DNA of 39,997 nucleotides, taken from NCBI GenBank assembly GCA_903854475.1, contig CAINWP010000026.1:1-39997 (forward strand), written 5' to 3'. The first letter of the stretch is position 1. Every line of letters begins with the position of its first letter. The position numbers were made by a program, and so were the translations under genes. Positions 1 through 39,997 of this stretch are shown here, one piece after another. The notes under the pieces are model-generated. The model worked only from the letters and a program-made list of their open reading frames with translations. It was not told where the DNA came from and did not search any database. The stretch comes from an uncultured Verrucomicrobiota bacterium (lineage in GTDB: Bacteria > Verrucomicrobiota > Verrucomicrobiia > Limisphaerales > UBA9464).

Positions 1-90
1 GTCCCTTGGGTGGAGCCTGTCCCTTGGGTGGAGCCTGTCCCTTGGGTGGAGCCTGTCCCTTGGGTGGAGCCTGTCCCTTGGGTGGAGCCT
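1..90. repeat. Tandem array of five 18-bp units
   Basis: Five exact head-to-tail copies of GTCCCTTGGGTGGAGCCT start at base 1 and end at base 90; the pattern breaks at GTCCTCCTAG. The array touches the window edge, so the true copy number is unknown. There are no spacers, so it is not a CRISPR. A diverged unit followed by its inverted partner lies at 6117-6163, which suggests a dispersed repeat family that has expanded here in tandem. It sits 89 bp before glgB. Confidence 0.95.
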
Positions 91-179
91 GTCCTCCTAG
101 GGGGCAGCAGATTTTTCGGTAGGAAACGAGGCCGAATTTGGCATTCCTCGCGTCGGCGATGCGGGTTTAACTCGAGGCC

Positions 180-2381
180 ATGTTGTTGACGCCGTCGGAA
201 CTGGACAGCCTGACGCGCCTGATCCACCGCTCGCCGCACACGCTCCTGGGTTTGCATCCCTTGGGTGACGGGAGTGGTATGGTCGGGCGTGCGATGATTC
301 CCGGGGCTGTGGCGGTGCAGTTGGTGGCGGTCCATGACCGATCCCAACCCGTGCTCGATCTGGTGCGTCAGGGTTCCACCGATGTCTTCGAAGGAATCCA
401 ACGTTCCGCCTCGCAGGTGTATGCCTACGACTTGCGGATCCAGTGGGCCGACGGATCGGTCACCCAGGGGCGAGATCCCTACTCGTTCTGGCCCACGGTC
501 TCCGACAATGACCTACGCCTCTTGGGCGAAGGCAACCACCTTCGGTTGTACGAGGCGATGGGGGCTCGGTGCCTGACTTTGGACGGCGTGAGTGGCGTCG
601 CCTTTGCCGTCTGGGGCCCGAGCGCCCGGCGGATGTCGGTGGTGGGCGATTTCAATGGGTGGGATGGCCGGCGTCATCCCATGCGACAATTGGGTTCTAG
701 CGGCGTCTGGGAGATTTTCATTCCAGGGGTGCGCGAAGGAGCGTTGTACCAGTTCGAAATGCTCGACGCCCAGGGTCACATTAAGATCAACACCGACCCG
801 ATGGGGTCGGCCTTTGAATTGCCTCCGCAGAGGGCGGCTGTGGTGTGGGACACTCGCAAGTTTGCCTGGACCGATGAGGCGTGGATGGAGCGCCGCCGCC
901 AGACGAATGCGTTGCGCTCTCCGATGAGCATCTACGAGCTGCATATCGGCTCCTGGAAGAAGAAATCCGTCAGCGAATCGCTCGGCTATCGGGAGTTGGT
1001 CGAGCCCTTGATCGAATACTTGCGGAGCACGGGGTTCACCCACGTCGAGTTGATGCCGGTGGCTGAACACGCCTTCTATCCCAGTTGGGGATATCAGGTG
1101 ACGGGCTTCTACGCGCCGACGCGCCGCTATGGCACCCCGGATGATCTTCAATACCTCATCAACGCTCTGCATGAGGCCGGCTACGGAGTTCTCATTGACT
1201 GGGTTCCCGCTCACTTTCCCAAGGATGATTGGGCGCTGGCCCGCTTCGATGGAACGGCCCTCTACGAGCACGAAGATCCGCGCCAGGGTGAGCATCAGGA
1301 CTGGGGCACATTGATCTTCAACTTCGGTCGGAATGAGGTGTCCAACTTCCTCATCGCCAACGCCTTGAGTTGGTGCGACCGCTACCATGTAGATGGCCTG
1401 CGCGTGGACGCTGTGGCCTCCATGCTTTACCTCGACTATTCCCGCAAGGAAGGCCAGTGGATCCCCAACCAGCACGGCGGTCGCGAGAATTTGGAAGCCG
1501 TCGAATTCCTACGGCGATTCAACCATCATGTCGGAGTCGAGTTCCCGGGCGTGGTCACTGTGGCCGAAGAGAGCACCTCGTGGCCCATGGTGTCGAGGCC
1601 TCCGTGGATTGGTGGGCTCGGTTTCACCCTGAAGTGGAACATGGGGTGGATGCACGACACGCTGGGTTATTTCGGTCGGGATCCCATCCATCGGCGCTAC
1701 CACCAGAACGATCTCACCTTCGCCATGCTCTACCAAGGGCATGAGAATTTCGTGCTACCGCTCTCGCATGATGAAGTGGTCCACGGAAAGGGTTCGCTCC
1801 GTCGCCGCATGCCGGGCGATGACTGGCAGTCCTTCGCAAACTTGCGTACATTGCTGGGTTATCAGTGGTTCTTCCCGGGCAAGAAGTTGATCTTCATGGG
1901 TGGCGAGTTGGGTCAGGTGACCGAGTGGAATGTGAATGGTGAGGTGGATTGGGGGCTATTGAAGCAAGGGCCTTTCCATACCGGTGTCCAGCGTTGGGTG
2001 AGTGATTTGAATCACGCGTATCGGTCCGAACCGGCCTTCTGGCGCGGGGATTACGAGGCGGATGGGTTCCAATGGATCGACAACGGGGATCACGCCAACA
2101 GTGTGTTGAGTTTCATCCGGTTCGACCGGGAAAGCGGCGGGTGTGTGCTGGTCGTTCTAAACCTGACCCCGACCTTGCATCGCAACTACCGGGTCGGTTT
2201 GCCGCGGCCGGGTCGATGGGTCGAATTGCTCAACTCCGACGCCACGGTTTACGGAGGCAGCAACCAGGGCAATGCGGGCGGTGTTGTAGCTGAACCCATT
2301 GTATGCCACGGGCAGCCCCAATCGGCCGAATTCGTCCTCCCACCCTTGAGCGTGTGCGCGTTCCGGGCGTTGGGTCAGTGA
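180..2381 (+). CDS. glgB: 1,4-alpha-glucan branching enzyme (GH13)
   Basis: This cytoplasmic enzyme introduces alpha-1,6 branches into glycogen. The 733-residue protein has the usual full GlgB length. The N-terminal part carries two beta-sandwich modules (the second, CBM48-like, includes VVGDFNGWDGRRHPM near residues 153-167), followed by the GH13 barrel. The catalytic triad is visible: nucleophile D410 in GLRVDAVASM, acid/base E463 in VAEEST and D531 in LSHDEVVHG. All three are offset by five from the E. coli residues D405, E458 and D526. The ATG is preceded by a GAGG at a short distance. No other glycogen genes are adjacent; dnaG follows on the same strand. Confidence 0.97.
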   Translation: MLLTPSELDSLTRLIHRSPHTLLGLHPLGDGSGMVGRAMIPGAVAVQLVAVHDRSQPVLDLVRQGSTDVFEGIQRSASQVYAYDLRIQWADGSVTQGRDPYSFWPTVSDNDLRLLGEGNHLRLYEAMGARCLTLDGVSGVAFAVWGPSARRMSVVGDFNGWDGRRHPMRQLGSSGVWEIFIPGVREGALYQFEMLDAQGHIKINTDPMGSAFELPPQRAAVVWDTRKFAWTDEAWMERRRQTNALRSPMSIYELHIGSWKKKSVSESLGYRELVEPLIEYLRSTGFTHVELMPVAEHAFYPSWGYQVTGFYAPTRRYGTPDDLQYLINALHEAGYGVLIDWVPAHFPKDDWALARFDGTALYEHEDPRQGEHQDWGTLIFNFGRNEVSNFLIANALSWCDRYHVDGLRVDAVASMLYLDYSRKEGQWIPNQHGGRENLEAVEFLRRFNHHVGVEFPGVVTVAEESTSWPMVSRPPWIGGLGFTLKWNMGWMHDTLGYFGRDPIHRRYHQNDLTFAMLYQGHENFVLPLSHDEVVHGKGSLRRRMPGDDWQSFANLRTLLGYQWFFPGKKLIFMGGELGQVTEWNVNGEVDWGLLKQGPFHTGVQRWVSDLNHAYRSEPAFWRGDYEADGFQWIDNGDHANSVLSFIRFDRESGGCVLVVLNLTPTLHRNYRVGLPRPGRWVELLNSDATVYGGSNQGNAGGVVAEPIVCHGQPQSAEFVLPPLSVCAFRALGQ

Positions 2382-2538
2382 CGGTCGTGTTCCGTTCGGA
2401 GACCTTCCGCGAGCCTCGTGTTTGGATTGTGGAATTTTAAGTTTCCACGCGATGCAGGCACGTTGCGAATTTGTCCCCGGGTTTGTGCGATTGATCGGCG
2501 GCGGATTCGTTGGGATGCTCTTGTCGGCCCATTGCCCC

Positions 2539-4335
2539 ATGGCACTTGTCTCGCAAAGCACTCTTGAGCAAATCCGCGCTGCCAACGACATCGTCGATAT
2601 CATCGGCGCGCACGTCCCGTTGAAGCGCAATGGCGCCAACTTTGTGTGTCTGTGCCCGTTCCACAAAGAGAAGTCTCCGAGCTTCAATGTGAATCCCTCG
2701 CGGCAGATCTTCCGTTGCTTTGGCTGCGGGAAGGGCGGGGATGTGTTCGCTTTCGTCAAAGAGTACGAAAACCTGGACTTCATGGATGCTGTTCGGCGCT
2801 TGGCCGAACGCGCGCGGATTCCGCTGGAGATGGACAATGATCCTGCCGTCCGAGACCAGCGATCTATCAAGGATCAGTTGCTCAAGCTCCACGAGGCTAT
2901 CACCCAGCGATGGCAGCAGTGTCTGGCCGGTGAGGCGGCGGGGCAAGTGGCCCGGGAGTATTTGGAGCGCCGGGGAGTCCACCCGGATGCCATTCGTGAA
3001 TTCCGCATTGGTGCGGCTCCCGAGTCCTGGGACGACACGGTGAACTGGGCCAAGTCCAAGGGGTTTTCGCCCGAGTTGTGCGAAACAGCCGGACTTATTT
3101 TACGTCGGGATTCCGGTGGTTGGTACGATCGCTTCCGTGGGCGGCTAATGTTCCCGATTTGCGATGAACAGGGGCGGGTCATCGCCTTCAGTGGGCGCGT
3201 GCTTCAGGGTGACGAGAAGCAGGCCAAGTACGTCAATTCGCCTGAGACGCCGATCTTCAGCAAGGGGCGTGTGCTCTTCGCTCTCGACAAGGCCAAGCGT
3301 TCCATTCTCGACGCGGGAAAGGCCATTCTTGCTGAGGGACAGTTGGACACCATCGCCTGCCACGCGGCCGGGATTCGCAATGTCGTGGCCCCGCAAGGCA
3401 CTGCCTTCACGGCCGATCAGGCCCGGGTGCTCAAGCGCTATGTCGACGAGGTCGTGCTGTGCTTCGATGGCGACAAGGCCGGCCGCGACGCCGTGATCCG
3501 GGCCTTGGATCCGCTCCTGGCGGCCGGCTTGGCCATTCGCGTGGCCAGCATCCCGCCTCCGGACGATCCGGATTCGTGGATCCGGGCCCACGGGGCAGAA
3601 TCCTTTCAAGCCCTCCTCAACCGGGCCCAGGGCATCTTCGATTTCTATTTGCAGGGTTTGTGTGCCGGAAACGACATCGCCTCTGATCGTGGTCGATTGG
3701 TCGTGCTGCGGTCGATGGGCGAGGCCGTGCACAAGACGGCCAACGCCGTGCTGATCGACACGTATGCCCAACGGACCGCGCAACGTCTGGGGGTGGATGT
3801 GCAGGCGGTGCGGTCTGAGTTCCGCAAGCAGGCGGCCGGAGCCAAGCCGCGGTATGAGCGAACAGACGAGGAACCCCCTCTGACGGAACCGGACTCGCCG
3901 ATCGTTCAAGAACGGCCCGGGGTCAATGAACTGTGGTTGCTCAAGTACGTCTTCCTGTCGTCCGAATTGCAGAATTTCGCCGCCGTTCATCTGGAGCCCG
4001 ATTGGGTGCCGAACCCGGCGGTCCAGCGGATTCTCGCAGTGCATTTTCAGACTGGAGGTGACGTGGTTGGGTTGCTGAGCCGCTTTGAGGGAGATCCGTT
4101 CGCTCAGTCTCTCATCACTGAAACGGCCACCGAGCAGCGGGAAATTCCCGAGCCCGAGCGTCAGTTGGCCGACGTCATTCGCCGCCTTCGGGATGTTTGG
4201 CTGGATCGTCAGATCGCCGTGCGCAATGGACGACTGGGTGATCCCACTCTGGACGATGAAGACCGGATGGTCCTCCTCTCCGAATTGCAGGCGTTGCGTC
4301 TTCGTAAGCGAAGCCCATTGGAACCCATTCCCTAA
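2539..4335 (+). CDS. dnaG: DNA primase
   Basis: DnaG makes the RNA primers for replication. From the ATG at 2539 (MALVSQSTLEQI) the protein has 598 residues, a normal primase length. The frame is open back to 2422, but the extra 39 residues do not resemble primases. The N-terminal CHC2 zinc-binding domain uses C39, H42, C60 and C63 (CPFH ... CFGC). The TOPRIM catalytic core shows E266 in AEGQLDTIA and D310/D312 in CFDGDKAG, where the more usual text is EGYMD. The C-terminal part is the helicase-interacting region and is poorly conserved. A tRNA gene follows; rpsU and rpoD, frequent neighbours elsewhere, are absent. Confidence 0.96.
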   Translation: MALVSQSTLEQIRAANDIVDIIGAHVPLKRNGANFVCLCPFHKEKSPSFNVNPSRQIFRCFGCGKGGDVFAFVKEYENLDFMDAVRRLAERARIPLEMDNDPAVRDQRSIKDQLLKLHEAITQRWQQCLAGEAAGQVAREYLERRGVHPDAIREFRIGAAPESWDDTVNWAKSKGFSPELCETAGLILRRDSGGWYDRFRGRLMFPICDEQGRVIAFSGRVLQGDEKQAKYVNSPETPIFSKGRVLFALDKAKRSILDAGKAILAEGQLDTIACHAAGIRNVVAPQGTAFTADQARVLKRYVDEVVLCFDGDKAGRDAVIRALDPLLAAGLAIRVASIPPPDDPDSWIRAHGAESFQALLNRAQGIFDFYLQGLCAGNDIASDRGRLVVLRSMGEAVHKTANAVLIDTYAQRTAQRLGVDVQAVRSEFRKQAAGAKPRYERTDEEPPLTEPDSPIVQERPGVNELWLLKYVFLSSELQNFAAVHLEPDWVPNPAVQRILAVHFQTGGDVVGLLSRFEGDPFAQSLITETATEQREIPEPERQLADVIRRLRDVWLDRQIAVRNGRLGDPTLDDEDRMVLLSELQALRLRKRSPLEPIP

Positions 4336-4400
4336 AGCCCGATTGGAAGTCGTATTCCGACCTGCTTTTGTATCGATCCGTGGGATCTTGGAATCTCGGT

Positions 4401-4430
4401 TTGACAGAGAAGGGGGGGAACGAGTTGTAT
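4401..4430 (+). promoter_or_regulatory. Sigma-70-type promoter of the tRNA-Glu gene
   Basis: A perfect -35 box TTGACA at 4401-4406 is followed 18 bp later by TTGTAT at 4425-4430 as a weak -10. Transcription would start near 4437, a few bases before the mature tRNA 5' end at 4443. This geometry is expected for a tRNA promoter. The -10 match is only partial. Confidence 0.55.
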
Positions 4431-4442
4431 CTGCCTCTGGAC

Positions 4443-4517
4443 GGCGCGCTCGTCTATCGGCTAGGACACGGCCCTCTCAAGGCTGAAAGACGGGTTCAAT
4501 TCCCGTGCGCGCTACCA
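4443..4517 (+). tRNA. tRNA-Glu (anticodon CTC)
   Basis: A full cloverleaf can be folded by hand. The acceptor stem GGCGCGC (4443-4449) pairs with 4507-4513 through a first G-U pair. The D stem is GTCT/GGAC (4452-4455, 4464-4467). The anticodon stem CGGCC/GGCTG encloses the loop CTCTCAA with anticodon CTC at 4476-4478. The T stem is ACGGG/CCCGT with loop TTCAATT. The discriminator A and an encoded CCA end at 4517. T8-C9 is typical of bacterial tRNA-Glu. This isoacceptor reads GAG codons. Confidence 0.95.
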
Positions 4518-5281
4518 TCTCCATTTTCCAATCTCCCCTCTTCGATTCGTTTCCCTCATTGATTCGTTGTATCCTGCTGAGACCCCACGGAAATGCTGCT
4601 GATCGCAGGTGAATCTCGCTCCAGCAAGTCGTGCTGTGTTTTCACCGGTCCTCGGATTTCAGTTCTCCACCAAATTCCGTGAAGCGGATCACTCAACGGT
4701 GCTTTGACGCGTCGAGACTGTCGCAGCGTCTCAAGCCGAAACAATGCAATTGAATCATCCCGTACAGGCTGTCGTACGCCTCCGGATGAAACCCGAGGGC
4801 CTTCTTAGGTAGGGACCGATCTCCGAGCGGTCCGGCCCTAGGGCGGTCCGATCTCAGCGGACGTGGCTCTTTCGGAGAAATTGCCCTACCTCGGAGGCGT
4901 TTGGGTGAGGTCGGGTTTTCTGGCTTCCCCGGCATCCTTCCAGTCGTAAATCATTTGAAGCACCAGCATCGTTTCGCAGGCCATGCCCCCACAGACCGTT
5001 CCAGGGCCATCGACTGCCACTTCTGGGCTTCCTTCGCTGACCTGTTCTCAGTGTTCTTACGCCACATTCACCGAACCTGCTCCAAAAGCTCGCGCCTCCC
5101 AGCATCACCCCGTATCTCTGCCCCTCCAGGAGTTGCAAGAGGCATCGGACAAGTCGCCGTTCGAAGTCAGTGGCGACGCGATGACGCCGATGCCCGTGGA
5201 CCTAATGCCCGATGGTCCTACGGGCGATGGGAGGCGGTTGGGTCAATAGTGATGACCGCCCCCTTTGCGCCCCCCATGGCG
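4518..5281. other. 764-bp gene-poor region after tRNA-Glu
   Basis: No convincing gene is visible. It contains the palindromic element at 4807-4891. Short open frames exist on both strands, the longest plausible being 88 codons at 4983-5249 on the plus strand. That frame has no ribosome binding site, an atypical Pro/Ser-rich composition and no recognised motif. The stretch looks like accumulated repeat and decayed DNA downstream of a tRNA gene, but there is no integrase or direct repeat of the tRNA 3' end that I can see. Confidence 0.6.
4807..4891. repeat. Structured palindromic repeat element (REP-like)
   Basis: The outer arms AGGTAGGG (4807-4814) and CCCTACCT (4884-4891) are exact inverted repeats 69 bp apart. 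Inside are two further hairpins: GGACCG (4813-4818) with CGGTCC (4828-4833), and GTCCG (4846-4850) with CGGAC (4858-4862). The nested symmetry and lack of coding suggest a non-autonomous, REP- or MITE-like dispersed element. No second copy is seen in this window. Confidence 0.55.
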
Positions 5282-5998
5282 TCATGGCAATTCCCGGATC
5301 CGCAAGTTCCGGAATTCGACCGGTGAGCCTTCGGACTCCAGGCACAGGAAGCCGCTGGCGGGTGAGCAACCGGTGCCACCGGAGACCTCCTCGCCATTGA
5401 CCCACAGGCGCACCTCGCCATTGATGGCGCGCACGTAGTAATGGTTCCACTCGCCCACGCCGCGGCTGAGGTTCTTGCGCGGGAAGCTGCGCATGCTGTT
5501 AGGTGCGACCGGTGGGAATGGCGTCATTCGGGCCGGCCCGGTCGGGAAGACATCACCGTGGGTCGTGAACCAATCGGCCTTCTTTTTGTAGTCGCGCTCG
5601 TACTGCTCGGTATAGCCGTGGTCGAGAACCTGAACCTCGATGCCGTCGGGCAGTCGTCCCCGGCCTGCTTCGAGATTCCGGATCGAAGTTTGGCTGGCCC
5701 ACAGGAAGACGCCGGAATTGCCGCCCGACTTCAGATGTCGCCATTCGGCGACCATCTCGAGGTTGGTGAACGACTGTTTCGAACGGATGACACCGACGGG
5801 TTGCCCAGTGCAGTTTACTCCGTTCGTGTGCCACGTGAACGTGTTGCTCGGGCAATTGACGGTCGTGAAATCGGCCTCCCCCAAGGCCCGCCATCCTAGG
5901 CCTGTCCCGTCGATCGTGGCCTTGGGAGCGATCACCTGTTCGGCAGCCAGAAGCGCGCCGGGAATCAGCAGGGAGGCCCATAACAGCCGGGGATTCAT
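5282..5998 (-). CDS. Secreted DUF1080 (3-keto-disaccharide hydrolase-like) protein
   Basis: The 238-residue protein opens with a signal peptide (MNPRLLWASLLIPGALLAA). The mature part resembles the DUF1080 / PF06439 jelly-roll family, many members of which act on 3-keto-glycosides. Visible family features include SGGNSGVFLWAS, the LPDGIEVQVLDHG strand, WNHYYVRAINGEVRLWVNGEEV and a C-terminal EFRNLRIREL. The activity is predicted to be exported. It fits functionally with the Gfo/Idh/MocA oxidoreductases at 8882-11973, because that superfamily includes enzymes oxidising sugars at C3, but the two loci are not one operon. The ATG start is supported by the signal peptide. Confidence 0.85.
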   Translation of the reverse strand: MNPRLLWASLLIPGALLAAEQVIAPKATIDGTGLGWRALGEADFTTVNCPSNTFTWHTNGVNCTGQPVGVIRSKQSFTNLEMVAEWRHLKSGGNSGVFLWASQTSIRNLEAGRGRLPDGIEVQVLDHGYTEQYERDYKKKADWFTTHGDVFPTGPARMTPFPPVAPNSMRSFPRKNLSRGVGEWNHYYVRAINGEVRLWVNGEEVSGGTGCSPASGFLCLESEGSPVEFRNLRIRELP

Positions 5999-6116
5999 GA
6001 CGTAAGGGTTGTCCGATGCACGACTCCTAGGCGAACCAAAACTGCTTCGCCACCTCGCCTCGATCTGGCGGTTTTCGCTGAACCATGCGGACCGGGGTCC
6101 ACGTTCTAGGCGCTTC

Positions 6117-6163
6117 GTCCCTTGGAAGGAGTCTGTCCCTTCCGGAAACGAGGGACAGGCTCC
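6117..6163. repeat. Inverted repeat related to the 18-bp tandem units
   Basis: Bases 6117-6134 match the 18-bp unit of the array at 1-90 at 15 of 18 positions, and the next unit begins at 6135. GGAGTCTGTCCCT (6128-6140) is then followed after 10 bp by AGGGACAGGCTCC (6151-6163), its reverse complement apart from one wobble. The result is a 13-bp hairpin. A GGAAACGAGG string lies in the loop and right arm here and also just after the array (122-131), supporting a common origin. Confidence 0.75.
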
Positions 6164-6362
6164 TGAGCTATGTGTCAGAGGCTCCCGCGGAATCTTCGGA
6201 CGGGCTTAAAGAGGTGAGTCTTTTTGTCTCGGTGGGAGACGCTTTTTGTCCAAAAAGTCTCAAGATGAGGGAAAATCGGGATTTAAAACCAACTCTATAA
6301 CGATAAAGTTGTACTTTTTCTAAGCAAGCGGGCTGGCATTAGTTAAGCAGTAAGAGGGGGCA

Positions 6363-6379
6363 GAGCCTGTTTCAGGCTT
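6363..6379 (+). promoter_or_regulatory. Small hairpin in the hsp20 leader
   Basis: AGCCTG (6364-6369) and CAGGCT (6373-6378) form a perfect 6-bp stem with a TTT loop, ending 29 bases before the hsp20 ATG. It could be a 5' UTR stability or regulatory element. It does not cover the start codon, so a simple RNA-thermometer role is not evident. No Shine-Dalgarno sequence is seen before the ATG. Confidence 0.3.
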
Positions 6380-6407
6380 CATTTCACAACAGAACCCAAT
6401 AGCGAAT

Positions 6408-6848
6408 ATGAAACTTATGACGCCCCCTCGTTCCGCCCTCAGTTACGTTTCACCGTTTTCCCCATTCTTTGGTCGCGATTTGGAGCGCTTGATTTCGGGC
6501 GGTTCTGATCTCAACGCCGGTTTCCGCCCCGAATTGGATGTGGTGGAGGATGCCGATTCTGTGACCGTTTTGGTCGATCTCCCCGGAGTTCGGCGCGAAG
6601 ATGTCCAAGTGACGTTCCATGATGGATTACTCGTCATCTCGGGTGAGCGGAAGCCCGAGGTTCTCGAAAAGCAGGATGTTCGCAGCTACCAAGAACGGTC
6701 TTTCGGACGGTTTGAGCGTCAGTTGACCATCCATAGTGCGATCAGTGCTGATCGGGTTCGAGCCAGTCACAAAGATGGTATTTTGACGGTTGTGTTACCA
6801 AAAAAAGAAGAGATTCGGCCCCGCCAGATTGAAATCGCCACGGCCTGA
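6408..6848 (+). CDS. Hsp20/alpha-crystallin small heat-shock protein
   Basis: This ATP-independent holdase chaperone binds unfolding cytoplasmic proteins. The 146-residue product has the usual bacterial sHSP length. A short N-terminal arm with SPFSPFFGRDLERL is followed by the alpha-crystallin domain from about residue 41 (PELDVVEDADSVTVLVDLPG). The domain ends with the hallmark G-I-L motif, ASHKDGILTVVLPK near residues 119-132. The C-terminal tail RPRQIEIATA contains the I-x-I oligomerisation motif. It appears to be a single-gene unit closed by the terminator at 6884-6922. Confidence 0.95.
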   Translation: MKLMTPPRSALSYVSPFSPFFGRDLERLISGGSDLNAGFRPELDVVEDADSVTVLVDLPGVRREDVQVTFHDGLLVISGERKPEVLEKQDVRSYQERSFGRFERQLTIHSAISADRVRASHKDGILTVVLPKKEEIRPRQIEIATA

Positions 6849-6883
6849 GAGTTGGTGATTTATCAGTTTCAAAGGAACCAGTG

Positions 6884-6922
6884 GATAGGACCTGTGCTTG
6901 GGTGCGGGTCCTATCTTTTTTT
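6884..6922 (+). terminator. Rho-independent terminator of hsp20
   Basis: GATAGGACC (6884-6892) and GGTCCTATC (6907-6915) form a perfect 9-bp stem with a 14-base loop, followed immediately by seven T residues (6916-6922). It lies 35 bp after the hsp20 stop codon and separates it from glnK. Confidence 0.93.
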
Positions 6923-7030
6923 GCTCGGTGAAGTCTAGATGAATCCGGCGATTGCGGCTTCACGAGTGGCTCGGGAATCTATTGCATCCAGCGGCTTATG
7001 AATGAGAGGATTTCATTGTTTCCGCGATAA

Positions 7031-7372
<342 letters not shown>

Positions 7373-7385
7373 TCGTCATTCCCGA

Positions 7386-8795
7386 ATGAACTGGTTTCGC
7401 ATGTTTGCGGCGTTTTTGTCCGCGGCCCTCTTTTTGTTGCCCTCGACCTCCTCCTCCGCCGCTGAAGCCGGGGTCGAGCAGCGGTTAGCAGATCTGGAGG
7501 CCTATGTCCGTAACTCTGCTCCGAGTGGCTCCCTGCAGGGGATCCCGGGTCCCGGTCACAACGGCTGGATGATGATGAGTGCGGGTATGGTGCTGTTCAT
7601 GAGTCTTCCGGGTTTGGCGCTATTTTATGGCGGATTGGTGCGACGCAAGAATGTCCTTTCAGTCATGGCGCAGTGCCTGGGATTGGCTGGAGTGGTGGGG
7701 ATGATGTGGTGGGCGTTTGGCTATTCGGTCAGTTTTGCACCTGGGTCGCCGTGGCTTGGTGGTTTCCAATGGGCGGGGTTCTCCGGAGTTAATGCCGACC
7801 CCAATGTCGATTACGGCCCATGGGTCTCCCACAATGTCTTTGCCATGTATCAGATGATGTTCGCCATCATTACCCCGGCACTGATCGTGGGCGCCATCGC
7901 TGAGCGGATGCGGTTCAGTGCTTTGCTGGTTTTTTGTGTCGCTTGGATGATCATCGTTTATTTTCCGGTCACCCACATGATATGGGGAATCGGGGGATGG
8001 ATGAATGGGCTCTGGAACGCCAAGGCTGCGATCCGGGCGATTGATTTTGCCGGAGGCATTGTTGTGCACATGACTTCTGGTTGGAGCGCCTTGGCGCTCT
8101 GCCTATTGCTCGGGCCTCGCCGAGGTTTTGGACGTGAACACATTCAACCGCACAGCATGGTCTTGTGCATGGTGGGGACGGGCATGCTGTGGTTTGGATG
8201 GTATGGGTTTAATGCCGGCAGCGCCGTCGCGGCAGACAAGATCGCCGCCAATGCCTTCACTGCCACCACCTTGAGTGCGCTGGCGGGTCTGCTGACTTGG
8301 GGCGTCCTAGAACGTGTAATCCGTGGACGCTCGTCGGTCTTGGGGCTTTGTTCCGGGGCGGTTGCAGGACTGGCGACGATCACACCGGCCAGCGGTTTTG
8401 TGACACCCACCGGGGCCATGGTCATCGGCCTTTTTGCGGGGCTTTCCACGTTCTGGGCCTGCAGTTGGCTCAAGGCCCGTTTTCGCTACGACGATTCTCT
8501 CGATACTTTCGGGGTTCATGCCGTTGGTGGCACCGTTGGGACGGTCATGGCCGGCGTGCTGGCAACCTCCGATATTAACCCCAACCTCAAAGCTGAATGG
8601 ATTCTACCGCTGGTGGGCCGATCTCTTTGGTGGGAACAAGTAAAAGCCGGCGGATTGGTTTTGGTCTTCTCAGTGGTCGCCACAGTCATTCTCTACTGGG
8701 TGATCGATCGATTGATGGGATGCCGAGTCTCGGAGGATATCGAGGACCAGGGACTCGACCTGGCAGAGCACGGCGAAGAGGGCTACACGCACTGA
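7386..8795 (+). CDS. amtB: Ammonium transporter (Amt/Rh family)
   Basis: This inner-membrane ammonium channel works with GlnK. The ATG at 7386 gives 469 residues with a signal sequence (MNWFRMFAAFLSAALFLLP...) as in other Amt proteins. The open frame extends upstream to 7290 but would overlap glnK. A short coiled segment (VEQRLADLEAYVR) precedes the 11-helix core. The conserved Asp D220 and first channel histidine H228 lie in DFAGGIVVHM; the second channel histidine is H378 in GVHAVGGTVG. The C-terminal regulatory tail SEDIEDQGLDLAEHGEEGY, which contacts PII, is present. An 11-bp tandem duplication covers the stop codon. Confidence 0.96.
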   Translation: MNWFRMFAAFLSAALFLLPSTSSSAAEAGVEQRLADLEAYVRNSAPSGSLQGIPGPGHNGWMMMSAGMVLFMSLPGLALFYGGLVRRKNVLSVMAQCLGLAGVVGMMWWAFGYSVSFAPGSPWLGGFQWAGFSGVNADPNVDYGPWVSHNVFAMYQMMFAIITPALIVGAIAERMRFSALLVFCVAWMIIVYFPVTHMIWGIGGWMNGLWNAKAAIRAIDFAGGIVVHMTSGWSALALCLLLGPRRGFGREHIQPHSMVLCMVGTGMLWFGWYGFNAGSAVAADKIAANAFTATTLSALAGLLTWGVLERVIRGRSSVLGLCSGAVAGLATITPASGFVTPTGAMVIGLFAGLSTFWACSWLKARFRYDDSLDTFGVHAVGGTVGTVMAGVLATSDINPNLKAEWILPLVGRSLWWEQVKAGGLVLVFSVVATVILYWVIDRLMGCRVSEDIEDQGLDLAEHGEEGYTH

Positions 8796-8811
8796 GCCAG
8801 CACTGAGCCAG
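8790..8811. repeat. 11-bp exact tandem duplication across the amtB stop
   Basis: CACTGAGCCAG occurs at 8790-8800 and again at 8801-8811. The first copy contains the last amtB codon and its TGA stop. It looks like a small slippage duplication; the second TGA is in a different frame. Confidence 0.85.
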
Positions 8812-8821
8812 ACGCACTCAA

Positions 8822-8853
8822 TCGGGTCGGTGGCGATCATGCCCCCGACCCGA
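8822..8853. terminator. Stem-loop between convergent genes (possible bidirectional terminator)
   Basis: TCGGGTCGG (8822-8830) and CCGACCCGA (8845-8853) form a perfect 9-bp GC-rich stem with a 14-base loop. It sits between the converging ends of amtB and the minus-strand oxidoreductase. There is no T-run on either side, so it may be Rho-assisted or simply an mRNA 3'-end stabiliser. Confidence 0.45.
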
Positions 8854-8881
8854 GATGTGCGATTGAATCCAAGCCCGCGCC

Positions 8882-10075
8882 TCAGACGGGCAACGGCCAA
8901 CGGAAGGTAGACTTCAAAGGAATAGTCCGACCACTGGCCGAGGAGGCGCGAGCCGCAGTGATGATTTCCAGGACGTGGAGAGCCTGCTCTGGGGTGGCCA
9001 AGAGTTCGTGGCCCGTCGCGAGGCACTCCGCCGCGAGGGCAGCTCCCTGTTGCCACACATATCCGCCCGGTTCGGTGCTTTCCCGAACCAATTGCGGACG
9101 CTCCAACGAGGCCCATTCAACGCCCTGCGGTGCCCAATCATAACCGACCATCCCTACGTACCCGCGACTGCCGGTGATCTGGATCGTGTGCCGTTTCTCA
9201 CCACTGCCGTCATGCCCGTGGGGGTTGAAGTAGTTGAAGCCCGACTGAACATGCGAGAGGACGCCCTTGCCGTGGTCCAGTAGCACCATGGCGTTGTCTT
9301 CCTCGGTGACCTGGATCTTGCCCTTTTCGTGGATGGTCCGCTCTGGGGTGACGATGCTCAAGAGGGCCGTGACCCTCCGTACCGGTCCCAGCAGTCCGGT
9401 AAGGCTGGTGAGGTTGTAGACCGCCAGATCCGGCAGGCTGCCTCCGCCCTTTTCGTAAAAGAACGACGACCAATCCGGACCTTCGTGACCATAGAAGGCA
9501 TGAGCCGCGGCGATGCGTCCCAAATCGCCGGAGGCCACTTTGCGGGCCATGAAGGCAAACTGCGGGCTTTGCACGGTGATTGGCGCGCCCCAGAGCCGGA
9601 GTTTGCGCCGCCTCGCCATCCGAAGAAGGTCTTGGCCCGCGTCAAGACTGTTGGCGATGGGCTTCTCGCTCCATACATGCTTGCCAGCCTGAAGGGCGCG
9701 TCGGTTGATGGACTCATGGGCCTGCATGTCGGTCAGGTCGATGAGGAATTCGAACGGTTCCCCGGCCAGCATGGCCTCGATGCTCGGGTAGTGGTGGGGG
9801 ACCTGATACGCTTCGGACTGTTTCCGGGCCCGCTCCGGTCGGATGTCAGCGACACTGACCAGATCGACAAACGGACAACGCTTGAGGACAGGAAGGTACT
9901 GGTTGGAGACGCTGCCGCAGCCGATGACTCCGGTCCGGATGCGTCGGGTTCCGGGCTCCGCAGCCTTCAGCGAAGACTCCCAGGGAGCCGCCGCGAACGC
10001 TCCGGCAGTCAGTAGGGAAGCCTTGGCAAAGTCGCGACGGGAGATGGTGGCGGAGACGGGTTCGGAAGAGTTCAT
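8882..10075 (-). CDS. Tat-exported Gfo/Idh/MocA family oxidoreductase
   Basis: This is an NAD(P)-dependent sugar- or cyclitol-type dehydrogenase; the substrate is unknown. The ATG at 10075 is preferred over an upstream open extension because it places a twin-arginine motif SRRDFAK at residues 12-18, followed by a hydrophobic alanine-rich stretch. The Rossmann nucleotide-binding motif GVIGCGSVSNQY is at 49-60 and the family EKP motif (VWSEKPIANS) at about 135-144. The 397-residue length is typical. It is the last gene of the minus-strand set with the rhodanese and the second oxidoreductase, although a 135-bp gap separates it from the rhodanese gene. Confidence 0.88.
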   Translation of the reverse strand: MNSSEPVSATISRRDFAKASLLTAGAFAAAPWESSLKAAEPGTRRIRTGVIGCGSVSNQYLPVLKRCPFVDLVSVADIRPERARKQSEAYQVPHHYPSIEAMLAGEPFEFLIDLTDMQAHESINRRALQAGKHVWSEKPIANSLDAGQDLLRMARRRKLRLWGAPITVQSPQFAFMARKVASGDLGRIAAAHAFYGHEGPDWSSFFYEKGGGSLPDLAVYNLTSLTGLLGPVRRVTALLSIVTPERTIHEKGKIQVTEEDNAMVLLDHGKGVLSHVQSGFNYFNPHGHDGSGEKRHTIQITGSRGYVGMVGYDWAPQGVEWASLERPQLVRESTEPGGYVWQQGAALAAECLATGHELLATPEQALHVLEIITAARASSASGRTIPLKSTFRWPLPV

Positions 10076-10210
10076 GTGGGGTGGGGTATGTGTTTTTCGA
10101 ATAGCTCCCAGAACCGGCTCCTTCAAGGTGAGACTGAAGAGGCGGGTGCACGACGAAGGCCGCCCGAAGTAATGGATCGTGCCCGAAGCCGGGACATCGT
10201 CCCGATGGGC

Positions 10211-10645
10211 TCAGCGCCCCTTCACGGGCTTGTGTCCGGCCGCTTCCCACGCGGTGATGCCGCCCGAGAGGTTTAGTACTTTTTCAAACTTCAGGCCGTC
10301 CATCTGGACGCAAGCCTTGGCGCTGCGCCCGCCCACGGCGCAATGGACGAGGTAGGTTTTGGACTTGTCCAAACCTGCGAGCGTCTCAGCAAACTTGCCT
10401 CCCCGGATGTCCAGGTTGATGGCACCCTGCATGTGGCCGTCGGCGTATTCTTCGGCGGTGCGCACATCCAGCACCACCACCTTGGCGTCCTTCCGCAGCG
10501 TCTCCCACTCAGCGACGTCGACGTTGCGGAACCGCTTGGCGGCGGGCGCCTCGGACGGCGTCTTCGCGGCGGGTTTGTCCGCGGCGGTCGACGGGAGGCA
10601 CAGGCTGGCCAGAGAAGCGGCCAAGAGGCACAAGAGGTTCTTCAT
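10211..10645 (-). CDS. Exported rhodanese-like domain protein
   Basis: The 144-residue protein has a signal peptide (MKNLLCLLAASLASLCLPSTA), an Ala/Pro/Lys linker and one rhodanese domain (about 40-140). The domain shows VVVLDVRTAEEYADGHMQGA, the active-site cysteine C102 in the loop HCAVGGRSAKA, and GGITAWEAAGHKPV. A six-residue loop after an intact cysteine fits a sulfurtransferase. Export would place it in the periplasm. The in-frame upstream extension to 10894 has no signal and overlaps the neighbouring gene, so the start at 10645 is used. It lies 41 bp downstream of a Gfo/Idh/MocA gene. Confidence 0.88.
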   Translation of the reverse strand: MKNLLCLLAASLASLCLPSTAADKPAAKTPSEAPAAKRFRNVDVAEWETLRKDAKVVVLDVRTAEEYADGHMQGAINLDIRGGKFAETLAGLDKSKTYLVHCAVGGRSAKACVQMDGLKFEKVLNLSGGITAWEAAGHKPVKGR

Positions 10646-10686
10646 TTGTAGGGGCGGTGAGGGGCTGAGTCTGTTCGATCCGTCGT

Positions 10687-11973
10687 TCAGGAAAGCTTCC
10701 AACCGGGGCGGTAGTCGTGGTGGATCCAGCGGTCGGCCTCCGGCAGGCCTCGGGCGCGCAGGTGTTTGGCATCCCACTCGATGACCTTCCCAGTGCGGAA
10801 GGCGAGGTTGCCTAGTTGTCCGATTTCGGTCAGGTGGCAGCCGTAGGTCAACGGGGAATCGGTCTTGCCGACGCCTTTGCAGGCGGCGATCCACTCTTCG
10901 TGATGGCCGATGGAATCCGGAATGGAGCGGGGCGGGGGAGTCGAACCGCGGAACTGTTCTTCGGGCAGCAATACGTAGCGGCCGTAGTCTGCCAAGAGCA
11001 TGCCCTTGTCACCGACGAAGAGCGTGCCACCTCCCCACTTGGAAAGGTCGGGAGCTCCAGGAACCTGGGGGCGCTTGGCGCCGCTATACCAGTGCATGCG
11101 CACGGCCGGGGCATTGCCGCGGGCCGGGAAGTCATAATGAACGATCATCCACGGCGGCGCACAGTGGGCGTCGGGGGCGGGCCCCTCGGCTTGGATGCGC
11201 GTGGGCAGTGGCAGATTTAGCGCCCACACGCCCAGATCCATGTGATGGCAGCAGAAGTCCGACAGGGTGCCGCCTCCGAAATGCCACCAACGGCGCCAAT
11301 TGAAGTGAACCCACTCCGCGCTGTAGGGCATGGGTTTCACGGGCCCCAGCCAGAGGTCGTAGTCGATATTAGACGGAACGGGCTGGATACCGGGCAGCGG
11401 CTTGGTTTCCCAAACCGATCCGGTCCAGTGGTGCACTTCACGGACCGCTCCGATGGTGCCCGCGCGAATTAATTCCACCACGCGCCGGTAGTTGGAACCG
11501 GAGTGGATTTGGTTGCCGGTTTGGGTCACCAATCCAGAGTGTGTGACTTTCGCAGCCAGGGCGCGGGCCTCGGAAATGGTGTGGGTGACAGGCTTTTCGC
11601 AGTAAAGAGGACGCCCTGAAGCCAGCACCGCCGTGGCGATCACCGCATGGCTGTGATCGGGCGTGCTCACCACGATGCCGTCGAGATCGGTGCGGTCGAG
11701 CAAGCGTCGGAAGTCGGCGTACTTGGCCGCGCCTGGGTGCTTGGCTGCGGCCGCCCCGAGCCGATCCGAGTCGATGTCGCACAGCGCAACGATGTTCTGG
11801 CTGGAGACCCCCGCCAGGTTTTCTCCACCCCGTCCAGCCACTCCGATGACACCCAGGTTGAGCCGTGCGTTCGGGGACACCTTGCGGGCCACCCGTGGTG
11901 CATGGCAACCGGCCGCGGCGGCGGCTCCGGCGATGGCGGCGGAGCGAAGGAACTGACGTCGATTGAGGGACAT
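10687..11973 (-). CDS. Tat-exported Gfo/Idh/MocA oxidoreductase, possible lipoprotein
   Basis: This is a second, longer oxidoreductase of the same superfamily (428 residues). From the ATG at 11973 it begins MSLNRRQFLRSAAIAG: a twin-arginine signal at residues 4-10 followed by AAAAGC with C23, which could serve as a lipobox cysteine. The nucleotide-binding GVIGVAGRGGENL is at 41-53 and the YCEKPVTHT motif at about 124-132. The C-terminal half contains the WFGG-type text (WWHFGGGTLSDFCCHHMDL) common in PVC secreted oxidoreductases. It lies 46 bp downstream of the cytochrome/SUMF1 gene, which suggests co-transcription. Substrate unknown. Confidence 0.88.
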   Translation of the reverse strand: MSLNRRQFLRSAAIAGAAAAAGCHAPRVARKVSPNARLNLGVIGVAGRGGENLAGVSSQNIVALCDIDSDRLGAAAAKHPGAAKYADFRRLLDRTDLDGIVVSTPDHSHAVIATAVLASGRPLYCEKPVTHTISEARALAAKVTHSGLVTQTGNQIHSGSNYRRVVELIRAGTIGAVREVHHWTGSVWETKPLPGIQPVPSNIDYDLWLGPVKPMPYSAEWVHFNWRRWWHFGGGTLSDFCCHHMDLGVWALNLPLPTRIQAEGPAPDAHCAPPWMIVHYDFPARGNAPAVRMHWYSGAKRPQVPGAPDLSKWGGGTLFVGDKGMLLADYGRYVLLPEEQFRGSTPPPRSIPDSIGHHEEWIAACKGVGKTDSPLTYGCHLTEIGQLGNLAFRTGKVIEWDAKHLRARGLPEADRWIHHDYRPGWKLS

Positions 11974-12019
11974 AGTGAATTTCCTGGGGCTGCGGTTCAG
12001 TCGATACGGGTGATCCGGA

Positions 12020-13777
12020 TCACGGTTTGGGCGGCGGGAAGCTGGTCCAGCACTGTTCCATCTCGTCACGAGAAGGTACTTTCAATGGGCGTACGATGCG
12101 GAAGCCCAGGAACTGAGCATCGGTCAGGTACCACTTAGATTTGGGCAACTGAGGATCGCGCATCTTCCAGCTCGCATCACTGGCGCGACGGGTCGCACTC
12201 CGGAGGGCATCCGGTTCGTCGTCCCAAGAACCGCCGCGGGCCACATGGGGATACTCGGCGGCACCCGGGGTGTAGGGAACGTCACCCACCTTAGAGTAGT
12301 CTTCCACGTAGGCGTCCAATACCCATTCGGCCACGTTGCCGTGCATGTCGTAGAGGCCCCAGGGATTCGGCTTTTTCTTGCCCACCAGTTGGTACTTCTC
12401 ACCCGCGTTGGTAAAGTGCCACGCGTACTCACCCAGCTTGGAGTCGTCGTCGCCGAAGGAATACTTGGTGGTGGTGCCAGCCCGGCAGGCGTATTCCCAT
12501 TCAGCCTCGGTCGCCAAACGGTAGAAGTGCCCGGTCTTGGCGGTGAGCCACTTGCAGTACTTCACGGCTGCATAATGGGTCATGGAGATGGCTGGGAAGT
12601 TCTCCTTGCCCATGCCGAAACTCATCTCGACGTACGGAGTCGTCGGACGGGACACGGCGTCGGATTCCTTGCCGATGTACGGATTGACCCCGGGCTGGGC
12701 GTTGGCCGGCAGCAACTCGGGCAAAGCCAGCCAGAGTTCCCGTTCCATGCGCTCGGTAGGAACATTGGTTCCTTTTTCCAGCGAGGGAAACTGGAAGAGT
12801 TCGTACTCGTTCCAGGTGACTTCGGTTTTACCCATCCAGAACGGCTCGATCTTCACCTTGCGCTGCGGACCCTCGTCCGCCTTGCGCTTGCCCTCGGAGG
12901 CAGGGCTCCCCATCAGGAATTCGCCTGCAGGAATCGGCAGCATGTCGAATTTGACGTCGGATCCCGTGATAGGGTCGCTGTACGCCTTCATGTCGGCGGC
13001 GCTAACCTCTTTCGACACGGCCAGCACCCGGGCATGGATGGCGCTGATCATGGCGTCGTTGTCGCGGGTCATCAGGGATGCGGCCTCCTTCTGGCTGAGG
13101 GTCACACCGTCCGGCCATTCTGCGCCTTGGTCGATCCAGTTCCGGATGAGGTCGGTCTTGGACTTCGGCAGCGGCCCACCCTTCTTGGCCGGCGGCATCA
13201 AGTCGTCGTGGTCGGCCGGAAGAACGGTGCTGGTGTAGATCTTAGAGGCCTCGGCGTCACCGGGTACGATGGTCTTGGAGGCGAAGAATTCAGCCTTGGA
13301 GTCCATGCGCAGGTCCCCCTTGGCGTGGCCTTCCTTGTGACAGGTGACGCAGTGTACCTCAAAGATCGGCTTCACTTCCTTGACGAAGTCTACCTTCTGC
13401 TTTTGGGAGAGACGGAGGGATTCCGGCCATGCGGCACCCTCTTGAATCCAAGTCTTCAGGGTCTCTTGCTGCTGGGCACTGAGCCGGTCGCCCTTGGGTG
13501 GCATCAGGTCATCATGACCGTCGGGCAGAGTGGTCGTCGTGTAGATCTTGCTTTTGGCTGGGTCGCCTGGAACCAACGCGGTCCCATGCTCACCGCCTTT
13601 GATGGTGTCGGCACGGGTCACCATGACCAAGTCCGCCTTAGGCTTTTCGGTGCCATGGCACTTGAGGCAGTTCACCTCGAGGATGGGGCGGACCTGTTTC
13701 TTAAAGTCCACCGGGTCCGCCGCGTTGAGGATCAATCCCGCGGCGAGGGTGGTGGTGATGGCGACGAATCGGTTCAT
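12020..13777 (-). CDS. Duplicated planctomycete-type cytochrome c domain fused to SUMF1 domain
   Basis: The 585-residue exported protein begins with a signal peptide ([19 protein letters not shown]). Two similar cytochrome-like modules follow, about residues 23-121 and 129-226. Each has one haem-binding CxxCH (CLKCH at 37-41, CVTCH at 143-147), a SKIYT...LP..HDDLMPP segment and a WI.(E/Q)GAxWP tail, so they arose by internal duplication. From about 278 a formylglycine-generating-enzyme/SUMF1-like domain runs to the end ([42 protein letters not shown]). The SUMF1 catalytic cysteine region reads [12 protein letters not shown] without cysteine, so sulfatase activation is unlikely. It heads the likely minus-strand operon with the oxidoreductases. 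Confidence 0.88.
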
Positions 13778-13923
13778 GGAGTTTTGTCGGAGGAGAGGAT
13801 ACCGCCGGGCCGGTTGCCGGTGTCAAATGCGGTGACGCCCCGGAAGCACGAAAGCTTCAACGGGGATTGTAGGTTTTTTTTTGCCGGTAAACCGATCGAA
13901 GCGGACGGCAGTCGAGGCGTGAT

Positions 13924-14700
13924 CTATTGCCCCCCACCGATCTTGGGATCGAGCCAGGGGGTCGCTCCCCAATACCAACGGGAACTCTTGAGCAGTTCGA
14001 CGTGTCCCTCGCCAAAGGCGACCACGCTCTTTCCTGTATGACGCAACTGGGGCCCGCCCCAGTTCGGGTCGTCCGAGGTGACGCAGCCGCCGCAAGGGGC
14101 GTCGTTAATGGGATCGTGCAGCACCCAGGCACCTGCTTTCTCTGGGGATTTTTCGGTCACACACTTCAGTGGATCCTTCGCGTCCGAGCTCTTGGGCTTG
14201 GTGCCGCCATCGGTAATGACCACGGTCGCCGAAGGGGAAGCCATACTGGAATCTTTCACCGAGGCGTAGTCCTTGACGTCCCAAACGTTTGGCCAATCGC
14301 ACCCGCCTACTTTAAAGTTCATCGAGTAGTTGGAAATCATCTTGTCCGGTTGATCCGAGGCGTAGATGGCCCAGCTCTTCTTGAACCCCGGGGTCTTGGT
14401 GGGGCAAATGACGATGTTGGTCGTCTGCAAGTAGGGCTTGAGGAAGTTGAACCACAGTCGACGGTTCACGTTGTCACCCCGGACCCAGAACGTGGGCGTG
14501 AAGTATCCTTGGTTGTCCGAAGCGTAGAGAGCTTCCGAGATCATCACTTGCCTGAGGTTGCTCAGACAGTTGGATGATTTGGCCTTTTCCTTGGCTCGTG
14601 CCAAGGCCGGCAGGAGCATCCCGGCGAGGATGGCGATGATGGCGATGACCACGAGCAATTCGATCAGGGTGAAACCTGTCTGACGCCGGCGGGGATTCAT
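13924..14700 (-). CDS. Type II secretion-like pseudopilin with H-x9-EG tail
   Basis: The protein starts [20 protein letters not shown], a type III (prepilin) signal with the cleavage site G9|F10 and E14 at the +5 position, followed by one hydrophobic helix. The 258-residue length and the tail [18 protein letters not shown] plus [11 protein letters not shown] match the pseudopilin class, abundant in Verrucomicrobiota and Planctomycetes, that usually ends in H-x9-DG. Here the pair is EG. These proteins are often present in dozens of copies per genome and their role is unclear. It is transcribed divergently from ruvA. Confidence 0.9.
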
Positions 14701-14812
14701 GGAATGAGTGTTTAATGGGAAATTCCTCGTTTGTCGTTATCGAAGATGAGGGTTTGAGATTTTTTACCCTCGGACTTGATTCCCGGGTCACGAAACCGCA
14801 TTCCCGCCGGAG

Positions 14813-15436
14813 GTGATCACGTTTTTGAGAGGCAAGTTGGTTGAGGCCTTACCCACCCAGGTGGTGGTAGAGGTTCAGGGCGTGGGATACGAGGTCCTGG
14901 TTCCACTGTCCTCCTACGATCGTCTTCCGGCCCCGGGGGCCGAAGTGCTTCTTTTGACTCATCTGGCCATTCGGGAAGACGCGCACCTGTTATACGGATT
15001 TCTGACGGCAGCCGAGCGGGACCTTTTTCGACTGCTCATTCACACGGTCAGTGGCATTGGCCCGAAGATCGCCTTGGGCGTCCTGAGTGGGATGAGTATC
15101 ACCTCCTTCCGCAGTGCGGTGGCCGCGGGCGATGTTAAGGCCCTCTCGTCGGTCCAGGGGGTGGGACGCAAGACCGCCGAGCGAATCGTGGTGGAACTCC
15201 GGGACAAGTTGGGAGGCTTTGGTTCGGTCGGATCTGTTTCGTCGCCGATGTCGGGAGCCTCCGCGGCTGCGGTTTCCCGTGAAGACATTCGGGGAGTCGA
15301 CGCCGTGGCTGCTCTTATGGCGTTGGGAGTCAAACCGCTCGAGGCGCATGATTCAGTTCGAGCCGCCCTGGCTATGCTGGGTGCAGAGGCCACGGTCGAG
15401 CAGTTGATTCGGGCGAGCCTGCGTCGCAATGCCTGA
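14813..15436 (+). CDS. ruvA: Holliday junction branch-migration protein RuvA
   Basis: RuvA binds four-way junctions and loads the RuvB motor. The 207-residue protein has family length. An N-terminal OB fold (MITFLRGKLVEALPTQVVVE, GVGYEVLVPLSSYD) is followed by tandem helix-hairpin-helix motifs TVSGIGPKIALGVLSGM and SVQGVGRKTAERIVVEL, then a flexible linker and the C-terminal RuvB-binding three-helix domain. The start is GTG at 14813, which gives the canonical MI-x-FLRG beginning; the GGAGG overlaps it too closely to act as a normal ribosome binding site. It overlaps the next gene by 8 bases. ruvB and ruvC are not adjacent. Confidence 0.95.
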   Translation: MITFLRGKLVEALPTQVVVEVQGVGYEVLVPLSSYDRLPAPGAEVLLLTHLAIREDAHLLYGFLTAAERDLFRLLIHTVSGIGPKIALGVLSGMSITSFRSAVAAGDVKALSSVQGVGRKTAERIVVELRDKLGGFGSVGSVSSPMSGASAAAVSREDIRGVDAVAALMALGVKPLEAHDSVRAALAMLGAEATVEQLIRASLRRNA

Positions 15437-16142
15437 ACCGATGACCCCCAAATCCGAGTCTAAACGTGCTGTTTCAGGGTTGGTGGTTCCAGAGGCTGCT
15501 CGCTGGCATGGCCGTTTGGCTGCTTGGATCATCGTGATGCTCGCTCGATTGCTGGCCTCAAGTCTGCGGTGGCATTGGACCGACCATTCATTCTTCAATG
15601 ATACGAGCACCGAGCAGAGGGCCATATTCGCTATCTGGCACAATCGACTGGCCTTGTCCTTGATCCTTTACCATCGCCACGTCGCCCGCTGCGGACGGCG
15701 GCGGCGTCTGGCGGCGTTGGTTAGTGCGAGCCGGGATGGTGGCTTGCTGGCCCGGGTGCTCGAGCTCTTTGATGTCGTCGGAATTCGCGGGTCCTCGAGC
15801 CGCCGGGGTGCGCCGGCATTGCGCGAATTGGTCTCCGCGGCCTCCAAGGGGTGTGATCTGGCTGTGACCCCCGATGGCCCCCGAGGGCCCCGTTATGAGC
15901 CGCATCCTGGGGTCATCTCCTTGGCTCAGATTACCCAACTCCCCATCGTTCCGGTTTCCTTTCGACTCCGTTGGAAATGGACCCTTCGCAGCTGGGACCG
16001 CTTTCAAATTCCCATCCCGTTCAGTCGATGTGAGGTGGTCTTTGGGGAACCAATATGGGTGCCCCGGTCTACCGATGAAGCCGGACGCGAACTAAGTCGG
16101 ATTCTCCTGAAGGAACGCCTCGTGGCCCTCACTCGGGACTGA
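15429..16142 (+). CDS. DUF374 family lysophospholipid/lipid A-type acyltransferase
   Basis: The 237-residue protein belongs to the DUF374 (LPLAT-like) family of membrane-associated acyltransferases. The family motif AIWHNRLAL lies near residue 70. VSASRDGGLLARV and the substrate-loop motif TPDGPRGPRYEPHPG follow, and QLPIVPVSF lies near the C-terminus. A hydrophobic N-terminal helix (LAAWIIVMLARLLASSL) anchors it. It probably acylates a lipid A or phospholipid precursor, but the exact acceptor cannot be read from sequence. Its ATG overlaps the ruvA stop, indicating translational coupling. Confidence 0.85.
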   Translation: MPEPMTPKSESKRAVSGLVVPEAARWHGRLAAWIIVMLARLLASSLRWHWTDHSFFNDTSTEQRAIFAIWHNRLALSLILYHRHVARCGRRRRLAALVSASRDGGLLARVLELFDVVGIRGSSSRRGAPALRELVSAASKGCDLAVTPDGPRGPRYEPHPGVISLAQITQLPIVPVSFRLRWKWTLRSWDRFQIPIPFSRCEVVFGEPIWVPRSTDEAGRELSRILLKERLVALTRD

Positions 16143-16184
16143 CCTCGAGACGGCTCTCGTCGAAGAGTTCGACAGTCGCTTCTA

Positions 16185-16772
16185 TCACTTGCGTTTCAGT
16201 TGTTTCTTGGTCGCAGCCTGAAGCGTGTCCACCTCGTCCCGTACCTCGGAGCGATTCTTGGAATCCATCCGGTCAATGAAAAGGACTCCATTGAGGTGAT
16301 CTACCTCGTGCTGAATGGCTCGAGCTAAAAGCCCCCCCGCCTTGAACTCGAAGCTCTCGTTACGGTCGTTGATACCCCGAACCTCTACCTCGGCCGTTCG
16401 GCAGACGTCTCCGTAGATTTCAGGAAAACTGAGGCAACCTTCTGGTCCGGCCACGACTTCCCCGACAGGGCGGATCGTCGGGTTGATGAGCACCAAGGGC
16501 ATGAATGCATCGACATCGGCCGGTTGCCCAGAGATCCACAATTGGCTGGCACGGTCCTTAACGCCTCGGACATCGATCACCGCCAGTTGGAGAGCCAGAC
16601 CAACCTGCTGGGCCGCCAGTCCGATTCCGTTCGACTGGTACATTGTATCGAACATGCCGGCGATGGTGCTGCGCAGGGTATCATCCACGGATTCAATGCG
16701 CACTCCGCGCTGGCGAAGGATGGGGTCTCCATAGTGGACCACGGTGAACTTCATGGGAGAAGGCTGGCTCAA
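16185..16772 (-). CDS. def: Peptide deformylase
   Basis: Peptide deformylase removes the N-formyl group from nascent proteins. All three metal and active-site motifs are present: GIGLAAQQVG (Q56), EGCLSFPE (C113) and QHEVDHLNG (H155, E156, H159). The length of 195 residues is typical of type 1 enzymes. Two starts are possible. The TTG at 16772 has an AGGA eight bases upstream. The ATG at 16754 (MKFTVVHYGDPILR) better matches the family N-terminus but has no ribosome binding site. fmt, its usual partner, is absent. Confidence 0.94.
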   Translation of the reverse strand: MSQPSPMKFTVVHYGDPILRQRGVRIESVDDTLRSTIAGMFDTMYQSNGIGLAAQQVGLALQLAVIDVRGVKDRASQLWISGQPADVDAFMPLVLINPTIRPVGEVVAGPEGCLSFPEIYGDVCRTAEVEVRGINDRNESFEFKAGGLLARAIQHEVDHLNGVLFIDRMDSKNRSEVRDEVDTLQAATKKQLKRK

Positions 16773-16859
16773 AAGTTAGTTCCTGCCTAGTCCACGGACG
16801 CTCGGTTTGTCGGATGATTGGTCGGATTGCATGGATCGCTGGAGGGTGAATCTGATGGT

Positions 16860-16955
16860 TCAAGCACCTCGACACCGGCACCTGAGCCATGGTTGAAGAG
16901 GGTGGTCAGCTCCGATGAGGCGAGAGACTTTCTTAAAAAACTCGCAGGTGCTTGA
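16860..16955. repeat. Separated 10-bp inverted repeat upstream of rpmH
   Basis: TCAAGCACCT at 16860-16869 is the exact reverse complement of AGGTGCTTGA at 16946-16955. The right arm overlaps the -35 box of the proposed rpmH promoter. The spacing (76 bp between arms) suggests either looping by a regulator or chance; it is too far apart for a simple hairpin. Confidence 0.4.
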
Positions 16956-16979
16956 CTCAAATCGTCCACTGGCTAATCT
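16952..16979 (+). promoter_or_regulatory. Probable sigma-70 promoter of the rpmH-rnpA-yidD-yidC cluster
   Basis: TTGACT (16952-16957) and TAATCT (16974-16979) are separated by 16 bp, 40 bp before the rpmH start. The -35 matches consensus at five of six positions; the -10 is weak. It is the best promoter candidate in the 247-bp gap between def and rpmH. Confidence 0.45.
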
Positions 16980-17019
16980 GCGCGGCTCCGCGGGCCAGCA
17001 CGTCAGCGGATCTACAGCG

Positions 17020-17157
17020 ATGAAACGTCAGTACCAACCGTCGAAAATCCGCCGTCAGCGTCAACACGGTTTCCGTGCCCGCTCGGCAACCAGAAGTGGC
17101 CGCGCCATCCTCAACAACCGTCGTCGCATTGGTCGTCGGCGCCTGACTCCAGTGTGA
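17020..17157 (+). CDS. rpmH: Ribosomal protein L34 (bL34)
   Basis: The 45-residue basic protein begins [18 protein letters not shown] and contains [20 protein letters not shown], a typical bL34. The open frame extends upstream to 16915, but only the ATG at 17020 gives the family N-terminus. It heads the conserved rpmH-rnpA-yidD-yidC-khpB order. dnaA, often next to rpmH, is not here: the upstream neighbour is def on the other strand, and no DnaA-box cluster is visible. Confidence 0.96.
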
Positions 17158-17212
17158 GTCGCTCGGATTGGTCGGGCCAATCGGGTCACAGTTTGCCGCG
17201 ATCCCTGCCGCA

Positions 17213-17584
17213 ATGAACTCACCGCTGCGGCTCCAATTTTCTAGTCGGCGCCGGATTAGCCGGTCCTCCGACTTCGCTCGACTCAAGGAAGAGGGGCGTC
17301 GCGAGATTTGCGGCACCCTCATTTTGAATTGGCTTCCCTCCAAGGAGTTGCGTTTGGGGGTTGTCACCAGTCGAAAAGTGGGTTCTGCGGTCATTCGGTC
17401 TCGGGCCCGTCGTTTCCTGCGCGAGGTATTCCGTCAGCACCAGTATGAGGTGACCGAACCGGTCTCCATGGTACTCGTCGCCCGGAGGTCCATCGCAGAA
17501 ATGAACTTGGAGACTGTCCGCCGAGATTATTTGCGGGCGTTGTCTCGGGCAAAACTCCGGAAGACGCTTCCTTCCGCCTCATGA
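17213..17584 (+). CDS. rnpA: Ribonuclease P protein component
   Basis: RnpA is the basic protein subunit that helps RNase P RNA process pre-tRNA 5' ends. The ATG at 17213 gives 123 residues. The N-terminus contains [18 protein letters not shown], the usual F-x-x-(L/V)-x-x-x-G-R-R entry. The RNR helix reads [17 protein letters not shown] (about 58-74), with serine in place of the usual asparagine in R-N-R. It lies 55 bp after rpmH and its stop overlaps the yidD start by four bases. Confidence 0.94.
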
Positions 17585-17865
17585 ATCTTGTCCGACAGGC
17601 CCTGTTGCTTCTCATCCAAATCTATCGTTGGGTGGGTTCTCCGATGAAGCGTTTTCTGCTGGGCCCGGGTTCTGGATGCCGATTTACTCCCTCCTGCTCA
17701 GTCTATGCGATGGAGGCCATCGAGCGGTATAGCGTGGGCCGTGGGGTAGCTTTGACTACGGGACGCTTCTGCCGGTGCCATCCCTGGGGCGGTAGCGGTT
17801 ATGATCCCGTACCCGCGCTTCCTGCATATAGCCTGTCTCCGAGATCACTCAAATTTCCCAAATAG
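17581..17865 (+). CDS. yidD: Membrane protein insertion efficiency factor YidD
   Basis: YidD is a small membrane-associated factor that assists YidC-dependent insertion. The 94-residue protein has an amphipathic N-terminus ([19 protein letters not shown]) and the family signature [19 protein letters not shown] ... [15 protein letters not shown]. The ATG overlaps the rnpA TGA (ATGA), showing translational coupling, and yidC starts 3 bp after its stop. Confidence 0.95.
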
Positions 17866-17868
17866 ACC

Positions 17869-19671
17869 ATGGATCGAAAAGGTATCGCGTTTCTTGCAGT
17901 CTGCCTCGCCGGAATGGTGGGCCTGAAGTATGTGGCTGATTTCATCTGGCCCACACCGACAGGCGCTCGCCCGAGGGTTTTAGCCGTGGCTTCTAGCAAC
18001 GCTCCCCTGGCCAGCACCGCGCAGATGGCGCCGGCGTTGCTTGCGGGCCCTGTGACCGTACCGACCTTTCAGGCGGCCGAGGAATCTCTGGTTCTTGAGA
18101 ACGACCTACTGCGCCTGACGTTCACCTCGCATGGCGGCGGTGCCCGATTGATCGAGCTCAAGAAATACCCTGCCTCGGTCGATTGCCGCGATACCACGCC
18201 CAACGGTGTCCCCTCAGCCTTGAATCGGTTTGCTCCGCTACCAGCGCTGACGCTAGGAGTTGGTCCACTGACCGGTGATGGTCTATTTAATCTTCGTAAG
18301 ACCGGGGCAGGAGTTCATGCTGAGAAGGCTGTCCTCAATGGGTTGATGGTGTCCCAGGATTGGACTCTTTCTAACGGCTACTTTTTTGAAACGGTGGTCA
18401 CGGTCGAAAACCGTGGCGCTGCCGCGGTGTCTATTCCCCCGCACGACTACGTGGTCGGAGCGGCGACGCCTATGGATCGCCACGACATGGCGGAGGTGCA
18501 GGGAGCTTATTGGTTCAACGGTGAAAAGGCTGAGCAGATCAATAAGCCTTGGTTTGCCAACGCTACGCTGGGTTGTTCAACGATCAGCACTCCCCGGAGC
18601 GAGTTCTCCGGCGGCAATAGCAACGTGGTCTGGGCTGCTGTCCACAATCAGTTCTTTGCGCTCATCGCTCAGCCAGATCAATCCTCAGCGGGTGTGCGAG
18701 TGGTTGATATCCCCCTGCCGGCACCGTCTCCGTCGGAGTTGGCGGCGGATGGGCGGTTAAACCCACAGCCCCATGCCTATCACACCAGTCTGACCTATCC
18801 GGCCCAGACCTTGCAGCCCGGCGAGAAGGTGGTGCGCAAGCATACGATCTACGCGGGCCCCAAGGAGTACAGCCAACTCAAGAGCAGCGAGAAGCAAATT
18901 GATCTGGTCATGGATTTCACCGGCATCACCGGCATCTGCGCCAAGGCGTTGCTGTTGCTCCTCAATGCCGTTCACTCGCTAATTCCGTCCTATGGAGCAT
19001 CGATTGTCGTGCTGACCATCGTGATTAAGTTGGCCTTTTGGCCTCTGACCTCCGCCAGCACCCGTTCGATGAAGCGGATGTCGACCCTTCAGCCGCAACT
19101 GAACGCCATCCGCGAGAAGTACAAGAGCGATCCGGCCAAGATGAACCAGAAGACCATGGAGTTCATGAAAGAGCACCGGATCAATCCCATGGCCGGTTGT
19201 CTTCCGCTAGTACTGACCTTCCCGGTGTTCATCGGGTTTTTCTTTATGCTCCGTACTGCGATCGAGCTGCGGGGTGAGAGTTTTCTCTGGTGTTGCGATC
19301 TCTCGCGTCCCGACAGCGTCTACGTGGTCCCCGGTTTAGGATTTATTCCGCTCCTGGGGATTCCCGGGATCGGATTGCCTATCAATATCATGCCTGTGCT
19401 GTATCTGGCCACGGCTTGGTGGCAGTCCACGCTGACACCGGTGTCGCCGCAAATGGATCCGGCCCAGCAAAAGATGCTCAAGTACATGCCTGTATTCTTC
19501 GGTGTGCTCTTCTACAACTATTCGGCCGGCCTGACGCTGTACTGGACTACCCAGAATTTGATGACCATCCTGCAGACCAAGATCACCAAATCGAACGAAG
19601 GACCGGGGAAGGGAACCGGTACTGCCGTCATCGTGCCTGCCCAGCCCGGACGTCGAAAGGGATCCGTTTAA
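17869..19671 (+). CDS. yidC: Membrane protein insertase YidC (Oxa1 family)
   Basis: YidC inserts and folds inner-membrane proteins, alone or with SecYEG. The 600-residue protein has the Gram-negative layout. An N-terminal transmembrane anchor (IAFLAVCLAGMVGLKYVADF) is followed by a large periplasmic P1 domain (about 60-340) and the conserved five-helix insertase core (from about 350). The core contains VLTIVIKLAFWPLTSASTRS, the cytoplasmic hairpin LQPQLNAIREKYKSD, INPMAGCLPLVLTFPVFIGF and FYNYSAGLTLYWTTQNL. The tail is short and basic. Confidence 0.96.
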   Translation: MDRKGIAFLAVCLAGMVGLKYVADFIWPTPTGARPRVLAVASSNAPLASTAQMAPALLAGPVTVPTFQAAEESLVLENDLLRLTFTSHGGGARLIELKKYPASVDCRDTTPNGVPSALNRFAPLPALTLGVGPLTGDGLFNLRKTGAGVHAEKAVLNGLMVSQDWTLSNGYFFETVVTVENRGAAAVSIPPHDYVVGAATPMDRHDMAEVQGAYWFNGEKAEQINKPWFANATLGCSTISTPRSEFSGGNSNVVWAAVHNQFFALIAQPDQSSAGVRVVDIPLPAPSPSELAADGRLNPQPHAYHTSLTYPAQTLQPGEKVVRKHTIYAGPKEYSQLKSSEKQIDLVMDFTGITGICAKALLLLLNAVHSLIPSYGASIVVLTIVIKLAFWPLTSASTRSMKRMSTLQPQLNAIREKYKSDPAKMNQKTMEFMKEHRINPMAGCLPLVLTFPVFIGFFFMLRTAIELRGESFLWCCDLSRPDSVYVVPGLGFIPLLGIPGIGLPINIMPVLYLATAWWQSTLTPVSPQMDPAQQKMLKYMPVFFGVLFYNYSAGLTLYWTTQNLMTILQTKITKSNEGPGKGTGTAVIVPAQPGRRKGSV

Positions 19672-19677
19672 TTTTCC

Positions 19678-20145
19678 ATGAGTGCCAAAGACACCCTCTG
19701 CCAGATGCTCAAGACCCTTGGCTTCGAGGCCACGGTCACCGAGCAAAGCTACGAGGACATGCTCCTGCTGGACATCCAAACCGATGAACCCAACCGGCTG
19801 ATCGGCCGTCAGGGTCAGACATTGGGCGAGATCCAATACTTGCTCAACCGGATCCTTCACAAGGGGGACGATTCGGTGCCCAGAGTAATGTTGGATGTCG
19901 GTGGTTATCGTCGTGAGGCTCGGGATCAACTGGCCAAGCGGGCCGTTGAGTTGGCAGACAAGGTTCGCCGCTTTGGTGACATCATGGAGATGGAACCGAT
20001 GAACGCCTACGATCGCCGCATTGTCCATCAGGCTCTAAAGACAGACCCGGACATCGAAACCCACAGCGTGGAGGTGGATGGGAGCGATAAGAAGGTGATC
20101 CTCCTGCGTCCTCGTCGCCAGGCCGCGTCCTCGACAGCAACTTGA
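19678..20145 (+). CDS. khpB: KH/R3H RNA-binding protein (Jag/KhpB/SpoIIIJ-associated)
   Basis: This cytoplasmic RNA-binding protein is encoded beside yidC in many bacteria. The 155 residues contain a KH-II domain with the GxxG loop (RLIGRQGQTLGEIQYLL, about 40-56). An R3H domain follows, with GGYRREARDQLAKRA and EPMNAYDRRIVHQAL. The N-terminal Jag-N domain of Firmicutes homologues is missing; the protein starts almost directly at the KH fold. It follows yidC with a 6-bp gap. Confidence 0.92.
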   Translation: MSAKDTLCQMLKTLGFEATVTEQSYEDMLLLDIQTDEPNRLIGRQGQTLGEIQYLLNRILHKGDDSVPRVMLDVGGYRREARDQLAKRAVELADKVRRFGDIMEMEPMNAYDRRIVHQALKTDPDIETHSVEVDGSDKKVILLRPRRQAASSTAT

Positions 20146-20233
20146 TGGTTGGAGATCTGTTTCAGACGGTGAGATGGGTTCACCCCTCACCTTGACTCTG
20201 CTTCTTCCTACATCGATATCTGCCCAGCAAACT

Positions 20234-20728
20234 ATGGTGTGCCAGTTCTGCAAGCTGAAGGAGGCGACGGTCCACGTGACCGAAATTGCCGACAACAAGG
20301 TCAAGAAGGTCGATGCCTGCGCCGCGTGTGCGAAGGACAAGAACTACAATGACCCGGCCGCCTTCGCCATCGCTGATCACCTTCTTGGTCTGGGCGCCGC
20401 CCAGAAGATGGAGGAGGCTTCTGAGGCAGTGGGAGCCCTCTCGTGTGACCAGTGCGGGTACACTCAGGCCGACTTCAAGAAGAGCGGCCGTTTGGGTTGC
20501 GCTCATTGCTACGGCATTTTTTCCGACGGCTTGGATTCGGTGCTCAAGACCATGCACAAGGATATCCGCCACCGTGGCAAGGTGCCGGCAGGGATGAAAA
20601 GTGCCTTTGAGGGTGCGCACAGACTTCAGGGTCTCAATCGCGACCTTCAGGTAGCGATCGCCCAGGAGGACTTCGAATCGGCCGCCCGGTTGCGTGACGA
20701 AATCAAAGCCTTCAAGGCTTCTGAATAA
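20234..20728 (+). CDS. mcsA: McsA-like zinc-finger protein with UVR motif
   Basis: McsA is the activator or adaptor of the protein-arginine kinase McsB. From the ATG at 20234 the 164 residues contain four CxxC pairs (C3/C6, C29/C32, C71/C74, C89/C92) in the family spacing, including LSCDQCGYTQADFKKSGRLG. A C-terminal UvrB/UvrC motif (LQVAIAQEDFESAARLRDEI) ends the protein. The frame is open to 20174, but that extension lacks family similarity. The mcsB start follows 10 bp after the stop. ctsR and clpC, the usual Firmicutes partners, are not nearby. Confidence 0.92.
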   Translation: MVCQFCKLKEATVHVTEIADNKVKKVDACAACAKDKNYNDPAAFAIADHLLGLGAAQKMEEASEAVGALSCDQCGYTQADFKKSGRLGCAHCYGIFSDGLDSVLKTMHKDIRHRGKVPAGMKSAFEGAHRLQGLNRDLQVAIAQEDFESAARLRDEIKAFKASE

Positions 20729-20738
20729 TTCCTCCGAT

Positions 20739-21854
20739 ATGAGCGTTATCGATTTTCTGGTCCCCGCCTCCGAGGCCTGCCTGCGCAGTGGCCCTCACGA
20801 TAAAATCGTGCTCTCTAGCCGAGTTCGTCTGGCGCGAAATCTCCGAACCGTACCTTTCCCGAGCCATTCCAAGAAGGCGGAGCGAATCAAGGCCTTTGAG
20901 ACACTGATGCCTGAGGTCAAATCTCTGACCTTGCTGGGGCCGGAGATTTTTGCCGAATCGATGGACAAGTTGCCCGCCCTGGACAAACAGGTGCTTGTGG
21001 AACGGCATCTTATCAGCCGTGAACACGCGGCCAAGAATGCCGGCAGCGGCATTGTGCTGAACCGTGAAGAGAACGTCTGCGTGATGGTCAATGAAGAGGA
21101 CCATTTGCGGATTCAGGCACTGCGGCCCGGGCTCCAACTGCGGCAGGCCTGGATGGCCATTGATGCCGTCGATACGGCCCTGCAGGAGAAGGTCGAGTTC
21201 GCCTTCTCCGAGCGTTACGGGTTCCTGACAGCCTGCCCCACCAATCTGGGCACCGGCATCCGTGTGAGCGCTATGCTCCACCTTCCTGGCTTGGTCTTGG
21301 CCGAGCAGATAAACCAGATTATCCAAGCCGTTAACAAGTTGGGGTTGGCAGTGCGCGGCCTCTATGGCGAGGGCACCGAGGCGCTGGGCAATGTCTTTCA
21401 GGTCTCCAATCAGATGACCCTTGGGGAGCCGGAAAACGACATCGTCGAACGCATCAACAAGGTTCTGCTCCAGATCATTGAGCACGAAGAAAACGCGCGA
21501 CTCTCCCAGATGGAGAAGAAGCCCGCTGTATTGCTCAACCACATTGGTCGTGCCTACGGCGTGTTGGGAAACAGTTGGAGCATTTCTTCCAAGGAGGCCA
21601 TGAATCTGATCAGCTTCCTGCGGCTCGGCGTTGACCTGGGGGTTTTCGGCAAAACGCCGAAGTCGCTCACCGACGAACTCTTCCTCCGCAGCCAGCCGGC
21701 CCACCTTCAGCTGGCGCATCCACTTCGCGAGAAGCTAGGTTCCGATGAGCGAGACTTGTTCCGGGCTCAGATGCTCCGTGAGCGGACCTCGCTAATTCCC
21801 AGTCCCGATCCCCAGGCCTTGCTGGGGCGGCGCGACGAGGGATCTCCTGAGTAA
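20739..21854 (+). CDS. mcsB: Protein arginine kinase McsB
   Basis: McsB phosphorylates arginine residues; in Bacillus this marks proteins for ClpCP degradation. The 371-residue protein belongs to the ATP:guanido phosphotransferase fold. It has LSSRVRLARNLRTVPFP at about 25-41, ISREHAAKNAGSGIVLNREE, and the catalytic cysteine loop in LTACPTNLGTGIRVSAMLHL. The C-terminal half has GLYGEGTEALGNVFQVSNQ and RSQPAHLQLAHP. The ATG at 20739 gives the family N-terminus and avoids overlap with mcsA. The pair completes the run that begins with rpmH. Confidence 0.95.
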   Translation: MSVIDFLVPASEACLRSGPHDKIVLSSRVRLARNLRTVPFPSHSKKAERIKAFETLMPEVKSLTLLGPEIFAESMDKLPALDKQVLVERHLISREHAAKNAGSGIVLNREENVCVMVNEEDHLRIQALRPGLQLRQAWMAIDAVDTALQEKVEFAFSERYGFLTACPTNLGTGIRVSAMLHLPGLVLAEQINQIIQAVNKLGLAVRGLYGEGTEALGNVFQVSNQMTLGEPENDIVERINKVLLQIIEHEENARLSQMEKKPAVLLNHIGRAYGVLGNSWSISSKEAMNLISFLRLGVDLGVFGKTPKSLTDELFLRSQPAHLQLAHPLREKLGSDERDLFRAQMLRERTSLIPSPDPQALLGRRDEGSPE

Positions 21855-21881
21855 AGGGGATCCCGGAAAACCCTTCGGAAA

Positions 21882-23105
21882 TCAGTCTGGTAGGCTAATG
21901 CCCAGTTTTTGGGCTGCCTGCATGACGTCTTTGTCACCGCGTCCGGACAGATTTATGATGATCACCGCATCCTGGGACATAGTTGGCGCACGCTGGATGG
22001 CTCCCGCTACGGCATGGGCACTCTCCAGCGCCGGAATAATCCCCTCTAGCTTGGCTAGACGCAGGAAGGCATCCAGAGCCTCCGTGTCGGTGGCGTAGGT
22101 GTATTCCACGCGGTTTTGATCGTTCAGCCAAGCGTGCTCGGGTCCAACCGCCGCATAGTCGAGTCCCGCGCTGACACTGTGGGTGAGCTGGATCTGTCCG
22201 AACTCGTCCTGAAGGATAAAGCTGCGGGTGCCTTGCAAAACGCCTAGAGAGCCGCCCTGGAAGCGTGCGGCATGCTTCTCGGGCAAGATACCCTCGCCAC
22301 CCGCTTCGACTCCCAGCATTCGCACAGAGGGATCGTTCAGGAATGGGTAGAACAATCCGATGGCGTTGGATCCGCCGCCGACGCAGGCAATGAGCAGGTC
22401 TGGCAGGCGTTTCTCACGTTCTAGGATCTGGGCACGGGCCTCGTCTCCCATGATTCGGTGAAAATTGCGGACCATGACCGGGTAGGGGTGGGCGCCGTAG
22501 GCCGTGCCCAGGATATAGTGTGTCGAACGGACGTTCGTCACCCAGTCACGCATGGCCTCATTGACCGCCTCCTTGAGGGTTTGCTGGCCGGCCTTCACGG
22601 GAACCACCTCGGCCCCGAGCATCTTCATGCGGTAGACATTGAGTTCCTGCCGCTTGCAGTCGACCGCCCCCATGTAGATGACACATTTCATGCCAAACAT
22701 GGCCGAAACGGTGGCCGTTGCTACGCCGTGCTGACCTGCTCCGGTTTCGGCGATGATCCGAGTCTTGCCCATTCGCTTGGCCAGCAGTACCTGGCCCATG
22801 GCGTTGTTAATTTTGTGGGCACCGGTGTGCAGCAAATCTTCCCGCTTCAAGTAGATCCGTGCCCCACCCAGAGCCTTTGTCAGGCGCTCGGCGAAATACA
22901 GGGGTGTCGGCCGTCCCACGAACTCCTTGAGATAGTAATCGAGTTCCCGCTGGAACTCTGGGTCTTGCTGGGCGCGCCAGTATTCGTCCTCGAGCTGCTG
23001 GAGGGGGTGGACGAGGGTTTCAGGCACGTAGCGTCCTCCGAACGGCCCGAAATGGCCGGTCGAGTCGGGCATGGCCGGTGAGGCGAAATCAGTGGCGGAA
23101 GTCAT
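21882..23105 (-). CDS. trpB: Tryptophan synthase beta subunit
   Basis: TrpB joins indole and serine to make tryptophan using PLP. The Schiff-base lysine is K98 in [15 protein letters not shown], the glutamate-containing AETGAGQHG follows, and the phosphate-binding GGGSNAIG is intact. The 407-residue length matches TrpB1. The ATG at 23105 is used; a TTG nine bases upstream is also possible, and neither has a clear ribosome binding site. No trpA or other trp gene is adjacent, so the pathway is dispersed in this genome. The gene converges on mcsB with a 27-bp gap. Confidence 0.95.
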
Positions 23106-23135
23106 ATCAGGCAAATCGATGGGAGCGGCGTAAAT

Positions 23136-23903
23136 TTATCGGGTGTGCAGCCGGGGAGGTGCCAGGGAGGTCAGGGTGAGGGTCGGGTGATTTTGGGAGA
23201 AGTAACCCAACGACCACTCGCTGGGGAACAAGACCACGGGGTTGGAATCCATGTCGAAGGCTAATCGAGCGCCAGTGGGCAACGAGAGGGTGTCTAGCGT
23301 CTCGGCCGGTGTTCCTTGGGGGAGCCACCGAACCGCGGTGAACGGCGCGCTCTCGCGGCGAGTCTCGGCGTTGTATTCTGTCTCGAGCCGGTACTGCAGC
23401 ACCTCGAACTGCAACGGGCCGACGGCAGCCAACAGCGGAACCCGGCTGGCTGTGTCCTTCAGATGGAAAGCCTGCGCGACTCCTTCCAACAGCAATTGGT
23501 CCAGTCCCTGGCGGAACTGCTTGAATTTAGCTGTGTTGGGGTTGTGAAAATACTCGAAGACCTCGGGAGTGAAGCGTGGGATTTCATCGAAGCGAATCTT
23601 CGGATCGGTGCTCAGAGTGTCTCCGATACCGAAGCCGTCGTGGCCCACCAGACCGATGATGTCCCCGGGGTACGCAACATCCACGGTCTCTCGTTCATTT
23701 CCAAAGAGCTTGTGCGATGAACTCAGGCGAACTTTCCGACCCGACTGAATGTGAAAAACGTTCATGTCCCGCTCGAATTTCCCGCTAACGATCCGCACAA
23801 AGGCGATGCGATCCCGATGCTTCGGATCCATGTTGGCCTGGATCTTGAAAATGAAGCCCGAAAAATGCGGGTAATCAGGGGCTATGAGTCGTCCGTCGTT
23901 CAC
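23136..23903 (-). pseudogene. prfC: C-terminal half of release factor RF3 (prfC), GTPase domain missing
   Basis: The 255-residue open frame matches RF3 from the linker before domain II to the C-terminus. It shows HFSGFIFKIQANMDPKHRDR, YPGDIIGLVGHDGFGIGDTL, VGPLQFEVLQYRLETEYN and the RWLPQGT region. Full RF3 has about 530 residues; the N-terminal GTP-binding domain (about 280 residues, P-loop to G5) is absent. Upstream in frame only about eleven further codons exist before a TAG at 23936-23938, at the edge of mutY, which occupies the DNA where the G domain should be. The apparent start is a GTG at 23903. Without a GTPase it should not act as RF3. It is either a deletion remnant or a repurposed fragment; the reading frame itself is undamaged. 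Confidence 0.85.
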
Positions 23904-23933
23904 TTGTCCGCCTACAGTGGCTCCGACCGCCTC

Positions 23934-25085
23934 CTATGACAATTGCGGGCTTTTCCCGAAAGCCCCAGCCAGACGAACCGCCAGCTTGCGGTGGGCGGCA
24001 GTCATGGCCAGAGACTCCAGTTCGCTGGCCGTGGCCCAAAGCCAGGTTCCCTTGGCCCAGTCCGGGGAAGGCAGGAACGAGGCGCATCGAACCCGTTGGG
24101 TCATCCGGTATCGTGTGATGTGATGGCGCAGATCAGGCAGTGAAGACCAACGGTTGAGTGGAACGCCTAAGCGCTCACTCAACACCGCCTCCGGTGGGTC
24201 GGAGGGGCCTGTCTCCCAGTTGGGAAACTCCCAAAACCCTCGATTCACCTCCGTGTCCTCGCGCAGTTTCAAAAGGTATTTCCCCTGATGCTCGACGATT
24301 CCAGTTGCAAAAAAACGACCTGTGATAGTTACCCGCGGCGGCAGCTCTGGGAATCGTTCTTGTTGGCCTCGCCGACGCGCTTCGCAGGCTTCAGCCACAG
24401 GGCAAACACCGCAAGCGGGCTGTTCCCCCGGGGTACACACTGTGGCCCCCAATTCCATTAGGGATTGATTGACCCGCGCACACCGCCGATCACCCAGATG
24501 TTCGGCGGAATAAGCCGCCTCAACCAGTGCGGATGCCAGCTCCCAAAGGCGCGGATTCAGCGGACGAACCTTGGGGTTGCCCTCTAGAGCGAAGAAGCGA
24601 GTGAGGACCCGGATTACGTTCCCGTCCAGGATGGGCTCGGGTTGATCCAAAGCGATGGAAGCAATAGCCCCTGCTGTGTAGCGCCCGATTCCCGGAAGAG
24701 ACAGAATTGCACCCGGATCCTGAGGAAACACTCCGTTGTGTTTCTCGAGAATTTGGCAAGCTGCGCGCTGCAAATTCCGGGCACGGGAGTAATAACCGAG
24801 CCCCTCCCACAGCTTGAGAACCCGTTCCGGAGGCGCCTCGGCCAAATCGCGAATTCTCGGTAGCGTGTCCATCCAGCGGCCCCAATAGGGAATCACCGTT
24901 TGCACCTGTGTTTGCTGCAGCATCACTTCAGAAATCCAAACTGCATAAGGATCTTGAGTTCTGCGCCAGGGAAGATCTCGGGCGTTCCGGTCAAACCATC
25001 GAGTCAGCAGTTCCGCGGTGACCTCCAAAGATTTCTCTAAACCTTGAACAGAGCATCCGCTTGTGCCGCGCCGTTGCAATCCCAT
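23934..25085 (-). CDS. mutY: A/G-specific adenine glycosylase MutY
   Basis: MutY excises adenine opposite 8-oxoguanine. The ATG at 25085 gives 383 residues and avoids overlapping the divergent rnhC gene. Catalytic E53 lies in ISEVMLQQTQV and D154 in PILDGNVIRV after the HhH motif LPGIGRYTAGAI. The Fe-S cluster loop reads C217-x7-C225-x2-C228-x5-C234, one residue longer in the first gap than the usual x6. A C-terminal NUDIX-like 8-oxoG recognition domain (about 245-380) includes GFWEFPNWETG. The gene ends 30 bp before the prfC remnant. Confidence 0.95.
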   Translation of the reverse strand: MGLQRRGTSGCSVQGLEKSLEVTAELLTRWFDRNARDLPWRRTQDPYAVWISEVMLQQTQVQTVIPYWGRWMDTLPRIRDLAEAPPERVLKLWEGLGYYSRARNLQRAACQILEKHNGVFPQDPGAILSLPGIGRYTAGAIASIALDQPEPILDGNVIRVLTRFFALEGNPKVRPLNPRLWELASALVEAAYSAEHLGDRRCARVNQSLMELGATVCTPGEQPACGVCPVAEACEARRRGQQERFPELPPRVTITGRFFATGIVEHQGKYLLKLREDTEVNRGFWEFPNWETGPSDPPEAVLSERLGVPLNRWSSLPDLRHHITRYRMTQRVRCASFLPSPDWAKGTWLWATASELESLAMTAAHRKLAVRLAGAFGKSPQLS

Positions 25086-25165
25086 GGTGCGAAGGCTGAC
25101 GTGCCGGTCGGCCTGGGGCCAGTTCTGACTCGACAACCCGCCCAATCCAGGGTCCACGGTCCTCC

Positions 25166-26143
25166 GTGACCAGTCACACAGCGACATTGACAACCGATCA
25201 GGCGACCCAACTCGTAGCCCATCTGCAATCCGGTCCCTACGACCTAAAAGAGGTGCCGTATGCCCGCATCAGCGGCGCCAAAAAGGATCTCAATGTGACA
25301 CTCTATCTCAGCGGAAAACTGGTGGTGCAAGGGAAGGGAACTCGGGACTTCATCGAGTTCGTGCTCGAACCGGAAATTCTAGGTGCTGCCACTTTAGGAT
25401 ACGAAAGTATACTCGATCCCAGTTTGCTCGATGCCCGTATTGGCGTCGATGAATCCGGCAAGGGAGATTTCTTCGGCCCACTGTGTATCGCTGCAGTTTA
25501 TGTCAACAAATCGGTGCTAAATGCTTGGAAAACCGTGGGAATCCGTGATTCCAAGTCCGTCGGTAGCGATGCACAGATCACTCATCTCAACCGAGCCATA
25601 CGCGAGACCCCTGGGTGCCAGGTAAGCGTCATCGCCATCGGCAATGAGGCCTACAATCGACTCCACCTCCGTCATGGATCGGTCAATACCGTCCTGGCCT
25701 GGGGACATGCCCGAGCCATTGAAAACTTACTGGAACGCGGCCCTTTGCTGAATCCACCGCCGGTCCGCGCCATCAGTGATCAGTTCGCCTCGAGCAAAAC
25801 CACGGTGGAGCGGGCGTTAATGACTCTTGGAAAAGGCATTGAATTAGTCCAACGCCATCGCGCCGAAGAGGACCTGGCCGTTGCGGCGGCCTCTATCGTG
25901 GCCCGTAACGAGTACCTTCAGCGCATGAAAAATCTCGAAACTCATTTTTCTATACCCCTGCCTCGAGGTGCATCCGCGGCCGTGGAAGAGGCCGCTCGCC
26001 AGCTCGTGGAACGCCGAGGAGCCGAAGTTTTGCCTCAAATCTGCAAAATGCATTTTCGCACCCGATATCGAGTGCTTGGAGAGCCTGAACCTCCTGAAAA
26101 CCCCTGGAAAAAGCCATCAAAACCCAACAAGCCAGAAAACTGA
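25166..26143 (+). CDS. rnhC: Ribonuclease HIII
   Basis: RNase HIII cleaves RNA in RNA-DNA hybrids. The N-terminal TBP-like substrate-binding domain (about 1-85, YARISGAKKDLNVTLYLSGK, VVQGKGTRDFIEFVLE) distinguishes HIII from HII. The catalytic core begins IGVDESGKGDFFGPL with D95/E96, and GIRDSKSV and AISDQFASS supply further acidic residues. The 325 residues exceed typical length slightly because of a Lys/Pro-rich tail. The start is GTG at 25166, divergent from mutY with 80 bp between. It lies where the rpsJ-rplC-rplD-rplW genes would be expected, just before rplB. Confidence 0.93.
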   Translation: MTSHTATLTTDQATQLVAHLQSGPYDLKEVPYARISGAKKDLNVTLYLSGKLVVQGKGTRDFIEFVLEPEILGAATLGYESILDPSLLDARIGVDESGKGDFFGPLCIAAVYVNKSVLNAWKTVGIRDSKSVGSDAQITHLNRAIRETPGCQVSVIAIGNEAYNRLHLRHGSVNTVLAWGHARAIENLLERGPLLNPPPVRAISDQFASSKTTVERALMTLGKGIELVQRHRAEEDLAVAAASIVARNEYLQRMKNLETHFSIPLPRGASAAVEEAARQLVERRGAEVLPQICKMHFRTRYRVLGEPEPPENPWKKPSKPNKPEN

Positions 26144-26196
26144 AACACTCCGATTCTTGTCATCACATCGTGACTATTCCGAAAAAACTTTCAGAA

Positions 26197-26249
26197 AAGT
26201 GTTGAAGGCACCCACGGAACGCATAAGCTCTGCGCTCCGTTTAACACTT
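26197..26249 (+). promoter_or_regulatory. Long leader hairpin upstream of rplB
   Basis: AAGTGTT (26197-26203) pairs with AACACTT (26243-26249). Inside, ACGGAACGCA (26214-26223) pairs with TGCGCTCCGT (26231-26240) with one mismatch and a 7-base loop; a 10-base bulge lies on the left. There is no T-run after it, so it is not a simple terminator for rnhC. A second small hairpin, GTTGC/GCAAC, lies at 26286-26300. The position fits a ribosomal-protein leader that could mediate autoregulation; this role is inferred. Confidence 0.5.
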
Positions 26250-26308
26250 CCCAGTGAAGAACGAAACTGCTCCGCCGAAAACCGAGTTGCACGACGCAAC
26301 AGGGAGTG

Positions 26309-26332
26309 ATGGCGAAGCACACGAGGATTTAA
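26309..26332 (+). CDS. Possible 7-codon leader peptide, in frame with rplB
   Basis: An ATG at 26309 is preceded by AGGGAG (26301-26306), a better ribosome binding site than any before rplB, and encodes MAKHTRI followed by TAA at 26330-26332. It is in the same frame as rplB, whose GTG lies 24 bases after this stop. It could couple translation into rplB or be a chance mini-ORF. Composition gives no attenuation-type codon run. Confidence 0.3.
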   Translation: MAKHTRI

Positions 26333-26356
26333 CTCCCGTGCTACGATTATTTTGCA

Positions 26357-27205
26357 GTGAAAACGTTTAGACCGCTTACGCCGTCCACACGGTATCTGAC
26401 CGTGCAGGACTATTCGGACATCACGAAAGTGGGTCCGGAGAAATCCTTGGTTTACACCAGGAAAAAGACAGGGGGCCGCAACAACTACGGCCGCGTGACC
26501 GTTCGTGCTCGTGGCGGTGGCCACAAGCAGAAGGTTCGCACCGTAGACTTCCGCCGGAACAAGTTCGGCATGGAAGCAAAGGTGATCTCCGTCGAGTACG
26601 ATCCTATCCGGAGTGCCCGCTTGGCTCTTCTGGAGTACACCGACAAGGAGCGTCGATATATCGTTTGCCCAGAAGGTCTGACCGTCGGAACCACAGTGGT
26701 CAGTGGACCTACGGCTCCTCCCAGTGTTGGTAATGCACTGCCGCTTTCTAAGATTCCGGTCGGCATCGCTATCCACAATCTCGAAATTATTCCGGGTAAG
26801 GGTGGTCAGTTGGTTCGGTCGGCTGGATCATCAGCAACTTTGATGTCTCGCGATGCTGGCTATGCTCAGCTGCGTTTGCCGTCTGGTGAAATCCGGAAAT
26901 TTCACGAAGACTGCATGGTCACCGTGGGTGCCGTCGGAAACGCCCAGTTTGAGAATGTTGTTCTGGGTAAGGCTGGTCGATCGATCCACCGAGGTAACCG
27001 TCCGCTAACTCGCGGTATGGCTCGCAACCCGGTCGATCACCCCAACGGTGGTGGTCAGGGCAAATCTAAGGGTGGCGGCGGTCGTCAGCACTTGGCCTCT
27101 CCTTGGGGCGTGCTGTCCAAGGGCTTCCGTACTCGCAAGAAGTTCAAACTATCCAATCGGTTTATCGTTGTTCGTCGCGATGGCCGTCCAATGAAGCAAA
27201 AGTAA
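26357..27205 (+). CDS. rplB: Ribosomal protein L2 (uL2)
   Basis: L2 is a universal 50S protein near the peptidyl-transferase centre. The 282 residues begin (M)KTFRPLTPSTRYLT and end with ASPWGVLSKGFRTRKKFKLS, with VGNAQFENVVLGKAGRS and the conserved NPVDHPNGGGQGKSKGG containing the essential histidine. The start is GTG at 26357 without a Shine-Dalgarno. The usual N-terminus MA(L/V)KTF would place Met at a TTT codon two positions earlier, so the native start appears to have been lost. It is the first gene of the ribosomal run here; rplW is not upstream. Confidence 0.96.
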   Translation: MKTFRPLTPSTRYLTVQDYSDITKVGPEKSLVYTRKKTGGRNNYGRVTVRARGGGHKQKVRTVDFRRNKFGMEAKVISVEYDPIRSARLALLEYTDKERRYIVCPEGLTVGTTVVSGPTAPPSVGNALPLSKIPVGIAIHNLEIIPGKGGQLVRSAGSSATLMSRDAGYAQLRLPSGEIRKFHEDCMVTVGAVGNAQFENVVLGKAGRSIHRGNRPLTRGMARNPVDHPNGGGQGKSKGGGGRQHLASPWGVLSKGFRTRKKFKLSNRFIVVRRDGRPMKQK

Positions 27206-27211
27206 GCTGAT

Positions 27212-27493
27212 ATGGCTCGTTCCCTCAAAAAAGGTCCGTTCATTGACGGTCATCTGCTCTCGAAGGTCGAAAAGGCCCAGGCAGCGAAGTCCAAGACTCC
27301 AATCAAGACTTGGTCGCGCCGCTCCACTATCACCCCCGAATTCGTGGGATTGACGGTGAGCGTGCACAATGGCCGAGCATTTAGCCCGGTCTTCGTAACA
27401 GAGAACATGGTTGGGCATAAACTCGGTGAGTTTTCTTTCACCCGCACGTTCAAGAAACACGGCGCTCACACCGCCAAGGCCGAAGCCAAGTAG
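27212..27493 (+). CDS. rpsS: Ribosomal protein S19 (uS19)
   Basis: S19 binds 16S rRNA in the 30S head. The 93-residue protein begins [16 protein letters not shown] and shows [20 protein letters not shown] and the conserved [16 protein letters not shown]. Length and motifs are standard. It follows rplB with a 6-bp gap. Confidence 0.97.
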
Positions 27494-27508
27494 TAAGGAA
27501 CAGACGTT

Positions 27509-27844
27509 ATGGAAGTTCAGGCCATACTCAAGAATTTCAGAATGTCCGCTCAGAAGGTCCGGGAAGTCGTTCGACAAGTCCAGGGTCTACGCGCGGTGGA
27601 GGCACTTGCGGTGCTCAAGTTTGTACCTCGCAAGTCTGCCCGGGCAGTCGCTAAGACTCTTGCCTCGGCAATTGCCAACGCCGAAAACAACCACGGGTTG
27701 AAGGCTGAGACGCTGATAGTGCATCGGGCTTACGCTCAGACTGCAGGAAGTATTAAGCGCTTCATTCCCAAGGCTCGCGGCTCGGCTGGCCCGATCCTCA
27801 AGCGGAGCAGCCACATTAAGATCATTCTCACGGACAACCAATAA
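27509..27844 (+). CDS. rplV: Ribosomal protein L22 (uL22)
   Basis: L22 lines the exit tunnel of the 50S subunit. The 111 residues include [32 protein letters not shown] and the beta-hairpin-containing [20 protein letters not shown]. An AGGAA lies upstream of the ATG. The arrangement rpsS-rplV-rpsC is canonical. Confidence 0.97.
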
Positions 27845-27845
27845 C

Positions 27846-28529
27846 ATGGGCCAAAAAACCAATCCGATCGGTCTGCGGATACCCGTAAACCGCGAGTGGC
27901 GCTCCAAGTGGTACGCCAACAAGAGAGACTTTGGTGCCTTGCTGGTGGAGGACATCGCCATCCGCACCGTTCTCAAGAAGAAGTTGGGATCTGCAGCGAT
28001 TCCCAAGATTCACATTGAGCGGGCTGCCAATCGCTGCCGCGTGACGATATTCACGGCGCGACCTGGAGTCGTCATTGGTCGTAAGGGCTCTGAAATTGAC
28101 AAGCTCAAGGAGGAACTCTCCAAGCTGACCGGCAAGGATGTCTACGTCGACATTCAAGAGGTCAAGAACGAAAAGGCTGATGCTCAGTTGGTTGCTGAGA
28201 ACATCGCTGTCCAGCTCGAGCGACGAATCGGTTTCCGTCGAGCAATGAAAAAAGCTGTGCAGGAGGCTCGGATGTCGGAAGGTGTCGAAGGCATCAAAAT
28301 CCGATGTGCTGGTCGTCTTGGAGGATCTGAGATCGCCCGAGTGGAGGTTTACCACGAAGGACGCGTTCCGTTGCACACATTACGAGCCAATATTGACTAT
28401 GGATTCGCCGAGGCGAATACAATGTATGGTAAGCTCGGAGTAAAATGCTGGATCTGCAAAGGTGAAATGAAGAAGGCGGATATCCGCAAGCCCGAGGAGA
28501 AACGTCCTGAGGCTGTTTTGGTCAAATAA
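27846..28529 (+). CDS. rpsC: Ribosomal protein S3 (uS3)
   Basis: S3 sits at the mRNA entry site and has helicase function with S4 and S5. The 227-residue protein begins [18 protein letters not shown]. It carries a KH domain with the GRKGSEI loop ([19 protein letters not shown]) and the C-terminal [19 protein letters not shown]. It starts one base after the rplV stop, so translation is probably coupled. Confidence 0.97.
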
Positions 28530-28554
28530 TTAACCATTTTCTAGGAGACCGTTT

Positions 28555-28974
28555 ATGGCATTGATGCCGGCAAGGGTAAAATATCGAAAGATGCAGCGTG
28601 GAAGCCGTACAGGTATGGCATCCCGAGGCAACACCGTCGCTTTTGGTGAGTATGGACTTCAGTCGCTTGAACGCTGCTGGATGGATACCAAACAAATCGA
28701 AGCGGCACGCGTGGCGATCACCCGCTACATGAAGCGCCGCGGCAAGGTCTGGATTCGAATATTTCCCGACAAGTCGTTCACCAAGAAGCCTTTAGAAGTC
28801 CGAATGGGTACTGGTAAAGGTGGTGTCGAATCGTGGGTGGCGGTCATTAGACCTGCCAGCGTTTTGTTCGAAGTCGATGGTGTTCCCGAGGCAATCGCCC
28901 GGGAAGCTATGCGGTTGGCTTCCACCAAGTTGCCGATTTCCACCAAGTTCATTTCACGTCACAAGATGGGTTGA
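28555..28974 (+). CDS. rplP: Ribosomal protein L16 (uL16)
   Basis: L16 helps position A-site tRNA on the 50S subunit. The 139 residues begin [20 protein letters not shown] and contain [40 protein letters not shown] and [20 protein letters not shown] is placed well before the ATG. Length is family-typical. Confidence 0.97.
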
Positions 28975-28984
28975 GGGGACGATC

Positions 28985-29179
28985 ATGGCGAAAAGCAATT
29001 TTAAAGATCTAACGGCAGCGGAACTCGCTGCCAAATGCCGCGAGCTTCGGCAGGAGTTGTTCAACCTCCGTCTCCAACAGGCAACTGCCCGCTTGGAAAA
29101 GCCTCACCGTATCCGCGAGATCCGCCGCGAAGTCGCGCGTGGTGAGACGCAGTTGACCCAAATTTTGAAGAAATCTTGA
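28985..29179 (+). CDS. rpmC: Ribosomal protein L29 (uL29)
   Basis: This small helical-hairpin protein lies at the tunnel exit. From the ATG at 28985 the 64 residues begin [18 protein letters not shown] and show [21 protein letters not shown] longer in-frame opening from 28820 overlaps rplP and is not used. GAGGGG lies just upstream. Confidence 0.96.
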
Positions 29180-29184
29180 CCCGT

Positions 29185-29493
29185 ATGTCACAGACATCCA
29201 CAGAAGAACGCGGACACCGGAAGGAGCGCATAGGCGAGGTTGTTTCCAACAAAATGGAGAAGACCATCGTTGTGAAGGTTGAGCGCCGTTATCGCCACCC
29301 GCAGTATCGGAAGGTCGTCACAAGCTTCAAAAAGCTGTATGCCCATGATGAGACCAAACAAGCCCAAGTGGGCGATCTGGTACGCATCCAAGAAACCCGC
29401 CCGCTGTCCAAGCTCAAGGCTTGGCGGTTGGTGGACGTCCTGAACCCGGATGGTTCCGTCAAAAGCCAGCCCGAAGGTTCAGTCAAAAACTGA
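29185..29493 (+). CDS. rpsQ: Ribosomal protein S17 (uS17)
   Basis: S17 is an OB-fold 30S assembly protein. From the ATG at 29185 the 102 residues contain [39 protein letters not shown] and [24 protein letters not shown] nine bases earlier is an alternative start overlapping rpmC. A Ser/Lys tail with a repeated GSVK makes it slightly longer than the usual 80-90 residues. Confidence 0.96.
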
Positions 29494-29508
29494 GCAGAGG
29501 TAATTTCA

Positions 29509-29874
29509 ATGATCCAAATTCGTTCCAGTCTGGATGTCGCAGACAACTCAGGTGCCAAGGTGGCCTGGGCTATCGGTGTGCTCGGCAGTAATCAGCCCTA
29601 CGCCCACGTCGGTGACGTGATCAAGGTTCATATCAAGGAGGCAGCTCCGGATGGTACCGTCAAGAAGGGTGAAGTGCAGAACGCCGTTATCGTTCGGACT
29701 CGGCACCCATTGCGCCGAAGCGACGGTTCTTACGTTCGCTTTGACAGCAACGCAGTAGTGATCATCGACAAAGATAACAATCCTCGGGGTACCCGTATCT
29801 TCGGTCCTGTGGCTCGCGAGCTTCGTGAAAAGAAGTTTATGAAAATCATTTCGCTGGCTCCTGAAGTGATCTGA
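29509..29874 (+). CDS. rplN: Ribosomal protein L14 (uL14)
   Basis: L14 forms part of the subunit interface. The 121-residue protein begins [19 protein letters not shown] and contains [40 protein letters not shown] and the closing IISLAPEVI, all standard. A 13-bp tandem duplication spans its stop codon and the following spacer. Confidence 0.97.
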
Positions 29875-29892
29875 TTCAATGATCTGATTCAA
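29867..29892. repeat. 13-bp exact tandem duplication across the rplN stop
   Basis: TGATCTGATTCAA occurs at 29867-29879 and at 29880-29892. The first copy contains the rplN TGA (29872-29874). The second copy lies directly before the rplX ribosome binding site AGAGGAAAAG, so the duplication lengthens the spacer without disturbing either gene. Confidence 0.88.
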
Positions 29893-29904
29893 AGAGGAAA
29901 AGAC

Positions 29905-30207
29905 ATGGCATCCAAATTTCATGTGAAAAAAGGTGACGAGGTTGTCGTCATCACCGGTTCGGCCAAAGGCCGCCGTGGTAAGATCGCGGAAGTAATGACG
30001 TCACGGCAGGCCGTGATTCTGGAAGGTTCCGACGAACGTTCCAAAGAGCAGGACGATCGGCGCCGACTGGTCAAACCAATGCTGCATTACGTCAAAAAGA
30101 ACCAGGAGAACCCGAGCGGCGCTCTCCTCTGGTTGGAGTCCCCGATCCACGTATCCAACGTGATGAAGGCTGATAAGTATGACGCTCGCAATGTTAGCAA
30201 GCGCTGA
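29905..30207 (+). CDS. rplX: Ribosomal protein L24 (uL24)
   Basis: L24 is a 50S assembly initiator. The 100 residues contain the KOW motif KKGDEVVVITGSAKGRRGKI at the N-terminus and the C-terminal ALLWLESPIHVSNVM. A strong AGAGGAAAAG precedes the ATG. Confidence 0.96.
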   Translation: MASKFHVKKGDEVVVITGSAKGRRGKIAEVMTSRQAVILEGSDERSKEQDDRRRLVKPMLHYVKKNQENPSGALLWLESPIHVSNVMKADKYDARNVSKR

Positions 30208-30212
30208 GACCA

Positions 30213-30752
30213 ATGAAACCACGTCTTTACACGAAGTATATCGAAGAAGTTCGGCCCGCTCTCACTGAGAAGCGCGGTTACAAAAACGTCCATCAGATTC
30301 CTCGCATCGAGAAGATCGTGGTTAATATGGGCGTCAGTGCCTCCCTCGAAAAGGGCGCCTTAGAGGATGCCGTCAAGGAGATGCAAATGATCACTGGCCG
30401 CAAGGCAGTGGTCACCATATCTCGCAAGAGCATTGCAAATTTCAAACTTCGCAAAGGACAATCTGTTGGTTGCAAGGTTACGTTGCGCCGCGAGGTGATG
30501 TATGAGTTCTTCGATCGGCTTGTTTCGGCTGCTCTTCCCCGGATTCGCGATTTCCGCGGAGTTGGATCTAAGCAGTTTGACGGCCGTGGAACCTATTCAC
30601 TTGGTATTTCCGATCAAACGATCTTTCCAGAAATTGAGTTGGACAAGATCAAGAGACAGCAGGGCATGGACATCACCATCGTGACCTCCGCTCCGACGAA
30701 TGAGGAGGCATACGACCTCCTGAAGTTGATGGGAATGCCGTTTTCAAAATAA
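30213..30752 (+). CDS. rplE: Ribosomal protein L5 (uL5)
   Basis: L5 binds 5S rRNA and P-site tRNA. The 179-residue protein shows VHQIPRIEKIVVNMGVS, ITGRKAVVTISRKSIANFKL, RGVGSKQFDGRGTYSLGI and the final NEEAYDLLKLMGMPF. It begins 5 bp after rplX. Confidence 0.97.
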   Translation: MKPRLYTKYIEEVRPALTEKRGYKNVHQIPRIEKIVVNMGVSASLEKGALEDAVKEMQMITGRKAVVTISRKSIANFKLRKGQSVGCKVTLRREVMYEFFDRLVSAALPRIRDFRGVGSKQFDGRGTYSLGISDQTIFPEIELDKIKRQQGMDITIVTSAPTNEEAYDLLKLMGMPFSK

Positions 30753-30764
30753 ACAATCTATCCT

Positions 30765-31034
30765 ATGGCCAAGAAATCCTGGCTTGCCCGGAACAAGAAA
30801 AAGTTGGAGACCGTCAAGAAGTATGCCGCTCTCCGTGCTGAAATGAAGGCGAAGGGCGATTACGCCGGCCTGTCAAGCCTGCCTAAAAACGCAAGCCCGG
30901 TTCGCGTTGTGAACCGCTGCCTCGTCAGCGGTCGACGACACGGATTCATCCGTAAGTATGGTGTCTCCCGTCTCTCATTCCGTGAGGCGGCGCTCCAGGG
31001 GTTGATCCCGGGCGTCACCAAGGCCAGCTGGTAA
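30765..31034 (+). CDS. rpsN: Ribosomal protein S14 (uS14), zinc-free long form
   Basis: The 89 residues begin MAKKSWLARNKKKLETVKK and contain NRCLVSGRRHGFIRKYGVSR and IPGVTKASW. Length and the lack of the two CxxC zinc pairs mark the C-minus form found in E. coli-type ribosomes. Confidence 0.96.
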   Translation: MAKKSWLARNKKKLETVKKYAALRAEMKAKGDYAGLSSLPKNASPVRVVNRCLVSGRRHGFIRKYGVSRLSFREAALQGLIPGVTKASW

Positions 31035-31054
31035 TCCGAGTCCTAACTACATCC

Positions 31055-31444
31055 ATGAACGCTGATCCAGTTTCTGACCTGCTGACGCGCATTCGCAATG
31101 CGGGTATGGCGCTCCACCCCTCTGTGTCTCTTCCTCATTCTATATTCAAGGAGGCGATTGCCAGAGTCTTGAAGAGCGAAGGCTACATATCCGATATTTC
31201 AGTCGAAGGCGATAAGCTGAAAACCTTGAAGCTCGGTCTCAAGTATCAGGGCCGCAAGGCAGTCATTCAGGGGCTCAAGCAAGTGAGCACCCCAGGACTT
31301 CGTCGCTATGTCGCCGGATCCGATGCACCTCGCGTATTGGGTGGGTTGGGTGTTGCTATTCTTTCGACTCCTCAGGGAGTGATGACCGGTTCCCAGGCTC
31401 GCCGCCAGAATGTGGGTGGTGAGATTGTTTGTTACGTCTGGTAA
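31055..31444 (+). CDS. rpsH: Ribosomal protein S8 (uS8)
   Basis: S8 is a 30S assembly protein, and in E. coli it represses the spc operon. The 129 residues begin MNADPVSDLLTRIRNAGMAL and end with the signature ARRQNVGGEIVCYVW. All features are standard. Confidence 0.97.
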   Translation: MNADPVSDLLTRIRNAGMALHPSVSLPHSIFKEAIARVLKSEGYISDISVEGDKLKTLKLGLKYQGRKAVIQGLKQVSTPGLRRYVAGSDAPRVLGGLGVAILSTPQGVMTGSQARRQNVGGEIVCYVW

Positions 31445-31455
31445 AGCATTTTGTT

Positions 31456-31992
31456 ATGTCGCGTATTGGAAAAAGCCCGGTACCTATTCCGGCCAAGGTT
31501 AAAGTCTCCGTGACCGGAGATCGGGTGACAGTGGAAGGACCCAAGGGCAATCTTGGTCTATCACTTCCTCGGTTCACTCACGCAAAGGTGGACGGAACCA
31601 CAGTTTGTTTGGGTCGTACCGCTGAAACGGCGGAAGCAAGATCGATGCACGGCCTAGCTCGCGCATTGGTCAACAACATGGTCAAGGGTGTCTCCGAAGG
31701 TTTCCAGAAGAAGCTCGAGATTCAAGGCGTTGGCTTCAAGGCAAACCTTCAGGGGTCGGTGATTAATTTAGCTTTGGGTTACAGTCACCCGATTAACTAT
31801 CCGGTCCCTGCTGGGATCAAGGTAGTTATCGAGGAGGGAACCAAGCTGACAATTGATGGTGCTGACAAGGAACTCGTGGGCCGTGTTGCCTCTGAGATTC
31901 GCAGTTACTATCCGCCAGAGCCTTACAAGGGCAAGGGCGTTCGCTATGTCGGCGAAAAAGTCATCCGCAAGGAAGGCAAGACTGTCCAGTAA
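31456..31992 (+). CDS. rplF: Ribosomal protein L6 (uL6)
   Basis: L6 lies near the factor-binding site. The ATG at 31456 gives MSRIGKSPVPIPAKVKV and 178 residues. Duplicated L6 folds end with the conserved SEIRSYYPPEPYKGKGVRYV. The frame is open nine codons upstream into rpsH, but the family N-terminus fixes the start. Confidence 0.97.
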   Translation: MSRIGKSPVPIPAKVKVSVTGDRVTVEGPKGNLGLSLPRFTHAKVDGTTVCLGRTAETAEARSMHGLARALVNNMVKGVSEGFQKKLEIQGVGFKANLQGSVINLALGYSHPINYPVPAGIKVVIEEGTKLTIDGADKELVGRVASEIRSYYPPEPYKGKGVRYVGEKVIRKEGKTVQ

Positions 31993-32018
31993 TTCGGTTT
32001 GTCGTTAATTTTGCTAGA

Positions 32019-32381
32019 ATGAGAACAGAGCACAAACATCGGTTGGCCCAACTGCGCCACTGGCGGGTCAGAAAGACCGTTACGGGCACCGCAGCCCGCC
32101 CCCGGATGAGCGTTAAGTTCACCGGGCAGCATATTTACGTGCAATTCATCGACGACGTCGTGGGCAAGACGCTCGTTGCTGTCGGCACCCGTGATAAGGC
32201 CGCGCCCACCGAGGTGAGGGGCGCCAACGCGTCCAACGCGATTCTAACAGGCAAACGCGCAGCCGCAGCCGCCAAGGATAAGGGCATAGAAGCGGTGGTC
32301 TTCGATCGTGGAGCCTCTCGTTATCACGGTAAGGTGAAAGCCTTGGCCGATGCTGCGCGGGAGTCGGGTCTCAAATTTTGA
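32019..32381 (+). CDS. rplR: Ribosomal protein L18 (uL18)
   Basis: L18 binds 5S rRNA together with L5. The 120 residues contain RPRMSVKFTGQHIYVQFID and the C-terminal FDRGASRYHGKVKALADAAR ahead of ESGLKF, all standard. Confidence 0.96.
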   Translation: MRTEHKHRLAQLRHWRVRKTVTGTAARPRMSVKFTGQHIYVQFIDDVVGKTLVAVGTRDKAAPTEVRGANASNAILTGKRAAAAAKDKGIEAVVFDRGASRYHGKVKALADAARESGLKF

Positions 32382-32395
32382 ACTGAAGGAATCTT

Positions 32396-33049
32396 GTGGC
32401 AGACCAAAAAGACATTTCAGCAGCCCCGGCTGCTCCCGCCGGCCCAGCGTCAGGTGGCACTCAGTCGTTCGGTGGTGATCGCCCCTCTAGGGGTTACTCC
32501 GACGGTGGACGTGGACGTGGTCCTCGCCGGTCCTCTAGGGACCAGCGTGATGATGAACCGAAGGACGGCCTGATCGAGAAGGTGATTCATATCAACCGTT
32601 CGTCCAAGGTGGTCAAGGGAGGTCGTAGATTCTCCTTTAGTGCCCTCATTGTGATGGGCGACAAGCAGGGTCGGGTGGGTATGGGTATGGGCAAGGGTGC
32701 CGAGGTGAGCGAAGCGATCAAAAAGGGCGGCGAAAACGCTCGTTCCCGTGTCGCCACGGTGTCTCTGTCAGCCAGCACGATTCCTCACGAGGTTTACTCT
32801 GAATTCGGTGGCGCTAAAGTTCTCCTTCGCCCTGCTAGCCCGGGCACTGGTTTGATCTGCGGCAAGACTGTCCGAGCAGTTGTTGAGTCAGCAGGCGTCA
32901 AGGACGTTCTCTCAAAGTCTCTCGGGTCCAAGAATTCCTCCAATGTGGCCAAAGCCACTCTGAATGCACTATTGAGCCTGCGTACTCGGGAGCAAATCCT
33001 GAAGGCGCGTGGTTTAGAGCACCGCCTCACTGCCATCAAGACTGCCTGA
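32396..33049 (+). CDS. rpsE: Ribosomal protein S5 (uS5) with N-terminal Gly/Arg-rich extension
   Basis: S5 acts in mRNA unwinding and decoding fidelity. The 217-residue product has the normal double-stranded-RNA-binding and S5 C-terminal domains from about residue 57. Key text is SSKVVKGGRRFSFSALIVMG, GKGAEVSEAIKKG and GSKNSSNVAKATLNAL. Before this is an extra stretch of about 45 residues rich in Ala/Pro and then Gly/Arg/Asp, presumably disordered. The start is GTG at 32396 after a GAAGGAA. rpmD, which often follows rpsE, is absent. Confidence 0.96.
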   Translation: MADQKDISAAPAAPAGPASGGTQSFGGDRPSRGYSDGGRGRGPRRSSRDQRDDEPKDGLIEKVIHINRSSKVVKGGRRFSFSALIVMGDKQGRVGMGMGKGAEVSEAIKKGGENARSRVATVSLSASTIPHEVYSEFGGAKVLLRPASPGTGLICGKTVRAVVESAGVKDVLSKSLGSKNSSNVAKATLNALLSLRTREQILKARGLEHRLTAIKTA

Positions 33050-33053
33050 TTTT

Positions 33054-33500
33054 ATGAGACTTCACGATCTTAAACCACGTCCGGGAGCCAAGCACCGCAA
33101 GAAGCGTCTGGGTCAGGGCGAATCCAGCGGCCGAGGCAAGACATCCGGACGCGGTGGCAAGGGGCAGAGCGCCCGTTCTGGTAGCTCGATCCGTATCGGT
33201 TTCGAGGGTGGACAGATGCCCTTGATTCGTCGAATCCCAAAACGTGGATTCAATAACAAGCGCTTCAAGATAGTTGTGGTTCCTGTTAATCTCTCGGATC
33301 TAAACGTTTTTGAAGCTGGGGCCGTGGTAGACTTGGTTGCTTTGCAGCAGGCAGGTCTCACCAATGGTAATTTTGACAGCGTTAAGATACTTGGTCGCGG
33401 CGATTTGACCCAAAAATTGACCGTTCGTGCCAATGCGTTTAGTGAGACGGCACGCGCAGCTATCGAAAAGCTTGGCGGGACCGCAGAGGTCATCTCCTGA
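33054..33500 (+). CDS. rplO: Ribosomal protein L15 (uL15)
   Basis: The 148-residue protein begins MRLHDLKPRPGAKHRKKRLG, has the Gly/Arg-rich GRGKTSGRGGKGQSARSG and FEGGQMPLIRRIPKRGF, and ends with the standard globular domain. It follows rpsE by 4 bp, without the usual rpmD between them. Confidence 0.97.
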   Translation: MRLHDLKPRPGAKHRKKRLGQGESSGRGKTSGRGGKGQSARSGSSIRIGFEGGQMPLIRRIPKRGFNNKRFKIVVVPVNLSDLNVFEAGAVVDLVALQQAGLTNGNFDSVKILGRGDLTQKLTVRANAFSETARAAIEKLGGTAEVIS

Positions 33501-33544
33501 AGCAGACTGCATAGCTTCAGGGTAACCCTAACCACACGCTGTCC

Positions 33545-34921
33545 ATGATTGGCCAACTGTTTAATACTCTCGCGAACTGCTTGAAGATTCCTGAACTTCG
33601 TTCTCGGATCCTCTTCACGGCACTGGTTCTAGCTGTGGCTCGAGTCATCGCATTGACTCCAGTTCCCGGTTTGGACGGTTCCAAGTTGGCGCTGTACTTC
33701 GCTGAGACGGCCAAGACTTCTGGTGGAGGGGTGTTTGGGCTTTATTCGATGTTCACCGGGGGCGCCCTCGAGCAGTGCGCCGTCGGAGCTTTGGGTATCA
33801 TGCCATACATCAGTGCCACGATCTTTATCCAATTGCTGACCGCTGTGGTCGCACCCCTTGGAAAGTTGGCTCGAGAAGAAGGTGGAAGAGCTAAGTTGGT
33901 GGCTTATGGACGCTATTTGACAGTTCTTCTCTGTTTGGGCCACGGTTTGATTGTGGCTCTCGGGTGGGAGAATCCCGAGAAAGCCTTCCAAGGGTTTTCC
34001 GGGTCTTTGGTCACGGCTGAGAATTTATGGCTTTACCGAATTCAGACGGTGATGATACTGACATGCGGTACACTCTTCATGATGTGGTTGGGTGAACAGA
34101 TCACTGAGCGTGGTATTGGTAATGGAGTGTCTCTGTTGATAACGGTGGGTATTCTTTCCCGGCTTCCCATGGCTGGAAAGTCCTTGGTTTCAATGTTTCA
34201 ACAAGAGAATTCCAAGTTCTTGCATCTCGTTCTGCTTGTTTTGGTTTTGGCTATTGTTGTAGCGGGAGTAGTCTTGATAACTCAGGGGCAGAGGAAGATT
34301 CCTGTTCAGTATGCCCAACGGGCGGTGGGTCGAAAAATTATGTCTGGTGGTACATCGTTCATGCCCCTGAGAGTCAATTATGCAGGTGTGATGCCTGTGA
34401 TCTTTGCTCAAGCGATCTTGATGTTTCCTGGAATGATTTTTGAAAAACTGGCAGCGATCTTACCTGCGGGTTTCGGCAAACAGGTTTCGATTTACATTGC
34501 CAGCCATTTGGGGCGACAGGGTTTTACCTATTTGTTCTTATATGGATTGATGATCTTGTTCTTTTCGTACTTCTGGGTTGCCACTCAGTTTAATGAGCTG
34601 CAGGTAGCGGATGACCTAAAAAAACACGGTGGGTATATACCAGGGGTTCGGCCGGGTACCGCAACGAGCGATTTCCTGCACAATACCATGAGTAGGATAA
34701 CTTTAGCCGGGGCTGTGTTTCTGGTGGTGATTGCAATCATCCCCACTGTGATGAGCGCGTACCTTAAGATCGATCCTTTGGTGGCTCAGTTTTTCGGAGG
34801 AACCTCGCTCTTGATCACGGTTGGTGTTCTTCTGGACACTATGCGTCAGATGGAGTCCTACCTGCTGATGAGGCATTACGATGGTTTCCTCAAAAAGGGT
34901 AAGGTCCGCGGTAGGGCTTGA
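33545..34921 (+). CDS. secY: Preprotein translocase subunit SecY
   Basis: SecY forms the inner-membrane protein-conducting channel. The 458 residues carry the expected ten transmembrane helices. Recognisable segments are the plug/TM2 region (YSMFTGGALEQCAVGALGIM, YISATIFIQLLTAV), ITERGIGNGVSLLITVGI and the C-terminal loop region PTVMSAYLKIDPLVAQFFGG. The gene lies in the usual place after rplO. adk, which normally follows, is missing. Confidence 0.97.
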   Translation: MIGQLFNTLANCLKIPELRSRILFTALVLAVARVIALTPVPGLDGSKLALYFAETAKTSGGGVFGLYSMFTGGALEQCAVGALGIMPYISATIFIQLLTAVVAPLGKLAREEGGRAKLVAYGRYLTVLLCLGHGLIVALGWENPEKAFQGFSGSLVTAENLWLYRIQTVMILTCGTLFMMWLGEQITERGIGNGVSLLITVGILSRLPMAGKSLVSMFQQENSKFLHLVLLVLVLAIVVAGVVLITQGQRKIPVQYAQRAVGRKIMSGGTSFMPLRVNYAGVMPVIFAQAILMFPGMIFEKLAAILPAGFGKQVSIYIASHLGRQGFTYLFLYGLMILFFSYFWVATQFNELQVADDLKKHGGYIPGVRPGTATSDFLHNTMSRITLAGAVFLVVIAIIPTVMSAYLKIDPLVAQFFGGTSLLITVGVLLDTMRQMESYLLMRHYDGFLKKGKVRGRA

Positions 34922-35017
34922 AGTTTTTTGTTCTTTGTCAGTTTCGGTTTCAGAGTCAGGGTGAATTGACTGAAAAAGCAGCTACTCACCTCAATCAGAT
35001 GAGAGAACGCTGAAATC

Positions 35018-35788
35018 ATGGGTCGACCGACTATCAAAACAGCCGATGAGATTCGGGCCATGAGGGCTGCAGGTCGAATCGCAAGCAAGGTGTTGCGTGG
35101 GGCTTCGATGATGGCTGCTCCGGGTTTAACCACCAGGGAACTAGATGTCGAGGTTGGTCGCCTGATAGCTTCCCATGGGGCTTCGAGTGCGTTTTTAGGT
35201 TATCGGGGTTTTCCCGGTCAGTGCTGTCTTTCGGTCAATGAGGCGGTGATTCATGGCATCGGCGATGGGCGAAGATTGCAGTTTGGAGACTTACTCAAGA
35301 TAGATGTTGGAGTTCGTCATCAAGGTTTCGTCGGCGACGTCGCCATGACCATGTTTGTCGGTGGTGGATCGGCTAAGTTCCAGAAGTTGCTGGATACTAC
35401 GGTTCAATCCCTGTATGAAGGGATATCCGCAGCGCAATCGGGCGCTCGGGTAGTCGATATCGGTCGGGCAGTCGAAAAGTGCGTTGTTGGTTCAGGTTAC
35501 GGTGTCGTTCGCGAATTTTGCGGGCACGGAGTGGGTCGGAACGTTCATGAGGAGCCTCAGGTTCCAAATTACGCCGATCTAAAATCCGTGACTCGACTTA
35601 AGAGTGGTATGACCATCGCCATCGAGCCAATGGTGACCATGGGGAGTTCGGCGGTGGAAATTTTAGATGACGGTTGGACGGTAGTCACACGGGATCGGCA
35701 GGTATCTGCCCATTTCGAACACACGGTGCTCATCACCGATTCTGGACCGGAAATTTTGACACGAGACGAAGAGAGTCACTTGTATTGA
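35018..35788 (+). CDS. map: Methionine aminopeptidase, type I
   Basis: MetAP removes initiator methionine after deformylation. The 256 residues contain all five metal ligands: D96 and D107 ([20 protein letters not shown]), H170 ([13 protein letters not shown]), E203 (AIEPMV) and E234 (AHFEHTVLI). H79 (VIHG) is also present. It sits between secY and rpmJ, 96 bp after secY; infA is not present between map and rpmJ. Confidence 0.97.
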
Positions 35789-35807
35789 CGGGTTTAAGAT
35801 TTCGAAA

Positions 35808-35921
35808 ATGAAAGTCAGAGCTTCAGTTAAGAAACTTTGCGAGAACTGCAAAATGGTCAAACGCAAGGGCGTGATCCGTGTGATCTGCTCCAATGCGCGC
35901 CACAAGCAGCGGCAAGGCTGA
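35808..35921 (+). CDS. rpmJ: Ribosomal protein L36 (bL36)
   Basis: A 37-residue protein, [20 protein letters not shown] followed by [17 protein letters not shown], is encoded from the ATG at 35808. The zinc ligands C11, C14, C27 and H32 are intact, so this is the zinc-binding form. It is short enough to be missed by automatic calling. rpsM follows after 16 bp. Confidence 0.96.
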
Positions 35922-35937
35922 TCATAGGAAACGTTTT

Positions 35938-36324
35938 ATGCCACGAATCTTGGGAGTTGATATTCCTGCGGACAAGCGAATTGATATCGCGCTCCGCTAC
36001 ATCTACGGAATCGGTCCGGTTAATGCGCTCGAAATTTTGGAGCGCGCCAACATCGATCCGTCCGTTCGCGCAAAGTCCCTAAATGAGGGGCAACTGTCTT
36101 TGATCGTGAATGCGATACAAGACGGTAAGTATGTCACTGAGGGCGATCTTCGTCGTGAATTGGGCATGAACCTGAAGAGACTTCAGGCCATCAAGTCCTA
36201 CCGAGGTCAGCGTCATACCCGAAGCCTGCCCGTCCGCGGTCAGCGCACACAGACCAATTCCCGCACCCGCAAGGGTCCCCGCAAGACGGTGGGTGTTCAG
36301 AGAAACCCGACCGCCAAGTCTTAA
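35938..36324 (+). CDS. rpsM: Ribosomal protein S13 (uS13)
   Basis: S13 contacts tRNA and the subunit bridge in the 30S head. From the ATG at 35938 the 128 residues begin MPRILGVDIPADKRIDIALR and contain IYGIGPVNALEIL, LKRLQAIKSYRGQRHTRSLP and VRGQRTQTNSRTRKGPRK. The frame opens 15 codons further upstream inside rpmJ, but the conserved N-terminus fixes the start. Confidence 0.97.
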   Translation: MPRILGVDIPADKRIDIALRYIYGIGPVNALEILERANIDPSVRAKSLNEGQLSLIVNAIQDGKYVTEGDLRRELGMNLKRLQAIKSYRGQRHTRSLPVRGQRTQTNSRTRKGPRKTVGVQRNPTAKS

Positions 36325-36343
36325 TTTCATCGTTTAACTGATT

Positions 36344-36931
36344 ATGGCAGAAGAGACAAAGGCCAAAAAGGCCCCCAAGGCCGAGGCCGGTGAGGCAACC
36401 GCAGAGAAAGCCGCTCCCAAAGCGGCTACCAAGACCAAAAAGGCAACAGCCGAAGCACAAGGTGGTGCTCCTGCGGCAGCGGTTGCGCAGGCTCCGTTGG
36501 CGGCGGCTGCAGCACCGACGGCTGCAGACTTGCTCGGAGATGATCCTAATGCTAAGAAGATCATCCGTGCTAAAGGTGCCAAGAATATTACGGTGGGTGT
36601 TGCCCACGTGAAGGCTACCTTCAACAACACTCAGGTAACCATCACCGACCTACAGGGAAACCTGATCGGCTGGAGCACGGCCGGGCGAGTGGGATTCAAG
36701 GGTTCCCGCAAGAGCACTGCCTTCGCCGCCCAACAGGCTGCTCAGGACGCTGCGCGTCAGGCCATGTCTCATGGAATGCGTGAGATCGAGGTTCGAGTCA
36801 GCGGTCCTGGTTCAGGTCGCGAGTCAGCGATTCGAGCTCTGCAGGCAATCGGTCTTGAGATCACTGTCATAAAGGACGTTACTCCGGTGCCGCATAATGG
36901 TTGCCGTCCCCGCAAGAAACGCCGCGTGTAA
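36344..36931 (+). CDS. rpsK: Ribosomal protein S11 (uS11) with long Ala/Lys-rich N-terminal extension
   Basis: S11 lies on the 30S platform near the mRNA exit. The core from about residue 70 is standard: [56 protein letters not shown] and [13 protein letters not shown]. Before it is an additional stretch of about 66 residues of low complexity, first Lys/Ala/Glu-rich and then almost pure Ala/Pro. This makes 195 residues instead of about 130. There is no better internal Met before the core, so the extension appears to be translated. Confidence 0.96.
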
Positions 36932-36955
36932 TTCAACTTTCAACTATCTCCGACA

Positions 36956-37564
36956 ATGGCTCGTTACACTGGTCCTCGCGTTCGCATCAGCCGCCGGCTG
37001 GGAACCCCGATTTTCGGCACCTCCAAATATTTGGAGCGCCGTCCCTATCCTCCTGGCGCCCATGGCCCTAAGTCTCGTCGCAAATACAGCGACTACGCCA
37101 TCGGTTTAATGGAGAAGCAGAAGCTACGCTTCTTCTATGGACTCCAAGAGAAGCAATTCCGCAATGTCTACGAACGGGCACTACGCATGCGTGGTGTGAC
37201 GGGCGAGAAGATGTTGCAGATCCTCGAGACTCGTCTTGACAACTTGGTCTATCATGCTGGGTTTGCTCTGACACGTCCGGCCGCTCGGCAGTTGGTGTGT
37301 CATGGACATGTCCGAGTGAATGGCCGCAAGGTGAGCATTCCTAGCTTCGCCGTGAAGGTGAACGATCTGATACAGGTCAAGGATCACGCTACCTCCAAGA
37401 CGATCGTCCAGAAGAATGTTGAGGGCTCGACTAGCCGTGTTGTTCCCGATTGGGTTCGGTTGGACCGGGAGTCTCTCTCGGCTGCCCTCCTGCGGGTTCC
37501 GGCTCGCGACGAGATTAACCCGATTGCTAACGAGCAAGCTGTCGTCGAATTTTATTCCCGCTAA
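36956..37564 (+). CDS. rpsD: Ribosomal protein S4 (uS4), zinc-free form
   Basis: S4 nucleates 30S assembly and, in E. coli, represses the alpha operon. The 202 residues begin MARYTGPRVRISRRLG, contain PYPPGAHG, and have the S4 RNA-binding domain RLDNLVYHAGFALTRPAARQ with HVRVNGRKVSIPS. The N-terminal cysteine cluster of zinc-binding forms is absent. Confidence 0.97.
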   Translation: MARYTGPRVRISRRLGTPIFGTSKYLERRPYPPGAHGPKSRRKYSDYAIGLMEKQKLRFFYGLQEKQFRNVYERALRMRGVTGEKMLQILETRLDNLVYHAGFALTRPAARQLVCHGHVRVNGRKVSIPSFAVKVNDLIQVKDHATSKTIVQKNVEGSTSRVVPDWVRLDRESLSAALLRVPARDEINPIANEQAVVEFYSR

Positions 37565-37604
37565 ACGGACTGGTCGCCGATTCGATCAAAAAAGCAATTA
37601 TACG

Positions 37605-37644
37605 GAATCGCATTCCTCGGTGGGAATTCTTTGGAATGCGGTTC
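37605..37644 (+). promoter_or_regulatory. 12-bp hairpin in the rpsD-rpoA spacer
   Basis: GAATCGCATTCC (37605-37616) pairs with GGAATGCGGTTC (37633-37644) through twelve consecutive pairs including one G-U; the loop is 16 bases. It ends 24 bases before the rpoA ATG and has no T-run. It may be an RNA processing, attenuation or translational control site for rpoA-rplQ. That role is inferred from position only. Confidence 0.5.
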
Positions 37645-37668
37645 AGATTAAAATTGCACCCATAAAAT

Positions 37669-38679
37669 ATGCCTGTTCGCTTAGGACGCTTCGAGATGCC
37701 GAAGCGGTTGTCCAAAGAGGAGTCAACCGCGACGGATGTCTACGCCAAATTCATTGCCGAGCCATTTGAGACCGGCTACGGACACACGATCGGTAATTCG
37801 ATCCGCCGTGTTCTGTTGTCTTCTCTAGAGGGTGCTGCCATCACTTCAGTCAAGATTGACGGAGCGATGCATGAGTTCACTACCGTTGATGGCGCTGTCG
37901 AGGACGTCACTGACATTGTTCTGAACCTCAAGCAGGTTAAGTTCAAAGCCCACTCCCGCGAGCCTCAGTCATTGTTGCTCTCGGTAAACCGGGAAGGAGC
38001 AGTGACCGCAGCGGATATCGAGCTCAATCAGAACATTGAGATCGTGAATCCAGGTCAACTTATCTGCACTCTGGATCGTAAGAAGAAGCTTGAGATTGAA
38101 TTGGAAGTTCGCGTTGGTCGAGGCTTTTGCCCGGGCGACGAAAACAAGAAAATCGACCAACCGATTGGCGTGATCGCCATTGATTCGCTTTTCTCTCCTG
38201 TGACTCGTGTTCGCTATGCAGTTGAGGCTGCCCGTGTTGGCCAGCGGACCGATTACGACAAGCTGATTATCGAAATCTGGACGGACGGTCGGATTTCTCC
38301 TGACGATGCGTTGACGCAGGCGTCAGCTATTCTTCAACACCATCTGGATGTCTTTGTTGGTTACGACAAGAACGCCGTTGAGTTCGAGATTGAGGTCAAG
38401 CCTCAGGACGACGAGAAAGCTAAGCTCAAGAAGTTGCTCAATATGAGCGTAAACGAGATTGAGCTGAGTGTGCGTGCAGCCAATTGCCTTAACAACGCCA
38501 ATATAACCTCGGTCGGTCAGTTGGCTATGAAGTCGGAGCAAGAGATGCTCAAATACCGGAACTTCGGCAAGAAGTCGTTGAACGAGATCAAGGAGAAGCT
38601 CACCGGCTTAAACCTGACTCTCGGAATGAATATTGATCCGGCTCTATTGGAGACGCCGGTGGAAAACAAAAATCCTTAA
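37669..38679 (+). CDS. rpoA: RNA polymerase alpha subunit
   Basis: Alpha dimerises to nucleate core RNA polymerase assembly. The 336 residues have the N-terminal assembly domain (FIAEPFETGYGHTIGNSIRR, VLLSSLEGAAITSVKIDGA) and, after a linker, the C-terminal DNA- and activator-binding domain from about 265. The latter contains LSVRAANCLNNANITSVGQL and YRNFGKKSLNEIKEKLTGL. No Shine-Dalgarno is visible before the ATG. Confidence 0.97.
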   Translation: MPVRLGRFEMPKRLSKEESTATDVYAKFIAEPFETGYGHTIGNSIRRVLLSSLEGAAITSVKIDGAMHEFTTVDGAVEDVTDIVLNLKQVKFKAHSREPQSLLLSVNREGAVTAADIELNQNIEIVNPGQLICTLDRKKKLEIELEVRVGRGFCPGDENKKIDQPIGVIAIDSLFSPVTRVRYAVEAARVGQRTDYDKLIIEIWTDGRISPDDALTQASAILQHHLDVFVGYDKNAVEFEIEVKPQDDEKAKLKKLLNMSVNEIELSVRAANCLNNANITSVGQLAMKSEQEMLKYRNFGKKSLNEIKEKLTGLNLTLGMNIDPALLETPVENKNP

Positions 38680-38691
38680 CCTGACTGAATT

Positions 38692-39225
38692 ATGCGCCAC
38701 CTTAAGCGCAACAAGAAACTGGGTCGCAAAGGCGACCACCGAAATGCCATGCTGGCCAACTTGGTGAGTTCTCTCATCAAGCACAAGCGCGTCACCACAA
38801 CCTTGGCCAAGGCTAAAGCGGCCCGACCGGTCGCTGAGAAGCTCCTGACTTTGGGAAAACTCGCCAACGAGGCTCTCGCTGCAGCGAGTTCAACCTCCGA
38901 TGCCGCGGGAAAGGCGAAGGCCACCGCTGCCAACGTTCATAATCGCCGTTTGGTGGCCGCTCGCTTGCGTCAACAGGCTCGCAGCCATTTCAAGGGCACA
39001 CCGACTACCAAGGGTAAGGATCTACGTGAGGCCTGGAAACAGGAACATGATGTCGTTCATATCCTGTGCGACACGATCGCTCCGGCTTTTATGAGCCGTA
39101 AGGGTGGCTACACTAGGATTCTACGCTTGGGTCAACGTCAGGGTGATGCTGGGCAATTAGCTATCTTGGAATGGGTTGATTTCACCGCGGTGCCTGAGGC
39201 AGCGGCTCCGGCGCCAACCGCCTGA
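38692..39225 (+). CDS. rplQ: Ribosomal protein L17 (bL17), enlarged
   Basis: L17 lies near the tunnel exit. The start (MRHLKRNKKLGRKGDHRNAM, SSLIKHKRVTTTLAKAKAAR) and the core SRKGGYTRILRLGQRQGDAG are typical. The protein has 177 residues against about 120-130 in E. coli. The excess comes from an Ala-rich insert after LTLGKLA, a charged insert around FKGTPTTKGKDLREAWKQEH and an Ala/Pro tail. It is the last gene of the ribosomal run and is followed by a terminator. Confidence 0.96.
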   Translation: MRHLKRNKKLGRKGDHRNAMLANLVSSLIKHKRVTTTLAKAKAARPVAEKLLTLGKLANEALAAASSTSDAAGKAKATAANVHNRRLVAARLRQQARSHFKGTPTTKGKDLREAWKQEHDVVHILCDTIAPAFMSRKGGYTRILRLGQRQGDAGQLAILEWVDFTAVPEAAAPAPTA

Positions 39226-39248
39226 ATCAAGCCAAAAGGCTTAGAGGT

Positions 39249-39307
39249 TTGAGAATTTATTTCTCAACGATACGCAACAGAGCCGCCCCATAAAGGGCGG
39301 TTTTTTT
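39249..39307 (+). terminator. Tandem stem-loops ending the ribosomal operon
   Basis: A first hairpin TTGAGAA/TTCTCAA (39249-39255, 39261-39267) is followed by a classic intrinsic terminator: CCGCCC (39283-39288) and GGGCGG (39295-39300) with loop CATAAA, then seven T residues (39301-39307). It lies directly after rplQ. Confidence 0.93.
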
Positions 39308-39459
39308 ATTGTGCGCCCGGCAGGGCGCACCCCCTGTGGAAGCATGAAATTCAATCGTCAGCGTCATCCGAGGCATCTCCCCGCATAGGTGCCATAGTTT
39401 GCTTAGTATGACGTTTATGCAGCTGATTTAGGGGCGAGGGTATGCGCATGTCTCCAGTT

Positions 39460-39690
39460 TTACGGTAGGAGGGCGACTAGCTGACGGTTGGTCATCGAAG
39501 GCAGGCGGTTCAGGACATCCTTGAGGTAGGCATACGGATAGATTCCCGGCCGACGGTAGACTCGATCACCGGCCCCGGCTTCTCCGACGAACAACCAGTT
39601 CCGCTTACCCAGCGCCGTGGGCCGGATCGCATTATCGACATGGTTGTTGTCGACCTCAACACGTCCGTCGGTGGTGAACTTGTTCACCTC
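39460..39690 (-). pseudogene. Decayed C-terminal fragment of an IS66-family transposase
   Basis: The translated fragment reads KFTTDGRVEVDNNHVDNAIR, ALGKRNWLFVGEAGAGDRVY and PYAYLKDVLNRLPSMT. This matches the C-terminal end of IS66 TnpC (DDE family), including the DNN...ENAIRP and GRKNWLF blocks. The expected segment between GA...R and PYAYL (normally about 18 residues with LIETC-like text) is shortened, and no transposase sequence is recognisable upstream of 39690, where the frame continues into unrelated codons. It is a remnant, not an active element. GTATGCGCATG at 39440-39450 could be the old terminal repeat, but that is uncertain. Confidence 0.75.
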
Positions 39691-39997
39691 AGACTCTGGC
39701 TGGTTTTGACCGCCCGCTGACACGACGACTTTGCCTGCGATGAGAAAGCCCCGAACTTTCGATACGAGACCGACGAAAATCAGGGGTTTTATGCAGTTTC
39801 TTAATCTTACGAAACACCTTGATTGCACCTTAACGCTTCTCAAGTGTCACCGGTGCAAATTCTGTCGACGCCGAGGATCGACCCCGCTTGGCACTAGAAA
39901 GGTCTCCAAGCCGCCCCGATCTTGGGAGCGTGGCTACCCACTGAAAGTAGCGAGAAACCAAAACAAGCGTCCCTGTAAAAAGTCTGTCGGGACGGAC
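39691..39997. other. 307-bp region at the right edge without a recognised gene
   Basis: I see no gene. Near the edge, CGTCCC (39968-39973) and GGGACG (39989-39994) form a small hairpin preceded by CAAG. The string CAAGCGTCCCTG loosely resembles IS66 terminal repeats, which begin GTAAGCG. The area may therefore be IS debris continuing beyond the window. Confidence 0.4.

Follow-up and report, generated by a model that had tools for sequence, protein, structure and literature searches.

Exported NAD-dependent sugar dehydrogenases of the Gfo/Idh/MocA family are very numerous in Planctomycetes, Verrucomicrobia and Bacteroidetes, and such an enzyme must reoxidise its NADH in place; to our knowledge, the disposal of electrons by exported Gfo proteins outside the cytoplasm appears to be an unsolved problem. 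The usual converter of a hydride into single electrons is a flavin, and the usual next carrier is a haem c. The available part of PMC11300592 presents BT2158 as a glycoside 3-dehydrogenase of the periplasm. The extracytosolic carriers flavinylated by ApbE (FAD:protein FMN transferase), as far as they are named in the available parts of the literature, are FMN_bind, DUF2271, DUF3570, Flavodoxin_4 and FMN_red. The recognition sequence of ApbE given in the available sections of the review PMC12052999 is D-x-x-[ST]-G-A-[ST], with the FMN placed on the last residue, and the changes of G to A and of A to V in this motif are stated there to halve flavinylation. The SUMF1 fold is not among the ApbE substrates described in the accessible portions of PMC8238504, PMC11334425 and PMC12052999; the main text of the first makes no mention of sulfatase, SUMF, FGE or Gfo, and that of the second none of formylglycine, sulfatase or Gfo. 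A system composed of SUMF1, Gfo and ApbE, with or without haem, was not found described in the open-licence PMC literature, and the relay proposed below would belong, as a variant, to the extracytosolic electron-transfer modules.

The window, i.e. the whole stretch of 39,997 nucleotides analysed here, was taken from an uncultured Verrucomicrobiota bacterium and carries on its minus strand (12020..13777, stop codon included) a gene with an ATG start for a protein of 585 aa, as read from the ORF list and its translation, in which two predicted haem-c modules are joined to a SUMF1 domain. We propose, with a probability of roughly 0.4, that this fusion protein relays electrons, in the periplasm or on the outer surface, for Tat-exported Gfo/Idh/MocA sugar dehydrogenases. 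Export had been claimed in the original prediction, and it agrees with a predicted signal peptide of the Sec type at residues 1-20 (13718..13777, minus strand), recognised by eye in the translation. Comparison with the genomes of relatives indicated that the length, the start and the architecture of the gene are alike in nearly all members of the genus. A search for the same domain order, which the original prediction had called for, showed that the haem-SUMF1 fusion is conserved across the genus and the family and is thus not a one-off, 57 of 59 relatives giving a match at E up to 1e-20, in several order-level genomes over a part of the length. An antisense open frame of 598 aa spans the whole fusion gene on the plus strand (12245-14041), and antisense frames of at least 600 aa are present in relatives too; this frame is most likely an effect of the composition of the coding strand.

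The presence of two tandem PSCyt1 modules, claimed from the letters of the sequence, was borne out by Pfam, in which the fusion protein matches PF07635 in two stretches with 85.3 bits (cut-off 22), both over the full profile. By Pfam, genome profile search and alignment, module 1 occupies residues 37-96 (13490..13669, minus strand) with CLKCH and HDDLMPP, and module 2 occupies residues 143-197 (13187..13351, minus strand) with CVTCH and HDDLMPP; the CxxCH and M-P-P columns are invariant in both modules of all 9 aligned double-module proteins. When modelled alone, the haem half gave a pLDDT of 80.9 and no Foldseek match at E < 0.001, while all 23 rows of its VIA list were c-type cytochromes or cytochrome-containing enzymes, with weak scores (best Z 7.8, FoxE). 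Because the cytochrome matches are weak and Foldseek returned none at this threshold, a cytochrome-c-like fold of the haem half is plausible from the model, not proven. The N-terminal modules agree with the PSCyt1 family in profile coverage, CxxCH and MPP, and the difference from that family lies in the joining of a tandem pair to a SUMF1 domain. The genome from which the window derives holds 40 PSCyt1 matches, and those other than the fusion protein are located mostly in frames of 600-1,400 aa, along with a few short proteins. One short protein (L112:3182-3994, on C80) of 270 aa carries two PSCyt1 modules without SUMF1 and matches the haem half at 33%; judged by sequence, it is possibly a stand-alone form of the relay.

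The C-terminal part, for which a SUMF1-like domain had been predicted, matches FGE-sulfatase PF03781 over residues 278-536 with 136 bits (cut-off 23.3), and the AlphaFold2 model of the whole protein (mean pLDDT 88.2, pTM 0.71) agrees with this assignment, since VIA-align extends the SUMF1 or C-type-lectin-like fold over residues 260-568 (12074..13000, minus strand). The nearest solved structure was PvdO (5hha), with Z 29.2 and an rmsd of 2.4 over 244 residues, followed by true formylglycine-generating enzymes (FGEs) with Z of about 24 over about 228 residues (fusion-protein region 259-567); strong fold matches were also obtained to the T. denticola variable protein and to PorK. A carbohydrate-binding surface role, also raised in the original prediction, may apply to the fusion protein, with the modelled fold as its sole basis.

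The match to PF03781 and the shared fold could be taken to mean that the protein generates formylglycine for sulfatases, with the haem modules handling its redox chemistry, and this we consider very improbable. At the positions of the FGE catalytic cysteines (C336/C341 in the human numbering, taken from PDB titles) the fusion protein reads DEPDAL (residues 520-525; 12203..12220, minus strand), so that D520 and L525 occupy the places of the catalytic, copper-binding pair, whereas the intact FGE encoded separately in the same genome (L135), one of five SUMF1 proteins found there besides the fusion protein, reads GGSFLCSDQYC and has both. At the level of the known mechanism the missing pair rules out the FGE role, and no sulfatase was found among the neighbour clusters present in at least 5 loci. 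The domain had been called cysteine-less, and this holds for the catalytic pair; it is not literally true, because C408 and C431 are present and conserved (79 and 89 of 93 family rows, respectively), and one further Cys lies close to the C terminus.

The family is further set apart from FGE by a family-specific insertion with the segment D-x-x-[ST]-x-[PA]-[ST], and by the C-terminal signature D541-P-Q-x-P-x-S-x-W549 (12131..12157, minus strand), of which positions 541, 542, 545, 547 and 549 are invariant in all 64 aligned family sequences. Over the same 64 sequences 33 columns are invariant, many of them polar, including R420, E424, N471, D477, N481, E484, R530, W537 and D541. Together with PvdO (dihydropyoverdine dehydrogenase) as the nearest solved fold and best NCBIfam match, and with the xylose-isomerase-like and 3-keto-disaccharide-hydrolase neighbours described below, which suggest a multi-step sugar pathway, these columns favour an enzyme like PvdO, whose active site would be a new one, working as an oxidase or dehydrogenase on the product of the Gfo and giving up its electrons to the haems. 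The score of 109.4 bits is far under the PvdO equivalog cut-off of 500, many of the invariant residues sit in the general SUMF1 core and are common to other SUMF1 proteins in the alignments, and an ApbE encoded nearby would be left unexplained; we therefore hold such an enzyme to be unlikely. We know of neither haem modules nor a Gfo partner in PvdO.

The fusion gene is followed after 46 bp by the gene for a Gfo/Idh/MocA oxidoreductase of 428 aa (10687..11973, minus strand; Pfam, type B), predicted to be Tat-exported as had been claimed, with a TAT_signal score of 19.7 bits that is just below the cut-off. This Gfo resembles the BT_2158 glycoside 3-dehydrogenase over nearly its whole length (profile 1-433 of 487 in NF058561), yet stays under the equivalog cut-off with 291.3 bits against 750. 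Next downstream lies an exported rhodanese-domain protein (10211..10894, minus strand; ORF list, Pfam), the true start of which is probably the internal MKNLLCLL. By a hand count from coordinates, 17 of the 19 genomes in the genus, among them the window's own, have a Gfo of the window type beside the fusion gene; in the other two (G008 and G009) it is absent there and the rhodanese follows directly. A second Tat-type Gfo/Idh/MocA protein of the window (8882-10126, minus strand; PF01408, 70.6 bits) belongs to a subfamily different from that of 10687-11973.

The wider SUMF1 family is represented by 80 loci (L031-L110), obtained by a scan of a one-per-species genome collection and belonging to Verrucomicrobiota, Planctomycetota, Acidobacteriota, Bacteroidota, Balneolota and Rhodothermota. 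A Gfo gene was located on the same strand within 350 bp of the SUMF1 gene in 56 of the 80 loci, across several phyla, as counted with a Gfo HMM that was seeded from the neighbour Gfos themselves; by neighbour clustering, it was the next gene downstream in 47. Pfam or NCBIfam checks covered the window's two Gfos and ten others that are partners or neighbours, and NCBIfam gave weak matches for the partner Gfo, the best being inositol 2-dehydrogenase, far under the cut-off. Most of the partner Gfos belong together in a single subfamily, with an identity of about 51-63% to the partner in locus L031 (34-39% for some), and every one of the 51 that were aligned has the Tat RR pair. The conserved partner belongs to a subfamily other than that of BT_2158, and the window's neighbour Gfo shares 22% identity with the L031 partner. 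Since the neighbour is genus-specific and another Gfo subfamily is the conserved neighbour, the protein encoded at 10687-11973 is weakened as the partner in question. The tie to an exported oxidoreductase, expected in the original prediction, holds statistically for the SUMF1 family and is weakened for the particular Gfo to which it had been assigned. In the window genome, which holds 30 Gfo genes, the conserved partner is present at an unlinked site (G000:C247:16276-17583) and is 70% identical to that of L031. Among 40 relatives outside the genus, the partner Gfo is linked to the SUMF1 gene in 22 (hand count from coordinates). In L067 and L068, two loci of Flavobacteriaceae, the SUMF1 gene has Gfo genes of both kinds as its flanking neighbours.

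With 40 PSCyt1 matches and 30 Gfo genes in one genome, and with a neighbour Gfo confined to the genus, the adjacency seen in the window could be meaningless and the fusion protein one of many cytochromes. Such a chance neighbourhood is improbable, since one Gfo subfamily adjoins the SUMF1 gene family-wide in many phyla and since the two also co-occur phyletically. Of 383 genomes sampled from the phylum, 41 had the SUMF1 family (E up to 1e-60) and 25 the partner Gfo (E up to 1e-120), with a hand-counted overlap of 22 (hypergeometric p 1.5e-21, relatedness being ignored). The co-occurrence with oxidoreductases in other genomes, named earlier as a check on the prediction, is thus seen, 22 of the 25 partner-bearing genomes having the SUMF1 family as well. 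The SUMF1 genomes that lack the partner number 19 of 41, and 14 of these fall in one genus, probably Akkermansia. Akkermansia-like genomes (L142, L143, L081) have haem-less members of the SUMF1 family and lack the partner Gfo. The Gfo link of the SUMF1 family is well supported.

The haem modules are a variable part of the family. Most members outside the haem-fused clade have the SUMF1 domain by itself, and when 107 sequences were sorted by N-terminal type, 65 lacked both haem modules and a long extension, 26 had two CxxCH, 10 had one CxxCH, and 6 had a long N-terminal part without CxxCH, for which weak FG-GAP Pfam matches were obtained in the 3 tested. The Opitutales trio L036-L038, which is haem-fused, is placed among haem-less planctomycete proteins and does not join the main clade of fused proteins (support 99), so by this tree the haem fusion arose at least twice, a recurrence that speaks for electron carriers as the working partners of the SUMF1 protein. 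Judged from the sequences, the N-terminal part can be exchanged: in some members of the order (L119, L120, L121, L122, L129 and L041) the haem modules give way to a long extension with weak FG-GAP matches, and the Gfo still adjoins in several. Near haem-less members, CxxCH occurred in just 14 of 641 neighbour ORFs, and therefore no conserved separate cytochrome was found among these ORFs.

The second commonest neighbour of the SUMF1 gene is ApbE, in 29 of the 80 loci; six of the 29 were scanned and all match Pfam PF02424, and the others were assigned by blastp clustering. A total of 84 ApbE matches was found in 40 genomes, i.e. about 2.1 per genome, from which less than one ApbE locus would be expected by chance among the 641 neighbour ORFs, as roughly estimated with genomes taken to hold about 3,500 genes. 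A segment in the register of the ApbE motif was recognised within the family-specific insertion of the SUMF1 domain by comparing the family alignment with the canonical motif of PMC12052999, and in the fusion protein it reads DAVSRPT (residues 373-379; 12641..12661, minus strand). In all 93 aligned rows an acidic residue at 373 (D 89, E 4) and a Thr or Ser at 379 (T 74, S 19) are kept six residues apart, and between them column 376 is S in 41, T in 39 and A in 10 rows (S or T in 80), column 377 is R in 54, K in 8 and G in 8, with others in the rest, and column 378 is P in 80 and A in 12. The alignments revealed no counterpart of this segment in the five other SUMF1 proteins of the window genome. 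The exact motif is carried by 8 of 110 SUMF1 proteins (DAVSGAT, DAISGAT, DGVSGAT) and by none of the 641 neighbour ORFs, so that no other ApbE substrate was seen in these loci by this motif. The SUMF1 family thus resembles the described ApbE-flavinylated carriers in being exported, in being encoded with ApbE and in its conserved D...[ST], with the exact motif in some members, and it differs from them in that most members have x-P, not G-A. The fusion protein itself is without the exact motif, having R-P where G-A is proven, and with flavinylation cut to half by the single changes of G to A and of A to V, a segment with R-P may escape modification altogether. On this divergent motif, T379 is put forward as the candidate FMN acceptor, a hypothesis.

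The loci with the exact motif differ from those with an adjoining ApbE. ApbE adjoins in none of 12 loci of members with Ala at 378 and in 29 of the 68 others (p 0.003). A tree was constructed from 80 fetched ApbEs and the two of the window genome; of the 84, four were left out, namely one below the cut-off, two weak or partial ones and a full match from L058, which is under-sampled for this reason. Of 15 identified adjacent ApbEs, 13 group with the window genome's L144 in a 21-tip clade (support 0.97), and the other two are in a second clade of 6 tips (support 1.0). The catalytic residues are retained in the 21-tip clade (Ser 20/21, His 21/21, Asp 21/21), which holds none of the 13 ApbEs from Ala-378 genomes; of 30 Pro-378 genomes, 20 are represented in it and 18 in its 19-tip core (p 0.0008 for the core). 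Exceptions are some Pro-378 genomes with no ApbE of either adjacent-type clade, namely, when the broader clade is used, L050, L058 (incompletely sampled), L062 and L076. On the simplest reading of these patterns, x-P-[ST] would be served by an ApbE of its own and G-A-[ST] by a general one; the co-variation at Ala-378 is perhaps a single event, because all 10 Ala-378 genomes tested belong to one part of Bacteroidota. The window genome has two copies of ApbE, and the fusion gene, the partner Gfo and ApbE are all unlinked there.

In the relay that we propose, the Gfo would oxidise a sugar hydroxyl outside the cytoplasm and keep the NADH in its pocket, by analogy with BT_2158-type glycoside 3-dehydrogenases; the SUMF1 domain, with its copper-cysteine site lost, would dock the Gfo and accept the hydride on an FMN, which ApbE might load on T379 within DAVSRPT. 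This FMN would split the electron pair and pass single electrons to the two N-terminal haem-c modules and from these to the respiratory chain, as the domain content suggests. Haem-less SUMF1 proteins, which prevail in most phyla, would hand the electrons to a separate acceptor, while in Verrucomicrobia the acceptor would be fused on. Given the usual roles of flavin and haem c stated above, the order from Gfo through FMN to two haems is chemically sensible for the parts found. The FMN step is hypothetical, being built on the divergent motif, and as to the substrate a glycoside is the best guess from the 3-keto-sugar context, i.e. the BT_2158-like neighbour and the PF06439 hydrolase. For the SUMF1 family as a whole, we tentatively suggest a covalent flavoprotein that carries FMN on the segment-final Thr or Ser (put there by the dedicated ApbE clade at x-P-[ST] and by ordinary ApbE at G-A-[ST]), that reoxidises the NADH held by the Gfo, and that has one or two haems c in the same polypeptide in Verrucomicrobia and in a few lineages besides.

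Almost as probable is a haem relay without flavin, in which SUMF1 is a dead docking or structural module, like GldK or PorK, that binds the Gfo or a glycan, the segment is a structural turn and the haems are fed by another carrier. The SUMF1 fold has structural and ligand-binding roles elsewhere, as in the T. denticola variable protein and PorK; most members do without G-A in the motif; and the linkage to Gfo holds without any flavin. Transfer from hydride to haem, however, needs a converter from two electrons to one, and such a relay does not account for the ApbE genes that adjoin in 29 of 80 loci, for the invariant pair of acidic residue and Thr or Ser, or for the occurrence of the exact motif in the same column of 8 proteins. 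The conserved SUMF1-Gfo-ApbE module, fused to haem in some lineages, is a concrete candidate for the electron outlet of exported Gfo proteins. If the flavoprotein reading is true, the ApbE substrates would gain a further fold, and ApbE possibly a second specificity, x-P-[ST].

The third neighbour, found in 19 of the 80 loci, is a TIM-barrel protein, of which the two scanned match PF01261 and are xylose-isomerase-like; it is exported, for instance at L059:8328-9239, and belongs to loci of Bacteroidota and Balneolota. An exported 3-keto-disaccharide hydrolase (5282-5998, minus strand; PF06439, 94 bits) lies 4.7 kb from the BT_2158-like Gfo in the window, so that, as annotated from sequence matches, putative parts of a 3-keto glycoside pathway are scattered in the window. 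Apart from these, the window carries an ATP:guanido phosphotransferase (20174-21854, plus strand; PF00217) directly after a small Cys-rich protein, which looks like an arginine kinase pair of the McsA/McsB kind, and, at the contig end, a fragment of an IS66-type transposase (39460-39843, minus strand; PF03050).
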